Positions 1 through 64,000 of a stretch of DNA of 64,000 bases are shown piece after piece. The DNA is taken from positions 57,303 to 121,302 of the IMG/VR virus record IMGVR_UViG_3300041964_000099. One strand, 5' to 3'. Position 1 is the first letter of the stretch; the number at the start of each line of letters is the position of its first letter. A program made the position numbers and the translations under genes. The notes below the pieces were generated by a model. That model was not told the origin of the DNA, searched no databases, and worked only from the letters and a program-made list of their open reading frames with translations. Source of the stretch: a virus.

Positions 1-125
1 GGGCTTGAAGGTTTCTTTTTTTAAGAATTCCTTTCGAGTGCTGCTGATACATTACGGCGTCAAGTGTTCTTCAGGAACATTATTGCAGCAAACGGCGTGC
101 ATTCGCGGGCCATAGGACAGTAAAA

Positions 126-155
126 GGCCACCGTTGTCATCACACAACGGTGGCC
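126..155. terminator. Hairpin, probable terminator
   Basis: A perfect 11-bp inverted repeat (GGCCACCGTTG / CAACGGTGGCC) encloses an 8-nt loop. It is followed on the plus strand by TTCGCTTTT and on the minus strand by TTTTACTG, so it could end transcripts from either side. It lies just before the first gene of the rightward early arm and probably insulates it from whatever precedes the window. The U-tract is weak on both sides. Confidence 0.6.
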
Positions 156-212
156 TTCGCTTTTCTTGTCTCAAGTCATTCAGTATCCAGTCATCACAGA
201 AGGAGAACCAGC

Positions 213-608
213 ATGGCTCATGCTGACGCTGCCACGTCTCATTGTCCAAATATAGCAACAGTTTGTAAACTCCCCCGCAAATCCAAAGGGCTTAGGGTGC
301 AACAAGCGGCTGAACCGCCCAAAAAGCGCACCCTAAACGCTGCCGTACTGCTGAGAGATGCCGCCACACTGCCTGACGCCGAAATTGAATCTCTGATCGA
401 AGCGCTGCACGGGCTGCTCGATGCTCGAAAGCTCGAAGCTGAACCAGAGCCTGAGTCCGGTGGCGATCGCCAAAGCACAGCCAGCAAGGGGCAAGGCGGT
501 CACTTTGTTCGGAAAATGATCAACAACTGCGGCCCCTATCAATATCTGCGCTTCCGCAGTGGGGGAAAATACCGCTCTGTCTACCTTGGCAAAGCTAAGG
601 AGGCGTGA
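213..608 (+). CDS. Hypothetical protein with C-terminal GPYxYLRF/YLGK motif
   Basis: About 131 residues. The start was chosen at the ATG preceded by AAGGAGAACCAGC; a longer in-frame start upstream would run through the hairpin. The C-terminus carries GPYQYLRFRSGGKYRSVYLG, a pattern I associate with short cyanobacterial plasmid and phage proteins, but I cannot name the family. The middle is Glu-rich (EAEPEPES). A 47-bp palindromic element is embedded in the early codons and supplies part of the N-terminal sequence, so the gene may have absorbed a mobile or recombination site. The stop overlaps the next start (TGATG), which implies one operon. Confidence 0.7.
   Translation: MAHADAATSHCPNIATVCKLPRKSKGLRVQQAAEPPKKRTLNAAVLLRDAATLPDAEIESLIEALHGLLDARKLEAEPEPESGGDRQSTASKGQGGHFVRKMINNCGPYQYLRFRSGGKYRSVYLGKAKEA
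291..337 (-). repeat. 47-bp palindromic-armed element, copy 1
   Basis: On the minus strand it reads TTTAGGGTGC...GCACCCTAAG, with 9-bp inverted arms 28 bp apart. It matches the element at 10889-10935 over the same 47-bp length with 38 identical positions by my manual count, in opposite orientation. It lies inside the coding region of the first gene. The form (short arms, divergent centre) fits a recombinase or other protein-binding site, but no function is shown. Confidence 0.75.
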
Positions 609-1006
609 TGGAGAAGCCAGAACGTGATGAAGTGCAAACGGCACTAGCAATTGTTAAGCTGCATCCCGGCATCACGCGAGAGTCGCTGGCCGTCCAGCTC
701 GGCTATACCCCAACGATCGAGCGGGCTGGGCGCGATGGCCGAATTCCTCGCGCAAAGATCACCCGAATTGTTGAAATCCTGAAGCAAAAACATAAGGTTC
801 AAATCGTTGAACCAAAATTCAAGGATTCTCACGCTCAGCTTCGGCTGTACGCCCACGGCGCAAAAATTCCGCAGCCCAAACCGATATTTCAAAGCAGGGT
901 TGAACCTGCCTGCAATGTCTATGTTGACCCTGCAATTAAAGGGAGCTGGAAGCCGCCGAACTCCTCACGCCAACGCCAACAAATCAATCACAGGAGACAA
1001 GCATAA
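608..1006 (+). CDS. Hypothetical protein, possible winged-helix N-terminus
   Basis: 132 residues from the ATG that overlaps the preceding TGA; AAGGAGG lies four bases upstream. Residues about 10-65 (ALAIVKLHPGITRESLAVQL, then RIPRAKITRIVEILKQK) look like a helix-turn-helix or winged-helix fold. The C-terminal half is basic and Pro-rich without a recognisable domain. It sits between two tightly coupled genes in the early arm, so a regulatory or DNA-binding role is possible but not shown. Family unknown to me. Confidence 0.7.
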   Translation: MEKPERDEVQTALAIVKLHPGITRESLAVQLGYTPTIERAGRDGRIPRAKITRIVEILKQKHKVQIVEPKFKDSHAQLRLYAHGAKIPQPKPIFQSRVEPACNVYVDPAIKGSWKPPNSSRQRQQINHRRQA

Positions 1007-1467
1007 TGCGCGGAATTTTATGGGCTGTACTGGTTCAACCAGAGCAACTGGAAATCGATCGACGCTATCCTTGCGGCGATCCCCACCACATCACCCTGAA
1101 ATATGATGTTGAGCTTGGCAGAATTGAGGCGCTGAATTGTCTGGGCACAGAGTTTGACGCGATCGTTTGGGCTGAAGCTGCTAACAATCGCATTCAAGCT
1201 TTGCAGGTAAAAGTGCCTGGTTTTATTCCTTCAGAGAATCCGTTCCCGCACATTACGGTGAGCTACATCGAAGGAGTTGAGCCATGCGAATCCAACCAAA
1301 TGTTGGCGGACTATGCAAGTAATCCGGCGCTCAAAGCGATGGCTGAGGCTCGCGGCCAAATCCGCTTTTTTGACAAGTCGCGAATTGTGAAATGCCGAAT
1401 TGAGTTTCAGGAATTTCCTCCAACTGAAACTAATGCGATCGAATTTCAAACAGATATTTGCTCTTAA
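1006..1467 (+). CDS. 2H phosphoesterase-like protein
   Basis: 153 residues with two HxT signatures 54 residues apart: PHHITLKY (H28, T30) and PHITVSY (H82, T84). Paired H-x-T/S motifs in a protein of about 150 residues are the hallmark of the 2H phosphoesterase superfamily, which includes RNA-end repair enzymes, cyclic phosphodiesterases and the phage anti-CBASS protein Acb1. The substrate cannot be read from the sequence. The ATG overlaps the stop of the previous gene (TAATG) and AGGAGA precedes it, so it is co-translated with the early operon. A role in RNA repair or in degrading a defence nucleotide signal is inference. Confidence 0.7.
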   Translation: MRGILWAVLVQPEQLEIDRRYPCGDPHHITLKYDVELGRIEALNCLGTEFDAIVWAEAANNRIQALQVKVPGFIPSENPFPHITVSYIEGVEPCESNQMLADYASNPALKAMAEARGQIRFFDKSRIVKCRIEFQEFPPTETNAIEFQTDICS

Positions 1468-1474
1468 AGAAAAA

Positions 1475-1504
1475 CCCCAGTAGTCCTGGCCGGGATTACT
1501 GGGG
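1475..1504 (-). terminator. Hairpin with minus-strand U-tract
   Basis: CCCCAGTAGTCC pairs with GGGATTACTGGGG (one G-U pair) around a short loop. On the minus strand the stem is followed by TTTTTCTTT, an intrinsic-terminator pattern; on the plus strand no T-run follows. No leftward gene is seen nearby, so it may stop antisense transcription or act as an attenuator or mRNA-stability hairpin ahead of the initiator gene. Confidence 0.55.
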
Positions 1505-1528
1505 CCACAGAACTATCAAATCAAGATC

Positions 1529-1588
1529 ATGACACAAACCAGCTTGAAACTGCTTCCGCACAGCCTGACGGCGAGGAGCAGGAAATGA
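1529..1588 (+). CDS. Possible 19-residue leader peptide of the initiator gene
   Basis: A short reading frame starts with ATGACACAAACC, exactly the first twelve bases of the downstream initiator, and ends in a TGA that overlaps the initiator ATG (AAATGA). The overlap and the duplicated start suggest translational coupling or a small tandem duplication. No clear ribosome-binding site precedes it, so it may be untranslated. Confidence 0.35.
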   Translation: MTQTSLKLLPHSLTARSRK

Positions 1589-2736
1589 CACAAACCACAC
1601 CTCAACCCAAAGACAAACCGCACTATCGGTTTTACCTTGAACAGATAAAAGAAGACTACGAACAAGGCAATTTAACCGCGAAAGGAGCGCTACTCATGGC
1701 TCTGCGGATCATGCGGAGACCGGGGCATCAGCTCAGAATCACGAACATGGATGACTTTGCCAAGATCATTGGCTGCAATGCCCGCACCTGCTACAGCTCA
1801 ATTAACAGGCTGAAAGAAGAGAAGCTAATTGAGTGGAAAGATGTCGCGGGCATTGATATCTGGATTCCCGTCAGGAAAGAATCAGCCGTTGCTAAACGCA
1901 AAATTGGCATTGATCAAACGATCAGTGGCACTGATCAAACGATCAATCCTACTGATCAAACGATCAGTGGCACTGATCAAACGATCAATGACACCCCCTT
2001 AGAATCCTTGTCAGAGGCCGATTCTAGCGATCCCCCCAATTCTTTCTCAGATAATTCTTCAATTTTTTCTCAAAGAGAGAGAGAAAGCGCGGAAGATTTT
2101 GAAAAATTAGAACAGCCGTCTGCTTCGTTGCCGGAACAAAACGAACCCCCCACAATCCCAGACAACACGGGTGGAGACCAAAGTTCCGCCGCGCCTGCTG
2201 CGGCCCCGTTCGACTGGAAAACTTATCACTGGGCTGGATACGAAAAGGCTGGAGATGGTGGCAGCGATCCTAAGTTTTGGGATTGGGCCAGAGACTTTGT
2301 TGTTGGACTGGCTGAAAAACGCGCAAATTCAGATAGCCCGATCGGTGAAATTGATGCCTATACCCGCAAGTGCATCCAGACCCGTGCAGCAGCAGGGTAT
2401 GAAAAATATCTGATTTCGATCGGGGTTTTAGCACCTCCTCAAGCCCCACCCCAAGCTGCAAGTCAAACTGAATCGGTGAGAGGTCGCGGCATTCATTGGT
2501 CTGAATCAGGCAGTTGGGAAAATCCTCCCAGTGATTTGAGCGAGGAATTTGCCCTCTTTAAGATTCATTGGTCGCGTTTAGAGCTGGGCTGGAAGAATCC
2601 GGCCTTCCTGGAATGGATTGAAAAAGCTCAGGCCCTGCAAGCTTTCCGTTGGGATAACTACAGCAGTCTGCACACCTTGCCGGACTGGGCTGTAGCGAAG
2701 CTAGCTCACGATCTTTCAAACACAAAATTCCTATGA
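1585..2736 (+). CDS. Lambda O-like replication initiator with origin inside the gene
   Basis: 383 residues. Residues about 28-92 (GALLMALRIMRRPGHQLRIT..DDFAKIIG..ARTCYSSINRL) form a winged-helix DNA-binding domain. A low-complexity linker follows in which a seven-residue unit (DQTISGT and variants) is repeated four times, encoded by four 21-bp DNA repeats. The C-terminal half (from FDWKTYHWAGYEK) is a separate domain, probably for recruiting replication proteins. This order, DNA-binding domain, in-gene palindromic iterons, AT-rich stretch, then C-terminal domain, is that of lambda O. GAGGAG lies six bases before the ATG, and the stop overlaps the next start (ATGA). The initiator role is inferred from architecture; I do not recognise a close homologue. 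Confidence 0.65.
   Translation: MTQTTPQPKDKPHYRFYLEQIKEDYEQGNLTAKGALLMALRIMRRPGHQLRITNMDDFAKIIGCNARTCYSSINRLKEEKLIEWKDVAGIDIWIPVRKESAVAKRKIGIDQTISGTDQTINPTDQTISGTDQTINDTPLESLSEADSSDPPNSFSDNSSIFSQRERESAEDFEKLEQPSASLPEQNEPPTIPDNTGGDQSSAAPAAAPFDWKTYHWAGYEKAGDGGSDPKFWDWARDFVVGLAEKRANSDSPIGEIDAYTRKCIQTRAAAGYEKYLISIGVLAPPQAPPQAASQTESVRGRGIHWSESGSWENPPSDLSEEFALFKIHWSRLELGWKNPAFLEWIEKAQALQAFRWDNYSSLHTLPDWAVAKLAHDLSNTKFL
1911..2115 (+). other. Candidate replication origin: four iterons plus AT/purine-rich tract
   Basis: TGATCAAACGATCA occurs four times at exactly 21-bp intervals (starting at 1911, 1932, 1953, 1974). Each copy is a dyad, TGATC-AAAC-GATCA, so two helical turns separate the centres and all sites lie on one face of the helix. 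From about 2038 an AT-rich stretch follows (TTCTTTCTCAGATAATTC, then ATTTTTTC and GAGAGAGAGAAAG) that could melt. The arrangement parallels lambda ori within gene O. Function is inferred. Confidence 0.65.
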
Positions 2737-3188
2737 GCATTCCAAAAATTCGCTTAAAGGCTGATTGCCCCTTGGCAAAGCTGAACGAAATTTTCCCCAA
2801 AGGTGTGCCGGTCGGCTCTACTGAGCCATTGCTTCTTGTGCAGAATCAGCCTTGCTTAGCGCTGTTCCTACGAACTCCGACCGCACGCTTACATGATGAG
2901 CTGATTGATCAAGTTCTAGCCGCACTTCAAGATGATGCCGTTCCTGTGAGCATCACGCTCACAGTAGCAGAGGCGGCGATCGTGCCAATTTTGCCTGAAT
3001 GGGTTGAGTCTCCTGAAGAAGAAGCCCACGGGTTAATTCAGCAGTTTGAAGCGTGGAACTCATTGACTGCCGAGCAGCGTACCAAAACAGTGCTGGCAGC
3101 CAATCGCCTCGTTGCGCTTGACTCAGGCCCAATCAGCTTTCCACTCTGGCTGAAATTGCTCAATTGGAGAGATTCTAAATGCCAATAA
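2733..3188 (+). CDS. Hypothetical protein
   Basis: 151 residues, starting with an ATGA overlap with the initiator stop, so probably translated with it. It contains a hydrophobic beta-rich middle (AVPVSITLTVAEAAIVPILPEW) and an acidic segment (ESPEEEAHG). No signal peptide or known motif is visible. Its place directly after the initiator makes a replication accessory role (for example a lambda P-like loader) conceivable, but there is no Walker or other motif to support it. Confidence 0.65.
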   Translation: MSIPKIRLKADCPLAKLNEIFPKGVPVGSTEPLLLVQNQPCLALFLRTPTARLHDELIDQVLAALQDDAVPVSITLTVAEAAIVPILPEWVESPEEEAHGLIQQFEAWNSLTAEQRTKTVLAANRLVALDSGPISFPLWLKLLNWRDSKCQ

Positions 3189-3484
3189 GAAGTTTGATGC
3201 AAGTAGGCGCGGTCGCCCACCACATTCCAACACGGCTGCTGTTAATCGTTGCTGCAATTGAAACCTATGCCAAGAAGTGCTGGCTGTGGGATGCTCCCCG
3301 ACCAGGAGGCAATCGCTATCCAGTCGAGGAGTGTGAATTGGCACGGCTGGAACATCTGACTGCGGCAGTTTTAGTCATGGGCCAAACCTTGATTTCAGTA
3401 GTGCGGCAAGGCGATCTGATTATTCTCAGCAACGACCATCGCCGCATTGGAGTGCGGCTCAACCATTCAGGCAGGAGGAACTAA
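3179..3484 (+). CDS. Hypothetical protein
   Basis: 101 residues beginning inside the end of the previous gene; GGAGAG lies upstream of the ATG. Sequence features are a hydrophobic segment (RLLLIVAAIETYAKKCWLW) and a second one (LTAAVLVMGQTLISVV), neither long enough to call a membrane helix with confidence. Its TAA overlaps the ATG of the next small gene. Function unknown. Confidence 0.6.
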   Translation: MPIRSLMQVGAVAHHIPTRLLLIVAAIETYAKKCWLWDAPRPGGNRYPVEECELARLEHLTAAVLVMGQTLISVVRQGDLIILSNDHRRIGVRLNHSGRRN

Positions 3485-3660
3485 TGCGCTACTCAGAGCT
3501 TGAGCAACTGCTGAAACAAAACCTTGATCCTAAGTTGCGGATTGATCTGCAACTAACGATGAGGAAGCTATCAGAGCAGGACATGGCGGCGCTGAATGAC
3601 GCGATCGCCCTGCTGCGCGAATCAGCTTCAATGGAGCCGATACCGAAACAACCCCTATGA
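3484..3660 (+). CDS. Small hypothetical protein, 58 residues
   Basis: A short gene with a strong ribosome-binding site (GGAGGAACTAATG) whose ATG overlaps the preceding TAA and whose TGA overlaps the next ATG (ATGA). The protein is helical and charged (YSELEQLLKQNL..LRIDLQLTMRKLSEQDMAALND). The tight overlaps at both ends argue that it is real. Function unknown. Confidence 0.65.
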   Translation: MRYSELEQLLKQNLDPKLRIDLQLTMRKLSEQDMAALNDAIALLRESASMEPIPKQPL

Positions 3661-4739
3661 CTTTGGCTGATTGCGAGGCTATAAAGGAACAGATCAGGCT
3701 ATTGTCACCCCAGCCTGACGAAAATCTCCATGCGCCATCGTCAAGACCTTGCCTGCACAGCGATCGGGCAGAAAATGCTGCGTCAACTGATGGCAGCACC
3801 GCTCGGCCTAAGCACGAAGGCCATCGCCGATCACGCCGTCGAGACGGAAACCCTGACGCGCCGCCGTCTCTACCAGCTTGTCGGGACAGGCTGGGTAAAA
3901 GTGAAGGGCGACAATCCGCTGACCTGGCAGCCGTCTCAGAAGCTGATTGCCCAGCCACCGAGCTGTCCGAACCTGGCGACGGCCTAACCGCCCCAGCCGT
4001 ACCGCCTTATCCGATCGGCAAAAAGCTGCAACGACATTCCAGCGGCCATGTGTATGAGATTCGTCACGCCTCCGCTACCCATGCAACCTTAAATTGTGAG
4101 CTGGGTGGCAGGGTTATCTCATCGCTGCTGACCTGGGCAGAAGTTGAAGCTGAATTCGATGTTTTGGCCGACCTGTTTCGATCGGCTGGTTTTGAATGCC
4201 TGCGAATCAAGAAAACGCTGCATGTCCTGATTGGCACTGCTCAGCAGATTGATGAACTGTTCAAGCACTGCTGCTCAACAAAAACGATTCAGGCAGGCCG
4301 GATCAAAGGCGTGCAGACCTTAGTAGGAAAGCGCTGGACATATTTAGGCGGCTGTTTTGCTGGCGAGAAAGGCCGAAAGTATGCCGATATTTATGAGCTG
4401 CTGCCAGAAGGCACGAAGCTGCGGCCTGTGCGCTACTCCTATCAAGGCCGAATGGTCAGCTACCGCAAGCAAAATTATGTGCTGGGGCAGAAAGTGGTGG
4501 CCTGCGCGAAATGGTGGTTCCGCGAGCTGGAGCGCGATCACATCACTTCGAGAGTTCCTGCCCCAAACAATCCTACAAGCGATCGCCTTCAGAAAATCGC
4601 ACAACTTGAAGCTGAATGCGATCGCATTCAGGCTGAAGGCGAAATTGCACCTGCAAACTGCTGGCTAGAGCGCCCCCCCGTGCCACAGCAACAAAGACAA
4701 TCGGCAAGTCTTTTACCGCTCGAAGCAAGCGATTTTTAA
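3657..4739 (+). CDS. Conserved-looking protein with apparent frameshift before its C-terminus
   Basis: As read, 360 residues. The stretch from PIGKKLQRHSSGHVYEI through KWWFRELERDHI looks like a genuine globular protein. Two parts do not. Residues about 25-110 are Ser/Arg/Pro-rich and lie where another frame encodes a helix-turn-helix-like protein. The last about 18 residues (PPVPQQQRQSASLLPLEASDF) follow a seven-C run; one frame over, the sequence continues as a basic domain. A +1 or -2 shift at the C-run would add about 75 residues. It starts with an ATGA overlap with the small upstream gene. Function unknown; it may be broken or frameshift-expressed. Confidence 0.6.
   Translation: MTLADCEAIKEQIRLLSPQPDENLHAPSSRPCLHSDRAENAASTDGSTARPKHEGHRRSRRRDGNPDAPPSLPACRDRLGKSEGRQSADLAAVSEADCPATELSEPGDGLTAPAVPPYPIGKKLQRHSSGHVYEIRHASATHATLNCELGGRVISSLLTWAEVEAEFDVLADLFRSAGFECLRIKKTLHVLIGTAQQIDELFKHCCSTKTIQAGRIKGVQTLVGKRWTYLGGCFAGEKGRKYADIYELLPEGTKLRPVRYSYQGRMVSYRKQNYVLGQKVVACAKWWFRELERDHITSRVPAPNNPTSDRLQKIAQLEAECDRIQAEGEIAPANCWLERPPVPQQQRQSASLLPLEASDF
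3730..3987 (+). CDS. Overlapping frame with helix-turn-helix-like sequence
   Basis: 85 residues in the +1 frame relative to the larger gene it lies within. The sequence GQKMLRQLMAAPLGLSTKAI, then RRRLYQLVGTGWVKVKGDNPLTW, reads like a winged-helix domain and is more protein-like than the low-complexity sequence in the larger frame. The ribosome-binding site is weak. Either both frames are used, or this is the ancestral frame of a gene that has suffered compensating shifts. Codon statistics and homologues would decide. Confidence 0.45.
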   Translation: MRHRQDLACTAIGQKMLRQLMAAPLGLSTKAIADHAVETETLTRRRLYQLVGTGWVKVKGDNPLTWQPSQKLIAQPPSCPNLATA

Positions 4740-4911
4740 GGCTGTCCGGCCTAAACCTGGCAGTCCCAAGATGGTCAAACGTCGCTACGTTGGCATGGCT
4801 GGCAGCGACGAAGACATCGCGGCCCAGGCCGCGATTAAGCGCCGCAATCAACTGCGGCAGCTCCGGCTTCAAATTCAACAGCTAGAAAAGGAGACCTCGA
4901 TCGATGGGTGA
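4669..4911 (+). CDS. Frame-shifted C-terminal extension of the preceding gene
   Basis: An open stretch without a convincing own start (first ATG at 4771). It encodes NRQVFYRSKQAIFKAVRPKP, then KMVKRRYVGMAGSDEDIAAQ and a coiled, basic LRQLRLQIQQLEKE tail. It joins the upstream gene smoothly if one C of the run at 4673-4679 is skipped. The downstream gene starts with ATG overlapping this frame's TGA (ATGGGTGA), and its ribosome-binding site (AAAAGGAG) lies inside this frame, which supports real translation here. It is either a programmed-shift product, a mutated gene or a homopolymer error. Confidence 0.55.
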   Translation, partial: SAPPCHSNKDNRQVFYRSKQAIFKAVRPKPGSPKMVKRRYVGMAGSDEDIAAQAAIKRRNQLRQLRLQIQQLEKETSIDG

Positions 4912-5353
4912 TTCAAAACGACGCAAATTGACAGATCCCAACTATGGAAGGCCACAGTGGTTGTGGAAGTCGCCGCCGACAGAAGACGATTTGCGCCGAT
5001 GGGCGCGAATTGTTCCTGAAGCTTTATCAATTGAGATTGCCTACAAAATTCGCACGAAAGAACTTGTGCCGCCTGAAAATGCCAGGATGCCCGCTGACTG
5101 GCCGTACTATATGCGCTGTTTGGAGGTTTATCCCCCTGCAAATGACTGGATTGAGCAAGAAATCTACAAGCTAATTCAGCAAAAGTTAGTGCCCGAATTT
5201 CGATCGAGAGATCAGGCGTATGTGCGATTACTGCTGATTTTAGGAGCGGCCCAAGCATTTGCTGAGATCTGTGAAGTCGATGACCGCAAATTTTTAGGAA
5301 GCTTAAACAATGCCCCTAATTTCATATCAGCCCTGGAAAGCCGAAAAAGTTGA
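4904..5353 (+). CDS. Hypothetical protein
   Basis: 149 residues, AAGGAG upstream, start overlapping the end of the shifted frame. The protein is mostly helical, with a Trp/Pro-rich N-terminus (YGRPQWLWKSPPTEDDLRRW) and a hydrophobic helix near the C-terminus (AYVRLLLILGAAQAFAEICE). No family recognised. It overlaps the following ASCH-like gene by about 40 bases. Confidence 0.65.
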   Translation: MGDSKRRKLTDPNYGRPQWLWKSPPTEDDLRRWARIVPEALSIEIAYKIRTKELVPPENARMPADWPYYMRCLEVYPPANDWIEQEIYKLIQQKLVPEFRSRDQAYVRLLLILGAAQAFAEICEVDDRKFLGSLNNAPNFISALESRKS

Positions 5354-5690
5354 ATTGGCCGAATGTTTTCAGACAATTCGCCAAATTCGCAAGTACCCAA
5401 TCAAAGTGGGCGATCGCCTGCATCACTGGCAGCAGCAGCGTAGCCCAAAGCGCCGCAAGCTAGGCGAGTCAATCTGCACAGAGATAAAGCCAATTTCCAT
5501 TTCAACGGAAGGAACAATCTGCCTAGACAGCAAACCACTAGACATTTACGCCGCTCGCATCTTCGCGATCGCCGATGGTTTTGAAAATTTAGATACTTTT
5601 TTCAACTTTTTTCAACAAGGTTATAGCTTTCCTTTTAGCGGAGTTGTAATTTGTTGGAAAGAGTTTGAAAAGTGGCAGGAACAAAGCTAA
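5310..5690 (+). CDS. ASCH/PUA-like domain protein
   Basis: 126 residues. The pattern TIRQIRKYPIKVGDRLHHW, then RRKLGESICTEIKPI, then IADGFENLDTFFNFF and PFSGVVICW, matches small phage proteins of the ASCH/PUA-like beta-barrel type that bind RNA or modified nucleotides. Length (about 120) fits that fold. The assignment is from remembered sequence pattern; the substrate is unknown. It lies in the early arm among other nucleic-acid-related genes. Confidence 0.55.
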   Translation: MPLISYQPWKAEKVELAECFQTIRQIRKYPIKVGDRLHHWQQQRSPKRRKLGESICTEIKPISISTEGTICLDSKPLDIYAARIFAIADGFENLDTFFNFFQQGYSFPFSGVVICWKEFEKWQEQS

Positions 5691-5721
5691 TTTTTGCCCC
5701 TAGAAAAAGACATAATATTCT

Positions 5722-5907
5722 ATGAGACTTACTGAAGACGCCAGACGAATGCTATCCACGATCGCGAATAGCGCTGAAACAAATCCGATCGAAATGATCC
5801 ATGCGTTAATTCATGAGGCGTACTATCGCCCTCACGGAGATTGGAACGAAATTTTAGCCAATTTCCGATCGCGATCGCAGTCAACCCCAACTGGAGAATC
5901 AGAGTGA
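5722..5907 (+). CDS. Small hypothetical protein
   Basis: 61 residues: DARRMLSTIANSAETNPIEM, then a helix and an Arg/Ser-rich end. No strong ribosome-binding site is visible. The TGA overlaps the GTG start of the next gene (GTGA), which supports translation. Function unknown. Confidence 0.5.
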   Translation: MRLTEDARRMLSTIANSAETNPIEMIHALIHEAYYRPHGDWNEILANFRSRSQSTPTGESE

Positions 5908-6212
5908 CAAATTTACCGATTGAACCTGAACAGAAAAATGAAATTCCGCTTGGAATTGCGGCTGAACGCCTCTTCTACGAGGCGCTAAACCAAGAGCGCA
6001 CGGTTATCCTGCCGATGCTCCCTCCCGATAATGATAAGGGTCTTAAACCGGGAGAAACGGCTCCAGCGACCGGAGGTTTGCCCGCCAACTGTAGTGGTTT
6101 AGTGATTGCCGCTCACTGTTCAAGCGCTGATGCAAAAGAATTGATATCGATGGTTCTCTACTGGCAACAGAAACGCATCCACAGAGCAGAAGCTCAAGCA
6201 CAAGCAAATTAA
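5904..6212 (+). CDS. Hypothetical protein
   Basis: 102 residues from a GTG that overlaps the upstream TGA; GGAG lies eight bases before it, which favours this start over the longer frame. The N-terminus (EIPLGIAAERLFYEALNQER) and C-terminus (DAKELISMVLYWQQKRIHRA) are helical with a glycine-rich loop between. No known domain. Confidence 0.55.
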   Translation: MTNLPIEPEQKNEIPLGIAAERLFYEALNQERTVILPMLPPDNDKGLKPGETAPATGGLPANCSGLVIAAHCSSADAKELISMVLYWQQKRIHRAEAQAQAN

Positions 6213-6226
6213 GCGGGGCAATCGTT

Positions 6227-6664
6227 ATGCCAATGATTCGCAACCTTTATCCGAAAAATTGGGATACGATCGCCCGACGCATTAAGCGAGAAGCCAATTG
6301 GCATTGCGAAAGTTGCCAGCGGCCCTGCTTAATGCCGGGAGAAGACCCCTGTGATTTCTGGATTGGGCTGAACTGGTCAATTGGCGCGATCGCCCAGGCT
6401 GTTTCTGACGAGCGAAATCAAATGCAGTTTGGCAAGCTGAAGCGGTTTGAATTGGGCGTGGCCCACCTCAACCACAACCCACCCGATTGCTCGCGAGAAA
6501 ACTTGATTGCGCTCTGTACTGTTTGTCATACGCGCATGGACTTGCAGGCAATAGGCACAAAACGACGGCTCAAGCTAGAACGCAACGGGCAACTTAACCT
6601 ATTGACTCCGATGGTTGATAACGACCCTGCCAAAGTTCAACTGCCGATCGAGGGGGTTATTTAA
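6227..6664 (+). CDS. HNH endonuclease-like protein
   Basis: 145 residues. CESCQRPC near residues 27-34 and CTVCH near 98-102 form a zinc ribbon around the HNH core VAHLNHNPPDCSRENLIALC. The His-Asn pair and the following Asn-Leu and Cys-x2-Cys-His are the usual HNH arrangement. It may be a free-standing nicking enzyme or a phage DNA-processing nuclease; stand-alone HNH genes of this size are common in cyanobacteria and phages. The long insert between the zinc ligands and the HNH core is larger than usual. Cleavage specificity is not readable. Confidence 0.8.
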   Translation: MPMIRNLYPKNWDTIARRIKREANWHCESCQRPCLMPGEDPCDFWIGLNWSIGAIAQAVSDERNQMQFGKLKRFELGVAHLNHNPPDCSRENLIALCTVCHTRMDLQAIGTKRRLKLERNGQLNLLTPMVDNDPAKVQLPIEGVI

Positions 6665-6745
6665 TAGGGCATTGCCGATTTAATTGTGAGAGGTTGGCAT
6701 CCTCAATTTGATGTGAGTTCAAAACAACTAATTTGGAAGGTAAAA

Positions 6746-7105
6746 ATGCGGAACAACGAAGCAATCATTGCGATTCATGCGAAGGCAATCGAGTATTTTC
6801 GAGCTGAGATGATCAACCTAGTTCTAGCGGAAAGCCCAGCACCTATTCTCCGAAACTGGATAGAAGCGATCGATGGAGTTGAGCAAGCAATGAAATTTCT
6901 CACCTCAAAGGATAACGAGGATGAGGATGAGGATGAGGATGAAGACGAAGAGGAAGACGAAGAGGAAGACGAAGATGAAGACGAAGAGGATGATGATGGG
7001 GGTCTAATGCTGACATTTGCTGTTACACAAAACTCAGTAGAGTTAGGCGCAGAGTTCAAAAAAGCTGCTGAATGGATTAAAAAGCTTGGCAGTTTATCAA
7101 TATAG
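6746..7105 (+). CDS. Acidic-tract protein
   Basis: 119 residues from the ATG preceded by GGAAGG (a GTG twenty codons upstream lacks one). A helical N-terminal domain (EAIIAIHAKAIEYFRAEMI) is followed by about thirty consecutive Asp/Glu residues and a short hydrophobic C-terminal domain. The acidic run could mimic DNA, but it is encoded by a simple GAG/GAT/GAC repeat likely to vary in length by slippage. Function unknown. Confidence 0.6.
   Translation: MRNNEAIIAIHAKAIEYFRAEMINLVLAESPAPILRNWIEAIDGVEQAMKFLTSKDNEDEDEDEDEDEEEDEEEDEDEDEEDDDGGLMLTFAVTQNSVELGAEFKKAAEWIKKLGSLSI
6918..6999 (+). repeat. GAT/GAG/GAC trinucleotide-type repeat
   Basis: A purine-rich run of GAGGAT and GAAGAC/GAAGAG hexamers encoding an uninterrupted Asp/Glu tract. 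Almost no pyrimidine-rich codons interrupt it. The pattern is expected to expand or contract. Confidence 0.8.
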
Positions 7106-7138
7106 TCGATCGAAAAGAACAACGATTAAAAGAAGTCA

Positions 7139-7507
7139 ATGAAAAAAAAGAAGCGTAAGGCAACACTCGATGATTTAAGGCGAGGTCGGGCAAAACTCAA
7201 AAACTCCACTGAAGATACACTCGACCCTAATAATGTGATGCCACGGCAGTGTGAAACCTGCCCGTGGAGACCCGATCGCGGCATTCTCAGAGGCCAGCCA
7301 AAGCAAGCAATGCTGGGTTTGATAGAGCAAGTATTAACGATTGCTAATCAGCCCTGTCATAGTCCAGGCTTAGTAGGTAAGCCTGAGAATCAAATTTGCC
7401 GAGGGGCACGCGATTTTCAGCTTCTAGCCTATTTTGCAATGGGGGAGCTGACCGCTCCAACCGATGAAGCTTGGCGTGAAGCGCTCGAAAGACGGCATGA
7501 AAAATGA
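7139..7507 (+). CDS. Cys-rich DUF6283-like protein
   Basis: 122 residues with CETCPWRPD, then CHSPG and CRGARDFQLLAYF. A CxxCPWR motif followed by a Cys-His pair and CxGAR is how I remember the DUF6283 family, small phage/actinobacterial and cyanobacterial proteins of unknown function that may bind metal or an iron-sulfur cluster. The N-terminus is Lys-rich (MKKKKRK). The family name is from memory and needs a profile search. Confidence 0.6.
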   Translation: MKKKKRKATLDDLRRGRAKLKNSTEDTLDPNNVMPRQCETCPWRPDRGILRGQPKQAMLGLIEQVLTIANQPCHSPGLVGKPENQICRGARDFQLLAYFAMGELTAPTDEAWREALERRHEK

Positions 7508-7547
7508 ATCTCAGTCAGACTTTTAGACCGCAACTCTAGGAAAGCCA

Positions 7548-8009
7548 ATGACAAAAGACAATCAACCCCCTTTCGATCCCAAACTTAAAGAAGCCATTGC
7601 CGAAATGGAAGCGATCGCTAAGAAGCACGGCATCGCCGCCCTATTCTGCCTCGCTTCTGAGACTCACGGAGAATTCAAAGCTTTCTTTCCTTCCTGGTCA
7701 ATTATTCAACTAAGAGAAAAAGAAGGAGAGCAGAGATTCAGAGTTCAAGTTAAAAAAGATCAGCACGATCTTGAGCAGGTTAATGCAAGTCTTCATCTCG
7801 CTTACAGCTTGCGCGATATGGCAGGCGTGCAATACCAAAACTTTGAAACAATTTGCACTGTGTTGACCGAAAAACTCAATGTTGAGCATGTGCCGTTTCA
7901 TGGCAACCAGGATTTTGATGGCTGGCAACAGCCAGATTTAGGCCCAGCTCCTGCAAGAATCATTGATTTTAATGAACAAAGGGGGAAAGGTTTTGGCAGC
8001 GGAAAATAA
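7548..8009 (+). CDS. Hypothetical protein ending in GKGFG motif
   Basis: 153 residues; ATG preceded by AGGAAAG. The domain (KKHGIAALFCLASETHGEFK..FFPSWSIIQL) looks globular, and the C-terminus ends RGKGFGSGK. The same GKGFG tail or head motif occurs in the gene at 49985-50458 and at the start of the gene at 63950. Function unknown. Confidence 0.65.
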   Translation: MTKDNQPPFDPKLKEAIAEMEAIAKKHGIAALFCLASETHGEFKAFFPSWSIIQLREKEGEQRFRVQVKKDQHDLEQVNASLHLAYSLRDMAGVQYQNFETICTVLTEKLNVEHVPFHGNQDFDGWQQPDLGPAPARIIDFNEQRGKGFGSGK

Positions 8010-8172
8010 GCTTGAAATGACGATCGACGGCAGCGATATTTACCTGCATTTTGCCGTCAGTTCCCCCGAAAAGGCGAAAGAGCTGTTTGACCAGATTGCC
8101 GCCGCCGCTTCTAAATTTCATGTCAGCAATCGAGATAATACGGATGAAATTTCAACGATCGACCCCAAATGA
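7993..8172 (+). CDS. Small hypothetical protein
   Basis: About 59 residues from a TTG just after GGAAAGG; an ATG at 8017 is the conservative alternative (51 residues). The sequence LEMTIDGSDIYLHFAVSSPEKAKELFDQIA is a compact alpha/beta pattern. It overlaps the end of the previous gene and the start of the next. Start uncertain; function unknown. Confidence 0.45.
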   Translation: MAAENKLEMTIDGSDIYLHFAVSSPEKAKELFDQIAAAASKFHVSNRDNTDEISTIDPK

Positions 8173-8497
8173 GACTTATCCTATTATTCGCTTCGTCTCC
8201 CTGGAAAATCGCTGGGAGCTGGGTTTTTGTCCAATGATGTTTGGGATTCGCGTTTGCCTTTCGCAAGTAAATAGCCCTCTCATCACTCTGACCTATTGTG
8301 CTGGGCCTGATGAAGGCTTTGCCCTTCTGCTACTGGCAACACTTGTAGTCATTTTGCAGCCATATCCTGAAACTGTAACGGAGCGTCAACTGCAAGATGA
8401 TTTTCCCCGCTACAGCATCAAGCCCATTAACCTTGATCCGGTCTGCTGGCCCCGACTGATGGAGATGTCAGAAGCAGTTGGGGCAAAAACAACATGA
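8144..8497 (+). CDS. Hypothetical protein
   Basis: 117 residues from the ATG inside the end of the previous gene; the longer open frame upstream overlaps coding sequence and looks like a shadow. It holds a hydrophobic stretch (EGFALLLLATLVVILQPYP) that is more likely a buried helix than a membrane anchor. The stop overlaps the next ATG (ATGA). Function unknown. Confidence 0.55.
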   Translation: MKFQRSTPNETYPIIRFVSLENRWELGFCPMMFGIRVCLSQVNSPLITLTYCAGPDEGFALLLLATLVVILQPYPETVTERQLQDDFPRYSIKPINLDPVCWPRLMEMSEAVGAKTT

Positions 8498-8796
8498 ACC
8501 AACTAGCTTTACTTGCTCGCTGGGCTGCCCTTCGGCCAGCCGACTATGCCGATTTTGTAACGCGGATGCAAAGCTGCCAGTTGCAGCGGCAAGCCCAAGC
8601 TGAGCTGCTGCTGACGGCTGTTGAAGCGGCACTGGCTGAAGGATGGGATTGTCAGCTTAAACCGGCTGCCAGCGGTTGCCATGCCCTAATTGGCCTGGGC
8701 TACTGCCAAGATGCAGACGTGGCCCTTGCAGCCCTGACCGCACTGATTCAGAACCTCGATCGAAATCCAATTAAACAAATAAATGTCCAAAATTAA
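8494..8796 (+). CDS. Hypothetical protein
   Basis: 100 residues, ATGA overlap with the upstream gene. Mostly Ala/Leu-rich helices (LLARWAALRPADYADFVTRM, QAELLLTAVEAALAEGWD). Its last codons (NPIKQINVQN) run into the left arm of the inverted-repeat element, so the element may have been inserted at, and altered, its 3' end. Last gene of the rightward early arm. Confidence 0.6.
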   Translation: MNQLALLARWAALRPADYADFVTRMQSCQLQRQAQAELLLTAVEAALAEGWDCQLKPAASGCHALIGLGYCQDADVALAALTALIQNLDRNPIKQINVQN

Positions 8797-8894
8797 ACAT
8801 TTATTGTCCTAGTCTGTATTTGCTACAGGCTAGAACCAGCAAGGCTTTTGGCCTTGACACTAAATGTTTAATTTTGGACAAATAAATGTTTAAT
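8770..8894. repeat. 125-bp miniature inverted-repeat element
   Basis: A perfect 20-bp inverted repeat (8784-8803 and 8861-8880) lies within four copies of a motif like ATTAAACATTTATTGTCC, two facing inward from each side. The centre holds a small hairpin (CAAGGC-TTTTG-GCCTTG). Two tandem inward-facing sites per side, each ending in TGTC, is the same logic as the large repeat array at 58.0-58.65 kb and resembles ends bound by TnsB-type transposases. It sits between convergent genes and could alternatively be a terminator or partition site. Confidence 0.6.
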
Positions 8895-8905
8895 GTGCCG
8901 AAAAA

Positions 8906-9262
8906 CTAAGCAAGCTTCAGCAAAGGTTGCACAACCCGAATCAAAGCCGCTTCCGGCTCTGGAGCCATCGGCACATCAATTCGGCAATAGCGATAAGAAT
9001 CACCTTGGCTAGATTCTTCCATGATCATGCAATCAACAAACTCGACCTTGACCGACCAGTGTTGCTGACATAGCAGCAGCGCCCCAGCCCAAAATGCCAG
9101 GTGTGGCGTGACGTTGAAATCTGAAAGCAGCAGGCGATAGTAGTGATCTGGAGTTGTGCCCTCGCTCAGCACCGAAACTGATTTGTTGAACTTCTGCGGC
9201 AAATGCAGTAATGCTTCAACCAAGCTGGATTGAGCATCGTTGAGGCGATGGGAAGCGTACAT
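8906..9262 (-). CDS. Hypothetical protein
   Basis: 118 residues on the minus strand, divergent from the partition operon. It has a Trp/Cys-containing hydrophobic middle (HLAFWAGALLLCQQHWSVKV) and an acidic cluster (MIMEESSQGD). No recognised domain. It lies alone between the inverted-repeat element and the par control region. Confidence 0.55.
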   Translation of the reverse strand: MYASHRLNDAQSSLVEALLHLPQKFNKSVSVLSEGTTPDHYYRLLLSDFNVTPHLAFWAGALLLCQQHWSVKVEFVDCMIMEESSQGDSYRYCRIDVPMAPEPEAALIRVVQPLLKLA

Positions 9263-9591
9263 AGCGAATCTCAGGGAAGCGATCGAGGCGAAGCTTGAAT
9301 CGAAATTTGCTACCTGCGCTGCTGCAAAAACTCTGTATCGTTGAGTTTCGGTCGCAGCAGCAATCCTTAAAAAAAAATGAAAAAATCTTGCTCCGATTCT
9401 GGCATTTCAATCGCCCGATGGCGATAGGAAATTCGCGGAACTCTACCCAAATTTAAGGGTGTCTCGCCTTGGAATTGCCTTTAGTTTACAGCCGCATCTA
9501 GTCATGTCAAAATGATTCAGCCTAATCATGATTAAATGATGAGGTTTATAAATGTCATCATTTAGAGGTTTAGTCATTTAGGAGTTTCATC
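9263..9591. promoter_or_regulatory. Divergent control region of the par operon
   Basis: About 330 bp without a convincing gene. Near the parA start lies a 10-bp inverted repeat, TAAATGATGA (9533-9542) and TCATCATTTA (9555-9564), followed by TAGAGGTTTAGTCATTTAGG. The last motif resembles GTAGAGGTTTCATCATTT downstream of the partner gene at 10815. Such repeats on both sides of a par operon are typical of operators or centromere (parS) sites. A run of nine A at 9370 lies upstream of the leftward gene. No promoter hexamers are assigned with confidence. Confidence 0.55.
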
Positions 9592-10389
9592 ATGCACACA
9601 ATTGCGGCCTTGTCGCTCTCAGGCGGCCAGGGCAAGACCACAACGACGCTGTTTCTGTCCAAAATTCTTGCAGGTCGAGGGCTTCGAGTGTTGGCGATCG
9701 ATGCCGATCCTCAAGCTAATCTGACAACGTTTCTTGGTCAGCACATTGAGCCGACCGATCCAACGTTGTTAGAGTTCATGCGCGGAACGGTGAAAGAAAC
9801 TGCTGATGCCGTTTACCCAACGTCTACGCCCAACTTGGCGCTCATTCCAGCAGATGACGGCCTGGAAGGGCTGCAAGAATATCTGTCTGGTACAGGAATG
9901 GGGGCACTGCTGCTAAGACAGCGATTGCAGAAACTTCAGTCAAGTTTTGACTTATGCCTTATAGATTCGCCACCCCAGGCGTACTTGCTGACCAAATCAG
10001 TCATTGGCGCGAGTGATAGTATTGTCATTCCCTGCGAGCTAAATGGAAAAGGATTCGGCTCATTAATTCGCTCCCTGACTGTGCTTTCACAGCTTCAAGA
10101 GATGGATGCAACTCAAGCTGAAGTTGTTGGCATCATGCCATTTCGCGATCGCTGGTTCGGACTGAATCGATCGAAGGATTCGCAATTTTGGCTCAATCAA
10201 ATGATGGATTTGCCAGAAGTGCAATCAGAATGGATGCTGCCCACACTACGCGAATCCGTTCGTGTTCCTGAAGCAATTAGCAAGCAATCTATGCTGGCTG
10301 AAACGCAGCAGCTTGACTATCCCTTTAGCGTGTTGAGCGAGCGTTTGATGGCAAAACTGGCTGTGGCGTCGGAGGTTGTTCATGTCTGA
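9592..10389 (+). CDS. parA: ParA-family partition ATPase
   Basis: 265 residues. A deviant Walker A lies at the N-terminus (SLSGGQGKTTTT), with Walker A' IDADPQANLT and the Walker B-like CLIDSPP. ParA-type proteins move plasmid or phage-plasmid DNA along the nucleoid with a DNA-binding partner. The signature lysine of the KGGxGKT form is replaced here by Ser10; similar variants are, from memory, common among cyanobacterial plasmid ParA proteins. No N-terminal DNA-binding domain is present, so this is a small (type Ib-like) ParA. AGGAG lies upstream of the ATG. The next gene starts eight bases inside it. Confidence 0.88.
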   Translation: MHTIAALSLSGGQGKTTTTLFLSKILAGRGLRVLAIDADPQANLTTFLGQHIEPTDPTLLEFMRGTVKETADAVYPTSTPNLALIPADDGLEGLQEYLSGTGMGALLLRQRLQKLQSSFDLCLIDSPPQAYLLTKSVIGASDSIVIPCELNGKGFGSLIRSLTVLSQLQEMDATQAEVVGIMPFRDRWFGLNRSKDSQFWLNQMMDLPEVQSEWMLPTLRESVRVPEAISKQSMLAETQQLDYPFSVLSERLMAKLAVASEVVHV

Positions 10390-10744
10390 TAACAACATGG
10401 CTGATTTAATACGCCAGCGGCATCGCAATTCAGTTCCTCCTCGTGAGATGCCGATGACAGCAGCTCCACCACCACCACCCGCTGAGCCGCCCTCACCTGA
10501 AGTGGAAACCAGTATCAGTACCTTGCGGCTCGATAAAGAACTGAAGGCTGAGATGCTAAACCTCTGCAACAGTGAAGACCCGCGCCTGACGCTGGAAGTT
10601 TTGGTTGAAGGGCTGTATCTCAGTGCCCAGGCAAACGGCCATGTTGAAAAAGCATTGGCGATCGCCCGCGATCGTCTCAAGCAGCGCAAGCAGGCCGGAG
10701 TCCAGAAGCGGGCGAAGACCTATGCTCAAAACCTGCAATCATGA
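10382..10744 (+). CDS. Small DNA-binding partner of ParA
   Basis: 120 residues from an ATG inside the parA end. The N-terminal third is Pro-rich and disordered (PPPPPAEPPSPEVE). The following STLRLDKELKAEMLNLC..DPRLTLEVLVEGL resembles a ribbon-helix-helix unit, and the C-terminus is basic (RDRLKQRKQAGVQKRAK). Position after a small ParA and this composition fit the non-ParB class of partition partner proteins that also repress the operon. Assignment rests mostly on context. Confidence 0.65.
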   Translation: MSDNNMADLIRQRHRNSVPPREMPMTAAPPPPPAEPPSPEVETSISTLRLDKELKAEMLNLCNSEDPRLTLEVLVEGLYLSAQANGHVEKALAIARDRLKQRKQAGVQKRAKTYAQNLQS

Positions 10745-10780
10745 CTAATTGACGGAAGTGCAATTTTTCACAGCTTCTAT

Positions 10781-10822
10781 ACCTCTACATGATGAAGTGT
10801 CTAACTTTAATCATGTAGAGGT
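10781..10822. promoter_or_regulatory. 13-bp inverted repeat: parS candidate or terminator
   Basis: ACCTCTACATGAT and ATCATGTAGAGGT form a perfect inverted repeat with a 16-bp centre, directly downstream of the partition genes. The right arm runs into TTCATCATTTATAAG, similar to the motif ahead of parA. No T-run follows, so a protein-binding site (centromere) is favoured over a terminator. Confidence 0.6.
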
Positions 10823-10888
10823 TTCATCATTTATAAGTGATTACATTCTTAAATGCTGTCATGATGACATGATCGGGTCATGCCAAAG

Positions 10889-10935
10889 TTTAGGGTGCGC
10901 GTTTTGGTCGATGTAGCGTCACGTTGCACCCTAAG
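10889..10935 (+). repeat. 47-bp palindromic-armed element, copy 2
   Basis: TTTAGGGTGC at one end and GTTGCACCCTAAG at the other flank a variable centre. It is the partner, in opposite orientation, of the element at 291-337: the outer 10 and 13 bp are identical and the centre has nine differences. Its right end reaches the stop region of the leftward gene. The two copies bracket the whole replication and partition arm. Confidence 0.75.
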
Positions 10936-11506
10936 TTTTGCCGTGATTCTGCCTGAAGACAGCCATCAAGTCATTCGGATTCTGAATTGCTTCCCGCAGA
11001 TCGGCGTACTTGCGCTCGATCGCCATCAGCCAAAAAAGCTCAGTTGGATCGCCCCGATAGAGTAGCCAGCGATTGTCAACCCGCTCAAAAACGTAGACTA
11101 AATAGACTCCGAGCTTTCGAGCAGCTTGGCTAGGGCTGTAGCTAAGGCTGGAGAGGTTGAGATCGATCTTGAGAATTGGACGAAATTCGCCCGTGGCTGA
11201 AATTTGATAGCTAAAGCAAAGCAGGTGGGTGTACGGGGGTGTGAGAAGCTGCTTCCACAGATCGACTCGCGATCGCCGTTCGTCACTCCATTCGAGCATG
11301 TCACCATCGGGGATGAAGAACTGCTGTATTTTGTGAGCTGTTGCAAGAGGATCTGCTCTACTTTCTCCACCGGCACTGCTGCTGATGTCAAGGTAGTGTG
11401 TGGCGATTTTTGTGAGCGGGTGGCAGCCGCTCCAGGCGTAATCCGGCGAAGGTTTTCTCGAAGCACGCAGACCAAGGAACGTCGAAAGTCGAGCATAGAG
11501 TTTCAC
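10931..11506 (-). CDS. Hypothetical protein, last gene of the leftward block
   Basis: 191 residues from a GTG directly after the stop of the upstream gene. Motifs are few: YTHLLCFSYQISATGEFRPI and KLGVYLVYVFERVDNRWLLY look like beta strands of a compact domain. No lysozyme, amidase or peptidase signature was seen, although a lysis function would fit the position at the end of the virion genes. Unknown. Confidence 0.6.
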   Translation of the reverse strand: MKLYARLSTFLGLRASRKPSPDYAWSGCHPLTKIATHYLDISSSAGGESRADPLATAHKIQQFFIPDGDMLEWSDERRSRVDLWKQLLTPPYTHLLCFSYQISATGEFRPILKIDLNLSSLSYSPSQAARKLGVYLVYVFERVDNRWLLYRGDPTELFWLMAIERKYADLREAIQNPNDLMAVFRQNHGKT

Positions 11507-11788
11507 TTACTGAGTAGGCTTGCCCATTAGTGTGGCATACGCATTGAGGCGTGCCGTGGGCGTAAGTCGAACAATTGCGGTTCCTGCACCCATTGCACCG
11601 ATCCATCCCAGTGCTTTAGCAGGAGTGAAGTCTTGCTGTACCGATTGCCGTGAGGCCGGTACAACCACACACAAAATCACGAGTAAGTGTAATCCCAGCT
11701 CGATCGGGTCAATTTTTTGACCAAAGATAGAAATGGCAGTGCGTGAACGATTCGGGCACTCGGTTGGGCAGGAATTTGGTTCGGTCAT
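11507..11788 (-). CDS. Small membrane protein, holin candidate
   Basis: 93 residues with one clear hydrophobic segment (ELGLHLLVILCVVV) and a weaker one (ALGWIGAMGAGTAIVRL). The N-terminus has a Cys-Pro-rich stretch (NSCPTECPNR). Size, two hydrophobic segments and location after the tail genes fit a holin, but there is no recognisable endolysin next to it, and no family is identified. The downstream gene begins immediately after its TAA. Confidence 0.45.
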   Translation of the reverse strand: MTEPNSCPTECPNRSRTAISIFGQKIDPIELGLHLLVILCVVVPASRQSVQQDFTPAKALGWIGAMGAGTAIVRLTPTARLNAYATLMGKPTQ

Positions 11789-11854
11789 GGGGTGACATCA
11801 GGATTGCAATACTCTTAATGTGCCCAGCGGCCAAACCAACAGCGCTCAAAGGTT

Positions 11855-13264
11855 CTACCCAAGCCAAGCTTTGAGGCAACGAGGCGCAAACACATGGTAG
11901 TAAGCAAGATTGCGAGCATCGTTGTTACTTGGAAAGTCACCGTAGCGGGTGTAAAACCTTGTTTGCATCAACAGCTTGCCCTCAGCGATCGCTGTCTCAG
12001 TATTCAAAACCTGATCGAGCTGAACATTACCATCGTCATTTAAGACGCCATCAACAATTTCAGTTGCATTAACTCCAGCCTGAACTGCACTAATCTGCAA
12101 CTGCTTAAACTGAGCTGACTGCATTTCTTTCCAGGGCAAGTTATTCTCAACCGCTTCTGAGTTGCTGTTGTAATCTGAATTAGCTTGTGCCCGAAAAACC
12201 TGAAATCTTTCGCCTGCCAACAATGCCGCAGAAAAAGCAATACCCGAAAAATAGCTCTGATAGGGAGATTTTGTAATGAGGGCATAAGGCGAGAACGGCT
12301 CAGTTAAATCGACCCAATATCTCGGAACAATCCGAGCTGTATCCAGTGGCTCATGCTGTACAACGCTGATCCCTCCTAGAGTTGGATTAATCAAGCTGGC
12401 AAAATCAAAACTAGGTCTTGTAATGTCCGGCAGAACCAATGACTGCTTCACCAAACCGCGATCGCGATAAATTGGCGGCAGACTTTGCGAATCGTCATCT
12501 CGATCCGTTGGATAGCGCGGCAGCAAATTAGCAGTGTAAGCGCTCCATTCTGGCGGGTAAGTCGTTGCGGGAGAGGGATGCCGCTGATCTGAATTTGCGG
12601 TGCGCGGCTGAAAGCCCAAGTGCGTTTGCTCATGGGTTCGGATCACTTGATCGCGGCGATTAAGCAGCCAGGTAAATAGCCTTAAGTTGTAGCTGGGATA
12701 AAGGTTTTCTGGATTGACGATCATCACGCTGCCAATCTGCACAATTTTTTGCTGTTCAGAAATCCAGGTCAGCCAATACTGTCGTCTCGTCTGCCTCGCA
12801 TCGAGCAGCATTGGGGCTGTGCCCAATTCTTGCAGCGTCGTTAAAGCAGTAACGCTCTGATCAGTCATCAGCCAAATCTTTGAGCCGCCAACCTCATACA
12901 TTCCATTCGTAGCGTTGTCATATTCCACTACCGAAGTCTGAAACAAGACAGTGATGTTGCCTGGATTGCTCGTTACCAAAGTACGGCGACGATGCTGCAC
13001 TACTGTTTCTCTAACAGGAATGGTTTCGGCCCCAACTCCCCACCAGTGCCCGTTTGTGTCTTGCAGCAGCGTTAAATTGTTGCGACTGGGCGCAACAGTG
13101 TTGAGTAGGGTCACGTTGAAAAGTGTCGATCGCCCTTGCAATGGATCTGCCAGTTGAACTGAAATTACCTGCCCCACCGTGCCATAACCTGTGCCGATCG
13201 CCACAGATTGATAGCTGTCGATTGTCCGGCCCGTGACAGATCGAACAAGCTGATCGCTAATCAT
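11855..13264 (-). CDS. Putative virion protein (tail tip or fibre associated)
   Basis: About 469 residues from the ATG that overlaps the TGA of the upstream gene (ATGA); a longer start five codons upstream lies within that gene. The first part is beta-rich (VGQVISVQLADPLQGRSTLF), and there is a run of Thr-Asn-rich strands. FNV of tail-fibre origin is suggested only by operon position after the DUF7483-like gene. No catalytic motif was found. Confidence 0.55.
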   Translation of the reverse strand: MISDQLVRSVTGRTIDSYQSVAIGTGYGTVGQVISVQLADPLQGRSTLFNVTLLNTVAPSRNNLTLLQDTNGHWWGVGAETIPVRETVVQHRRRTLVTSNPGNITVLFQTSVVEYDNATNGMYEVGGSKIWLMTDQSVTALTTLQELGTAPMLLDARQTRRQYWLTWISEQQKIVQIGSVMIVNPENLYPSYNLRLFTWLLNRRDQVIRTHEQTHLGFQPRTANSDQRHPSPATTYPPEWSAYTANLLPRYPTDRDDDSQSLPPIYRDRGLVKQSLVLPDITRPSFDFASLINPTLGGISVVQHEPLDTARIVPRYWVDLTEPFSPYALITKSPYQSYFSGIAFSAALLAGERFQVFRAQANSDYNSNSEAVENNLPWKEMQSAQFKQLQISAVQAGVNATEIVDGVLNDDGNVQLDQVLNTETAIAEGKLLMQTRFYTRYGDFPSNNDARNLAYYHVFAPRCLKAWLG

Positions 13265-14262
13265 GCCCAGGCCCACCAAAGATAGTCTTGAGCGCTATTG
13301 ATCGACGAGTGATTGCCAACTTGAAATCCGTTCGCTTGAAATTCGATCGCTAGACTTCCAGGGGTTGAAATGGTTTCCGAAAAAGTTTGATTCGCAACTA
13401 GATAGCGATTGCCACCCCGCAGCCGATTGAACCAGAACCAATCCCCCGTAGTAATCGATCGCAGCAAAACTAGATTGGGGGTCAATCCGGCGTTGACGAT
13501 CGGGCCTGGGCTGAGGTTTGTGCCAGTGTAGCGGCCAGAAGCAAAAACGCCAGGAACAGGGGCAAACAGATAGGCCACATAGTTTCGACTCGATTGAGAA
13601 AAGGTTGAACCAACCGAAAATTGCGTAGTAGTTGGTTGCGTGCTATTCCAGTAAGTTGCGCTTGAAGCGGGAGCTGAAGAGTTAAAAAACAGTGCGTTAG
13701 AACTTGCGTTGTCCAGCGAAGCGCAATATGCGGCCATTGCCCCGCTTAGACTTGTATTCTTCACCCAGATTAGCGTTGGGGCAACGCCTAAATTGTGCGT
13801 TAGAACTCGCGTTGAGCCATTACCGAGCCAGGTCACGATCGCTGTTCCAGCGCTGGGATCTAGCCTCCAGGCCAGCGAAAGATAATCGAAGTTGTTCGCT
13901 CCGTAACTCGGCGTTGAGAAAAATGTGTACCCATTCGCATAGGCTTGCAGTTCGGGCGAATCAGTCGTGACTCGATTTATGGTGTTGGACGGATCAATGA
14001 TCATCGTCCAGTTCTGCGGCTGATTGTTGAGGCGATGCGATCGAGCGCTTGAACTAAGGCATTTTGTCCAAACGATGCCAGGGTTAAACCCGGTATTGAG
14101 CGCTAGAAAACTGCCTGCACCTCCATCTGAGGAGTTGCCGCCAAATCCGGCATAGCTGGCGATCGCCAGTGAATTCGACCGCAAGATAGTGGCCGCCGAT
14201 CGATTGCGAGAATCAATTTTTCCGGTGCGACGACGCGATCGCCAAAGCAAGATGTCTGACAT
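13261..14262 (-). CDS. DUF7483-like tail-fibre/receptor-binding protein
   Basis: 333 residues. Two repeats of the pattern GVAPTLIWVKN..SGAMAAYCASLDNAS and GLTPNLVLLRS..GDWFWFNRLRGGN, each ending in a F..GxxG..S..YVAYLFA-like strand, match the domain I know as DUF7483 in phage tail fibres. Extended Ser/Asn/Thr-rich beta sequence and the Trp-rich end fit a trimeric surface-binding protein. It lies between small accessory genes in the fibre cluster and is probably exposed on the virion, recognising the host envelope. Confidence 0.65.
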   Translation of the reverse strand: MSDILLWRSRRRTGKIDSRNRSAATILRSNSLAIASYAGFGGNSSDGGAGSFLALNTGFNPGIVWTKCLSSSARSHRLNNQPQNWTMIIDPSNTINRVTTDSPELQAYANGYTFFSTPSYGANNFDYLSLAWRLDPSAGTAIVTWLGNGSTRVLTHNLGVAPTLIWVKNTSLSGAMAAYCASLDNASSNALFFNSSAPASSATYWNSTQPTTTQFSVGSTFSQSSRNYVAYLFAPVPGVFASGRYTGTNLSPGPIVNAGLTPNLVLLRSITTGDWFWFNRLRGGNRYLVANQTFSETISTPGSLAIEFQANGFQVGNHSSINSAQDYLWWAWA

Positions 14263-14612
14263 TATTCGATCCGGTTAATGTTCGCGCCAACGATCACTTC
14301 TCCAGCCACAGACGCGACTGCTCGCACCGTAATATTTTTCTGGCGTAGTCCACCTTGAAAACCTTGAAAACCTTGGCGCGACGGCAATGCAACTCGCCCT
14401 AAGCAAATCAATACATTGGCAGCGTTGTAATACTGGAAGATCAAATCGGCTTGAGCAAAGTAGTTATTAGCAGCCGATAAAAACAATTCCTCCGGCAGAG
14501 TTGGATGCAATGCACAGATCAACGTGCCGGGTTGAGTTTCGTCGGTGTGCTGCACGATAATTGGAGCGCCATCAAGTGAACCGCTTGGAAATTGAGCCGA
14601 AAGCGTTGCCAT
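14262..14612 (-). CDS. Small fibre-associated protein
   Basis: 116 residues, beta-rich (GAPIIVQHTDETQPGTLICA), with a short FQGFQGG duplication. It abuts the DUF7483-like gene with overlapping stop and start. Role in fibre assembly or as a tail adaptor is suggested only by position. Confidence 0.55.
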   Translation of the reverse strand: MATLSAQFPSGSLDGAPIIVQHTDETQPGTLICALHPTLPEELFLSAANNYFAQADLIFQYYNAANVLICLGRVALPSRQGFQGFQGGLRQKNITVRAVASVAGEVIVGANINRIE

Positions 14613-14620
14613 ATCAACCT

Positions 14621-17600
14621 CTACGAAAAAACTTGAGATTCTAATCCAGCTCCACTGCTGCCACCACCACCAGCACCAACCGGACTCGACGATCCGTTGT
14701 TAGGTAATCGCAACATCAACGTGCCGTTGTTGTTCCACAGCGCGATCTGATTCGCGCCGGTTGATGGAGGGCTGACCGTCGAGGTCAAAACAAGGCCGTT
14801 TGCATTGCCGACTGCTCCCGTCGCGCCCTGCGCCCCCTGCGCACCCCGCAAAGCGTTCACCTGCCAGTAAGCCGGATCGGGCGGCGAATTGCCCTCGCTA
14901 GGGTCGGGGTTGATGTAAACGTAACTGCCGTCATCTACCGTGCCCAAATTGAAATCAACAAAATCCAGCTTGCTGTAAGTCGCGAGCGGGTTGTAAGTTC
15001 CACGCGGGTTAAAACTCTGCCCAGTTGCCCCTTGAGTGCCGTTGCGGGCCATTCGCTGCCAGTAGGCAACATTGGGCGGTGCATTGCCGCTGCTGGCGAC
15101 AGGATTGAGATAAAGATAGCTGCCATCGTCAGCAGATCCGGCATCCAAGAAAACCAAGTCGTTATAGGCGTAGTTTCCGATCGGGTTGTACGTTCCTGCT
15201 GGCCGAATGCCGTCGAAAACAATTTGCCAGTTTGAGCCTGCGTCTGTGCTGGGGTCAGCGTTGTTGTTAATCGTCAAACTTAAATACAACTTGCCTTGAC
15301 GCCGTACCACGTCATGCACGGCATAAGTCGCGATCGCCGACCAGTCATTGCGAAACCGCAAACCCCTAGCCAGGGGCAGCCAGTTTGTTCCGTCGTCAAA
15401 TAGCGGATCAATATTGGTGCTGGGCTGAACCGCAAACCAGCTTGAATTCCCGGCGCTAACAACGCTGGTGGCGACAAACGTATCAGAACTATTCCAACTG
15501 CCCTTCAGAAAAATTCCTGGGTCGCCTTTATCCCCTTTGAGGCTAATCACCGAAACCCAGCCGCTAAGTTGCTTAAAGTACAGCAGTCCGGCCTGGGGAT
15601 GCGGGTCTCGAAGAAAATAGTAATCCCCTGGCTCGCCAATGCTGTTGCTCGGTTCCGTTGAACCAAACAAAATCTGTGAACCGTCATCCTTCAGCCAGCG
15701 CCCTGCTTCATTTTCAGCAATATCGCTAGGTCGAATCGATCGATCGCCGTCGTCTGTTTCCGTCGATTCAGGGTGGAAACGGTAAGGATTGCCTTTCTCG
15801 GCCAGATAGCGCGATTGGTAAGGGCTGCGATCGCCCGCTGGCACGGCTCGCATATTGACGATGGAAATCACCGGCTCTGCCCAAACCTGAGTACGCTGCT
15901 CTAACCGCGCCAAACTCGACTGTGCAGTGTGAATGCAGCCAAGAAGCTGTGAATCATGGCTGAGGCTCGTTATCGTTGTGCCGTCGTAGGCAAAGGCAAA
16001 AGCAACTTGAACCCCAGCCGGATAATCGCCCGCCCCGCTGACAACCGCAGTTGCGCTCACAGGCGCAAACAAACTGAAGCTGTCAGCCACAGTCGGCAGC
16101 GTCACGATCGTGCCAGAAGCCCACGACGGCAAGTTAAAGGTCTGGCTCGCGCCATCCACAAAACCCAAATTTGGGAATTCTCGCACTTCGGCCCCAGAGC
16201 GAACGTAAACCGTAACGCTGCTGGCATTCAGCTTGGCGCGGCTGGCAAGTCCGGCAATTCGATCGGGATAGTTAGCGCGAACCTGAGCCGTCGTCCCGTT
16301 GCTTGGGTAGTTCAGTGTGATTTGCAGGCTACCCGCAGCCGTCGTTGGGGCACTAAAGGCACAAGGCGCAGAGACGCCGCTTTGAGTGGAAACGATCGCC
16401 CGCAGCACTTCACCAGATTGAATTGCCCCAGTGCGCAAGTAGATCGCGCCGTTGCCATTGATCACAATGGTCTGAGCGGTCTGATTTGCCAACAGGCCAA
16501 AAATTTGCGATGACCCCAGCGCTGGAAAGTTCCGCCGCCCTACCATGCCTTCACGAGACAAGGCTAAGGCACTCAGTCCGGGATAAGGCACAACCCAGCC
16601 GCGATCGAGGACTGGATAAATCCAGTCGCCCATTGCGGCCCCAACCGGACTGTATTCCCCGACTTGAGCATAGAAAAATGGTTGAATGCTGAGGACGCTG
16701 CCCGCTACCGTTGCCGTCTGAAGTGCAATCAAATCAAACTGCGGTCGGACTTTCAACACATAAGCTTCTCCCGTGCGCAAATCGTCTGGAGCAATTAAAT
16801 CTGTACGGCCAAATTCAAAACTGCGTTCCAAGTCAACATTGGCAAAGGCTTCACCGCTGTCAAACGTTGTGCGAAGCGTGCCGTCGCTGGGTTGGGCATA
16901 GCCGCCAAACGTCACCCGCAGCAAATGATCAAAGGCGGAAAATTGAGCAATGCCGCTCAGCTCAACATTCAGGCCCACCCGCTGCCCCGCATCGATCGAC
17001 ACGGCATCAGTGTTGTAAAGCCAAAACTCCAGCGCTCGCCCGACATCGCCGGTCATCGCGTAAGTTGGCAGCCGCAGGCGCGTCACATCCAGCAAATCTA
17101 GGGGCTGATCGCAGCCACCCCCATCCGTCGTACTCGTAACGACAGCGCTAAAGCTTCCAGGCTTCCATAGCCATGCGCCATCGACATCCGCTAGAACGGT
17201 TTCCCCATTAGGAACAGCCGTACTGTCGGTTTCATACTCAAAAATTTTGCCTTCTAAGCTCGTGATCGCCCGCAGCATCCCTTCAACCGGCAGCAGCGGC
17301 AGATCATTTTCTGCATCGATCGTTTCAGACAGCTCGAAGTATTCATCGCCATCTAGCAGCAAGGTAAGCGGCATGGCGATCGGCTCGCCCTGTGCATCCA
17401 CACTGTTGAGCGCTGCCACCTGAACAAAGCTGCTGGCCGTGTTTGAGGTTGAAGCGGCCAGAATGTAGCGCTGCCAGGATTCACCCCCTAACCGCACGCT
17501 GCTGGGCAAAGAGATGCGCAATCTGGATGCAACTGGAATCGTAATCGGGCCAACGATCGGCGACAGAAGATTCACCCCGGCAGGATTTTCACCCACCAAG

Positions 17601-17704
17601 GCAAAGTACAGAGTATGGCTAGCCGTCGTCTGGCCTTCTTCGATCGTTAGCCAGCTCGCCTCAAACGGCAAGCTTGATCGTCCAGATGCAAATTGATACC
17701 GCAT
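14621..17704 (-). CDS. Large tail-fibre protein with carbohydrate-binding repeats and collagen-like segments
   Basis: 1027 residues. The first about 600 residues are beta-rich. From about residue 730 there are four repeats of a chitin-binding-like module (for example GSWNSSDTFVATSVVSAGNS, then W...YAVHDVVRRQGKLYLSL and YAYNDLVFLDAGS). They are separated by collagen-like GxxGxxG stretches (GDKGDPG, GTQGATG, GAQGAQGATGAVG). A Gly/Ser end (GAGGGGSSGAG) follows. This is a common build of phage fibres that bind cell-surface glycans. It lies directly before the two smaller fibre genes. Confidence 0.75.
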   Translation of the reverse strand: MRYQFASGRSSLPFEASWLTIEEGQTTASHTLYFALVGENPAGVNLLSPIVGPITIPVASRLRISLPSSVRLGGESWQRYILAASTSNTASSFVQVAALNSVDAQGEPIAMPLTLLLDGDEYFELSETIDAENDLPLLPVEGMLRAITSLEGKIFEYETDSTAVPNGETVLADVDGAWLWKPGSFSAVVTSTTDGGGCDQPLDLLDVTRLRLPTYAMTGDVGRALEFWLYNTDAVSIDAGQRVGLNVELSGIAQFSAFDHLLRVTFGGYAQPSDGTLRTTFDSGEAFANVDLERSFEFGRTDLIAPDDLRTGEAYVLKVRPQFDLIALQTATVAGSVLSIQPFFYAQVGEYSPVGAAMGDWIYPVLDRGWVVPYPGLSALALSREGMVGRRNFPALGSSQIFGLLANQTAQTIVINGNGAIYLRTGAIQSGEVLRAIVSTQSGVSAPCAFSAPTTAAGSLQITLNYPSNGTTAQVRANYPDRIAGLASRAKLNASSVTVYVRSGAEVREFPNLGFVDGASQTFNLPSWASGTIVTLPTVADSFSLFAPVSATAVVSGAGDYPAGVQVAFAFAYDGTTITSLSHDSQLLGCIHTAQSSLARLEQRTQVWAEPVISIVNMRAVPAGDRSPYQSRYLAEKGNPYRFHPESTETDDGDRSIRPSDIAENEAGRWLKDDGSQILFGSTEPSNSIGEPGDYYFLRDPHPQAGLLYFKQLSGWVSVISLKGDKGDPGIFLKGSWNSSDTFVATSVVSAGNSSWFAVQPSTNIDPLFDDGTNWLPLARGLRFRNDWSAIATYAVHDVVRRQGKLYLSLTINNNADPSTDAGSNWQIVFDGIRPAGTYNPIGNYAYNDLVFLDAGSADDGSYLYLNPVASSGNAPPNVAYWQRMARNGTQGATGQSFNPRGTYNPLATYSKLDFVDFNLGTVDDGSYVYINPDPSEGNSPPDPAYWQVNALRGAQGAQGATGAVGNANGLVLTSTVSPPSTGANQIALWNNNGTLMLRLPNNGSSSPVGAGGGGSSGAGLESQVFS

Positions 17705-17747
17705 TCGCCTGCGTTGCTCAAAGGCTTACGCCTTCAGTGTTCCCGCT

Positions 17748-17921
17748 TTAACGGAGACGTACACTGCTTCGGGTTGGACGGCTCGCGCCCCTGGTAATCG
17801 TGTTTTCAACCCTGTTAATTTTCAACGTCAAACCATTGCGAGTGCGCTGGGCCTGGGGCGAAATCAAATTCAGCAAACGCACCCATTCAAGTGCGGCTTG
17901 CTGTTGAGAGCGAGTAATCAT
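17748..17921 (-). CDS. Small hypothetical protein, 57 residues
   Basis: A short gene filling the gap between the hub and fibre genes. Its ATG overlaps the TGA of the large upstream gene (ATGA), as with the other genes of this operon. The sequence (ITRSQQQAALEWVRLLNLIS, then a basic RGASRPTRSSVRLR end) is helical and basic. Function unknown; the coupling argues that it is translated. Confidence 0.6.
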   Translation of the reverse strand: MITRSQQQAALEWVRLLNLISPQAQRTRNGLTLKINRVENTITRGASRPTRSSVRLR

Positions 17922-20590
17922 GATGCAAAATTCCTTCGAGTTACTAATGAAAAAGGCATGAGGTCTTTGAGTTCGATCGTTAAACCGCGCGGATTATTGG
18001 GCGGAGAATCATTCGGCGATCCCACCGGCTGATCCTGTCGGTTATTGGAACGACGGCGATAGTGAGTAATCGGAATCTTGCGATCAATTCCGGCCTTCAC
18101 TTGCGATACGTCGGCTGTCAACATTGCAGGCCCACCATCAACACCGCCTTGAATTTTGATCGTGTGATCAACGCTCAAGATGCGAGTGCGATGCGTTTCT
18201 CCCTGCACGTTCAGCCGCGCATAATCTAGGGGCCGCAGCCGCACATTAAACGGCACATCAAACTGATAGCTAATTGAGTTTTGCAAGTCACGAATTAGCA
18301 AGTCAGTTTCAGCATGAGCCAAAGCTTGTGCCACCGTATCGCTTGGCGTACTGATGCTGCCGCCGATCGTGTCTTTGCTTGTCCAGCCTGGAGTGCAGAC
18401 AAAGTGCTCGTACTGCTTAGGACTTTTTTTCGTGCGCGGATCGCCTGATTTGTCTTCAGGCTCATCCCGTTCTTTGTTTGGCGGCTTGCGAGTAGCAGCC
18501 GGTGGGCGATCTGTGTTCTCAGTAAAACTTTCACGGACAGCTTTATCGTTAAAGCCCGCGCCCTGTGCTGAGTCTTCCTTGCGCCACTCTACATAAGCAT
18601 CAACATCCAGCTCGCTAGTTCGAGTGAACTTAAATGCTTCTTGATTGTTGTTGACGCCGGACTTGGTAAAGCGGCTGGGGTAAATTATCCGCTTCACGCG
18701 CACATCTGATTCTTCCCCGGTAATCAAAGGTGGCAGTCGTGTTTCAGGCGTGTCGCCGCTATCTGGATTCGGCATTGATGCGAACGAATTCGTGTAGGTA
18801 CGTTCCTCGATCACGAACATCGCTGGCGACCAGGTAGGGTCGCGTACCCAATGCGTTGTGCTGCTGCCGTCACGATTGCAGCGCTCCCACGAAACATAGG
18901 CCGGTTGTTCCTCGGCATCTTCGTAGTATTGCGAGTAAGGCTCTAATATCAAACCCGATCGCTCACACAGGTTGATGCGCCGGAACTCATACATCGATCG
19001 CCGCACTGGATCATCACTCAGCGAAATTGTTTCAAGCTGATCATCTGACTCAGTTTTGAAGCGACCAAGCCGCCAACCTGTTGCGGTATAGCCAATGTAA
19101 AAGCCATAGGTCGGATCATAGATATAGTCCTTCCGCTTGTACTGCACTGGCCCCCAATAAGTGTCAGGAGCACCATTAATTTCCCCGTCCGGTTTCACAA
19201 CTTGCAAAGCGGTATAAGCCCAGCCATACAGCCATTCTTCATCCATGACCGGCTGCCCATCTTCGCTGGTAGCATGTCGCAATGTTTTGGTTGTGCCGCT
19301 GGTATCCCAATTCAGCGAAAGCGTCTTCAGAGCCGTTGTTTCATCGGGTGGTGTGGCCCAATCTTTGTCGCCAGTCGCGAGCGTGACTCGCTTGGGCGAT
19401 CGCGGTATCCATTGCGGGCGCGGTATCGGACTTTGATCTTGATCATCATCGCTATCCCAGTCGCCCGTCAGCTCCCAGTTATCGTATTGAACTGCATAGC
19501 CTTTATAGTCTGGGCTGTGTTTCGGGCTGCCTTGATATTGGATTTTTAGGTCATTCAAGTCGTAAATCCAGCGGCGACCATCTTGAACAGGCCGCGCATA
19601 AACCGCATTCGGATTCGTGTAATCGAGATAGCAGCGGTTCTGCCGAACATAGTTTTGAGCTTCCTGACTCCAAACTGCCGTAGCATTCAGCGGCGAATCA
19701 TTTGGAACTTCAATTGACCAGTTGGCAATGTAGCCCCGCGCAGAACCGGCTGATTTCGGCGCGACAAATTTCACTCCCACCTGTGCGGCTAAAGCGGCGA
19801 TCGTCACGCCACCCCCCAGCACGCTAATGCTCGGTGGATTTAGCTGACAATTGCCGGAATCTTCACCGTTCAAAACCTTTGTCGTCACCAAATTGCTACG
19901 CAAACGTGAGGAACGATTGTATTCATCCTTGGCCCATTTTCCGGTCAAGCTGACCTCAAATTCCCACAGGCCCGACTCCTCCAATGATTCCTGCAAATCA
20001 TCTATAGCAAAGCCGCGATTAAACAGTGTCAGCTCAGTGTCTTTTTGCAGCCGCGTGCGCAGCTTTTCCGCAGCTTGACGATCGATCGTTGCCAAACTCA
20101 ATGAGCCAGAAGGCTGTTCTTCAAGTGATTCACTCCAGCGAATTTCACCTTTAACAGGCAAATCTTCCAGCACTTTAACCAGGGAAGACGGCACATAGTC
20201 TGTCGGCACGACATCGATCGTGCCTGCAATCACAGCCGATCGCCCTACAGCCAAGCGCCGCCGATCGCGCAACCGTAGCTGAATCGTTGCAGGCTCACCT
20301 GCAATTGCAAACGTATTAACCGCAGGTGTTGCTGATTCCGCAGGCAGAAAAACCTGACCATCAAATTGAATTTGGTCGATCGATCGCCAGTTATCCGGCA
20401 AAGCGATCGTTGCAGTGTCGCCATCCACTGCGGTAATTGTTCCGGGCACTTGAAACGCATCCCATTCCAGCACTGAATCCAGCACAGGAGCAAGTGAACT
20501 CAAAGTTGCGATCGGCGTGATCCGGCGATTGCCTAGTTTTGCAATTGGAATGGCGACACTGGGCGTCGCGGCGCGGCTCAAAGTCCACAT
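17918..20590 (-). CDS. Putative tail hub/baseplate protein
   Basis: 890 residues. The order is an N-terminal beta-rich region (ITAVDGDTATIALPDNWRSI), a middle rich in Trp/Tyr (residues about 330-620), a polar linker, and a C-terminal part with RIRILSVDHTIKIQGG-like strands typical of hub proteins. Its position between the tape measure/distal tail gene and the fibres is where siphophage tail-tip (Tal or J-like) proteins lie. I do not recognise the family by sequence, so the role comes from order and size. Confidence 0.5.
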   Translation of the reverse strand: MWTLSRAATPSVAIPIAKLGNRRITPIATLSSLAPVLDSVLEWDAFQVPGTITAVDGDTATIALPDNWRSIDQIQFDGQVFLPAESATPAVNTFAIAGEPATIQLRLRDRRRLAVGRSAVIAGTIDVVPTDYVPSSLVKVLEDLPVKGEIRWSESLEEQPSGSLSLATIDRQAAEKLRTRLQKDTELTLFNRGFAIDDLQESLEESGLWEFEVSLTGKWAKDEYNRSSRLRSNLVTTKVLNGEDSGNCQLNPPSISVLGGGVTIAALAAQVGVKFVAPKSAGSARGYIANWSIEVPNDSPLNATAVWSQEAQNYVRQNRCYLDYTNPNAVYARPVQDGRRWIYDLNDLKIQYQGSPKHSPDYKGYAVQYDNWELTGDWDSDDDQDQSPIPRPQWIPRSPKRVTLATGDKDWATPPDETTALKTLSLNWDTSGTTKTLRHATSEDGQPVMDEEWLYGWAYTALQVVKPDGEINGAPDTYWGPVQYKRKDYIYDPTYGFYIGYTATGWRLGRFKTESDDQLETISLSDDPVRRSMYEFRRINLCERSGLILEPYSQYYEDAEEQPAYVSWERCNRDGSSTTHWVRDPTWSPAMFVIEERTYTNSFASMPNPDSGDTPETRLPPLITGEESDVRVKRIIYPSRFTKSGVNNNQEAFKFTRTSELDVDAYVEWRKEDSAQGAGFNDKAVRESFTENTDRPPAATRKPPNKERDEPEDKSGDPRTKKSPKQYEHFVCTPGWTSKDTIGGSISTPSDTVAQALAHAETDLLIRDLQNSISYQFDVPFNVRLRPLDYARLNVQGETHRTRILSVDHTIKIQGGVDGGPAMLTADVSQVKAGIDRKIPITHYRRRSNNRQDQPVGSPNDSPPNNPRGLTIELKDLMPFSLVTRRNFAS

Positions 20591-20623
20591 AGCGGTTCTA
20601 AGTCGTAACTCGCTTAGAATTCC

Positions 20624-21175
20624 CTACCCTAGCCGTCTGCGCTTGCCCCGCTCTTGAAACTTGAGAACAAACCCTTTTCCATAAAGCTTTTGGCCTGTCC
20701 CGACCGTTCCAGCCGATTCGTTCAGTTCAATAATGCGGCCCGTGCGAACTGTATAGACTTCCCCTGTTGTTTTGTCCAGCCAGTCTTCTACCTCTGGCCG
20801 CACAAAATCGATCAGCGTCACCGGCACATGCCGCCGTCGATTCGGTGTTGTGCAGTCAAATCCAATCCGCTCAACCAGCATCAACTTGCCAAATTCAGGA
20901 TCAGTCACCGTGGCGTCAAACCCCAAACGCACCAGTGGAGACGGTGCAACCTGCGTCGTCAGCGTGTCTACATAAGTGGGTGCAGCCTGCATTGTCCGCT
21001 GCGGCACATACTTTTCTTGATGCACGTTCAGCCGTAAGTAAAAATGGCCTTCAAACGTCTCAAACCAAGTCTCCGGCACTCGAAATAAAGCCGGATATTC
21101 CGGCTTGCACCGCAGCAGTAAGCGGCGAATTGGCGTTTTAGGGTCGAGAGCAGAATCAGAGCAAATATTCGTCAT
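20624..21175 (-). CDS. Putative distal tail or tail-tip protein
   Basis: 183 residues, starting with a 4-bp overlap with the end of the tape-measure gene. It begins with IRRLLLRCKPEYPALFRVPE and has beta-rich LRLNVHQEKYVPQRT and LMLVERIGFDCTTPNRR segments. Genes immediately after the tape measure usually encode distal tail or hub-adaptor proteins; that is the only basis for the call. Confidence 0.5.
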   Translation of the reverse strand: MTNICSDSALDPKTPIRRLLLRCKPEYPALFRVPETWFETFEGHFYLRLNVHQEKYVPQRTMQAAPTYVDTLTTQVAPSPLVRLGFDATVTDPEFGKLMLVERIGFDCTTPNRRRHVPVTLIDFVRPEVEDWLDKTTGEVYTVRTGRIIELNESAGTVGTGQKLYGKGFVLKFQERGKRRRLG

Positions 21176-24100
21176 CGTCGGGCCTGTCGAATTTTACGAG
21201 CGAGTGCATAGCTTTGGGCGTTGTAAATTTGTTCTACCTGCTGCCCTAATCGACCGCTGGCAACATCACCAGCGGTAAAGGTGTTGTTGTTCTCGATCGT
21301 CTGCGTAAACTGCATTGTGCCCAGTGATTGCAGCATCGAATTCACACCGTTTAGGGCCTCAAGCACTTGCGGCGACTCCATTGCACCCGCCAATCTAGGG
21401 GTGCTAGCTGGCATCAAAGTGGGCATCGGTGGCAGTGCCATCGAGGGCGCTTGCGGAATCAACCCCGCTGGCAGCATCACCGGCATCTGACTGCGGCCAA
21501 ACCCGCGATCGAGCATTTGGTTTGCAGCCTGGTTGCTGGTTGTGCGCAACGTTGCCATGCTGCCCAGGCCCAGCTCAGACAGCAAATCTTGCTGCAAGTC
21601 GCGATTCGCGCGGTTTCGATCGCGAGGGTTGAGCGTGCCAATCAAATTGACTTGAGCATTTAGCCGCGCAGCCTGCTGATCACTGCGCTGAGCCGCCAGC
21701 TCAAACGCCTCAAGCTGCCGCGCTGCTGCATCCTGCTGCCGTAGCGTGCCTCCTTGCTCGCGCAAAGACTGGCCCTCCATCATGCTTGCAACCACCTGGC
21801 CGCGAGCGGCCTGAATCTGCGCCGCCGTCGCTTCTGGATTGGCCTCAGTCGTGGCAAGGTCAGCGAGGGCTTTGGCCGTTGCAGACTGGTTGCGAATTTG
21901 AGCAATTCGGTTCTCAGACATCTCTCGATCGCGAGCAAGCTGCTGTTGCCGCTGGTTCAACTCGGTAATGCTGCGCTCCATCTGCTGACGGCGATCGAGG
22001 GTCTGAAGCTGAATTGTTGCGGTCAGACGCGCAATATCGCGCCGCTGAGCTTCGCTGTTGGTCGTTGAACTCAATGCACTCAGCTCAGCGTCAATCAATC
22101 CCTGATTGGCCTGTAGAAGCGTCTTGCGAGCATCTAGAAGGCGATTTTGCTGCTCATAGCTGCGTGAAATCAAGTCAATTTGGCGCTGCTGCTGCTCTAG
22201 CGCCATAATCTTGAACTGATCTTCGTTCTGCTGCTGTAGAAGCTGATCTTCCAGCCTGGATTGCAGAGCTTCGCGTACCTGCTGCTGCCGCTGATACTCT
22301 TTCTCAGCGAGGCTCAGCGTCAGGTCATGAGTGCGCTGGCGTGAGCTGCGAATATTCCGCTGTCGATCCTCTTCAGCATCAGGGTCAGAGAAGGCAGGCA
22401 TGGCTTCAAGCTCAGCCAATTTTTGCTCCTCAATTGCCAGCTCATCTTTTGCCGTTTGCGTCGCAGCCGCAAGCCGCTGCTCATTTGCCTGCCGCGATCG
22501 AATCGCCCCACTGTTCAACCCTTCCTGAATTGCAATATTGGTCAAGGTTTCGGTTTCCTTGACCGCATCTAGCAGCTTCTGGCGAGCATCTTCAGCAATT
22601 TTGAGCTGACGATCGTAAAAATCTTGCTGGGCCTGCACGCGCCGTTTAGCAATGTCAGCTTCTGCCGCTGCCAGCCGCTCTTGACCTTCGACATCAGTAG
22701 CCGAAATCCGAGCGCGTTCCTGCTCAACAATCGCCTGTTCCCGGTCAAGTTGAGCTTCGGTCAAAGCGAGCGATCGCTCGGCGTACTCACCTCGCGACAT
22801 TTCACCTTGAGCCTTTTCCCCTTCTAAAATCGTCTGCTGCTCTTGAGCATCTTCACTAGCGGCCTGTCGAAGCTGATCGAAAAATTGATCTTGAGCTTTC
22901 CGGCGCTGCTGCAAAATTTCAGCCTCAGCCGCTGCCAGTTTTTCTTGGCCTTCAAGATCAGTTGCAGCAAGTTGACTGCGCTGCTGCCGTACCAGCTCCA
23001 ATTCTTTATCAAGGCGAGCCGTGGTCAAGTCGATCGACGCTTGAGCATATTCTTCTTGGCTCATTTTCCCTTCGGACTGCTGAGCTTCCATAAGCTGAAG
23101 CTGCTCATCAGCATCCTGCTGAATTGCTGAGCGCTGCTCTTGAAAGAAACGATCGCGAGATTCGCGCCGCTGCTGATAAATGGCTGCCTCACGAGTTGCG
23201 AGCGCTTCCAGCCCCTCTTTATCATTCGGGTCAAGCTTTTGCCGCTGTTCTTCAATAATTGCTAGCTCCTCATCCAGTCGGGCCTGAGTGATGTCTAGCG
23301 TGGCCTGGTTGTAGGTCTCATCGTCCATCAAAGCTTGAGCGCGACGGCCCTCAAGCTGCGTCTGGGCTTCTTCAAAATCTTTCAACCGCTGCTCACGTTC
23401 TTGCTGCCGCAGCTCGGCTGCATTGGTTGCCTGTTGTGTCAGAATTTCCTGCTCGCTGTTGGCTGTGCGGCGAGTATCTTCGGCTTGAGCTGCATTCGAT
23501 GCCGCCTCAGTCTGGCTGCGATCGGCCCGTAGTGACTCAATTTGCTTCGTGAGGAGATCGCTATCAGTAGCGCTCAAATTGCCCGCATTTAGCTTCGATT
23601 GAGCTTCACCAATTTGAGCATCAATTAGGGCTAAGGCTGACTGCAACTCTTCGGCCCGCAGGCGATCGCGCTCAGCTTTATCGGCTCGAAGCTGTTCAAG
23701 CCGCTGCTCTAATCCTTTGCCTTCGATTTCAAGAAGCTGCCGCTGCTTGGCCGCTTCACCCATCGTTTCATCTGCCGCAGCCTGCTCAATAATCGACTTT
23801 TCCCGGTCGATCGCTTCTGCATCACGCTGATTTGCTTGCTCGCGAGCGCTGGCAACGGCCTCCTGAGCTTTAATTTGAATCTCAGCAGAAACGTTGGCAT
23901 TGTTGGCAAGCTGCTGATAGCGTCGGGCTGCTTCCTCACTGCTAATTTGGCCTAGCTTGACCTGGGCCTCTGTAACTTCAAACAGTTCCTCAGCTTTCTG
24001 TGTTGCTTGCTCACTTGTGCCAACTCCTTTAGCAATAAACTCTAATGCGGCCTGGGCCTTGCCGCCAAGCTGTTCCATTGTTGTGCCCAGTCTTGGCAAT

Positions 24101-27100
24101 TCTGGAGGAGTAATTTGAGTGTTTGGAATCTCCTCAAGTTCCGATCGAATTGACTTCAAAAGCTGTAGCTGAGCGGCTAAATCTTGCTTCTGACGAGCAT
24201 TAACCGGATTCTGCTTCTCCAAATAAGCAATTTGGGCATCGACATCTTCTTTGCGCGTTTTGATAATGTCTTCGCGCAATTTAATTTGTTCGCCTAACCG
24301 TTTCGATTCGGCAGTATTGCCCGCAGCATTCGCTTCAGCCTGCTTATTGCGTAAATTAGCTAGCTCTTGTTCTTCAGCAACCGTCTGGCTCCAGTTCGCT
24401 TGCAGCTTACTGCGATACTCGTCCGCCTGCCGCATCGTAACATCGAACGCTTTCCCTTCATCCGCCAGCCGCGATTGAGCTTCTTCTTCAACAAAAGTTG
24501 GCCCTTTGTCGCCCTGCATGGCGTTGAAAACGTTCAAGTTCTGCGAAAAGTCAGCCAGCTTCGACAGCCAGCTCGCATTTTTCTCTAAATCGTCCAGCCG
24601 CTTTTCAATGTAGGTACTGACTGAATCATTCAGAGCGGCAGCACTGTTGGCCGTTGACTTAAGCTGTGATTCTAAAGTGCTAAGTTTCTGGCTAGTTTCA
24701 GCGACCGCATCACTGTAGTTGGAGACCGCATTTTTGCTTGCTTCTGTCAGTTTGGTGTACAGCCCGATCGCCTCGGTCACAGTGGCGATCGCCGCCGTCA
24801 GCAGCAGCACAGGGCCAAACTCCAGCGCCATTGCTCCTAGTGCCTTGCCAATCCCTGCAAATGCGCTAGAAATGCCCTTCCCAGCCACAACAGATAGCGA
24901 CTGCAAATTTTTCAGGTTCAGCGCTGCCAACTCGCTTGATTTGAGCAGCCCTTTTTGCGCGGTATCGGCTCGAAGAATGCTGCCGCCAAACTCCTGAATG
25001 CTGGCCCCTGCCCCGGTTGCCTGTTTGCCAACGCGATCGAAGCCTACTTTTTCTAAGCTTTGCCCCAACTGCATAATGCTTTCGCCGGAAAGCCGCGTAA
25101 CCGCACCACCAACCTGCTCAAATGTGCCTCTCAGCCGCTGCATCGGTGTGACTGCACTCGTGGCCTGCTGCTGAATTTGCATAAGCTCGCGCTTGCGATT
25201 GGCAAGCTCTGCCCCTTGATTTTTGCGGGCGGCAAAAATGCTGTCAATTTCCTGCTGAACCGCTTTCTGCTGCTCGGCTATCTCTCGAAACTGAGCGCTG
25301 TTGCGCACCGGATCGACCTTAGACTTTTGGCCGTTGAGGTCAGCAAGTTGAGCTTTGCGATCAGCGATCGCCTGTTTGAAGTCAGCAGCTTGACTTTTCA
25401 GTTGAGCGGCAAAATTGCTGCTATCATTTTTCATCGCTGCCTGTTTGTTACCAAAAAATGAGGCAACTTCAGACGAAGTATCGCGAATTCCTTGAGAAAA
25501 ATCTCGCAGTGACTTAGTAGCTTGAGCGGCCCAGCTCGTAACTGATGCAGCAGCTTTCACTGAGAAAGTTTTAATCATGTCCATCATGGCCGGGAGTAGC
25601 CCCGCTCGAATTGCTACCCCTAAGCCAAAAATCACGCCGGTGGCAACAACAAACGGGTCGGTCATGAAGTTGTAAATCATGCCGCCCAATTTCTTCAGCC
25701 CTTCCGCCACGGCCTGCAACGTTAAAAGCAACCCTTTGTTTTTAAGGATGAAATTGTCAAAAATGTAGAACGCTGCAAACACTCCAGCCGACAGCAAACC
25801 AAATGACATAAGCTGCTGCCGCGCCATTGCTCCGGCTAATTTTGCTGCCTCTGTAAATTTGGTGTTGATGAATGTGGCATTGTCGATATTGTTGGCGTAG
25901 ACCGAAACCGTGCTAGAAACCTGCTGAATCGCTGGGGCCAAATTGCGGAATGCACCCCCGGCGACATCAGACGTTGCAACGAGGTCAGCAAACCGCCCAA
26001 TCAATCCCGGCACTTGTTTGGTGAGGTTGAAAAACACCTGATCAAGGCCGGGAAGCACACGGGTTAAACCTGCGAACTGAATTCCTATCCCGGCAAGTTG
26101 CGGAATCATGCCCGCAAACACGCCACCCAGCGGCCCCATCCGGCTCGCCACTAAGCCAGCCAGCGCCGGAATCGCATTCAGGTGCTTACCCAGCATCAAA
26201 AAGCCTGCGCCGCCAAAGCCAATTTGTTTGGCAAGGGTCGCAAAAGTGTTGATCAAGCCATTCGATCGACCTGTCAGGAGAAACAGCACCTCACCCACTC
26301 CAGGCAATGCCTGAAATAGCGTTCCAAATCCTCCTGATAAGAACGTAACGGCCTTGTGCAGCACAAAGGCTTGCAGCGCAATTTTCAAGAAAGGGCCACC
26401 CAAGGCGTAAGCTTGTGTGGCAAGTTGAGCCATCACGTTAATGGCTGGCTGCACGATCGGAATCACCGTCTTGATCGCATTGGCAAACTCAGTAATCGCG
26501 CTCGCGAGCGACTTAACTAGGTACTGAGGAACTTGACCTAGCAGTTCTGCTGTTGAGTTGTACAGCATTGCCAAGGCATCGATCGCCTGCTCTGCTGCGA
26601 CAAATATCTGCCCCACCAAGTTGCCTACTGTGTCGGCAACTGCATCAAGATTCTGGTTGAGATATTGATAAAAGTCATCCAGCCGTTTTACAATCGGGTC
26701 AAGCAGCGGCTCCCCAGCTTTGCGGCCAATTTCGTCAAATACCTCCTGAATATTTGACGTAATACCTGAAACGCTTTTCGCACTTAACGCATTACCGGCC
26801 CGGAAAGCTTCAAGTCTCTTGGTCAGATTTTCAAAAATTGTGCCTTGACTTTTCCAAGTTGCAACCTGCTGGTTCGTAATCCCCAAACTCTTTGCCAGCA
26901 CCGAGTTCATGTCGATCGTGCCACTCAGAATTGAGGTGATTTCCTGACGGGCCTGCCCCATATCGAGGCCAAGCGTACCCATCGCCGCAGCCGCCGAAAG
27001 AGTTAAGTCAGCGGCCTGATCGAGGTTGATGCCAATCTGCGCCGACTGTCCGGCAATAATTTGGAACGATTCAATAAGCTGGTTTGACGTGACGCCCACC

Positions 27101-28794
27101 AGCTCTAGCGAGCCTTCCCGCAGCTTGGCAATCGAAGCATTAATCGGCCCTTCAAGTGCCTGAATTGCCTGAGTCGGATCAGCGATCGCCGATCCATCCA
27201 TTCCCATGACTGAGTTTGTCGCAACCAAACTGCTCTGTGTGGCAAGCAGTTGCTCGCGCAATCGCACGTTTTGACCAATCAGCATGTCAAACGGGCCACC
27301 GACCACAAACTGCTGAAGCGCTTGAACGCCAGAGCTGAAGAAAGCCATCTGCTGAGTGACTTCAAAAACCTTATCGGTAACGCCACCCACAGCGCCCTGA
27401 ATTGACTGGAAAACAGATAGCGGTTCGTTAAAGCCAGCAATTCCACCAAAAACTTGGCTGACCGCACCGACTGGGTTTGCAAGCTGACTCGGAATCTGCT
27501 CGACAAAATCAACGGTATTGCGAATCGTTTCGTCAATTTTATTCGCTGCTGCACCAACGCCCTGTAACGATTTCTGTAAAAATCCCTGTCCAAACGCTGT
27601 GCCTAGTCGCGCCCCAAGTCGGCTCCCAATATCTCCTAATAAACCGTCTGTACCTTCATCCAGCTTGCCAAGTGACTGTAAAAGCTGTTCACGAATTGGC
27701 TTCAATGCGCCACTCTCGCCAGAAAATGCTTTTTTAATCAATGCCTGCAACGAAGCCTGAACGGGTTCTTCAAGCTGTACTAACTGGCCGCCTAAAAGCT
27801 CTTGCACCCCTGGCAGTGCGCCTTCTAGCACTTCCTTAAACGGTGACGGCACATTGCTTAAGTCAACTTGTTCAAATGCCGTTGTTAAGGCGTCATCTAC
27901 GATCGTTGAGAACTGAAAGCCTTCTGCTACATATTCGGCAATCATGCCTCCAGCTTTTTCAAAATCGCCCTGACTGCCGAGCGTAATTGCGTCAGCATTT
28001 TCATATGCTGTTCGCAAACCATCCTCAATCTTTCCAGCAATAACAGTTTCTAGTGCATCGAAAACGTTGCCTTCTAGAAGCTGCTTTATTTCTGGCGGCA
28101 ATGCTGCACCTTTCACCAAACCGCCCAGCGCTCCGCCTGTGATTTGATTCACTCCAGCCGGAAGCTGTGCCTCAATCAGGCGATCGACACCGAAATTTAA
28201 TAGCGGGGAAAGTGCCTCACCAAACAAGTCTTTACCAGCCAGTCTTTTCCCAAAAACTTCCGGCAGTTGGTCAGCAAATGAATTTGTCCAGTCCTCACCA
28301 ATTCTTTTGACATCTTTGAGCAGCGTTTGAGCAATCGATCGTGAAAAGCTCTGAGTTTTTTGCTGAATTTGGGTTTGTGTGCCCATCAGCTCATTCAAAA
28401 GCTGGCCCTGGCTTTCTGTGCCCAAAGCACCCCCTAGCGCTGGCTTGATAACGCTAGAAAGTCCGCCCATCAACTCACTTAAGCTGGCGATTTTTTCAAC
28501 GGCTTCATCTGCCTGCTGGCCCAGGCTTGTAATGAGCTGCTGCGATGCAGGCATGTTTAAGATGCGCTGAAGTAGCCCGATCGCCTGGTTCAGCTCTGCC
28601 AATCTGCCGATCGCGCTGCCGCCCAAAGCCGTGAAAACGGTACTTAGCCCGATCATCTGAGTTTGCAGCAGACCCACGGATGTGCCTAACGCTGCTACCT
28701 GAGTGCCGGTTGATTTAAAGATATCCGAGGCTCGATCGCTCGCCTGGATAACAATGTTGACGGCACTAGAGCGCTCAGTTGCAGAGATTGCCAT
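21172..28794 (-). CDS. Tape measure protein
   Basis: 2540 residues, by far the largest gene. The N-terminal part (GTSVGLLQTQMIGLSTVFTA and hydrophobic helices such as ALGSAVGG-like stretches) and a central block with several hydrophobic segments (VAVVLLLTAAIATVTEAI) are followed by about 1000 residues of Glu/Gln/Arg/Ala-rich coiled coil. That block contains repeated units of the form YxQASIDLTTARLDKELELV, each about 80 residues. Tape measure proteins set tail length and are ejected with DNA. The protein length would imply a tail of roughly 0.38 micrometre by the usual 0.15 nm per residue rule. It starts immediately after the hydrolase-like gene. Confidence 0.9.
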   Translation of the reverse strand: MAISATERSSAVNIVIQASDRASDIFKSTGTQVAALGTSVGLLQTQMIGLSTVFTALGGSAIGRLAELNQAIGLLQRILNMPASQQLITSLGQQADEAVEKIASLSELMGGLSSVIKPALGGALGTESQGQLLNELMGTQTQIQQKTQSFSRSIAQTLLKDVKRIGEDWTNSFADQLPEVFGKRLAGKDLFGEALSPLLNFGVDRLIEAQLPAGVNQITGGALGGLVKGAALPPEIKQLLEGNVFDALETVIAGKIEDGLRTAYENADAITLGSQGDFEKAGGMIAEYVAEGFQFSTIVDDALTTAFEQVDLSNVPSPFKEVLEGALPGVQELLGGQLVQLEEPVQASLQALIKKAFSGESGALKPIREQLLQSLGKLDEGTDGLLGDIGSRLGARLGTAFGQGFLQKSLQGVGAAANKIDETIRNTVDFVEQIPSQLANPVGAVSQVFGGIAGFNEPLSVFQSIQGAVGGVTDKVFEVTQQMAFFSSGVQALQQFVVGGPFDMLIGQNVRLREQLLATQSSLVATNSVMGMDGSAIADPTQAIQALEGPINASIAKLREGSLELVGVTSNQLIESFQIIAGQSAQIGINLDQAADLTLSAAAAMGTLGLDMGQARQEITSILSGTIDMNSVLAKSLGITNQQVATWKSQGTIFENLTKRLEAFRAGNALSAKSVSGITSNIQEVFDEIGRKAGEPLLDPIVKRLDDFYQYLNQNLDAVADTVGNLVGQIFVAAEQAIDALAMLYNSTAELLGQVPQYLVKSLASAITEFANAIKTVIPIVQPAINVMAQLATQAYALGGPFLKIALQAFVLHKAVTFLSGGFGTLFQALPGVGEVLFLLTGRSNGLINTFATLAKQIGFGGAGFLMLGKHLNAIPALAGLVASRMGPLGGVFAGMIPQLAGIGIQFAGLTRVLPGLDQVFFNLTKQVPGLIGRFADLVATSDVAGGAFRNLAPAIQQVSSTVSVYANNIDNATFINTKFTEAAKLAGAMARQQLMSFGLLSAGVFAAFYIFDNFILKNKGLLLTLQAVAEGLKKLGGMIYNFMTDPFVVATGVIFGLGVAIRAGLLPAMMDMIKTFSVKAAASVTSWAAQATKSLRDFSQGIRDTSSEVASFFGNKQAAMKNDSSNFAAQLKSQAADFKQAIADRKAQLADLNGQKSKVDPVRNSAQFREIAEQQKAVQQEIDSIFAARKNQGAELANRKRELMQIQQQATSAVTPMQRLRGTFEQVGGAVTRLSGESIMQLGQSLEKVGFDRVGKQATGAGASIQEFGGSILRADTAQKGLLKSSELAALNLKNLQSLSVVAGKGISSAFAGIGKALGAMALEFGPVLLLTAAIATVTEAIGLYTKLTEASKNAVSNYSDAVAETSQKLSTLESQLKSTANSAAALNDSVSTYIEKRLDDLEKNASWLSKLADFSQNLNVFNAMQGDKGPTFVEEEAQSRLADEGKAFDVTMRQADEYRSKLQANWSQTVAEEQELANLRNKQAEANAAGNTAESKRLGEQIKLREDIIKTRKEDVDAQIAYLEKQNPVNARQKQDLAAQLQLLKSIRSELEEIPNTQITPPELPRLGTTMEQLGGKAQAALEFIAKGVGTSEQATQKAEELFEVTEAQVKLGQISSEEAARRYQQLANNANVSAEIQIKAQEAVASAREQANQRDAEAIDREKSIIEQAAADETMGEAAKQRQLLEIEGKGLEQRLEQLRADKAERDRLRAEELQSALALIDAQIGEAQSKLNAGNLSATDSDLLTKQIESLRADRSQTEAASNAAQAEDTRRTANSEQEILTQQATNAAELRQQEREQRLKDFEEAQTQLEGRRAQALMDDETYNQATLDITQARLDEELAIIEEQRQKLDPNDKEGLEALATREAAIYQQRRESRDRFFQEQRSAIQQDADEQLQLMEAQQSEGKMSQEEYAQASIDLTTARLDKELELVRQQRSQLAATDLEGQEKLAAAEAEILQQRRKAQDQFFDQLRQAASEDAQEQQTILEGEKAQGEMSRGEYAERSLALTEAQLDREQAIVEQERARISATDVEGQERLAAAEADIAKRRVQAQQDFYDRQLKIAEDARQKLLDAVKETETLTNIAIQEGLNSGAIRSRQANEQRLAAATQTAKDELAIEEQKLAELEAMPAFSDPDAEEDRQRNIRSSRQRTHDLTLSLAEKEYQRQQQVREALQSRLEDQLLQQQNEDQFKIMALEQQQRQIDLISRSYEQQNRLLDARKTLLQANQGLIDAELSALSSTTNSEAQRRDIARLTATIQLQTLDRRQQMERSITELNQRQQQLARDREMSENRIAQIRNQSATAKALADLATTEANPEATAAQIQAARGQVVASMMEGQSLREQGGTLRQQDAAARQLEAFELAAQRSDQQAARLNAQVNLIGTLNPRDRNRANRDLQQDLLSELGLGSMATLRTTSNQAANQMLDRGFGRSQMPVMLPAGLIPQAPSMALPPMPTLMPASTPRLAGAMESPQVLEALNGVNSMLQSLGTMQFTQTIENNNTFTAGDVASGRLGQQVEQIYNAQSYALARKIRQARR

Positions 28795-31770
28795 TTAATT
28801 GCCCTCCGCAGGCGGATTGTCCTTGTTCTTCCGCTGCTGCTCCTGATGCTTTTTGTATGCCGCTCTAAATGCTGCACTGGCCTGCTGTGCTTGACGTGGA
28901 ACCAGCGATCGCCGCTTGTCTGCCTTCAGTACCTTGATGTACTTCTCCATCAGTTCATCCTGCTCAGCGATGCTCAGCGAAACAAAATGCTCTGCATGAT
29001 TGCGCGGGTCGCGATCGTCAGCAGGATTTGGCTTGGGATACTTGAGAGGGCGACCCTGAGCTGAGCGGCCTTTTGTGGTTTGAGAAACAACCTTGCGGTT
29101 CAGTTCGTTGGCCTGGAAGCTGCGCTGAAGCTGATCTACAACATCACCCGATTTGAGGTAAGACTCGATCGAATGCGAATCGACATCGCCGCCAGGGGTC
29201 GTTTTGCCCTCGCTGCGCTGGAATGGCAATCGCGAGAAAGGATCGCGATCGCCCATCACGTTCACCTCATTGATTTGCTTGGAATACAGCCCAAATCCCG
29301 GTGTACCCAAGGTTGCAAGCTGCACTCGCTTAGCAATTTGCGGGCCATTCGGCTTCATCTGCATCAAAATCTCAACCGCATCTCGCGCTACGATGCCACC
29401 CGTGTCATAGGCCACGATGTTGATCGGCAGATGGGATGCTTTTGAGCCGGTGGGTGTGCCTTGCCGATGAACGCGATCGCCATAGGCGTACAGTTGTGCG
29501 GCCAGCCGTGTCGAATCGTTATTCTTGCCGCCAGTCAGCGCACTCTTGAGCGTGCTGCCAAACCCTTTGCCGAGATGGTGGCCGAGATATTCTGGCGAAT
29601 TCACGTCTTTAGTTTCGGCAGGCCCAGCCCGATCAACCACCTCAAATGGAACTGCATAGTTGCTCGTGGTCATCCAGCCGCGATCGCCTTTTGCTTCACG
29701 ATTGCTGGCAGCTTGCAGCCCTTGAGCCAGTTCTGCACTAGAAACACCTGTACCGCCCACAGTGAACAGCAAATTAGAACGGGTCACGTTAGGCACTGTT
29801 GCGGCAATCGCATCAGATTGCCGTATTGCTTCACGAGCAGCGATCGGAAGGTTGCGGGTTCGCTCATTACTCAAAACTTTGTAGGTCGCTTTGGTCACTC
29901 CCATTGCCAATGCGCCGCCTACAAGCGATGCTGACAGCGGATCGTCTTGGGCTAGCTCGCGAATCTTGCTGGCCTGACCCCAAAGCTGGCTGGCACTTTT
30001 CAGCCCTGCTGTTTTCAGCGCCATTCCGATCGCCCGATTGCGAGTTGTCCGCTGCTTGGCCTGACGCTCTGAGCCGCTGAGACTGGAGGTGTAATAGCCG
30101 AAAGCCGTTCGCAGCCGCTCGCGCACGCCACCATCTTTCAAATAATCATCAACTTCATGCCCCGGCACAGTCGAAACCCAGCTTGCAAGGCGTTTTGGCA
30201 GTGCAGAGAAAGGATCTTGTGAAGAAGTCAGCGTTTGGTTGCGCATCGTGCGCCACAGCCGATCGTTTGCAAAGCCAAAGTTTGCTGACCCCATTCGCAC
30301 CAGGTTGATGCGGTCGAGCATGTCTTTGCCCTTCACCCCTTTGCCGTCTTGCGACTTCATCCGCGACAAAATCTCGATCGCTTCGTCAGTAACATTGCCT
30401 CCCGCGCCGTGAGCCAGCAAGTTCAAGTTGGCCTCTTTGTAGCGACGGCCATGAGCGTAGAGCGATGCCGCCAAATCAACCGCAGCATCGTTGCGCCCAC
30501 GCTGCAAATTCTGCAAGTAGCGACCCATTCCCTGCCTTGCGACATGGCCCAGGTAAGCCGGATTGTATGAGCCATTTGCCAAGCGAGGACTGGCCGCCGT
30601 TGGCTCGATATCAAACTCCTTCGACTGCACCGGAATGACGTGCTGAGTCTTGGCAAACCAGCGCTCTTGCGGGCTACCGTCCTGTGGCGTCATCAAATCA
30701 CGAATCCGCTCACTTCGCGATCCGGTGCTGGCAAAACCGCCTACGGTAAATAGCAAATCTGGCTTGTTCGTGCGCTCGATCGGGTGTGACTCAGCCCGCT
30801 GCATCGCCATCTGCGCCGACTCGTTTAGCCCTTCCTTATATTTGGTTCGCATCTCCTGATAGCTGCGGGTGGAAATGCCTGCCAGCAGTGCAACCGTTAA
30901 AATGCTTGCCGTCTGAGGGCTAGTTTTGGTGAGTCGGCCAATCTTCTCAATCTGGCCCCAAATCGAACCAGGGTTGAGACTGCTGCCGCTGGCTTTGCCG
31001 CCTTTAAGTACCTGTGTTGCCGTGGATAAAGCCTTTTGAGCCGATCGCCGCTGTTCCCTCTGCTTCTCCAGCGTTTTGCGCAGCCGCTCCTGACTTTCAG
31101 GATCTCTGTCCAGCGTGCGCAACGTTTCTCGCAACGATTCAGCCTTGAAGTGATTGGCTAGATAAACGCCGCGATCGCGAGCTTCTTGCTGAAGCTGCCG
31201 AATGGTCTGCGTACTGTAGCGATCAGAGTTTCCTGACTGGCTGGCCGTATGCAGTTGAGCCGTCAGCTTTTCAATTTCAGCGTGTTCCGTCGCCGAGGAC
31301 ACTTTAGAGAGATTTAACTGGCAGTTATCAGTCGGCTCAATGCAGCCCATCCCGCATGGCAGACCGTTCTTGCACTGATTCGGCTTGCGGCGATCGCGGC
31401 CCCGATCGAGTCGTAGCCGCTCATGCAGCACCGAAGCCAAATACTCAGGACTGGCATCTAGCCGCACATTCAGCGAATCCAGTAGCGGTGCAAACTCATC
31501 TATGTTGTCGGCAATCCAGCTATCGCGCCGCGCCTGTTCGACAAATTTGTATTGCAGCTTGTCAGTTTCAAGGTTGGCCGTGAAATCCAGCAGCTTCGTG
31601 CCATCGCGAAATATGCCCTCAATCAGCGATGGCTTTGGTACATCCAAATCTAAGATTGCCACCTTCCTGCCGTAGACTCGCTCTAACATCGAATCAAGTA
31701 GCCGAGCAAGCTGACCCTTCAAAGCAGCTAGCTTAGAGGCCGCAGGAATTTTCAAGGCAGAGACAGACAT
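28795..31770 (-). CDS. Virion-associated protein with two degenerate alpha/beta-hydrolase domains
   Basis: 992 residues from the ATG of MSVSALKIP; the longer frame starts at a TTG in the divergent region. After a helical N-terminus comes a four-Cys module CKNGLPCGMGCIEPTDNC (about residues 131-148). Two copies of a PGAP1/lipase-like alpha/beta-hydrolase domain follow, with nucleophile-elbow regions LAHGAGG (about 453) and AYDTGG (about 788). In both, the Ser expected in GxSxG is replaced (Gly and Asp), so catalysis is unlikely. Related domains in the gene at 42238-46650 keep the Ser. A structural or binding role in the virion is inferred from position ahead of the tape measure. Confidence 0.65.
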   Translation of the reverse strand: MSVSALKIPAASKLAALKGQLARLLDSMLERVYGRKVAILDLDVPKPSLIEGIFRDGTKLLDFTANLETDKLQYKFVEQARRDSWIADNIDEFAPLLDSLNVRLDASPEYLASVLHERLRLDRGRDRRKPNQCKNGLPCGMGCIEPTDNCQLNLSKVSSATEHAEIEKLTAQLHTASQSGNSDRYSTQTIRQLQQEARDRGVYLANHFKAESLRETLRTLDRDPESQERLRKTLEKQREQRRSAQKALSTATQVLKGGKASGSSLNPGSIWGQIEKIGRLTKTSPQTASILTVALLAGISTRSYQEMRTKYKEGLNESAQMAMQRAESHPIERTNKPDLLFTVGGFASTGSRSERIRDLMTPQDGSPQERWFAKTQHVIPVQSKEFDIEPTAASPRLANGSYNPAYLGHVARQGMGRYLQNLQRGRNDAAVDLAASLYAHGRRYKEANLNLLAHGAGGNVTDEAIEILSRMKSQDGKGVKGKDMLDRINLVRMGSANFGFANDRLWRTMRNQTLTSSQDPFSALPKRLASWVSTVPGHEVDDYLKDGGVRERLRTAFGYYTSSLSGSERQAKQRTTRNRAIGMALKTAGLKSASQLWGQASKIRELAQDDPLSASLVGGALAMGVTKATYKVLSNERTRNLPIAAREAIRQSDAIAATVPNVTRSNLLFTVGGTGVSSAELAQGLQAASNREAKGDRGWMTTSNYAVPFEVVDRAGPAETKDVNSPEYLGHHLGKGFGSTLKSALTGGKNNDSTRLAAQLYAYGDRVHRQGTPTGSKASHLPINIVAYDTGGIVARDAVEILMQMKPNGPQIAKRVQLATLGTPGFGLYSKQINEVNVMGDRDPFSRLPFQRSEGKTTPGGDVDSHSIESYLKSGDVVDQLQRSFQANELNRKVVSQTTKGRSAQGRPLKYPKPNPADDRDPRNHAEHFVSLSIAEQDELMEKYIKVLKADKRRSLVPRQAQQASAAFRAAYKKHQEQQRKNKDNPPAEGN

Positions 31771-31892
31771 AAAGATGAAGGGATCAAGTGCTGCGTTTAG
31801 CGTTCCCAATCCCGCTATGGCTCTCGCTGCGGTAAGTGTCAAGGCAGGCTGGGCACTCTGAAAACAACGTTTACCACTCTCTCCCTCCCCCA
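31771..31892. promoter_or_regulatory. Divergent intergenic region with TTAGCATTCCC-type motif
   Basis: About 120 bp separate a leftward and a rightward gene. It contains TTTAGCGTTCCCAAT at 31796-31810, similar to motifs in three other divergent regions of the window (48034, 49083, 53043). Promoters for both directions must lie here; no canonical -10/-35 is assigned. Confidence 0.5.
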
Positions 31893-32519
31893 ATGGCTGC
31901 TCCCACCTCTGTTACGCTCACGATTGCGGGTCGCTCTTACGCTGGCTTAGTCAGTGATATGGATGCTCTATTCATGACCGGCTTGTTGCTGCCAAACCTA
32001 TTTGAAATTCAGGAGCAAGAAGCTGGCCTGCAAGCAGCTTTTCAAAGCTTCAAATCCGAACATGCTGCACTGCTTGAATCTGCCACCACTGACGATGAGC
32101 GCGATTCCCTGGTTAAAGACCTGTTTGAAACTTGGGGTGAGCGGCTGCTAATTCGCCTCACTTCTAACCTGGCAATTCGGGCAAGCTTTGCTCAGCGGAC
32201 TGAAGAAATCTTTCCAGACATCGATCCGACCCTAGTTGCTTACAAGCACTGGGTTGATCGCGACGGCAATCATCACGATCGCTCGCGAATTCGGCTATCG
32301 CTTGAAGACGCGATGGAAATTGTCAAAACAGTAATTGAAGCTGAAACTTCACAACTCAAAGCTTCCACGACTCCGGCCCGTGCTACCGATCGCCCTAAGC
32401 CTGAAGGTTTTGGTAAACCAGTCACTAAAAAGTCTGGTCAATCCGCTCAGATTGCTGCACTTGAGCGCCAAATCGCCGACTTGAGAGCAGCCGATTCCGA
32501 AACACTTGCTACTGTCTAA
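31893..32519 (+). CDS. Hypothetical protein of a rightward island in the tail region
   Basis: 208 residues from the ATG after CCCCC; the longer frame upstream runs into the divergent region. N-terminus SVTLTIAGRSYAGLVSDMDALFMTGLLLPN may be a beta-sandwich-like domain; the rest is helical with a basic, Lys/Pro-rich linker (KPEGFGKPVTKKSG). Location next to the tape measure suggests a tail-assembly or regulatory role, but the strand is opposite to the tail operon. Unknown. Confidence 0.55.
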   Translation: MAAPTSVTLTIAGRSYAGLVSDMDALFMTGLLLPNLFEIQEQEAGLQAAFQSFKSEHAALLESATTDDERDSLVKDLFETWGERLLIRLTSNLAIRASFAQRTEEIFPDIDPTLVAYKHWVDRDGNHHDRSRIRLSLEDAMEIVKTVIEAETSQLKASTTPARATDRPKPEGFGKPVTKKSGQSAQIAALERQIADLRAADSETLATV

Positions 32520-32548
32520 TTCCACCTCTACCTGAACGTCCTGCCACC

Positions 32549-33043
32549 ATGTTTTTATCTCTTCGCGATCACGCCGAACTTGCCAGACTTCGGCTGAGAA
32601 AATTAAAGCACTTCTATCCAGAGCTGTCCTGTTTCACTGTGGCACTTTGCGGCGAAGAGTTTAGACTGGTGGCTCATACCTTTGAGCAAGTTGAATGGTT
32701 TGACAGCGTTCGCTCAGAATTTCTTAAGGATGCCTGGATTAAGGGCGGCATCAAAGTCATCAGTCTTTATTGCAGAACCGTGCTTGTAGATCTCATTTCA
32801 GTATTTTCACCCGTAGAATTGAAAGATAGTTCTTTGAGTGATGAAGCAATGACTACGGCAGAAGCAGCAACGATTCAAACTGACATCCAAACTGGTTTGG
32901 GAAATTCAGACGTTTCTCAGCCAGTCACGCTCGTGCCACTTGCAACGCTGGCAGAACGGGCAAACATCTCCATCGATCAGCTTCTCCCGATGGTGGGCAA
33001 CCAGATCTTTGCCGGCTGGCGACCAATCCTACATCACCAGTGA
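32549..33043 (+). CDS. Hypothetical protein, N-terminal part of a frame-split gene
   Basis: 164 residues as read. A helical N-terminal domain (RDHAELARLRLRKLKHFYPE) is followed by a Thr/Ser-rich linker and a small domain TLAERANISIDQLLPMVGNQ ending abruptly at IFAGWRPILHHQ. One frame over, the same domain continues as GDQSYITSDAAKTLAQSIAE. A single-base skip near 33017 would give one protein of about 330 residues, so this is most likely the first half of a larger product. Confidence 0.6.
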   Translation: MFLSLRDHAELARLRLRKLKHFYPELSCFTVALCGEEFRLVAHTFEQVEWFDSVRSEFLKDAWIKGGIKVISLYCRTVLVDLISVFSPVELKDSSLSDEAMTTAEAATIQTDIQTGLGNSDVSQPVTLVPLATLAERANISIDQLLPMVGNQIFAGWRPILHHQ

Positions 33044-33545
33044 TGCCGCTAAAACGCTGGCTCAATCGATCGCCGAGCAAGATGTTGCTCGGTATCAGGA
33101 AGAAAGAATTAGCTACCTGCTGGGTGCAATTGAACCTGCGTCAATGTCTCAGACTGCTGCTGCAACTGAAACTGGAAATGGCAATGGTGCTGTAGCAACA
33201 GAAAAAGCTTCGCGAAAAGCACGCGGCCCACAGGCGCGGCGCTTCAAAAGTGAAGCCTTTTCCGTTGCCAGAAAAGGTGACGGTGCTATCAAGCCAACCG
33301 AAACCTTGAACAATTTGCTGACGGCTCTGAACGTTACTGATGAAACCAGCCGCGTCAGCATTTTGCAAGATATTGCCGCTCAGAACGAACACGGCAAAAA
33401 GTACGTCAGGGATCTCCGAGCAGGCTTAACCGCTGCCGGTATTACTGAGGACGAAGAACTAAACACGCTCTCGCAGCGCATTATTAGAACGGCTGGGGTT
33501 CAGTACCGCAGATTGCTCAGCGATCAAGGCGAACCTGCCGAGTAA
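32940..33545 (+). CDS. C-terminal part of the frame-split gene
   Basis: The open frame begins at a TTG, but its first about 26 codons overlap the upstream gene and look like shadow sequence; real homology-like sequence starts at GDQSYITSDAAKTLAQSIAE (about 33018). It carries a basic region (EKASRKARGPQARRFKSEAF) and a helical C-terminal domain (PTETLNNLLTALNVTDETSR). Expression needs either a +1/-2 frameshift from the preceding gene or a start inside it; no ribosome-binding site is obvious. A perfect bidirectional terminator follows. Confidence 0.55.
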   Translation: MQRWQNGQTSPSISFSRWWATRSLPAGDQSYITSDAAKTLAQSIAEQDVARYQEERISYLLGAIEPASMSQTAAATETGNGNGAVATEKASRKARGPQARRFKSEAFSVARKGDGAIKPTETLNNLLTALNVTDETSRVSILQDIAAQNEHGKKYVRDLRAGLTAAGITEDEELNTLSQRIIRTAGVQYRRLLSDQGEPAE

Positions 33546-33560
33546 CAAGTAGCTTTCAAC

Positions 33561-33595
33561 AAAAAGCCGATCGCTTTAAGGGCGATCGGCTTTTT
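33561..33595. terminator. Bidirectional intrinsic terminator
   Basis: A perfect 14-bp stem (AAAAAGCCGATCGC / GCGATCGGCTTTTT) with a 7-nt loop gives a T-run on both strands. It lies between a rightward and a leftward gene that converge, so it ends both transcripts. Confidence 0.92.
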
Positions 33596-33649
33596 AATTG
33601 GGTGTGTGCGACCTATTGGCAGCGATGTTTTATTCTGCCTCAGTTGGCC

Positions 33650-34081
33650 TTAAAACACCAGTGTCAAATTGCTATTTGGCAAAGCCCGAACGGGTAGCCG
33701 GAACTCGATCGCCCAAATGTTGAGACGATCGATTTGCTCGCTGTTAAATCGGCTGCTCAAGCCCAATATCGTTTGATTCCAATAGTTCAGAAGCCGGACA
33801 GCATCGATACTGTCCGTCGATCTCTTACCAAACTCAACAGCAAGCCAGGTCAAAACAGGCGATCGACTTGACATCATTAGCATTGCGATGTCGCTGATTT
33901 CAAAGCGTGTAAAAAAACCGTTCCAGTCGGGCGGAGTGAACGCTACAGGATTTAGAAACGCTTGTACCTGTGGATCGTCTTCTGTGGCGACTTCCCAAAG
34001 CTCCGTCTCTGCGGTCGGAGGTGCTTCGGAAGCATAGCCTGTAATCTTGCCGCTCGCATCTCTGCGCACATATGGCTTCAT
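33650..34081 (-). CDS. Hypothetical protein of the fibre cluster
   Basis: 143 residues from the ATG that overlaps the upstream TGA (ATGA); a GTG two codons earlier is possible. The first line KPYVRRDASGKITGYASE, then ELWEVATEDDPQVQAFL, is the form of small tail-fibre assembly proteins and neck proteins found in cyanobacterial prophages, but the match is loose. Followed by the bidirectional terminator as last gene of its operon. Confidence 0.5.
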   Translation of the reverse strand: MKPYVRRDASGKITGYASEAPPTAETELWEVATEDDPQVQAFLNPVAFTPPDWNGFFTRFEISDIAMLMMSSRSPVLTWLAVEFGKRSTDSIDAVRLLNYWNQTILGLSSRFNSEQIDRLNIWAIEFRLPVRALPNSNLTLVF

Positions 34082-34845
34082 CCCCACTCCCCTCTACCGT
34101 GAATGTATCCCTGACAGTAGACAGCCGTTGTAGCGTTGGCTGATGAAACAAAGAAGCGTACCTGCCGATTGACATCGGTCAGAACTTCGATCGGTGTCCG
34201 CACCAGTTGGTTCGCATTGCTTCGACCTTTGGCAACGGCAGCGGCAGCTTCGGGAGATCCTGTGTACACATCGATCGCTGCCGTAGCGTGAACGTGATCC
34301 ATGATGAAAATTGCCCGCACCCGAATACTGTTAGGCACGGTGAGGGTGATTAAATTTGCGGTGTCAATGGATGCGTTGCTGGTGTTGTAGTTTAGATGTG
34401 AAGTGGAGAAGTTAAACTCGTTCCCATGCTGAATAAACGGCCAGAACTCCGAAGAACTGTTGGTAATCAGTGACCCGATAATTCTCGCGCTCCATCCGCT
34501 CGGAGCATTTGATCCGGCAGGGTTCGCATCAAACCCAAAATCAACCGCTCCGGTCGTCAGATTGCAAATGATAAAAGCGTGGTAGGTGCTTGAGGAGTTT
34601 CGCGTATTGTTTGCAAACAGGCCACCATTTCCATCGCCCGCAGCCCAAGCCAAATCGAGCCGCTTCATCATGGTCGAAGTGTTGACCGCAATAACTCTGC
34701 CAGTCGGAGTGATAACAACAGCTCGCCCTGCTGTGAAACTGATTCCGACTGTCGGAACGGCAGGGCTGCGGATCAGTCTCAATCCTTCCGGCGAGCCGAT
34801 CGGAATTGATAGTAAACTGCGGTTGATTGCATTCTGAACTGGCAT
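34078..34845 (-). CDS. Tail-fibre-like virion protein
   Basis: 255 residues. The sequence LDLAWAAGDGNGGLFANNTR, then HAFIICNLTTGAVDFGFDAN, then ARIIGSLITNSSSEF is a recurrent pattern in phage tail proteins with a beta-rich receptor-binding domain. Rich in Ser, Thr and Asn. Its start lies 10 bases after the previous gene. Function as an attachment protein is inferred. Confidence 0.6.
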   Translation of the reverse strand: MPVQNAINRSLLSIPIGSPEGLRLIRSPAVPTVGISFTAGRAVVITPTGRVIAVNTSTMMKRLDLAWAAGDGNGGLFANNTRNSSSTYHAFIICNLTTGAVDFGFDANPAGSNAPSGWSARIIGSLITNSSSEFWPFIQHGNEFNFSTSHLNYNTSNASIDTANLITLTVPNSIRVRAIFIMDHVHATAAIDVYTGSPEAAAAVAKGRSNANQLVRTPIEVLTDVNRQVRFFVSSANATTAVYCQGYIHGRGEWG

Positions 34846-34855
34846 TTTACGTCGA

Positions 34856-35971
34856 TTACACTACGTCGATATTTCCGATCGCGCTAACCACTTGCCACGT
34901 GGTATTAGCGACAATGCAAATCAGCTCAACGCAGTCGCGGAAGTGCGTCGAGTCCAGTCTACCCCCCGTGCCTACGGTCGAAACAGTGTCACCAAAAAAC
35001 ACCTGCTGACCAGCATTCTGCGCAATCCGCCAGCCGCCTGCGCCCTGACCTGTAACGCGAATTATTGTATCGACTGCCGCAGTCGAGGGTAGCGTCAGCG
35101 TCACTAGAGCTGCGTTATTGGCGCGATAGCCAGTGTTCACAGCGATCGCCTGAGTTGTGCCCGTTACTGCGATAAATGACAGTGCGATGAAAGGCAGCGG
35201 TTGCCAGCTTTGATCGCCGCGCAAAAAGCTGCCGCTGTTGGCTGTGCCGCTGCCTAATCGAGCCGTGGCGATCGTGCCAGAGACGATATCAGAAGCGGTG
35301 ATCGTCGTGTCGCCGATCGAAACCCAGTTTGAATCAGTTGAGGCAGGCAGCGCTGACAAGATGAAGGACAGTCCCACATCGGTTTGCTTGGCGACATCCC
35401 CCACCTGCACGTTATTCAGCGCAAGCCGCGCCGCTTGATCCGCGACAACTTGAATAGAGGTGATCGCGATCGATGGGATGACCGCAACGGCAAGCTGACC
35501 GTTACTGTCCAGCACGGGCACGTTTCCGGCTGCCGTACCCGTGTTCACCGTTGCTGCTGTGCCTAATCCCAGCAGCGATCGCCCTGTCGTGGCGTCCAGC
35601 TCCTCAATTACTCCGGCTCCAGCACTGTTGCGTCCAAGCAATCGCCCAGTTGCCGAAACGTTCTGAATTTTGGCGTAGGTGACGGCATTCAGGGCGATCG
35701 TCGGATTCGGGTAGCTGCCCGTCAAGTCGCCGCCTGCGTTGCCAGTCGGCGGCACGCCCGTTACCCAGGCAGGCAAGCCGCCAGTAATCCCTAAAATGCT
35801 GCCAGCCGCACCGATTGCCAGCCGTGTTAGAAATCCATTGCTATCGCGGTAGTAGATATCGCCGGTGGCATCACTGCCGATTATCGTTTCGATCTGGCCG
35901 CGTAACTGGTTGTTGTAAGAATTAGCAATTACCACAGGTCTAAGTGTCCCAAAATAATAGTGGCCTGCCAA
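34856..35971 (-). CDS. Tail-fibre protein with phage-type collagen/beta repeats
   Basis: 371 residues. N-terminal VVIANSYNNQLRGQIETIIG, a Gly-rich GDLTGSYPNPTIALNAVTYA segment and LGLGTAATVNTGTAAGN are signatures of long tail fibres. The last about 110 residues (FIALSFIAVTGTTQAIAVNT to WQVVSAIGNIDVV) match the neighbouring smaller gene (next to the right), so one is a duplication of the other's domain. Probably part of the adsorption apparatus. Confidence 0.7.
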   Translation of the reverse strand: MAGHYYFGTLRPVVIANSYNNQLRGQIETIIGSDATGDIYYRDSNGFLTRLAIGAAGSILGITGGLPAWVTGVPPTGNAGGDLTGSYPNPTIALNAVTYAKIQNVSATGRLLGRNSAGAGVIEELDATTGRSLLGLGTAATVNTGTAAGNVPVLDSNGQLAVAVIPSIAITSIQVVADQAARLALNNVQVGDVAKQTDVGLSFILSALPASTDSNWVSIGDTTITASDIVSGTIATARLGSGTANSGSFLRGDQSWQPLPFIALSFIAVTGTTQAIAVNTGYRANNAALVTLTLPSTAAVDTIIRVTGQGAGGWRIAQNAGQQVFFGDTVSTVGTGGRLDSTHFRDCVELICIVANTTWQVVSAIGNIDVV

Positions 35972-36345
35972 AGCAATGCGCTCAGCGCCACAATTTCAAC
36001 TTGTGCGCTCGGATCGATCGACTCTGCTCTGCCGGTGATGCCGATTGTTGTCGTCACACTTCCTGCTCGAAGCTGTTGATTCGGATTTTGAGTGATTCGC
36101 CAGTTGCCTACGCCCTGGCCGACTAGAAGAATGCGATCGCCAATTTGAGCAGTAATTGGCAAATTGAGCAGCAACAATGTTGGTGAATTTAGAACGTAGG
36201 CATGGTTGACTTGCATTTGATGAGATGCGTTCAGCGACTGCCAGTTAAGGTTGCTGCTGCTCGGTACTATCAACTGCTCGACTGGGATCAAGTGTTGCCG
36301 CCCGTCGATGCGTACAACAAATCTTCTATCAGGGCTGTTAGTCAT
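35929..36345 (-). CDS. Small protein paralogous to the fibre C-terminus
   Basis: 138 residues. GNWRITQNPNQQLRAGSVTT, then WQATIILGHLDLW, aligns with GWRIAQNAGQQVFFGDTVST and WQVVSAIGNIDVV at the end of the neighbouring fibre. It overlaps that gene's N-terminus and the previous gene's end. A stand-alone copy of the fibre head domain, perhaps a cap or chaperone. Confidence 0.6.
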   Translation of the reverse strand: MTNSPDRRFVVRIDGRQHLIPVEQLIVPSSSNLNWQSLNASHQMQVNHAYVLNSPTLLLLNLPITAQIGDRILLVGQGVGNWRITQNPNQQLRAGSVTTTIGITGRAESIDPSAQVEIVALSALLWQATIILGHLDLW

Positions 36346-37210
36346 AAATAGACACCTCCTGAAGGCTAAAATCCAATAGTTGCGGCGTAATCACCTGAGC
36401 AACTTCTTGTAGGAAACCTGTCAGTGGTGGCGTCTGAGTCAAGACCCCATTCACCCCTAGAAAAACTGGCTGATTTGGCAACCAGTTCCACTCAGGCAAC
36501 GTAATTGGCCCGTGAGTATGAACTTGATTGGTGGTTTGCCCTTGAATCACTGAGGCTGTAAGCAGGCCCAGTACCGAATAGGCATGGTTGAGATTGCTGC
36601 TATCGGCATAAACAAGCTGATAGTCCTCAACAGCAACCATTCGGCCAGCTTCGATCGTCTGAGCCGCGCGAATCGGTTCAGAAATTGTGCCTGTCATTTC
36701 TGAAGGGATTGGCCCAGAAACAACATCGACCGATCGCATCAGTGTTGACCGGACAATCAACTCTGCGGCCTCTGCCAGAAAAACTGAAGCAAAAGCAAAA
36801 TCGTAGACAAGCAGCCAGTCGTTATTTTCAACTTCTGCAATGGTGATCTTGCCTGTTGCTTTAATCTCGCGAATGTCTTCATCTAGGCATTCTGGATTAG
36901 CCTGCAAATGCTGCAACATGCGCAGCATTAAGGTCTCAGCTTGGGCTTTAGGCAAATCAGTGTAGCTCTTGCTGCGATCAAAGCGGTACATCACTTTATA
37001 AGCAAGCCGCATCTGCACCCAAGAAATATCACCAACTCCATCGGCCAATTCAACGATCGCAATATTGTCCGTCACCGGATCTTCACGAGCAATGGAAGGA
37101 GGCTGATTGACATCTTCCACATTGGCCGGAAAATTAAGGCCCCAGTCATTAATTCGCAAATTTTTGGCGAGATATGCCTTATAACGAATGCGAAGTGTTT
37201 CAGGGGTCAT
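36338..37210 (-). CDS. Connector-like protein with fibre-like C-terminus
   Basis: 290 residues. The N-terminal about 150 residues look like a tail-terminator or completion protein: a helix pair, then DISWVQMRLAYKVMYRF and KITIAEVENNDWLLVYDFAF. The C-terminal part (EAGRMVAVEDYQLVYADSSN, LNHAYSVLGLLTASVIQG, GVNGVLTQTPPLTGFLQEVA) is typical of phage fibre domains that start with AGQxVxxxxG-like strands. Such a fusion would join the neck to side fibres. The calls rest on pattern and position. Confidence 0.5.
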   Translation of the reverse strand: MTPETLRIRYKAYLAKNLRINDWGLNFPANVEDVNQPPSIAREDPVTDNIAIVELADGVGDISWVQMRLAYKVMYRFDRSKSYTDLPKAQAETLMLRMLQHLQANPECLDEDIREIKATGKITIAEVENNDWLLVYDFAFASVFLAEAAELIVRSTLMRSVDVVSGPIPSEMTGTISEPIRAAQTIEAGRMVAVEDYQLVYADSSNLNHAYSVLGLLTASVIQGQTTNQVHTHGPITLPEWNWLPNQPVFLGVNGVLTQTPPLTGFLQEVAQVITPQLLDFSLQEVSIYD

Positions 37211-37216
37211 GGTTTC

Positions 37217-37651
37217 CTATTGATTGCGATGGTCGCCCTTACGTCGCAAAATTAATGTCCAAGTCAGCGTTTCTTCTGTGATGCTGATGAAATCGCACTC
37301 GATACCACTGATAACAACGCTGCGATCGGCGTTGAGAACGCCATCAACAAAGTAAGTAATTCCGGTATCCACAAGCTGATCGCGAGTTAAAAACCGGGAA
37401 ATACCTCGAAGCTGAAAGTCGTCTACTTCCAACACGATGTTGGAATTTTGAAACGCTGCGCTTAAACGAGGTGAAACCGTTTCAATTTGCGCGGCCACAG
37501 TCGTGAATTGCGTCACAAAAACCGAGCTGCCGATCGGCCTAACTCGGTGCTGCAAAATCAAATTGCGAGCGGTGTGAACTCCAAAATCTTGACTGAGCGG
37601 CGGCATACTATCTCGCAATGCCACCATTTGCCGTAGAAAATCTGAATTCAT
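37217..37651 (-). CDS. Putative neck/head-tail joining protein
   Basis: 144 residues: LRQMVALRDSMPPLSQDFGV, then IVLEVDDFQLRGISRFLTRD, then VISGIECDFISITEETLTWT. No named family recognised. Between DUF4054-like connector and tail-terminator-like gene, a slot that holds head-closure or joining proteins in related phages. Overlaps the upstream gene by 4 bp. Confidence 0.55.
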   Translation of the reverse strand: MNSDFLRQMVALRDSMPPLSQDFGVHTARNLILQHRVRPIGSSVFVTQFTTVAAQIETVSPRLSAAFQNSNIVLEVDDFQLRGISRFLTRDQLVDTGITYFVDGVLNADRSVVISGIECDFISITEETLTWTLILRRKGDHRNQ

Positions 37652-37983
37652 AAAGTGAATCCTGTCGTAGTCGGCAAGGAATCCCTCAGCGCTCTATATT
37701 CCTGGCCGTAAATGGTGCGATCGAAATAGTCTACCTGCGAAAGTGAAGAAGCAACCTGCCCTTTGGCGATCGCCGTGGCTCGACTGACGGTTTCAGTGGT
37801 CTGCTGCCACTCACACTCTAGGAGGTGAGCCGCATACAAAATTACGCCTTCTTCCTGTTCGTCTTCCCAGACCGTTAGCGGGCACTGCCGCTCGCCGCGA
37901 TCGAGAGCGCGACGAACGGCAGCGGGTGCAACCGTGGCAAAGCGAGGATATAGCTCTAAAAATTGCTCCTCACTAATCAGCAT
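37648..37983 (-). CDS. DUF4054-like head-tail connector
   Basis: 111 residues. ISEEQFLELYPRFATVAPAA, a central AAHLLECEWQQ and GQVASSLSQVDYFDRTIYGQ, then YRALRDSLP match the remembered pattern of the DUF4054 / gp6-type connector proteins, which dock between portal and tail. Its end overlaps the next gene, and its start overlaps the previous gene's end. Good match in length. Confidence 0.7.
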   Translation of the reverse strand: MLISEEQFLELYPRFATVAPAAVRRALDRGERQCPLTVWEDEQEEGVILYAAHLLECEWQQTTETVSRATAIAKGQVASSLSQVDYFDRTIYGQEYRALRDSLPTTTGFTL

Positions 37984-38206
37984 TTTCCGCGCGAGCCGCC
38001 GTCCCTAACTTTTTGAGCATAGGCCGCAGCTTATCAGCCACGCGATCAGCGATGCGCTCAACGTCTTCATCAGACAATTTGAATTCGGGAGCTTCGCCGA
38101 CAACCAATTCAGCCGAGTTTGGCATCAAGCGTTCAACAATTTTATCGACCATTTCTTGCTGTGCATCGTTGGACTCAGCAGCAAGTTCGTTGGCATTTCT
38201 AAGCAT
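37973..38206 (-). CDS. Small hypothetical virion-region protein
   Basis: 77 residues, acidic and helical (MVDKIVERLMPNSAELVVGE, FKLSDEDVERIADRVADKLR). Two basic/acidic helices suggest an oligomerising or assembly protein. Unknown. Confidence 0.5.
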   Translation of the reverse strand: MLRNANELAAESNDAQQEMVDKIVERLMPNSAELVVGEAPEFKLSDEDVERIADRVADKLRPMLKKLGTAARAENAD

Positions 38207-38208
38207 GA

Positions 38209-38715
38209 TTATTGGTCTCCAGATTGACGGCTCAGCAAAGCTTCGATTTCAGATTTACGAAGCTTACAGGCTTGAGAAATGCCGTCGCGATCGTCTTTGG
38301 TAATGCAAAGATCGAGCCAATCTGGATCGCTTGCCTGGTCAATGATGTCCAGCGCTTCGCTCATTTCATAGTCTGCGCTAGTGCCAGTAATCCGCCCACC
38401 TTCAGCAATTTGCGGCAGAATAATTCTGACGATGCCTCGCTTTTCAGCCGATGCAAAATAAGGCGACTTCTGCATCTCCAGATAAGCTTCTGTGCTGACA
38501 ATGTTTGCACCAGGAGCAAGAAACGGCACGATCGGATTCATTTCTACGCCTGGTTCAGCGACTTTGCCTTTCGCGCTTGCAGGCGACTCAACCGTAACCG
38601 GGGTAGCAAACCGCATCGGGCCATTGCGCTTGGCAAGCGAGGGATTCAGGATGATCGTGACGTGAGTGTAGGCCGGGGTCGCGGGAGCAGTAGCGGGAGC
38701 AGTAGCGTTACTCAT
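38209..38715 (-). CDS. Hypothetical protein after the capsid gene
   Basis: 168 residues. An Ala/Thr/Pro-rich leader (ATAPATAPATPAYTHVTIIL) is followed by a globular acidic domain (IDQASDPDWLDLCITKDDRD). It follows the capsid gene, where head-completion proteins usually lie. No family recognised. Confidence 0.55.
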   Translation of the reverse strand: MSNATAPATAPATPAYTHVTIILNPSLAKRNGPMRFATPVTVESPASAKGKVAEPGVEMNPIVPFLAPGANIVSTEAYLEMQKSPYFASAEKRGIVRIILPQIAEGGRITGTSADYEMSEALDIIDQASDPDWLDLCITKDDRDGISQACKLRKSEIEALLSRQSGDQ

Positions 38716-38788
38716 AAGAAGTGAAAAAGGGGGTGACAGTGGGGAAGAAAACTAGAATCGGGCGCGTAGCACGCCCGATCTATGCAAG

Positions 38789-39700
38789 CTAGATGCCTGC
38801 AACAACGTGAATCGACATCGGGCGGCGAAGCACAACACCTGCGTACTTCAGTACAGCGGGGCGCTCATATCCCAACCCCTTACGCTGCATTTGCAGCCAG
38901 GTCAGAGGCTGCATGATCTTCGCCTTAACTTTTTGCTTGTCGCGGCGGTAGACCATCATGATGTCCAAACCGTCTTGACCCGCACCAGCCAGCTCGTTTA
39001 ACGGCTCAATATCTTTGATGTGGGGGCTATTTTCCAGAAACTGCTTCAGGATCGATGAACCCATTTGATCAGACCAGGGGGTGCTCACCAAATAGTTGTA
39101 CTGACGCAAAGGCAGTAACAGCGTGTTGGGCTTTTCAACCTGTTGAGTTGCTTCGACGATCGCAGTAACAGCGTCAGTCAGAACTGCAAGACACTGACGT
39201 GGCGTGCTGCTGGCGTTGAGCTTGAAGGGCGAATACGAGTGCATCGCATCTGGGTGATTCACAAACCCGGCCATGCCAAGAGCTTTGTCACCAAAGGCGA
39301 TCAAATCATTGAGTTTCTGGCGGCTGGATTCAACCACACCCGCAATATCCTCTGACTCTAAATTGAAGTCTTGGCGGGAGCTAGCTTCAATGTCATCATC
39401 CGAGAAATAATAGGCCGCTGCCCATTTGTAGACTTTCTGAGTGAATTCCTCGCTCAGCAAGTTGATGATCGGGATGTCAGTGAAGTAAGAGCGAACCAGC
39501 TTGAAGAAACCCACTCGCGAAAGGCGGCGATAGGTTGTAGAAGCGGCCCAAGGCGTGTTTTGGATGTCCAAAGGCACAATGCGACCATCGGCAAACGGCA
39601 GCTCAGCCGTTTCTTCGCGATCGATGTCCGCTTCAATTACTTCAAGCCGACGCTGGAAAGCGCCAACTGTGGCGTCATCTAAACGATACGTGGAAGTCAT
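38789..39700 (-). CDS. Major capsid protein, DUF2184-like
   Basis: 303 residues. The N-terminal arm, the PFADGRIVPLDIQNTPWAAS stretch and central VKNPDAMHS-like region (GMAGFVNHPDAMHSY), then LLPLRQYNYLVSTPW and HIKDIEPLNELAG, match the DUF2184 family of HK97-fold capsid proteins as I remember it. It lies between the decoration and connector genes. A GTTGTGGTAGGG-type leader precedes it. Confidence 0.8.
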   Translation of the reverse strand: MTSTYRLDDATVGAFQRRLEVIEADIDREETAELPFADGRIVPLDIQNTPWAASTTYRRLSRVGFFKLVRSYFTDIPIINLLSEEFTQKVYKWAAAYYFSDDDIEASSRQDFNLESEDIAGVVESSRQKLNDLIAFGDKALGMAGFVNHPDAMHSYSPFKLNASSTPRQCLAVLTDAVTAIVEATQQVEKPNTLLLPLRQYNYLVSTPWSDQMGSSILKQFLENSPHIKDIEPLNELAGAGQDGLDIMMVYRRDKQKVKAKIMQPLTWLQMQRKGLGYERPAVLKYAGVVLRRPMSIHVVAGI

Positions 39701-39710
39701 GGAATTTGAG

Positions 39711-39737
39711 GGTGTGGTAGGGATTGAAAGTGAAAGG
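39711..39737 (-). promoter_or_regulatory. Conserved leader element, copy 1 (capsid gene)
   Basis: On the minus strand this is a C-rich, unstructured leader (CTTTCAATCCCTACCACACC) just upstream of the capsid start. A 27-bp copy with one difference lies ahead of the gene at 51544-52359 and a shorter one ahead of the decoration gene. All three genes likely encode abundant virion proteins, so a role in translation efficiency or promoter strength is suggested. Confidence 0.55.
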
Positions 39738-39761
39738 AATTCGATCAGGTCAAGTGAGAAA

Positions 39762-40571
39762 TTAAGTGCGATTCACTGAAACCAAAACAACAGGTTTGCC
39801 GTTGATGTCAGTCATGATCTCGCTAGCAAAGCTGGCAGTTGGAAAGGCAATTGTGCCAGTGTTGTTGGCCGTAACTCTGCCACCATCAGCGCCAAAAGTG
39901 ACAAAAACAGTGCTGTCTTCATTGATGCCGCTGGTTTCAACGCAAGGAACCCAAACGCCAGTTGCTGAGTTGACGCGATCGATTACATCCACAGCTTCAT
40001 TCGCTGCAAAAGTAAACTTAGCGTTGTTGCCAATAGCGTCTTTCTCGCCAAAGTGGGTGAGATGAGCAATTCCAATCGGGCGATCGGTTACAAGGCCAGG
40101 AATGCGGCAAGTGCCATCAGGGTCGCCGTTGCGACGCGCCACAACGCGACCTGGTTCGATCGGTAGAGAAGTTGAAGCAACAATCAAGTTGGTTGCGGTA
40201 ATGCCACCTGAAACGGTGACGCCAAGTGGAAGGCTAATCTTTCTGGCTGTCAGGGTTACAACATTCGTTGCGGTGTTGAGGCTGGGCACGGCAACATCAT
40301 AAACATCCGAGCTGCGCAGCAAGTTAAGCACGAAATTTGCTGTCTGAGCCTGAGTCAATGCTCCGGCTGTTGTGCCAGTAGCAACTTTGCCACCGGCTGT
40401 TACGGTGATGGTCACACCTGAAGCGACGCCACCACCGGGAGAGGCGATTGTCCAAGTGTCATAGGTGGAAGTTGCCGAGTTGCGATAAGGCTTCGATCGC
40501 GGCATACCCATGCCTTGAAGCGTTCCGGCAACTGCGGCTGCGTAATTGCGTCTGTAAATGGTTTGGGACAT
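39762..40571 (-). CDS. Putative head decoration/cement protein
   Basis: 269 residues. An N-terminal arm (QTIYRRNYAAAVAGTLQGMG) is followed by a Thr/Val-rich beta domain and a C-terminal domain with DPDGTCRIPGLVTDRPIGIA. A small beta-rich protein just upstream of the capsid gene is typical of a head decoration or cement protein. Starts after the conserved leader element. Call by context. Confidence 0.6.
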   Translation of the reverse strand: MSQTIYRRNYAAAVAGTLQGMGMPRSKPYRNSATSTYDTWTIASPGGGVASGVTITVTAGGKVATGTTAGALTQAQTANFVLNLLRSSDVYDVAVPSLNTATNVVTLTARKISLPLGVTVSGGITATNLIVASTSLPIEPGRVVARRNGDPDGTCRIPGLVTDRPIGIAHLTHFGEKDAIGNNAKFTFAANEAVDVIDRVNSATGVWVPCVETSGINEDSTVFVTFGADGGRVTANNTGTIAFPTASFASEIMTDINGKPVVLVSVNRT

Positions 40572-40581
40572 AAGACTGAAA

Positions 40582-40596
40582 GGTTGTGGTAGGGAT
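40582..40596 (-). promoter_or_regulatory. Conserved leader element, partial copy 2
   Basis: GGTTGTGGTAGGGAT (minus: ATCCCTACCACAACC) just upstream of the decoration gene start. The core is the same as in the elements at 39711 and 52371. Confidence 0.45.
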
Positions 40597-40631
40597 AAAC
40601 GAGCAGTCAGTTAGCGAACGGGGGGGAGAGT

Positions 40632-41969
40632 CTAGCGTTTCGACATCGTGAGCGGGGCTGAAGCGTTGTCCATCCGCTTTTTGTCTCCAGCGCCAATCTC
40701 GCCTTTAGCAGGCTTGTTGTTCTTGCCGCCTGTGCGAACAGAGGCATTTAGTGCCTCGTCAAGTGCATCAGCGTGGAATGCCGAAACGGAATCGCTGCGA
40801 ACACCATTGAGCGTCAGGCTACGGTAGAGACCGGAAACTTCTTCAGGAGCGATCGTGACACCGGGATTTAGAGCCGAAACGAGCGCAGTCTTAATGCTTT
40901 GGCTATCCATGCTGGCATCTAGCTTGATCTCAGGAACGTTGATGCCCTGAGCCGTCAGCTTTTCCATGATTTGACGAGCGCCGTCCATTGCATCAACTCG
41001 CTCTTTCACCTGAACTTGCACCTTGGCTTCGATTTCTTCATCGCTAAGGCCAGGGGCTGCGGTTTCGCTGTCGGCGCGGGTTTCGGTCAATGCTTCTTGC
41101 AGTTGTGCCGTCAAATCATCAAGGTCAAGTTCAAGGCCATCAGCACGGCCCAGCTCGCGATCGCGCTCAGCCGTCAGCGACACGATTTTCTGTTCCAGAT
41201 CAGCAATAGCGCTCGCTGCATCTGCACGAGTTTCGGAGATTTTAGCTAAGTCTGCTTCCACGCTATCAAGGCGCTTAATTTTTGCGCTGATGATACCTGC
41301 AAGGCTTTCAGAGACATCACTGTAGGTCACATTGTCAATTTGAATGGTTGCCATATGAGAGGGTTCAGGGAGGTTGGGTTTAGTGTTCACAGAATCGTGA
41401 TCGAAATCGTGATCACATGAACATTCCTGACATGCGACATCTGCGCAGTCGAAATGAATCGATGCGATCTCTCCGGCACGAGCTTTTCTGACTACGGCTA
41501 AATGGTTGTAAGCCACGTTCTTTTGTCGGTGTGTGTACGGCTCACCGTTGAACACACCAGACTCTTCGATCACGTCGCATCGATACCCACAGGAAAGCTG
41601 CCGCTTATCGCCACGTTCAATTGCGTCGATCGCATCTTTGCGGTGAACATTAAAGACGACCTCAATAAGGCCATCTCCCACAACATGCACTCGGTTATTG
41701 ACCGAACCTGTGGCATATTGGGCAGCATTCTCAGCAGTAACTAGCCCTGGTGGATGTTCCAGGGTTGTAGGTTTGCCGCCAAGCGTTTCCAGGCTTTCTT
41801 CAGAAAGAATGTCATCAGGATGGCGCAGCTCAAAACGGGTTGTTCCATCCACATTGGGATAAGGAAAAACGCCGGTGCGCGTTGCCACACCTCTGACAGT
41901 GAGAAAGCCTTCTTTGGAACGAATAACTTTTGTTACCGTTCCTTTATCAAATCGAATAGCCGTAGTCAT
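40632..41969 (-). CDS. Prohead protease/scaffold, DUF2213-like
   Basis: 445 residues. The N-terminal half (FLTVRGVATRTGVFPYPNVD, RHPDDILSEESLETLGGKPT, GDKRQLSCGYRCDVIEESG, YNHLAVVRKARAGEI) is the DUF2213 pattern, a phage head-maturation protease related to the U35 type; the conserved H and S positions in KPTTLEHP and LSCGY are plausible active-site residues. From MATIQIDNVTYSDV onward comes an acidic coiled coil (SETRADAASAIADLEQK), the typical scaffold. The fused protease-scaffold precedes the capsid gene. Confidence 0.8.
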   Translation of the reverse strand: MTTAIRFDKGTVTKVIRSKEGFLTVRGVATRTGVFPYPNVDGTTRFELRHPDDILSEESLETLGGKPTTLEHPPGLVTAENAAQYATGSVNNRVHVVGDGLIEVVFNVHRKDAIDAIERGDKRQLSCGYRCDVIEESGVFNGEPYTHRQKNVAYNHLAVVRKARAGEIASIHFDCADVACQECSCDHDFDHDSVNTKPNLPEPSHMATIQIDNVTYSDVSESLAGIISAKIKRLDSVEADLAKISETRADAASAIADLEQKIVSLTAERDRELGRADGLELDLDDLTAQLQEALTETRADSETAAPGLSDEEIEAKVQVQVKERVDAMDGARQIMEKLTAQGINVPEIKLDASMDSQSIKTALVSALNPGVTIAPEEVSGLYRSLTLNGVRSDSVSAFHADALDEALNASVRTGGKNNKPAKGEIGAGDKKRMDNASAPLTMSKR

Positions 41970-42031
41970 GGCACATTGAGAAGTTGCGTAATCTCAATGT
42001 GCCCATTGCATTAGAGTGAATCTCTAAATGC

Positions 42032-42241
42032 TTACTCGGTTACTTCTTCACCAACCTCAACGGTATAGCCACCTTTTTCAAGTTCAATAATTCGATAAGC
42101 AATTTGCTTATCTTCGGCTGTACAAATACCCGTAATTTCATCATCTGTGATTGATTCAACTGCCACAGCCGTTACTGTTTTCTTCAGCTTGTTGCTGAGT
42201 AAGTTAGCAATCATTTGCCGAGTATCATTCATTTCGCTCAT
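42032..42241 (-). CDS. Small hypothetical protein
   Basis: 69 residues; start overlaps the end of the large multidomain gene (ATGA-type). [20 protein letters not shown], then [19 protein letters not shown] looks like a compact alpha/beta fold. Unknown function. Confidence 0.55.
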
Positions 42242-45200
42242 GGCGATCGCCTCGAAACAACTTGACGAGCGACCCGATGTGCAATCGGGTCAACAACTTT
42301 AGCCGTCGTCATGCCGCTGCTGGCTCCAGCCGCTACGCCTGCAACATTGACTTCTGCACCAAACATCTTTGGAGAAACGGCCCCAGGCACATGCCCAGAT
42401 GCCGCAGTTCCTGCGGCTGTGCCGACTGCTCCTGCTGCAACCTCAACCAGGCCATCCCGAATAAGCTGCTCGCGATCGGCGGCTGACATTGATTTTATGC
42501 CGCTGAACAAACCATCTGCACCAGATTTAACCACGTCATCATAGGAAACACGCCACGATCGCATCGCGACTCGTGCTGCACCTGATGCAATCGGGGCCAT
42601 CCAGCCAGGAGCTGCACCGGCTGCCATCACAACCGCTTCTTCAATCTGCGGTTTGATGTCGATTTCTCGACCTTTGCCTGTCTGAATGACTGACCGCATT
42701 TCCTGCTGAGCCGATCGTGCCAATTTTCGCGCCTGCTCTACCGGCTTTTTCCAAACCGTCTGACGCTCACCTTGGCGATTGGTAATTTCTTTCCTCACCA
42801 ACCCTCTACGCTGCATTCCAGTCGCAACATCCTGCCGAGACTGGTTTAATGCCAGCCAATAGGCATCACTGCGATCGGTTTTGAGATTTTTGAGCTGTTC
42901 TTCTAACTCAGTAATCCGCTGCATTGCCTTAGTCGGGCGCGAAGGAGGCCGCTTGCGAGTTTTGGCACGGTCGGCCTCTAACTTTTGCAGCGCTTCCAGC
43001 TCACTCGTTAAAGCGGTGCGATCGGGCTGCTCTGCTGCGGGCGGATTTGATGCAGTTTCAGGCTTGGCCGCTGTGGAAGTTGGCTCAGTTGGCGTAGTTG
43101 GTTCAGTTGGCGTAGTCGGCTCAGTTGGACGTGGTGCAGCAGCAGTAGCTACGGCTGCCGCTGGTTTTGGCTCAGATTTGGCCTGAGATTGGCGAGTTGA
43201 TTGAAGTTTGGCCCCTAATGCCACACCTCCCAGACCAATGGCCCCTCCGCCTACCACTGCTGCGGCTGCGGCTGAGCGAGCTATGCGCTTTGAAGAAGCT
43301 TCTGTTTCCTGCGTCGATTCCTCAAATGCTTCCTTTGCCTTGTGCGCTGCCAACGCTCCGCCAGCGGCGATCGCGCCACCCACTAAAGCCGCGCTAGCAA
43401 CTTTTCCAGCAATCCTTGCAGCCACAGCGCGAGCCTTCGGCTTGCGCCTCCAGTACCCACCATTTTCTACCCCGTCATCCTCAACCCATGTGTAACCAGG
43501 GCGAGTAGGACGGCTAGTTGCAGCATTTGCGGCATCTCTGCGAATCTCATGCAGTACAACATTCATCCAGTCCGCTGCATCTTTGCGATCGCGACCTTCC
43601 ATCGCTCGCTCATATGCTTCAGTTGCGCGGCGAAACTTTTCTGCGGCTGCCGGATCGTTGGGATTGACATCTGGGTGGTAAGCCTTGGCTGCCTTCCGAT
43701 AGGCTCTCTTAATTTCTGCGGTTGAAGCAGTTTTTTCAACCTGAAGCACATCATTCCAAGACTCAGTTGAGGCAGGAGTTGAAGGGCGCGATCGTGACTG
43801 CGATTGCTGCTGCTGCCGTGCCTGACTCTGCCGATCCTCTTCTGCCCATTGGCGAGCAGTATCTTTCCAGCGTCGAGACTGTTCTGCCCAGCGCTTTGCA
43901 TCTTCTTCCTGATACTGCTGTTGCCGCTGCCGCCAAGCTTCATTGCGGGCCTGATTCGCTGCCCTTTCAGCAGTATTTTCTGCGGCTCGCTCCTGTCTCT
44001 GGCGATTATGCTCGTTTTCCCACTCACGCCATTGTGCGGCTTGCTGTTGAGACTGAGCCTGTTTTCGAGCGTGTTCACGATGCGTAGCAACCCCTTGAGC
44101 TGCCGCTGCTGCACCAAAAGCAATGCCTGTTGCAGCCGTAACGCCTTTGGCTGCCTTCAGCCCAGCATTTTGCTCTGGCCTTTCCTGTATCAGGTCTGGC
44201 AAAACAGTAAAATGCCCTGCTTCCAGATTCAAATTACGAGCTGCTACCGCGCCTCCGGCCATGCTACCTGCAACAATTCCGCCCACTAAGGCCGCGCTAG
44301 CAAGGTTCTCAGCAACACTTGCAGCCACAGCACTAGCTTTTGGTTTGCGCCTCCAGTACCCGCCATTTTCTACCCCGTCATCTTCAACCCATGTGTAACC
44401 AGGGCGAGTAGGACGGCTAGAAGTTGCCGCTGCATCTTTGCGATCGCCAGGGGTGCAAGCCTTGCCATAAATTTGCGGTTTTACAAACTCCTGAACTTCT
44501 GGATCGCCAAAATAGTTGTTCTGGCGAGTAGGACGGCTAGAAGTTGCCGCTGCATCTTTGCGATCGCCAGGGGTGCGAGCCTTGCCGTAAATTTGCGATT
44601 TTACAAACTCCTGAACTTCTGGATCGCGAAAATAGTTGTTCTGGGTATGGTCTTTGACACCTTCAAAACTTTGCAAATTGCGAGTTGGCAGCTTGGCCGT
44701 AGCAGTATCGATAGGTGAGCCAATAGTGTGCGAATTGCCGAAAGGTTCGGTCAGTCCTCCCCACGGCGTTCCAAATGAAAAAGAATGCAGTCGGTCTTTA
44801 AACTCAGGACGTGCCCGACGCAAAATCTCTTCAGCTTCATGCACGATCATGCCGCCCATGCTGTGCCCCATCATCACAAGCTTGCGATCGGGATTCTTGT
44901 CACCATAGGCAATTACATTTGCAGCCATTTGAACGGCTGCGGGATTGCGACCTTTGCTGATGCTGCGATAGTGAACCCCGACAACATCGAGCGCTCGATC
45001 AACGCTGTTACCACGCTTGCGCCCAGCCGGAATATTTACCGCTGCATTGCTCACCGCAACAGTTTTGAAGTCTTTGCCTTTGTCTTCGCTAAAAGCCAAT
45101 CTTGCAGAAGTAGCAATGCGCTCACCACTGATGACTTGGGGGGCTTCTTCATAAGCCATTCCCCCGGCCCCAAATACAATCGTTTGCTGACGGGCCTTGA

Positions 45201-46650
45201 CGCTGCCAACTTCGATCGCCTTGGCCTGGTCGATCGCCATCTCTGCTGACTTGTCAAATCCGGCGCGATAGCGGGCACGGGTCGCCAGATAAGTTGCGGC
45301 AGGCACTCCAATGGCTGTGGCAGTCGCGATCGCTGCTTTTTTGGCGACAGGCGAGATTTTGGCATTCTCTTTGGCCTTGGACTCAGGAATAGAAGGCGCG
45401 GGCAGGGAGAGTTGCTTTCCTTTCACCTGTGTCGCCACACCCACGCCAGCCGCTAAAACTCCCCCAGCGATCGCTGTTGTAGCAAGCTTGCTGACAAGTC
45501 CTTTTGAGGCAACTGAGCCTAATCCGATCTGGCATTCTTTGTCTTCAGCGATGTAGCCGTTTCCGCATTTTTTGTCCTGCCGCACCGAGTCTTGCTTTGA
45601 CGATGACTGCTTAGCCTCACCCGATTTGCGATCAAAAAACTCTTTCAGCCTATCCACGGTTTCCGTATTCGTCCGTCGTTCCACCTCACCTGTTGGCATG
45701 AACGATCGGATGCGCGGGTTATAAGTCATTTTTGCTTTTTCGGAGACAAAGTAGCTCATGTGGTTGTCCACCGAGTTCACTTGCACCTGATTTTTAGTCC
45801 TAAATCCTGGCAGAGTCAAAACTGGATCGCTGTCAGAGATAAAATGCGCCGACTTCTCAGGCATGGGGACTAATCCGTAATGAGGGCTTCCCATGTTGGC
45901 AACCCGCACGTCTTTGACTCCCATGCGCTTCAAAAGCTCTGCGGCTTCGTTTGTCACCATGCCTCCCGCAGAGTAGCCAACCAAGTTGATTGGTTTTCCG
46001 GTTTTCTTGTGGTAGGCATAGGCTCTGGCTGCCATCCGAATCGCAACTTGGTTTTTGCCTTTACCAACCACCGTGTCCAGCATGGTTTTTAGGCGAGCCT
46101 GAGTAACATCATCAGTGGGTGGCCCGTCCTTGGATTCAACGTCAAACTCTGGATTTTCAACGCCAACCACATGATGATTTTTGAACGATCGAGCCATCTG
46201 ACCCGCAAAGTAATCCCCGGCTGTACCTCCAGTGCCGCCAAATCCGTTAGAGACAAAAGTGACCTGCTCGGCCTCCTTTTTTAGGGAAATCCCCTTGTAT
46301 CCGTTCGACTCACCCAACGGCGAAACTCGCAGCCCCCCTTTCACCTCGTCGGGAACTTCAAACTGCTCGGACTCTTTCAGAGCTTCTTCGACACTGCGAT
46401 CTAAATTCTTTCGATAGCGAACAACCGTAGCCCTATAAGCTGCGGCTGGCACTCCAAGCACTGCGGCTCCTGCGGCCAGCGTCTTCGGATCTACCCCCGC
46501 AATTGATTTTGTAACCGCAGTTTTAGCCGCCTCGATATTGCTTTCTGGCTTAGAAGGCTTGGCTGCGTTCGCGCCAACCGCAGCGATACCCGCTCCGATC
46601 GCCGCAGCTCCCGCAACGCCCGCAACTCCCGTTAAGCCTGCCGCCGTCAT
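42238..46650 (-). CDS. Giant modular protein: two alpha/beta hydrolases, J domain, trafficking-like modules
   Basis: 1470 residues. Two lipase/PGAP1-like alpha/beta-hydrolase domains keep the nucleophile: [10 protein letters not shown] (about residue 222) and [10 protein letters not shown] (about 596). A Cys pair [13 protein letters not shown] lies between them. Near 965-1030 is a DnaJ domain with the HPD motif ([12 protein letters not shown]). The module [19 protein letters not shown] occurs twice (about 760 and 1060), each followed by a Gly/Ala-rich hydrophobic stretch, and [16 protein letters not shown] once (about 1290). An in-frame 120-bp tandem duplication adds 40 residues. Its position among head genes suggests a virion or head-associated effector; that is inference. 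Confidence 0.7.
43442..43517 (-). repeat. Near-identical coding repeat, module copy (proximal)
   Basis: 76 bp encoding the [19 protein letters not shown] module, with two differences from the copy at 44345-44420. Similarity continues into the flanking hydrophobic-segment code. This is a recent intragenic duplication. Confidence 0.85.
44345..44420 (-). repeat. Near-identical coding repeat, module copy (distal)
   Basis: Partner of the copy 903 bp to the left; the flanking Ala/Gly-rich segment is also duplicated (about 138 bp in all). Directly abuts the 120-bp tandem duplication. Confidence 0.85.
44403..44642 (-). repeat. 120-bp in-frame tandem duplication
   Basis: Two 120-bp units (breakpoint at 44522/44523) differ at four positions by inspection. 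Each encodes 40 residues ([20 protein letters not shown] and onward). The high identity shows a recent event or active homogenisation; the number of copies may vary between isolates. Confidence 0.9.
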
Positions 46651-46779
46651 TCTCCACCGGCGCGAGCAGCCTTCGCCTGTTTAATCGCTCGCACTACCGT
46701 TTCAGCTTGGTGTGCAGCCAGTGGGGAAAGCTTCTCATGGCACATATCCCCGCGCTGAATGCAGCGCCCTTTGCAGGGC
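46647..46779 (-). CDS. Frame-shifted Cys-rich C-terminus of the upstream gene
   Basis: An open stretch without a start codon of its own. Skipping one base at the upstream TAA (AGG-T-AAG) continues the previous protein as [20 protein letters not shown] and a basic helix to a TGA that overlaps the ATG of the giant gene (ATGA). The four Cys (with the Cys of NCGQR) keep exactly the spacing of the module in the gene at 28795. The overlap with the next start shows this frame was selected. Confidence 0.6.
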
Positions 46780-47172
46780 TTACCTTTGCCCGCAGTTGAA
46801 TGCCTTTAGAAGCCCGCGATCGAGCCGCAAGCTGTCATCGTTATTTCGCAGCCTGCCAGTATCAGCATAAAACCCCATCAGAAATGAGTCGCTGCGCGTG
46901 CCAGAAGCCGCCTCACTTTCGTTGTACTGGATGCCGCCATTCTGAATCGTGTAATCGTAAAGCTGATGCTCCTGGTGGAACTTGCCAACGATCGCATCTT
47001 TGTCATTGAGGTCAAACGTCAATACTTTGCTGATGCCGCTGGTAAAAACTGTCTCAATAATCTGCTTCAGCGTTGTTCCAATGCGGCTCATCATTCCCGC
47101 ATCAGGACGCTGCCCAGGCCCAGCAGGATTAGGATTATTGGGTTTGGCTGGTGGGGGTGCAGCGGCGATCAT
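46780..47172 (-). CDS. Virion-region protein, apparently ended early by a frameshift
   Basis: 130 residues as read, ending in FNCGQR then TAA. A Pro-rich leader (APPPAKPNNPNPAGPG), then a globular domain (IIETVFTSGISKVLTFDLND and a Tyr-rich IQNGGIQYNESEAAS segment). The end lies just before a Cys-rich extension in the next frame that would complete the conserved four-Cys module. It overlaps the Mu G-like gene by four bases. Function unknown. Confidence 0.65.
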   Translation of the reverse strand: MIAAAPPPAKPNNPNPAGPGQRPDAGMMSRIGTTLKQIIETVFTSGISKVLTFDLNDKDAIVGKFHQEHQLYDYTIQNGGIQYNESEAASGTRSDSFLMGFYADTGRLRNNDDSLRLDRGLLKAFNCGQR

Positions 47173-47600
47173 AGTAAAGCTTCCTCGATATGGTCTTGCA
47201 AAATGTTCAAAGTTTCAGTGCGCAAGGCTGTGCCAACCCCTAGAAAAATGCGATCGCGCATCAGTTTGCGAGCGTACTTAGCGTTCGTTCCGATCACAAC
47301 GCGATCGTCGCTGGCCTGATAGGTAATGCTGGCTCGCAAGCGGCCTGTGGATTGCAGAATTTTTAAGATGCGGCTGTTTTCGGTTTTCCACTCCAGCGTC
47401 TTTGCAGAAAGTGGTTTCCAGGCGATGCCATTAGGGTCTTGCTCGCGTTCAAAACCTTGATCTGTAATCAGCAGCGCCGCTTCGCCAATATCCAGCATTG
47501 CAGGCCGCAGGTTTTGTACCTGAGCCTGCAACTGACTCAACAGCGATCTCACCTCAACATCGTGATAGGTGATAGAAAAAGTTTGGTCAGAGACTGCCAT
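47169..47600 (-). CDS. Mu gpG-like virion morphogenesis protein
   Basis: 143 residues. FEREQDPNGIAWKPLSAKTL, then ILKILQSTGRLRASITYQAS and RVVIGTNAKYARKL is the classic pattern of the phage virion morphogenesis family (Mu gpG, PF05069), involved in tail completion or head-tail joining. Full length; overlaps the following gene by four bases. It sits directly downstream of the small module protein and the Mu F-like gene, as in Mu-type head operons. Confidence 0.88.
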   Translation of the reverse strand: MAVSDQTFSITYHDVEVRSLLSQLQAQVQNLRPAMLDIGEAALLITDQGFEREQDPNGIAWKPLSAKTLEWKTENSRILKILQSTGRLRASITYQASDDRVVIGTNAKYARKLMRDRIFLGVGTALRTETLNILQDHIEEALL

Positions 47601-47602
47601 TT

Positions 47603-48010
47603 TTAGCGCTTAGGTTTGTATCCGTAAGCCTCTCGCGCCTCCTGAATTACCTCTCTCTCCTGGGGTGAAAGTTTGTCCTCGCCGCCGACTTCTGCAATCC
47701 GCTCATCGATCGCCTGAAGCGTCTCTTGGCGGTACTTGCCTGCCCTGTGAGCCAGCACACCCAGCGCCGCAGCACCGGCGACATTAGAGGCTACAGTCAG
47801 GCCGCCAATTCCTGCCAACACATTTTTGGCAATGCGCCCTGCACGGCCTTTACTACGGCGGCAATATCCACCGTTTTCTGCCCGTCGATCGTTCACCCAA
47901 GTGAACCCCGCGCCGCACGATCCGCCTTGGTCAGCTCGCCGCACGCTGAGAAAGCCCTCTACATAAGCTGGGGATTGTCCAGCTAAAAAATTCCGTTCTG
48001 CCTTATCCAT
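47603..48010 (-). CDS. Small module protein with membrane-like segment
   Basis: 135 residues. A short leader (MDKAERNFLAGQSPAYVEGF) precedes CGAGFTWVNDRRAENGGYC (about residues 30-50), a Cys-containing variant of the Trp/Tyr module shared with the giant gene. The hydrophobic stretch NVLAGIGGLTVASNVAGAAA and an acidic helix follow. The same order of module then Gly/Ala-rich hydrophobic segment recurs elsewhere, so this is the minimal form of that architecture. Function unknown. Confidence 0.65.
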   Translation of the reverse strand: MDKAERNFLAGQSPAYVEGFLSVRRADQGGSCGAGFTWVNDRRAENGGYCRRSKGRAGRIAKNVLAGIGGLTVASNVAGAAALGVLAHRAGKYRQETLQAIDERIAEVGGEDKLSPQEREVIQEAREAYGYKPKR

Positions 48011-48033
48011 GACTTAATTTAGAGATTGTCCCT

Positions 48034-48047
48034 TTTAGCATTCCCAT
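48034..48047 (+). promoter_or_regulatory. TTTAGCATTCCCAT motif
   Basis: One of four similar motifs (31796, 49083, 53043) located in divergent regions where a rightward gene starts inside the leftward virion operon. Here it lies about 40 bp before the rightward start. A regulatory role is suggested only by its repetition. Confidence 0.45.
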
Positions 48048-48088
48048 GCCCTATTGCACGGGCACAAAAACCCCAGTCTTCAACCCCT

Positions 48089-48340
48089 ATGCTCTCGCCT
48101 CAAAATAATGAACAAACAGATCAGCAACCTGTCTGGATTGAAGGAAACTCTGCTGATGCAATGGAGAAGCTTCTCGAAATGCTGGGTATTCCGATCGAAG
48201 ATGCAGAATTTGACAATCAAAAAGAAAGAAATGAACGTCAATGGGTAATGATTACCGGAAAATCAGCCGCAATCATTCGCGAAGCAATGGTTGAAGTCTC
48301 TCAAAAAATGGCAGCGTCAGAGCAGCCCCCGACTGCCTAA
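48089..48340 (+). CDS. Small hypothetical protein
   Basis: 83 residues from the ATG after CAACCCCT; a longer frame upstream would start inside the intergenic region. An acidic helix (DAMEKLLEMLGIPIEDAEFD) and a second (SAAIIREAMVEVSQKMAA) with strand VMITG between. It converges on and slightly overlaps the 3' end of the Mu F-like gene. Unknown. Confidence 0.55.
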   Translation: MLSPQNNEQTDQQPVWIEGNSADAMEKLLEMLGIPIEDAEFDNQKERNERQWVMITGKSAAIIREAMVEVSQKMAASEQPPTA

Positions 48341-49057
48341 ATCTTGCTCAACTTGCGATCGCAAGCTAGGAGATAGCCGCTCAATTCCTTGGTTCAAAAC
48401 AGCTTGCTGCTCAGCCTTTGGCGTTGTTCCGGCTGCGCGTCGAAATCCTGGCCCTGCAATCGTTAAAGGATCAGGTGGTGTCCCAACTTGCAGCCCCATT
48501 TCTTTTAGATTCCGCTCTTTCAATGAGTGGGCGCGGCATTTGCAGCCGTAATCACACATTGGATAGGCAACCAGCCAAAACGGATCATCAACTCGAAACA
48601 CTTGGCGATGTAGAGCCAGATGATTCGGGCGCGGTGAGGGCGAGTCACCATGCGACCACTGAAGATAAGGCCGCAGCCGCTGCACATCGGGATCTCGCTG
48701 CTGTGAGAATCGGCCAGCGCTCAGGGCGCGACGAACAGGCGTCTCAAAAATGACGCGCATTCGCCAATCCGCAGGCCCAGCCGGAAGCGGGTCAGGATGC
48801 CAGCCACGGCGAGCTACGAGGCGATCGAACTGTTCAATGAATGTCTCAAATGAGTTGCCTTCAGACAGGGATTGATCAATTAAAAAGCGCATTGACTCCA
48901 GCAAATCGGCGCGAGTTAATCCCGCGATCGTATAGGCCAAGTCATGCTGCTCAGCCTCAAGCTGCTCCCAAGACTCGGTAGGAAGGTTTACTTTTGAGCG
49001 GAAATACTCGATCGCCTCACGGGGCGGGAGGTTGAGATATTCAGGAATGCGTGACAT
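48317..49057 (-). CDS. Mu gpF-like head morphogenesis protein
   Basis: 246 residues. [20 protein letters not shown], then [20 protein letters not shown], then [20 protein letters not shown] is the diagnostic core of the Mu F / SPP1 gp7 family (PF04233), a minor capsid protein that enters the prohead. The DxxxRPxHxxxxxxxF and CxCR elements are present. It is the first leftward gene after the divergent sigma factor region. Confidence 0.93.
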
Positions 49058-49082
49058 AAAAGCTGGAAATGCCTATTATTTC

Positions 49083-49097
49083 GTTAGCATTCCCGAT
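49083..49097 (+). promoter_or_regulatory. GTTAGCATTCCCGAT motif
   Basis: Copy of the recurrent TTAGCATTCCCGAT motif between the divergent Mu F-like and sigma genes, about 10 bp before the sigma start. Only about 50 bp separate the two starts, so promoters and operator must overlap here. Confidence 0.45.
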
Positions 49098-49106
49098 TGT
49101 GACCGT

Positions 49107-49988
49107 ATGACAAAACTCCCTGATGGTGTTGGCATTTTTCTCAAAGGGTTGCAGCGTACTCCTCTACTGACCCCGGTTCAAGAAATTGAGCTGGGTAAAG
49201 CCATTCAAGCAGGGCTAGCTGCCGAAAAAATACACAAACCAACACCTGAAGAAACCAAGATTATTCTTGCAGGCCATCGTGCAAAAAAGCATCTGATTAA
49301 AGCGAATCTGCGCTTGGTATTCAGCATTGCCAAAAAGCCGAAGTACAACGGTCGCGGACTGGAACTGATGGAGCTAATTCAAGAAGGCACTCTGGGCCTC
49401 GATCGAGCTGTCGAGAAGTTTGACCCGACTAAAGGCTATCGCTTTACCACCTATGCGTTCTGGTGGATTCGCCAAGCAATTACCAGGGCGCTTAGTATGC
49501 AGTCACGCACGATTCGCATTCCAACTCACGTTTTGGAAGGATTGAGTAAAGCCCGAACCTTTACGGCTGATTATGTCAAGGAAACAGGGCAAATACCGAC
49601 GATGGAGCAGCTTGCAGAAGTGGCTGATATGTCAGTTGAAAATCTGCGAAACTACAACAAAATTGCCCAGCCGATCACTAGCCTCGATCAAAAAGTTGCT
49701 GATGATTCAAACGCAACGCTGATAGATTTCATTGCGGATGAAAGCAGCGTGCCGCAGCTTGGCTTGGGATTAGACGTTAATCACTATCTCAAAGACTTGA
49801 CGCCGCGAGAATGCAGAGTCTTAGAGCTAACCTATGGCCTCAACGGTTGTGATGCGATTCCCTCACTGAAAATCGCTGAGACTTTAGAAATTACGCGAGA
49901 GCGAGTGCGGCAGCTTCGCACGAAGGCACTGCGGAAGCTAAGAATGAAGATGAATGTTCGCCATCAGCAAGTTAGTTTGGTGAGCTAA
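49107..49988 (+). CDS. RpoD-family group-2-type sigma factor
   Basis: 293 residues from the ATG of [11 protein letters not shown]; the longer frame reads through the divergent region. Region 1.2 ([20 protein letters not shown]), regions 2.1-2.4 ([14 protein letters not shown].., [40 protein letters not shown]), region 3 ([19 protein letters not shown]) and region 4 ([36 protein letters not shown]) are all present. It resembles cyanobacterial group-2 sigma factors in region 1.2 and lacks region 1.1. A complete host-like sigma on a phage would redirect host RNA polymerase. It lies between the head and tail-tube genes. Confidence 0.92.
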
Positions 49989-50458
49989 GGTTTTCCAAAC
50001 CCTTTGCCAGCCCCTTTGGGCGATCGCTGAATGACCAATCCAGTTTGGGCAAGATGCTGCTCGATCGATTTTCCATCAGGGCCAGCAAAAAACAGTTGTT
50101 TGTCTTTGGGGTGCGAAATATGATTGTGCGTTTCATATCCCCAGAAGGAAACATCTCGAAACTGCTGCATGATGCTTCGAGCGATCGGGAAGATATGCAG
50201 TGTTTGCGGTGTAATTCCACGCTCACTATCAAGATAAGGGGCGCAACACATCTTCACAATGTCAAGATTGCTCACCATGTCAACGGGTTCTTGAAACTGA
50301 TGGAGATAAAGAACCAATCCGAACAAGTCAGGACGTGAAGCATAGCCGAAATCGAACAAAATCGGCTCTTGATTGAACTGCAAACGGTTTAGATTTGTTT
50401 CGGTGAACCCAAAGCCGTAAAGCGTTCCTTCTAGCATCTCACCTAAAAATTTAATCAT
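49985..50458 (-). CDS. Hypothetical protein ending in GKGFGKP
   Basis: 157 residues. [36 protein letters not shown] and [19 protein letters not shown] suggest a compact enzyme-like or structural fold without a motif I can name. Its C-terminus ([11 protein letters not shown]) carries the GKGFG tail seen in two other genes of the window. It converges on the sigma gene, overlapping its end by four bases. Confidence 0.6.
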
Positions 50459-50536
50459 TGCCTAAATCCGTAAAATCACAATAGATAGTAGTACAGGATT
50501 GATTTACCAAGATAGAAATCAATTACTTTGGTGCGT

Positions 50537-50863
50537 ATGCCAATGAATTTGTCATCTTTAGAAATTGAAGCCCAGCCTTTCCCCAATGATGCTTGGATGA
50601 GACTGCAACTGTTGCTTCACAACTACCCCCTAGAAAATCAGGGCGATCGTGTTGCCATCTTTTTCCCTGACAAGCCTGAGCGACCCATCTGCGGTGTGGT
50701 CTGGTTCGATCGCCGTCAATACTGGAATGCCATTGTTGAGAGTCCTAGCGCATGGCAGCAGCTAGGGATAGCGCATCTTGCCTATCAACGAGAGCAAATC
50801 CAGCAGGCGATCGCCATCGCGCTCGCGCCATTTCTGGATGAAAACGTTTTCAAGTCAGCCTGA
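50537..50863 (+). CDS. Hypothetical protein
   Basis: 108 residues from the ATG following GTGCGT; upstream GTG/TTG starts add three codons. GDRVAIFFPDKPERPICGVV, then RRQYWNAIVES and a helical end (REQIQQAIAIALAPFL) form a small alpha/beta domain. Converges with the following leftward gene. Unknown. Confidence 0.55.
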   Translation: MPMNLSSLEIEAQPFPNDAWMRLQLLLHNYPLENQGDRVAIFFPDKPERPICGVVWFDRRQYWNAIVESPSAWQQLGIAHLAYQREQIQQAIAIALAPFLDENVFKSA

Positions 50864-51535
50864 ACCCGATTCGGTTGGCACAACACCTGCACCAACAATG
50901 TCTGAGCGCTTCAGGATCATCCCCAAGCTTTCCTGGAAGATTTCGGGGTTTTCTTCTTTCCAATCGGAAAAGTCTTGAGCCAAATTCTCTTCGGTTCGAT
51001 CGACCGGATCGCGCCGCAGCTCATTCGCGTGGAACATAAAGCGGTCAAGCCGTTCAGCATCCAGTCGATCGAGTAAGGTCAGGGCATCATTAATCGTAAA
51101 GCTGACCGAAAGCATCGCCAGTAAGTCCATTTCGCCATGTCCAGACGATTGAGGCGGGTCATACTCGTCATCATTTTGCCAGTCAGGACGCGGCAACGGG
51201 TCAAAGGTATGCAGTTCACCCAGTTTGCAGGGGCGAAACTCGCCGCCCTCACGTCGAAATAGAAATACTTCCTCTAGCTGCATCAAATCCGATCGCAATG
51301 GCGTCAAATCAAACGGCTCTGAGCGATCGAGGCGAGGCAGTAAACCAATAATTGTTTGCATTAGCCGCCAGGAACCTTCATTCTGCACCAGGACGGCAGT
51401 AAGCTGGCTAGATTCTAGCCAGCGTTGATACAAGTCTTGCAGCAGCATTTCCAGCGTTTGCAGCCGCGATCGCGAAGCTGGGCCGTAAAAGGCGACATCT
51501 CCAGATAAGGTACTCAGCTTCAGCGATCGCAGCAT
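50855..51535 (-). CDS. Hypothetical protein, possible tail assembly chaperone
   Basis: 226 residues from the ATG preceded by AGGAGTTGTA; the longer frame overlaps the upstream gene. LETLEMLLQDLYQRWLESSQ-like helices precede a domain ending LSVSFTINDALTLLDRLDAE. Its C-terminus is Glu/Asp-rich. Located directly after the candidate tail-tube gene, the position of tail assembly chaperones, which is the only evidence for that role. Confidence 0.5.
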   Translation of the reverse strand: MLRSLKLSTLSGDVAFYGPASRSRLQTLEMLLQDLYQRWLESSQLTAVLVQNEGSWRLMQTIIGLLPRLDRSEPFDLTPLRSDLMQLEEVFLFRREGGEFRPCKLGELHTFDPLPRPDWQNDDEYDPPQSSGHGEMDLLAMLSVSFTINDALTLLDRLDAERLDRFMFHANELRRDPVDRTEENLAQDFSDWKEENPEIFQESLGMILKRSDIVGAGVVPTESGSG

Positions 51536-51543
51536 TACAACTC

Positions 51544-52359
51544 CTACGCAGCCGCTGCACCGATGCAGGCGCGGCGCTGGTGCTTGCCCTTGTAAATCAC
51601 TTTGTAAGGCACGCAATCACTCCCGTTATCCTGAACTCGGAAGCTAATCGACATTTCCGGCTTGGTCAAATCGATTTCGCCGTCTTCGAGCTTGACGCTG
51701 ACCGAGGGGAACTTCCATTGCAAGATGGTGCGATCGGTGAGGATCGTGATGACGTTGAGCGCGAAGCTCGAAAAGTCATCTTCCGAGAGTGTGACGGCAG
51801 TAGCCAGGTCTTGAGGCAGGTTGTAAGAAACGTACTTGCCAAGCAAGTCATCAGAGAACTTCATTGCTGCATCTGGGCCTTGTGCAAATGACATAGGCGT
51901 TGCAGGAACAAAACTGGCAAATGGTTGACGAGTCAGAGGCGTTGAAGAATCGTCATCATTGAGCAGAAAAGCTCTAGAGCCTTCCAGGTCAGGGGAAAGA
52001 TTATGACCTTCAGTGGAACTTGCAGCGCCTGCGTAGCTGTTGCGCGTTACGAGCAGGCCGTTCGCAATTAGATTGGCTTCTACGCCGGTTTGCGTCTTGA
52101 ATTCTTTGCCCAGACGCATTCCGATCGAAGTCAAATTCTTGGTTTTCCAGTCGAGCTTGACTTCTGGCTTGGCGGCCATCGGATAGGTGTCCAACACGAC
52201 TGTCTCACCCAAGTGAGACGCACCTTCGATCGTTTGGACTTCGATACCAGGGTTGAAAACTGCACCGGCTGCGGTCGGCATGACCAGCAGGCGGCCTGTC
52301 GGGGTCTCTAGTGAAGCGTTCGCGACACCTTTGATAGTGCGGTATAAATCTCTAGGCAT
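51544..52359 (-). CDS. Putative major tail protein
   Basis: 271 residues. LYRTIKGVANASLETPTGRL, then VLDTYPMAAKPEVKLDWKTK and a beta-rich C-terminal domain (VSVKLEDGEIDLTKPEMSIS) fit a tail-tube or baseplate-type protein. The conserved leader element precedes its start, as in the capsid and decoration genes, so it is likely abundant. Family not recognised. Confidence 0.5.
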   Translation of the reverse strand: MPRDLYRTIKGVANASLETPTGRLLVMPTAAGAVFNPGIEVQTIEGASHLGETVVLDTYPMAAKPEVKLDWKTKNLTSIGMRLGKEFKTQTGVEANLIANGLLVTRNSYAGAASSTEGHNLSPDLEGSRAFLLNDDDSSTPLTRQPFASFVPATPMSFAQGPDAAMKFSDDLLGKYVSYNLPQDLATAVTLSEDDFSSFALNVITILTDRTILQWKFPSVSVKLEDGEIDLTKPEMSISFRVQDNGSDCVPYKVIYKGKHQRRACIGAAAA

Positions 52360-52370
52360 GGGACTTTGGG

Positions 52371-52397
52371 GTTGTGGTAGGGATTGAAAGTGAAAGG
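52371..52397 (-). promoter_or_regulatory. Conserved leader element, copy 3
   Basis: 27 bp nearly identical (one difference) to the element at 39711-39737, in the same orientation, about 12 bp upstream of the gene start. On the minus strand it reads CTTTCAATCCCTACCACAAC and lacks a canonical AGGAG. Confidence 0.55.
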
Positions 52398-52417
52398 GTT
52401 AGGAAACTCGCTCAGCG

Positions 52418-52996
52418 TTAGGTCTGAGGAATGCGAACACGAGTCAGAAACTGATCGAGATCGACGTTGAAGGCATAAGCATTGACCAGCGTATTAGCCG
52501 AAGCAACCGCGTCATCTTTGCCATCTCCATTGGCATCTTTTGAGTCCGAGCCATCAAACCGATGGATGTCAATTTGGACTTTGAGAATGTTGCCGTTTAA
52601 GGTGTGCTTCGAGACCACCTCATAGATTGCTAAATCGTATTGAGGAGGCGTCACAGTTAGAACCGCAGCCGCATTAGTTGCTGAAGCATTGGTGTCAATC
52701 GTGGCACTGTGCGGCGTCGTGGTTAAGTCGATGCTCAAAACAGTGCCGGTGATTTCAGCAGAAGCGATCGCGTCCCGAACGCGCAATTTCGATAAGTTTG
52801 CAGCAGTAATAATGGCCGTACCGTTAGTAACTGCGGCAGTCAATGAAAACGGCGGAGCGGTGCGAGACGGATCAGTAACCCTCAATCGGGCTTGATCCAA
52901 AGCGTCATCTTCAACAGGGGGTTCGACCGTGAGCTGCACGGGCAGCGGTTCGGTCTTGGTGGCTACAGGCCGAGTACCTGTAAGGTTGATTGGCAT
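52418..52996 (-). CDS. Hypothetical virion protein
   Basis: 192 residues. A Val/Thr-rich region (PVQLTVEPPVEDDALDQARL), then GTVLSIDLTTTPHSATIDTN beta strands and a C-terminal half (SKHTLNGNILKVQIDIHRFD). The DSKDANGDGKDD stretch looks like a Ca-binding loop (DxDxDG-like). Probably a tail or neck protein by position. Confidence 0.55.
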   Translation of the reverse strand: MPINLTGTRPVATKTEPLPVQLTVEPPVEDDALDQARLRVTDPSRTAPPFSLTAAVTNGTAIITAANLSKLRVRDAIASAEITGTVLSIDLTTTPHSATIDTNASATNAAAVLTVTPPQYDLAIYEVVSKHTLNGNILKVQIDIHRFDGSDSKDANGDGKDDAVASANTLVNAYAFNVDLDQFLTRVRIPQT

Positions 52997-53042
52997 AAAA
53001 AGCCTCTAAATAGGGCAAAGGGCAATGAGCAAACATCTATTG

Positions 53043-53057
53043 CTCAGCATTCCCGAT
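53043..53057 (+). promoter_or_regulatory. CTCAGCATTCCCGAT motif
   Basis: Fourth copy of the recurrent motif; it lies just after a small hairpin (TGAGCAA / TTGCTCA at 53026-53046) in the divergent region ahead of the portal. About 130 bp separate it from the portal start. Confidence 0.45.
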
Positions 53058-53189
53058 CGCCGCTTAGGTCACACAAAAAACCGACTCCCTCCATGCACAG
53101 AAGAAGCCAGTATGCGAATTCACTCTAGTCCACCTCTGTTGTGCCCTTCTGCCTGGGCAAAATAACAGCAAGTTTTCGATGCCTTTCTT

Positions 53190-55277
53190 ATGACTGCTGC
53201 TGAGCCGATTTCAATGGAGCTTGCCTTAATTCACTCTGATGGGGTGATGGGTAATGCCGTTACAGGCATGAATGATCCTGCCTATGACAAGACCGTTCAT
53301 TCCTATGTCGATACGGCTACACGGCTTCATCAAAATGAGGTTGAAGACCTGTATGAAGGCAATTGGATCTGTGCCAACTGCATCGACGCTTATCCCCTAG
53401 ACGCAACACGAGAATGGGTTGAAATTAAGCTGGGCGGCAAAGCTCGTGACAAACAAGTAATTGATAGCTTCAACACATATCAGACACGGCTGCATATTGC
53501 CAAAACGATCGAGCTAGCAGATAAGTGGAGTCGGCTGTATGGCGGCGCGGCAATTATTGCTGTGATTGAAGATGGGCAACCCTTTGATAAGCCTGTCCGC
53601 CTCGATCGCATCCGCACGATTCGGCGGCTGGTGGTACTCGATCGCTACAAAGTCCGGCCAGTCATTCACGACACTGACCCGATCAATCCCGACTTCTATG
53701 AGCTGGTGCTGCCTCCTCACCTCACCGAGGCGTTCCAGCTCGCAACCAATCAGCCTCGCGTCGCCGCAGCCGGTCTGCGCATCCACAAATCGCGCGTCAC
53801 CCGATTTGATGGCGTCGAGCTGCCACCTGAGATTATGCGCAGGCGCGAAGGCTGGGGTGGCGGCATCCTCAACCGTATCTACGACACTTTCAACCGTTTT
53901 GAAATGACCAACTCATCCGTTGCCAACCTGGTTGAGGAGGTGAGCATCTTCAAATACGCGATGAAGGGTCTGAAGGAGCTATTGGCGAAGAATGATGAAA
54001 AGAGCGTTTCACAGTTGCGCCGTCGCCTCAGCAGCATGTTCTTGCAGAAGGGCAATAAGAAAGCGCTGGTGTTCGATGCCGATGGTGAAAGTGCAGAAAT
54101 AATGGCCCGCAGCTTTACAGGCTTACCAGAGGTGATGGATCGACTGCAAGCGCATATGGTCGGGGCCAGCGATGTGCCTGCAACCATTCTGTTTGGCCGT
54201 GGCCCGATCGGACTTGCCGCCCAAGGAACCGGCGATGCTGAAGATAAGGTTTGGGGTAAAAAGGTCAAGCGGTATCAGGAAAGCAATTATCGCCCCAAGC
54301 TGACGACGGGAATTGACGATACGGCTGGGCTATTTGATTTGATTTGGCTGGCTCAAGATGGCCCGACCAAAGGCAAAACGCCTGATGATTGGTCTTTCAC
54401 CTTTAAGTCACTTGTTCAGCCAACCCTAGAAGAAGATGTGGCGCTACGCGAGCGGCAGGCCAATGTCGATCGCACTTATAAGGATATGGAAGTGCTGACG
54501 AACGAAGAGATTCGGAACTCGCGCTATGGCGGTTCAGATTACACGATTGAAACAACCCTGGATGAGCTGGCCTGGAGGAAGAAACAGCAGGCAGCCGAAG
54601 AAGGGCTAGACCAGTACAGCGATTACGGCTGGGGTGATGAAGAAGGCACACCTGAAGATGCGGGCACAGCTCAGCTTGAAAGCAGTAACCAACCTGCTCT
54701 ACCTGCTGGGCAAACTGCTGCGCCGGTGGGAGCTACCCCAGCCCTTGCAGGCCGTCAGGATGCTGTACGGCAAGACGATGCCACCCCCATCAAATACGTG
54801 CTGAAGTGGCAGGGGCTACAGCTCGGTGTGACGCATGAACCTGGAGATTTGCGCCACGATCGCCCGATGGCGGCAATTTACTGTCACGTTCGGGGCAGCT
54901 ACGGCGCGGCTGAAGATGGCATGGCGATCGATGCCTATCTGGGGCCGAATCCTGAAAGTGTTGCAGCCTTCAAAGTGCGGCAACTCAAATCTGATGGAAC
55001 AGTTGATGAGACCAAATGGATATTTGGCTGTGATTCGATCGTGCAGGCCAGAGATTTGTATCTGCGGCACATGCCCCAAATGCTGTTTGGCGGCATTGAG
55101 GCAGCCAGCCTCACAGATTTAAGTGCCTATCGCAAAGATGCGGAGAGCTGCGGCTGTGAAGCGTGCCAAACCCTTCAACCCCGGCGCAAAAAAAAACGGC
55201 AAAATCCCCAAAAGCTAAACGAATTGGGAGATGGTCAGAGCATATTGAAGAGTCGATCGATCGAGCCGACAGTTTAG
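53190..55277 (+). CDS. Portal protein (DUF1073-like) fused to an inorganic-pyrophosphatase-like domain
   Basis: 695 residues. Residues 1-450 match the DUF1073-type portal pattern: VHSYVDTATRLHQNEVEDLY, NWICANCIDAYPLDATREWV, RLYGGAAIIAVI, KSRVTRFDGVELP, VGASDVPATILFGRGP. A linker rich in Glu/Gly and Gln/Ala follows. The C-terminal part (about 535-660), ATPIKYVLKWQGLQLGVTHE, AEDGMAIDAYLGPNPESVAA, IFGCDSIVQARDLYLRHMPQ, FGGIEAASLTDLSAY, resembles the InPase domain known as a fusion to phage portals. The end runs into a nine-A tract; a shifted frame overlaps it by 115 bp. Rightward, opposite to the head genes. Confidence 0.85.
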   Translation: MTAAEPISMELALIHSDGVMGNAVTGMNDPAYDKTVHSYVDTATRLHQNEVEDLYEGNWICANCIDAYPLDATREWVEIKLGGKARDKQVIDSFNTYQTRLHIAKTIELADKWSRLYGGAAIIAVIEDGQPFDKPVRLDRIRTIRRLVVLDRYKVRPVIHDTDPINPDFYELVLPPHLTEAFQLATNQPRVAAAGLRIHKSRVTRFDGVELPPEIMRRREGWGGGILNRIYDTFNRFEMTNSSVANLVEEVSIFKYAMKGLKELLAKNDEKSVSQLRRRLSSMFLQKGNKKALVFDADGESAEIMARSFTGLPEVMDRLQAHMVGASDVPATILFGRGPIGLAAQGTGDAEDKVWGKKVKRYQESNYRPKLTTGIDDTAGLFDLIWLAQDGPTKGKTPDDWSFTFKSLVQPTLEEDVALRERQANVDRTYKDMEVLTNEEIRNSRYGGSDYTIETTLDELAWRKKQQAAEEGLDQYSDYGWGDEEGTPEDAGTAQLESSNQPALPAGQTAAPVGATPALAGRQDAVRQDDATPIKYVLKWQGLQLGVTHEPGDLRHDRPMAAIYCHVRGSYGAAEDGMAIDAYLGPNPESVAAFKVRQLKSDGTVDETKWIFGCDSIVQARDLYLRHMPQMLFGGIEAASLTDLSAYRKDAESCGCEACQTLQPRRKKKRQNPQKLNELGDGQSILKSRSIEPTV

Positions 55278-57709
55278 GACGGTGGGGCCAATATCGGAAA
55301 GATGCGGGTAAGGAATGCGGGCGATCGCAGGTTGATGACGCCTGGGCGCAGTATCGTGAGGATGCAGCAAAGCGATCGCCCAAGGATCGAGGACTTGTGA
55401 AGCAAGAAATCACCAATAAGCATGGTGAACAGCAAACGGTTTGGAAGAAACCAGTACCGCAGCAGAATCCACACCAACGGCGACAATCGATCGTCTCAGC
55501 AGCAGACTTTAATCGGATTCAACCCGCAAAAATTGAAGGATTAGGAGCGGCTGCAACGTTCAATGAAACGCAAGGTGTCAGTCTGGACGGCAAAAACTAC
55601 GTCCTGAAGACAACGAAACTCAGTTCATTTTCAACCGCAGCTCATGAAATGGTGGTTGCTGACTTAGGCCGATTAGTTGGCGTGCCAGTCAATCGCGTGC
55701 GGTTAGTGCCAACCACTGCGCTCAACCGTCCCGATCGCGCTGCAACTTTGCATGAGGTTGTACCAGGCATCAGCGCCAAACAAGCGCCGATCGCTCAGCA
55801 GGTTGACACCTTTGGACTGGGCCTAAAAGTAGACAAATACACTCCTAAATCATCGGCTTTACAGCGAATTAGTCGGGCCTTGCAACATCCTGACTTAGCT
55901 CGCATCAGCGCTCTAGATTTGTTCGTCGGTCAGACCGATCGCAACCTCGGCAACTTGATTTATGACCCCAAAACCGATCGCTACACCGCGATCGACAACG
56001 AACATGCTTATGATCCTGCCCCCCAACCCATGCCGCTCTATGAAGCGGGCCAGGATGCCCCAAACCAAGTACCCAGTCTCTCGCTGAAGGAAATCTTGGC
56101 AGGCGTGAGCAATCATCCGGTAGGGCTGCCGAGTGAGCGCATGGCGCAAGCCTTCACCGCTGCCGATGACGCTGAACTCGATCGGGCTTTTGCAGGTCAG
56201 GATTTAGAGCCGTTTGTCAGCACATTGGAGAAGCTGCACACCCATTCACCAAGAAGAATTGCTCAGCAGAGACATCGCTATCTGATGGTTGCCAAGGGAC
56301 AAGCTTTTCCCAGCGGAGAAAACACAACGATCGAGCGAACCTGGAATGCCTCGCATCAAGTGCTGAAGCGTCTTCAAGACTATCAGGCCAGACAGCGAGT
56401 AGGTGAGCCACTGCGCACGGATGCCAAGGTAGAGAAAAAGGAACCCGATTTAGCTGACCATATTGCCGATCGCCTGCTGTCAGAAGCGGCTGAGCCGGTG
56501 CGCGGCTGGCTTGACCACATTCGCGGCTGGATGCAGGCCCAAGCAGAAGAAGGGCAGCCCCTAGAAACGGTGCGCGATCGCATGGCTGAGCTGTATGAAC
56601 AGCTTGACCCCGGCCAGTTCTCTCAACTGCTGGGCAATGGCCTCATGCTGAGCCAGCTTGCAGGCCGAGATGAAGTGATGCAGGAAATTGAGGAAGATGA
56701 GCGTCAGGATAGCCTGAGAGCCGACGATCGCCGCATATGGGTTGATGACCCTAGCGTTGAAAACAACGGCTACTACCGTCGCATCAAAGATAGGAAGACA
56801 CCTGCGATCGTTAGCCCATTTGTCAGTCAGAAAGAGTTTAGCCAGTTTCGCCAGGTAAAGGACGTGCGGCATAAAAGCGGCGTCAATACTTCATTTTTTG
56901 TAGAGTCACCCAATGGCGATCGTAAAGTGTTCAAACAGGCATTGCGCAGTGAAGCAATCAGCGTTGCCAGTGAAGTGCTAGCGTCGGAAATTGGCTTACA
57001 GGCTGGAATTAAGGTAAATCGATCGCGCCTGATTCCGGCTGCGGCACGTTCTGAATTTAAGGCCGCAGGTAATGTTGCAACGCTGCATGATCTCGTTCCA
57101 GGTCGGGCTGTGATTGACCTAAAGCGATCGAAGTGGGCAGATACAGATATTCAAATGTCTAGCTGGGCTAGTTACAACTTTGATGCGCTCTTAAACGCAA
57201 CTCAGCATCAAGACTTGGCAAAACTGCTGGCTTTCGATACGTTTGTTGCTAACTCCGATCGCCACTCAGGGAACTTGTTCTACGATCCTCGCAAGGGTTT
57301 CCACGGCATCGACTTGGGCTACAGTTTTGGTGAGCCGGTCGCGATCAAAATGGCTGAAGTTTTGGAAAATACAAGCGATACAACGCTGGAGATGCTGGCT
57401 GAAGATGACCACGCCCGCACTAATCTGACGCACTATGTCACCACGCTTGAAACGTTGCGGCAGCAAAACAGTGCAGACTCATTGAGGTCTCGAAGACTTC
57501 GCTATACAGCGGCAGCGCTGGGCAATCCTCGGTTTGAAACCGAATTTCAGCAGCACGTTCAGATGCAGCAATTACAGCCTGACGAACCATTGAAATATGC
57601 CTCAATGAACGTAGAGCTAGTAAATCATGAGTTTGAAACGCTTCGTCAAAATCAAGCCGCGATTCCCCGCATCATTAATCGCCTCAAACCCTACACTCAA
57701 CAGCCATGA
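55163..57709 (+). CDS. Tandem kinase-like protein with shared tag modules
   Basis: 848 residues from a GTG inside the portal gene; an alternative is entry by -1 slippage on the A9 tract. After a basic N-terminus comes EITNKHGEQQTVWKKP (about residues 80-95), also present in the giant gene. Two kinase-like domains follow. The first has FVGQTDRNLGNLIYDPKTDR (about 252), with IDNEHAY; the second has FVANSDRHSGNLFYDP (about 692), with GIDLGYSF. DRNxxN/DRHxxN with a following Asp is the catalytic pattern of PI3/4-kinase or HipA-like folds. RIWVDDPSVENNGYYRR lies between them. The role is unknown; phosphorylation in the host is a hypothesis. Confidence 0.65.
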   Translation: MPNPSTPAQKKTAKSPKAKRIGRWSEHIEESIDRADSLGRWGQYRKDAGKECGRSQVDDAWAQYREDAAKRSPKDRGLVKQEITNKHGEQQTVWKKPVPQQNPHQRRQSIVSAADFNRIQPAKIEGLGAAATFNETQGVSLDGKNYVLKTTKLSSFSTAAHEMVVADLGRLVGVPVNRVRLVPTTALNRPDRAATLHEVVPGISAKQAPIAQQVDTFGLGLKVDKYTPKSSALQRISRALQHPDLARISALDLFVGQTDRNLGNLIYDPKTDRYTAIDNEHAYDPAPQPMPLYEAGQDAPNQVPSLSLKEILAGVSNHPVGLPSERMAQAFTAADDAELDRAFAGQDLEPFVSTLEKLHTHSPRRIAQQRHRYLMVAKGQAFPSGENTTIERTWNASHQVLKRLQDYQARQRVGEPLRTDAKVEKKEPDLADHIADRLLSEAAEPVRGWLDHIRGWMQAQAEEGQPLETVRDRMAELYEQLDPGQFSQLLGNGLMLSQLAGRDEVMQEIEEDERQDSLRADDRRIWVDDPSVENNGYYRRIKDRKTPAIVSPFVSQKEFSQFRQVKDVRHKSGVNTSFFVESPNGDRKVFKQALRSEAISVASEVLASEIGLQAGIKVNRSRLIPAAARSEFKAAGNVATLHDLVPGRAVIDLKRSKWADTDIQMSSWASYNFDALLNATQHQDLAKLLAFDTFVANSDRHSGNLFYDPRKGFHGIDLGYSFGEPVAIKMAEVLENTSDTTLEMLAEDDHARTNLTHYVTTLETLRQQNSADSLRSRRLRYTAAALGNPRFETEFQQHVQMQQLQPDEPLKYASMNVELVNHEFETLRQNQAAIPRIINRLKPYTQQP

Positions 57710-57987
57710 ACCAATTTCGCCAGTTGCACTCTGATGTCGTAGAGCTGACCTTTTCAGTCAGCGGGAACACCGTTATTGGTGAAATTCCTAAGCACCTCAC
57801 GCGAGCAGTTGAGGACGTGAGACAGCTTCAGCGAATGACGATCGAGCAATACTTGCTGAACTACTGTGGCAGCGCTGGCAATCTGCTTTCACTAGAGCGA
57901 TCGGGCAGCGGTATTGTCCGGGTCGATGGAGAAAGTGACACATTAGATGTCACAAATGTCATTGATGTCACGCGATCGACAGATTAA
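57706..57987 (+). CDS. Small hypothetical protein whose end lies in a repeat array
   Basis: 93 residues, ATGA overlap with the kinase-like gene. NTVIGEIPKHLTRAVEDVRQ and QRMTIEQYLLNYC form a small fold. The last about 18 residues (DTLDVTNVIDVTRSTD) are encoded by TGTCA-rich repeats of the transposon-end-like array, so the original C-terminus was probably replaced. Confidence 0.6.
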   Translation: MNQFRQLHSDVVELTFSVSGNTVIGEIPKHLTRAVEDVRQLQRMTIEQYLLNYCGSAGNLLSLERSGSGIVRVDGESDTLDVTNVIDVTRSTD

Positions 57988-58649
57988 CTGTCCGTAGTGA
58001 CAAATTAACTGTCCTCAACTGTCCGTTTTGACAAATTAACTGTCCTCAACTGTCCGTTTTGACAAATTAAATGTCGCTGATGACAAATTAAGTGTCGCCT
58101 TTCAGTAATTAGTGACAAATTAAATGTCGCTGGTGACAAATTAATGTCATTGAGACAAATTCGTGTCGCCATCGGGCCGCTCACACACATTGTCAGCCCC
58201 GATCGCCTTGTGCAAAATTCTCAAATTAGGCGTCGCCTTCCTGCAAAATTCTCAAATTAATGTCGCAAATTGGAAATTCTCAAATTAATGTCGCTATTCT
58301 CAAATTAGTGTCGCTGGAGGCGATCGGAGTGACGTTCATTCGATCCGGGAAATCTTGCCCCTAGAATCTCTCGATCGCCCATTCTGCAAGGCTTCCAGAA
58401 CCGCGAAATTTTGGTGTGCTCGCATGGCTCAGCCCATCAAAAACGCCAAAATTCCTCAATTAGTCAATCGATCGCACATTCGATGTCGCTTTCCCGACTC
58501 GAACCGCTAAAACATCGCAGTATCAGGAGTTGCACAGCTTTTGGAGTGGTGAAATCTAACCGCTAAATTTGACTTTGCGACATCTAATTTGTCACTGACG
58601 ATCGCCCTTGAGCGACATTAATTTGAGAAAACGACACGAATTTGAGAAT
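57978..58649. mobile_element. Gene-free array resembling Tn7-like/CAST transposon ends
   Basis: About 670 bp between convergent genes with no convincing gene. The left part holds eight sites of the type GACAAATTAAATGTCGC (57978 to 58169, spaced 19-32 bp) and four of the type ATTCTCAAATTAATGTCGC (58217-58314). The right part holds the inverse forms GCGACATCTAATTTGTC (58577) and two inverse ATTCTCAAATT sites (58612, 58632). Inward-facing repeats with asymmetric counts resemble, from memory, the TnsB-site arrays of cyanobacterial CAST elements. No transposase gene is inside, so it would be a non-autonomous or remnant element. Other readings are an origin or regulator array. Confidence 0.6.
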
Positions 58650-60295
58650 CAAGCATTTTCCAGCCAGGTGAAATCTAAATCGGCATTGCCACTAGCGAAC
58701 GCATAGACCAGAGCATCTGCAAAGTCAGGGCTGGAGACGCCGCGCTTATCCATTTCCTTTTTGCCTTCGATCAGAATGAGGCCCGTGTCCGTAAATTTGT
58801 AGAGCGGCTGCGACAATTCGGCAATTAGTTGAGCGTGGTTCGGAATTGAAATCAGTTCGTCAAACGGATGCTCTTTGATGCGATTGACATGCTCATACGT
58901 TTTCTCAAATCGCCGTCGCAATGTCCACCAGATTTCAGCTCGCGGATTCTTGAAAGTGTCTTTGGCTTCGCGATCGAATTCAGGCAGGAATCGATCGCGA
59001 CTCACTGTACCTGAACCGTAGATCGGCTGGAGTTGGAACGGTATGTTCTCAGCACTCTTGAGTGTGCCGCTGACGCCAGAGCCGACACCGTTGGCATCAT
59101 AGTTAAGCCGTTTGGTGCGGCGCAGTGTACACCAGTCGCGAGCGCGATAAGCGGTCTGAGTCGTGTTGCCCAGACTCCAGCTTTCGATATCTTCCATCCG
59201 CACGACAGGGCCACGTCGCATGATAATCACGTTCAGGTCTCCGCCCTCATCAGCGATGTCTAGACCGACGACGCGATCGCCCACCGCTGGCAGCGATAGC
59301 TCAACCGCAGCCATTACCCAAGCAGCCGGAATCGTTACGCCTTCTTGACTTGCAGCGTAATCGATGTCGATCTCTTGAGCTAACACGATCGGATCGAGCG
59401 TGTCCTTCATCTTGGCGTACCAAGCTGGCCCCTTGCGAGGGTCATCGCGCCAATTGAAGGTGAAAATTGAAAACTTTTTGCTGAATCGCTTCTTAGCAAA
59501 AGCATTACCCGTGCCGTTCGGGGTGGAGACGTAGATTTTTACGTCAGAGTTATTGCTAACAGCAGCGTCAACTTTTTGGGCGCGAGCGACGAAGGCAAAC
59601 TCATCCAGAAAATACAAGCGCGATCGCCCACCGCGGCCCATGTTGTCACCACTCTCGCCGGTGATGGTTGAGCCGTTATCTCCATTGTTGAATTTGAGGA
59701 AGCCATCGCTGAAGCGTTTCGGCTTCATCCACAGCGGAAGCTGGGCCAGAATCATCCGCGCTTTTTCAAACAGCGAGTCAGGGTCGCCAATTCGATCGAC
59801 CAGGATTTCTTTGCGCGACCCGAAGGTGATCTTGGCCCCTGGTACAAAGATGAACTGATGCACGGCGAAGCCAACACAGAGCCACGACAGGCCCATGTCA
59901 CGGCTTTTCTCGACTACGCCATCTTCCTTACCTCGGATGCGATCGATCAGCCATTCCAGATACTCTTCCTGGCGGCGAAACAGGTTGAATGGAATATTTG
60001 AGGGGGTGCGGCGCGGATCATATGTCCAGCACCAGTTTGAGATGAAATAGGCCGGAGATTTTCGGCACTTCTCCCACTCCTCGCCGCGATAGGCCATGTC
60101 CGTTCGGGCGCGATCGAACATGGCAACCCGTGTTTGGATTGCGGCTACCAGTTCTGGCTCAGCATTGTCAAGCTGGGGAATCGCGTCGATCGCCTGCTGC
60201 ACTCCAGGCGGATAGTGGCTGATCGTCTTGCGGCCACCGGCCTCAGTTCGCGATCGAGAGAACCCTTTATGAATTGCGCCAAAACTCCAGCCCAT
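58649..60295 (-). CDS. terL: Terminase large subunit
   Basis: 548 residues. Walker A-like VEKSRDMGLSWL and Walker B RLYFLDEFAF with downstream nuclease residues (VVGLDIADEGGD, SSPDFADALVYA) show an intact ATPase-nuclease. It drives DNA packaging into the prohead with the small subunit encoded just upstream (10 bp away). Its C-terminal SIPNHAQLIAELSQPLYKFT to GLILIEGKKEMDK is repeated in a small gene at 61190. The stop lies at the edge of the transposon-like array. Confidence 0.95.
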   Translation of the reverse strand: MGWSFGAIHKGFSRSRTEAGGRKTISHYPPGVQQAIDAIPQLDNAEPELVAAIQTRVAMFDRARTDMAYRGEEWEKCRKSPAYFISNWCWTYDPRRTPSNIPFNLFRRQEEYLEWLIDRIRGKEDGVVEKSRDMGLSWLCVGFAVHQFIFVPGAKITFGSRKEILVDRIGDPDSLFEKARMILAQLPLWMKPKRFSDGFLKFNNGDNGSTITGESGDNMGRGGRSRLYFLDEFAFVARAQKVDAAVSNNSDVKIYVSTPNGTGNAFAKKRFSKKFSIFTFNWRDDPRKGPAWYAKMKDTLDPIVLAQEIDIDYAASQEGVTIPAAWVMAAVELSLPAVGDRVVGLDIADEGGDLNVIIMRRGPVVRMEDIESWSLGNTTQTAYRARDWCTLRRTKRLNYDANGVGSGVSGTLKSAENIPFQLQPIYGSGTVSRDRFLPEFDREAKDTFKNPRAEIWWTLRRRFEKTYEHVNRIKEHPFDELISIPNHAQLIAELSQPLYKFTDTGLILIEGKKEMDKRGVSSPDFADALVYAFASGNADLDFTWLENA

Positions 60296-60305
60296 CAGGT
60301 TCTCC

Positions 60306-61052
60306 TTATGCCGCTTCGCCGGTCATCATTTCGACAAAGGCAGCTTTGATGCGCTCGCGAGCCTCATCCATGCGCTCACCCACGGTTTCAATCATTTCTT
60401 CAGGAATCCAACCGGCTTCCCTCAGCACATTCAACGCCTGAATCTCGTTTTGTTCGCTGGCTCCGGCTGCCGATCGCGCCAGGGCTGAAGCCGACTCCAT
60501 GCAAGTCGTGATGTCGCGGAATTGCCACTTAGCAGGCACGATCACAGCGGTCAGCGTCTCACCATCCTTGTCTACGGTGGTTTCCGTTTCAGTCAGTGGA
60601 TGAGCGAGCATCAGCTCTGCACGGGCGATCAGCTTTTGGGATAGCTCCCATTCCTTCTCACGCTGGTCTTCCCGTCGCTTCTCCCAATTGATCTTGGCTT
60701 TTTCCCAGCGCTTCTCGCTACGAGTCTGCTGGTATTTGTCCCATGCGACGGCGCGATCGACCCAGTTCCACTTCTTTGAAGCAGCTCGCCACGGTGGGGG
60801 CGCTGAGTTGGACTTTTTCTGACTTTTCTGCAACCGCTCATCGTTGTAGGCTCGCAGCAGCGATCGACTGCCACCAAGCAGTTTGAACTGTGCAAAGCGG
60901 ATGAACCACTCATCCGGTTCTTCAGTTTGTTGCTCCCAGATCTGATCGCTCACACTATTTCGGACGCTGCGGTAACGCTGATACGGCAATGCTTTCAGGA
61001 TTCCCGAATCCGACTGGAGAAGCGAAATACACCTGATGGCAGCCTGAAACAT
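60306..61052 (-). CDS. terS: Terminase small subunit (putative)
   Basis: Up to 248 residues; a GTG at 60953 gives 215 and avoids the repeats at the longer start. EEPDEWFIRFAQFKLLGGSR, then WRAASKKWNWVDRAVAWDKY and long basic helices (KRWEKAKINWEKRREDQREK) fit a DNA-recognition terminase small subunit of cyanobacterial phages; the C-terminal helix region (ASALARSAAGASEQNEIQAL) could be the oligomer core. Adjacent to the large subunit. Start uncertain. Confidence 0.75.
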   Translation of the reverse strand: MFQAAIRCISLLQSDSGILKALPYQRYRSVRNSVSDQIWEQQTEEPDEWFIRFAQFKLLGGSRSLLRAYNDERLQKSQKKSNSAPPPWRAASKKWNWVDRAVAWDKYQQTRSEKRWEKAKINWEKRREDQREKEWELSQKLIARAELMLAHPLTETETTVDKDGETLTAVIVPAKWQFRDITTCMESASALARSAAGASEQNEIQALNVLREAGWIPEEMIETVGERMDEARERIKAAFVEMMTGEAA

Positions 61053-61117
61053 CGGATTTTCAGGTCTGATCAGGCGATTTTCAGATCATTTGAGCAGTCA
61101 TCAGGCGATTCCCAGAT
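61051..61117. repeat. Direct repeats upstream of terminase (pac-like candidate)
   Basis: ATCAGGCGATTTTCAGAT (61069-61086) and ATCAGGCGATTCCCAGAT (61100-61117) are 31 bp apart, with a degenerate copy ATCGGATTTTCAGGT at 61051. Repeats next to the small-subunit gene are where packaging initiation sites often lie; otherwise they may regulate the divergent genes. Confidence 0.5.
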
Positions 61118-61189
61118 AGTGATCAGATCCTGAAGCGCTGAAAGCTATATGGGGTAGGCTTTAGGGAAATACCGATCGAGTGCTGAATT

Positions 61190-61606
61190 ATGCAAAATGA
61201 CCAAAACCCTGACGCGCAACAGGTCAATGCAGGGATAGAGATCGAGTTTGCGATCGACCCTGAGCAGTTGCGACGGGCAAACGAAATCATGCAGCAGATG
61301 CAGCCGTTCGACCCTGAAGCGGTGCAAGATATCCCGCTAGGTCATGCGTTGCCGACGCCTTGCCGATGCGTTCAGTTCAGCCCATCGTTTCGCCTAGTGG
61401 AAGGGAAGCCTGTCCAGGTTCAGGGTGATTTGTTACGCCATTCTAGTCAGCCGACGCTGGAGGATGGTGATTTGGCAATTGGTTCGATTCCGAGCCATGC
61501 GGAACTGGTTGCAGAACTTTCACAGGCGCTCTACCAGCTCACCGATGCCGGTCTGATTCTGATCGAGGGCAAAAAAGAAGAGGATTCAAATTATGGAACT
61601 GGCTGA
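61190..61606 (+). CDS. Small protein carrying a copy of the terminase C-terminal segment
   Basis: 138 residues. The N-terminal two-thirds are unique (EFAIDPEQLRRANEIMQQMQ, CRCVQFSPSFRLVEGKPVQV). The last about 35 residues, SIPSHAELVAELSQALYQLT and GLILIEGKKEED, match the terminase large subunit segment SIPNHAQLIAELSQPLYKFT. The DNA is about 70 percent identical by eye, in inverted orientation. It overlaps the annealing-protein gene. A duplication relic, or a protein that contacts packaging partners through the shared segment. Confidence 0.65.
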   Translation: MQNDQNPDAQQVNAGIEIEFAIDPEQLRRANEIMQQMQPFDPEAVQDIPLGHALPTPCRCVQFSPSFRLVEGKPVQVQGDLLRHSSQPTLEDGDLAIGSIPSHAELVAELSQALYQLTDAGLILIEGKKEEDSNYGTG

Positions 61607-62345
61607 CATTTTGCCGCAACTGACCGATTGGTTTCCAGTCGAAGACCACAAGAAACGGCAGCTTAAGGGCGGCGGTTCCTGGTACTTTATTCCCCATCAA
61701 GCGATTCGCGATCGCCTCAACCAGGTCTGTCCGGGCGAATGGTCAACCGAATATGATGGCCCTCATCTGACAGAAACGGGAGACCCCATCTACCACTGCC
61801 GATTGACCATTTGCGGCATTACCCGCACGGGCATTGGCGACAAAAGTAATGAGCCATCCCTCTATGGCACAGCCGCGCAGCGAGCCTTTCGCAAGGCATT
61901 TGTCGATAGTGCTGAAATGTTTGGAATTGGAGAATATTTAGACGAACAGAAGGACGATCGCACCAAGCGCAAATTCATCCAGTACATGCAGAAGAACGGC
62001 AATGGTGAGGCAGCCGTACTGCTGAAGGATCAGATGAGCGAAGGCGATACCACGGGCAAAGGCCGCAGCCCTGGCCCTCCCCCAAAGCAGAGCCGCCCGT
62101 TTGGTCAGAAAACCACAGCGGCAGTCGTTCGCGTCATTACAGAGGCCCAGCGCAAACGCCTGTTTGCGATCGCCACACAGGAGGGCAAATACAGTGATCA
62201 GGGCTTTCGCAGCTTGGTAGAAGCGGCTGGCTATGCCAGCTCTAAAGATATTTTGGTTAAAGACTACGACCGGCTGTGTGATGAGGCGAAAGATGTTCAA
62301 AAAGCCATCGATCATAACCGCAAGGCCCAAGGTGTCACCCCCTAG
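61593..62345 (+). CDS. Rad52-type single-strand annealing protein
   Basis: 250 residues. IRDRLNQVCPGEWSTEYDGP, LTICGITRTGIGD, and YGTAAQRAFRKAFVDSAEMF, GIGEYLDEQ match the Rad52/Rad22-like core (Gly/Ala-rich ring-forming annealase). A polar linker with GKGRSPGPPPKQSRP leads to a C-terminal domain (ITEAQRKRLFAIATQEGKYS) often found in this family. Acts in phage recombination; the ATG is just before the end of the previous gene. Confidence 0.88.
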   Translation: MELADILPQLTDWFPVEDHKKRQLKGGGSWYFIPHQAIRDRLNQVCPGEWSTEYDGPHLTETGDPIYHCRLTICGITRTGIGDKSNEPSLYGTAAQRAFRKAFVDSAEMFGIGEYLDEQKDDRTKRKFIQYMQKNGNGEAAVLLKDQMSEGDTTGKGRSPGPPPKQSRPFGQKTTAAVVRVITEAQRKRLFAIATQEGKYSDQGFRSLVEAAGYASSKDILVKDYDRLCDEAKDVQKAIDHNRKAQGVTP

Positions 62346-62357
62346 AAAAGGAGCTTT

Positions 62358-63443
62358 ATGCAAACTTCCTACCGCAACCCGCAGGAGTTTTTTGACGGCA
62401 TTCTCCAGCAGCATCACCCCCAAAGAGTGACTGAGATGGAACCCAGAGAAATCGTCAACCTGTTAATTGCAGCGGCGCGGCAAGTTTATGTAGCCTCATA
62501 TGAGATCAGCAGAGTGCTGATGTCGCCAAGACTTTATTATCGGCTGAACAACCAAAGGTGTGATCCGGCGTTTGGTGTGGCGCGATCGACTTTGGAGGCA
62601 ATAAGTGAGGTGCTTGATGTAACGGTTCTGGCGATGGCAGCGCTGGAACTGAATGAGGAATCACAAGATTTCATCGTCCTGTGCGATCACCACATGATGT
62701 CTCTGCAAGGCCATCCCAGTCCGATAATTGGGCTAGAGGGGCTGCAAAGGTGTGGTCATTCTGCGATCGTTCTCATCTGTGGAGATGCGCCCTTACGACA
62801 GCGAAAATGGCTACTTAAAGGCGTGATGGATAGCGGCAGCTATGGCATCCTTGATGCGCGGCTAAACGGTGAGGACGTGCCAATCCAGCAGGCCGACGAT
62901 AATAGTCTCTCGATCATCATTCCGCACCACGATTTTGCGTTTGGGCCGCAACGGGATGATGTTGTCACAGCAGTGCTTGGCAGGCTGCCCGCTAAGGATG
63001 TTGAGATTAGCATTCAAGGCGATCGCAGAATGACTGCATTCTGCGATCGCCACGGGTTGAGAAAGCCTGATAACGATCGCCTGCTGTACAAAGGCACGAT
63101 TGCTAAATGCTCAATGCACTCGGCAGTCGATCTTGAAGCAGGCCAGTTCATCATTTTTGTAGAGCTGTTCACTTACGATCCGGTTGTGCCTTCAGAGCCG
63201 ACGCCTGAAGAGATTGACGCAGCGCGATCGCGCTTCAATACGTTGCAGAAAAGTTTGGTGATGCCAGAGGTTATGGCAGAGCTGCGTCAGGTTTTGTGGC
63301 AGCTTAGCTATTCCCCAGTTGAATACGATCGGCGGCTGGCTGAAGCAGTTCAGCGGTCGATGAAGGAACGGCGAAATAATCTGATGACCCCGACTGAATT
63401 TAAGATGATCGAAGAAAAGATGAGCCAACATGAACGCGGATAA
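62358..63443 (+). CDS. Hypothetical protein of the recombination arm
   Basis: 361 residues; AAAAGGAG precedes the start. Central PSPIIGLEGLQRCGHSAIVL and DDNSLSIIIPHHDFAFGPQR suggest beta-rich regions, and the C-terminal part is helical (PEVMAELRQVLWQLSYSPVE). No family recognised. It lies between the annealing protein and a membrane protein with overlapping ends. Confidence 0.6.
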   Translation: MQTSYRNPQEFFDGILQQHHPQRVTEMEPREIVNLLIAAARQVYVASYEISRVLMSPRLYYRLNNQRCDPAFGVARSTLEAISEVLDVTVLAMAALELNEESQDFIVLCDHHMMSLQGHPSPIIGLEGLQRCGHSAIVLICGDAPLRQRKWLLKGVMDSGSYGILDARLNGEDVPIQQADDNSLSIIIPHHDFAFGPQRDDVVTAVLGRLPAKDVEISIQGDRRMTAFCDRHGLRKPDNDRLLYKGTIAKCSMHSAVDLEAGQFIIFVELFTYDPVVPSEPTPEEIDAARSRFNTLQKSLVMPEVMAELRQVLWQLSYSPVEYDRRLAEAVQRSMKERRNNLMTPTEFKMIEEKMSQHERG

Positions 63444-63957
63444 ATCAGAGCTGTGGGGCGATGCTGTGATTGTCGGCATTGCCTTTTTGCTAGCGGGAGC
63501 AATGAATATTTGGCCCCAGTGGTCGCTCGTTTGGATGGGGCTGTTTGCCCTCATCACTTTGGTGTTTGCCGTGAAGTCACTGCGCTGGATTCGGATGAAT
63601 TCAATGCAGCGATCGAGCCAAATGAGAGTCACACACCGGCTCATTGAGTGGGCTGGGCAGCCCAAAGACGCGACGCCAGAAGCATTAGATCGGCTGGGTG
63701 CATGGTTGACATTTGTGCTGCCACAGTCAGAAATCTGTGACCTTTGGCTGAATGTGTATTCGATTGTGGCCCACCATCCTCAAGAGTTTGAGACACTGAA
63801 ATCGCTCAGCTCGCGACTGGTAATTTGTTCTAAGACTCTTGAATCACAACAGTTTGCGATGCGACTGTTGAAGGAAGTTAATAAAGTAAATGAGTTATCG
63901 CTCAACGACCTCGCTAGACTACTGAGAGAGTCTAGCGAGATCCGGCAAAATGGGTAG
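63430..63957 (+). CDS. Small membrane protein
   Basis: 175 residues with two adjacent hydrophobic helices (DAVIVGIAFLLAGAMNIW and WSLVWMGLFALITLVFAV) near the N-terminus and a cytoplasmic-like helical domain after. The function is unknown; two-helix membrane proteins of this size occur in phage accessory regions. Its end overlaps the next gene. Confidence 0.6.
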   Translation: MNADKSELWGDAVIVGIAFLLAGAMNIWPQWSLVWMGLFALITLVFAVKSLRWIRMNSMQRSSQMRVTHRLIEWAGQPKDATPEALDRLGAWLTFVLPQSEICDLWLNVYSIVAHHPQEFETLKSLSSRLVICSKTLESQQFAMRLLKEVNKVNELSLNDLARLLRESSEIRQNG

Positions 63958-64000
63958 TGGCAAAGGATTTGGCAAAAAGCCGAATGGCGATCGCAGTTTG
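63950..64000 (+). CDS. Partial gene starting MGSGKGFG
   Basis: Starts inside the end of the previous gene (ATGGGTAG overlap) and runs off the window. The N-terminus GSGKGFGKKPNGDR has the GKGFG motif seen at the C-terminus of two other proteins here. The product cannot be identified from 17 codons. Confidence 0.5.
   Translation, partial: MGSGKGFGKKPNGDRSL

What the first reader, a model, noticed from the sequence alone, without database searches (positions are those of the whole stretch)
57978..58649. Transposase-less array with Tn7/CAST-like end repeats between portal and terminase arms
Twelve inward-facing repeats of two types (GACAAATTAAATGTCGC and ATTCTCAAATTAATGTCGC) at the left and three inverse ones at the right bound about 250 bp without a gene. 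The spacing near 20 and 31 bp and the sequence resemble, from memory, the TnsB-binding arrays at CAST ends (GACAAATTA...TGTC, GACATCTAATTTGTCAC). Two site types in one element suggest nested or hybrid ends. Its edges coincide with the ends of two convergent genes, and the last codons of the left gene are made of the repeats.
Basis: partly seen in the sequence, partly recalled or inferred. Interest (0 to 1): 0.8.

Follow-up and report, generated by a model that had tools for sequence, protein, structure and literature searches.

The report
Immobile CRISPR-transposon end array in cyanophage
A temperate cyanobacterial virus carries about sixteen near-perfect docking sites for the transposase of CRISPR-guided (type V-K) transposons, of up to three lineages, but no transposase and no cuttable transposon tips, so the sites could shield the virus from those transposons or could be a young relic of past insertions.

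Summary
Window 57934-58649 holds 13 rightward and 3 leftward repeats that face each other across about 258 gene-free bases between a small 93-aa gene and the terminase large subunit gene. A site model built only from type V-K CAST ends in cyanobacterial genomes finds 11 strong sites in the 121-kb record, all in this array, with 0 expected.

None of the 16 sites has the TGT terminus at the fixed offset seen in nearly all CAST ends (0/16 against 43/51 raw clusters). No target duplication was found. TnsB, TnsC and Cas12k are absent. Yet the site cores are as intact as in working CASTs (4/96 against 28/420 mismatches). Three site signatures roughly track three Cas12k clades.

Best reading: an immobile composite of V-K CAST end sequences that still displays TnsB sites in a temperate cyanophage. 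Its likeliest effect is as a TnsB landing pad giving CAST target immunity, but an inert fossil is nearly as likely. One unrelated viral contig carries stacked CAST left ends without transposase.

The parts
57706..57987 (+). 93-aa gene of unknown function; its last ~17 codons are array sequence
   Evidence: no Pfam/PHROG/phage match
57937..57951 (+). outermost left TnsB-like site GACACATTAGATGTC; with flank 57934-57956 it mirrors the right site 58574-58596 (91% over 23 nt)
57978..58048 (+). block I: GAC sites 57978, 57999, 58030 followed by TGTCC, the tail seen in the GCC/TGTCC CAST group; contains a ~31-bp tandem unit
58061..58168 (+). block II: GAC..TGTC[G/A] sites 58061, 58082, 58114, 58135, 58154; 58111-58168 aligns with left-end sites 1-3 of ShCAST-like CASTs from the base after TGTAC (up to 86%)
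58218..58315 (+). block III: TTCTCAAATTA..TGTCGC sites 58220, 58251, 58279, 58299; matches left ends of the TTCnC CAST group; TGGAAA stands where TGTACA/TGTAAA is expected before 58279
58316..58573 (.). gene-free core between the two inward-facing site groups; no Rfam match
58577..58596 (-). right GAC-type site
58611..58649 (-). two right TTCTC-type sites spaced 19-20 bp; the outer one runs up to the terminase stop codon
58649..60295 (-). terminase large subunit, C-terminus intact

Best explanation
[quoted passage not shown] Shown: about 16 TnsB-binding sites, of site signatures matching up to three V-K lineages, with intact cores and end-like spacing. Shown: no cleavable TGT terminus at the canonical offset, no detected target duplication, and no tnsB, tnsC or cas12k in the record. 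Inferred: TnsB made by CASTs of the cyanobacterial host binds these sites but cannot cut and join there. Inferred from known Tn7/Mu/CAST biology: TnsB docked in cis strips TnsC from nearby DNA, so the terminase-portal region would be a protected (target-immune) zone for a few kilobases, and the array would also titrate TnsB. Whether selection keeps it for that reason is not shown; its origin is most simply one or more mini-CAST insertions or stacked ends whose tips were lost.
For: Independent site matrix: 11 of 11 strong hits in 121 kb lie in the array, 0 expected; 16 of 17 hits of at least 12 bits. Best BLAST matches of the array in 386 cyanobacterial genomes are CAST ends, most beginning right after TGTAC and many beside cas12k. 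Site cores: 4/96 mismatches against 28/420 in CAST ends. Termini: 0/16 TGT against 43/51 raw CAST end clusters. No TnsB/TnsC/Cas12k. Site signatures broadly follow Cas12k clades. More sites on one side (13) than in any CAST end examined (at most 6). Temperate phage with integrase and ParA and 120 HIP1 octamers against ~2 expected, so long contact with a cyanobacterial host. An unrelated phage-plasmid-like contig (G294) carries stacked left ends without transposase. Target immunity falls off over ~5 kb and has been engineered to protect a vector region from CAST insertion (pSPIN-R, PMC11702153); V-K CASTs appear to have target immunity (PMC11406308) and TnsB dismantles TnsC filaments (PMC9371665).
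Against: No binding or immunity was tested. The inverted left-right layout is what an ordinary mini-transposon or MITE leaves, and needs no function. Inter-site spacers also resemble real CAST ends (for example ATTGA/ATGGA), so whole end fragments rather than only sites were preserved, which fits a recent relic. Immunity is generally specific to the cognate system, and the host's TnsB is unknown. Only one clear second viral case exists among 2.9 million contigs, and it keeps TGTACA termini. None of 66 V-K CAST spacers taken from the fetched cas12k loci matches the phage, so there is no direct sign that CASTs target it.
Confidence: 0.45

Rival explanations
1. Inert fossil: one or more non-autonomous mini-CASTs (or stacked CAST ends) inserted between the two convergent genes, lost their tips by deletion or mutation, and are now drifting without function.
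For: Inverted 23-nt and 19-nt repeats between left and right groups; TAATT for TGTAC before 58111 and TGGAAA for TGTACA at 58271 look like damaged termini; stacked CAST ends of two groups occur at a chromosomal tRNA locus (L106).
Against: Site cores are as intact as in working CASTs while the termini are lost throughout; uniform decay at ~4% would rarely remove all termini. The array has more sites than any CAST end seen and contains fresh tandem duplications.
Confidence: 0.38
2. A still mobile mini-CAST (MITE-like element) moved in trans by a host CAST, using unusual termini such as TGCNNN.
For: TGCAAAATTCTC (58211, 58242) and TGCTTGATTCTC (58655 leftward) share a TGC at one base outside the canonical offset.
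Against: CAST ends carry TGT at a fixed offset (43/51 clusters); no 5-bp target duplication for any TG..CA pair; single copy in the record and no exact copy of the repeat in viral contigs.
Confidence: 0.07
3. Phage-own iterons (replication, partition or repressor sites) that resemble TnsB sites by chance.
For: Tandem sites in an intergenic region; the phage has a ParA; the G294 array lies beside TrfA-like and ParA genes.
Against: Match to an independent V-K matrix with 0 expected hits and end-like 21/19 spacing; here the array is ~48 kb from parA; absent near portal/terminase of related cyanophages and prophages.
Confidence: 0.05
4. Assembly chimera: a CAST end fragment joined to phage DNA during metagenome assembly.
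For: Single virus contig, repeats at the junction.
Against: Both flanks are phage head genes with matching GC and HIP1 density; the array abuts an intact terminase stop.
Confidence: 0.05

Closest known systems
Type V-K CAST left/right ends (ShCAST, AcCAST and cyanobacterial relatives)
   Same: TnsB-site sequence (GAC/TTCnC-AAATTA-n-TGTC), 19-21 bp spacing, inward orientation, up to 86% identity over sites 1-3
   Different: no TGT terminus, no target duplication, no tnsB/tnsC/cas12k/CRISPR found, more sites, three site signatures together, in a phage instead of beside a tRNA gene
Stacked CAST ends at chromosomal tRNA loci (L106 in G127)
   Same: ends with GAC and TTCnC site types side by side without an intervening complete element in the stretch seen
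   Different: chromosomal copies keep TGTACA termini; the phage array does not
pSPIN-R vector design (engineered target immunity, type I-F CAST; PMC11702153)
   Same: transposon-end sites placed near a locus to keep CAST from inserting there
   Different: engineered, type I-F, with functional ends; the phage function is not shown
Racr RNA anti-CRISPRs (phage-borne mimics of CRISPR repeats, PMC10651486, abstract only)
   Same: idea of a phage carrying a mimic of a host CRISPR-linked cis-element
   Different: those are transcribed RNAs that mimic CRISPR repeats; here DNA sites for a transposase

Membership tests
Type V-K CAST (complete element) | Cas12k effector gene | tested here: not met
   tblastn with two Cas12k proteins against the 121-kb record: none; record may be incomplete
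Type V-K CAST (complete element) | TnsB and TnsC | tested here: not met
   PF09299 absent; tblastn none
Type V-K CAST (complete element) | TniQ | not tested
   no TniQ query was run
Type V-K CAST (complete element) | arrays of V-K TnsB-binding sites | tested here: met
Type V-K CAST (complete element) | CRISPR array/tracrRNA near the left end | tested here: not met
   no genes and no Rfam match in 57600-58900; no CRISPR-like direct repeats among the families
Non-autonomous mini-CAST / MITE | inward-facing site arrays at both sides of a short gene-free core | tested here: met
Non-autonomous mini-CAST / MITE | TGT..ACA termini at the canonical offset | tested here: not met
   0 of 16 sites
Non-autonomous mini-CAST / MITE | 5-bp target-site duplication | tested here: not met
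   no exact 5-mer match for 672 TG/CA pairs
Phage TnsB decoy / target-immunity array (proposed) | intact TnsB sites without cleavable ends | tested here: met
Phage TnsB decoy / target-immunity array (proposed) | binds TnsB and lowers CAST insertion nearby | not testable with these tools
   needs EMSA and insertion assays
Phage iterons | conserved in related phages or next to rep/par genes | tested here: not met
   80 TerL relatives, CL131, PaV-LD, S-CBS4 and prophages lack sites; relatives are distant (at most 53% TerL identity)

The most novel reading that the evidence does not exclude
A cyanophage keeps a multi-lineage array of CAST transposase-binding sites, stripped of the cutting tips, as a DNA decoy that makes its head-gene region target-immune to several type V-K CASTs of its hosts; the unrelated G294 phage-plasmid may do the same with stacked left ends.
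Probability: 0.25. Interest if true: 0.85.

Novelty: new variant of a known kind. Interest (0 to 1): 0.55.

Why it matters
If functional, it would be an anti-CAST device made of DNA alone: a phage using the transposon's own self-avoidance rule against it. Even as a relic it shows V-K CAST end sequences of several lineages gathering in one temperate cyanophage. A review states that how V-K target immunity works has not been examined (PMC11406308); this natural array of sites without termini would be a ready substrate to test whether sites alone suffice.

Tried and rejected
Close viral relatives by terminase or portal peptides: none. Exact repeat pattern in viral contigs: none. Viral hits L109 and L111-L116: chance or unrelated sites without CAST context. 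Plasmid and phage BLAST: no phage match, and one weak plasmid hit each for the window array and the G294 array, not followed further. V-K spacers against the phage: only chance-length matches in the part of the list shown. The idea that the portal block was inverted by the insertion was dropped: related cyanophages also have the portal divergent from neighbouring genes. Cas12k in viral contigs: three records, one beside a prophage integrase and two identical island-like contigs, no CAST insertion into a relative of this phage.

Full report
What is there. Between the stop codons of two convergent genes of a 121,302-bp virus record (window = record positions 57303-121302) lies an array of 16 short repeats: 13 rightward on the left (9 GAC-type, 57937-58167; 4 CTC-type, 58220-58312) and 3 leftward on the right (58577-58596, 58611-58629, 58632-58649), around about 258 bp with no gene. 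The left 93-aa gene ends inside the array. The terminase large subunit ends exactly at it but is not truncated: its relatives stop within a few residues of the same point.

Identity. I collected V-K CAST ends from cyanobacterial genomes holding Cas12k (29 of 244 genomes over the family cut-off; 20 loci read). Their ends are TGTNNN followed by sites of the form GAC/GCC/CGC/CAC/AAC-AAATTA-n(1-3)-TGTC, spaced for example 21, 19, 20, 28 at one end and about 95, 30, 56 at the other. A weight matrix from those sites, with the window left out, finds 11 sites at or above the 10th percentile of real CAST sites in the whole 121 kb, every one in the array; simulated records gave none. BLAST of the array against 386 cyanobacterial genomes gives CAST ends as the strongest hits: 58111-58168 matches left-end sites 1-3 of ShCAST-like elements at up to 86%, and 58248-58314 matches left ends of the TTCnC group. 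Most GAC-group alignments start at the base after TGTAC.

What is missing. In CAST ends the trinucleotide TGT lies at a fixed offset before the first site: 43 of 51 raw clusters, and of the eight failures about six look like chance A+T-rich clusters by eye. In the window 0 of 16 sites has it. No pair of TG/CA edges is flanked by a 5-bp direct repeat. TnsB, TnsC and Cas12k are absent from the record (positive controls rang in 7-20 CAST loci), and no RNA family matches. The array therefore cannot be shown to be an element with ends. Its site cores are nevertheless intact: 4 of 96 core positions deviate against 28 of 420 in CAST ends.

Several lineages. A Cas12k tree of 21 proteins groups elements with GCC..TGTCC sites, TTCnC..TGTCGC sites and GAC/CAC/AAC..TGTC[GA] sites broadly in separate clades, with one exception (L051) and only moderate support for the first (82/80). 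Left blocks I, II and III of the window bear those three tails. That block I belongs to the GCC group rests only on the TGTCC tail and spacer resemblance, and is an inference. Side-by-side ends of two groups occur in a cyanobacterial chromosome beside a tRNA-like flank (L106; the tRNA was recognised by eye, not run through ARAGORN).

The carrier. HIP1 octamers are 60 times over-represented (120 against 1.9), which points to a cyanobacterial host. The record encodes a tyrosine integrase, ParA, a polymerase processivity factor, DNA methyltransferases, endolysin, portal with a pyrophosphatase domain, head protease and tail fibres. The closest isolates by portal are Aphanizomenon phage CL131, Planktothrix phage PaV-LD and Synechococcus phage S-CBS4 at about 29-33%. 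None of the stretches read from these, nor 80 terminase relatives, nor related prophage regions, has the sites. All are distant, so this shows only that the array is not a family-wide feature.

A second case. Among 2.9 million viral contigs one more has such an array: G294 (72 kb), with stacked left-end copies (sites at 54.68-55.05 kb), intact TGTACA in two of them, no TnsB, TnsC or Cas12k, next to TrfA-like and ParA genes. It shares only a ParA resemblance with the present phage.

How it may work. Known: Tn7, Mu and CAST transposases act on the AAA+ target selector nearby and so protect adjacent DNA; in CASTs the effect fades over about 5 kb and has been used to protect a vector region (PMC9371665; PMC11406308; PMC11702153). 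Inferred: the array would recruit TnsB of resident CASTs without offering cuttable tips, giving target immunity around the head genes and some titration. Not shown: binding, protection, or selection. The near equal rival is an inert young relic of mini-CAST insertions. The preserved cores and the loss of all termini favour a kept landing pad; the inverted layout and preserved spacers favour a relic.

Limits. No reads, no host, no close relatives, no biochemistry. The absence of TGT was counted at one canonical offset; a shifted terminus (TGC one base further out) cannot be excluded. Literature searches covered only open-licence full texts; the four searches that touched on decoys, phages or remnants listed no paper reporting phage-borne TnsB arrays, which is weak evidence of novelty.

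Noticed in passing
L110 4395-4873 (G294 54.6-55.1 kb): Unrelated phage-plasmid-like viral contig with three stacked CAST left-end starts (TGCACA/TGTACA) beside TrfA-like and ParA genes and its own tandem repeats, without transposase.
   Followed up: partly
L106 (G127:C1 near 6.26 Mb): Ends of two V-K CAST groups stacked beside a tRNA-like flank, including a pair of inverted single-site ends.
   Followed up: partly
L264 (IMG/VR 2909415753_000001): Intact cas12k with a CAST left end directly next to an integrase-like gene and phage-tail-like genes.
   Followed up: partly
window 53190-55277: Portal protein fused to a C-terminal inorganic-pyrophosphatase domain; the alignment to cyanophages CL131 and PaV-LD covers this part as well.
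   Followed up: no
window 55163-57709: 848-aa protein with HipA-like kinase matches encoded right after the portal gene, no match in 50,697 phage records.
   Followed up: no
whole record G000: HIP1 octamer GCGATCGC occurs 120 times against about 2 expected.
   Followed up: no
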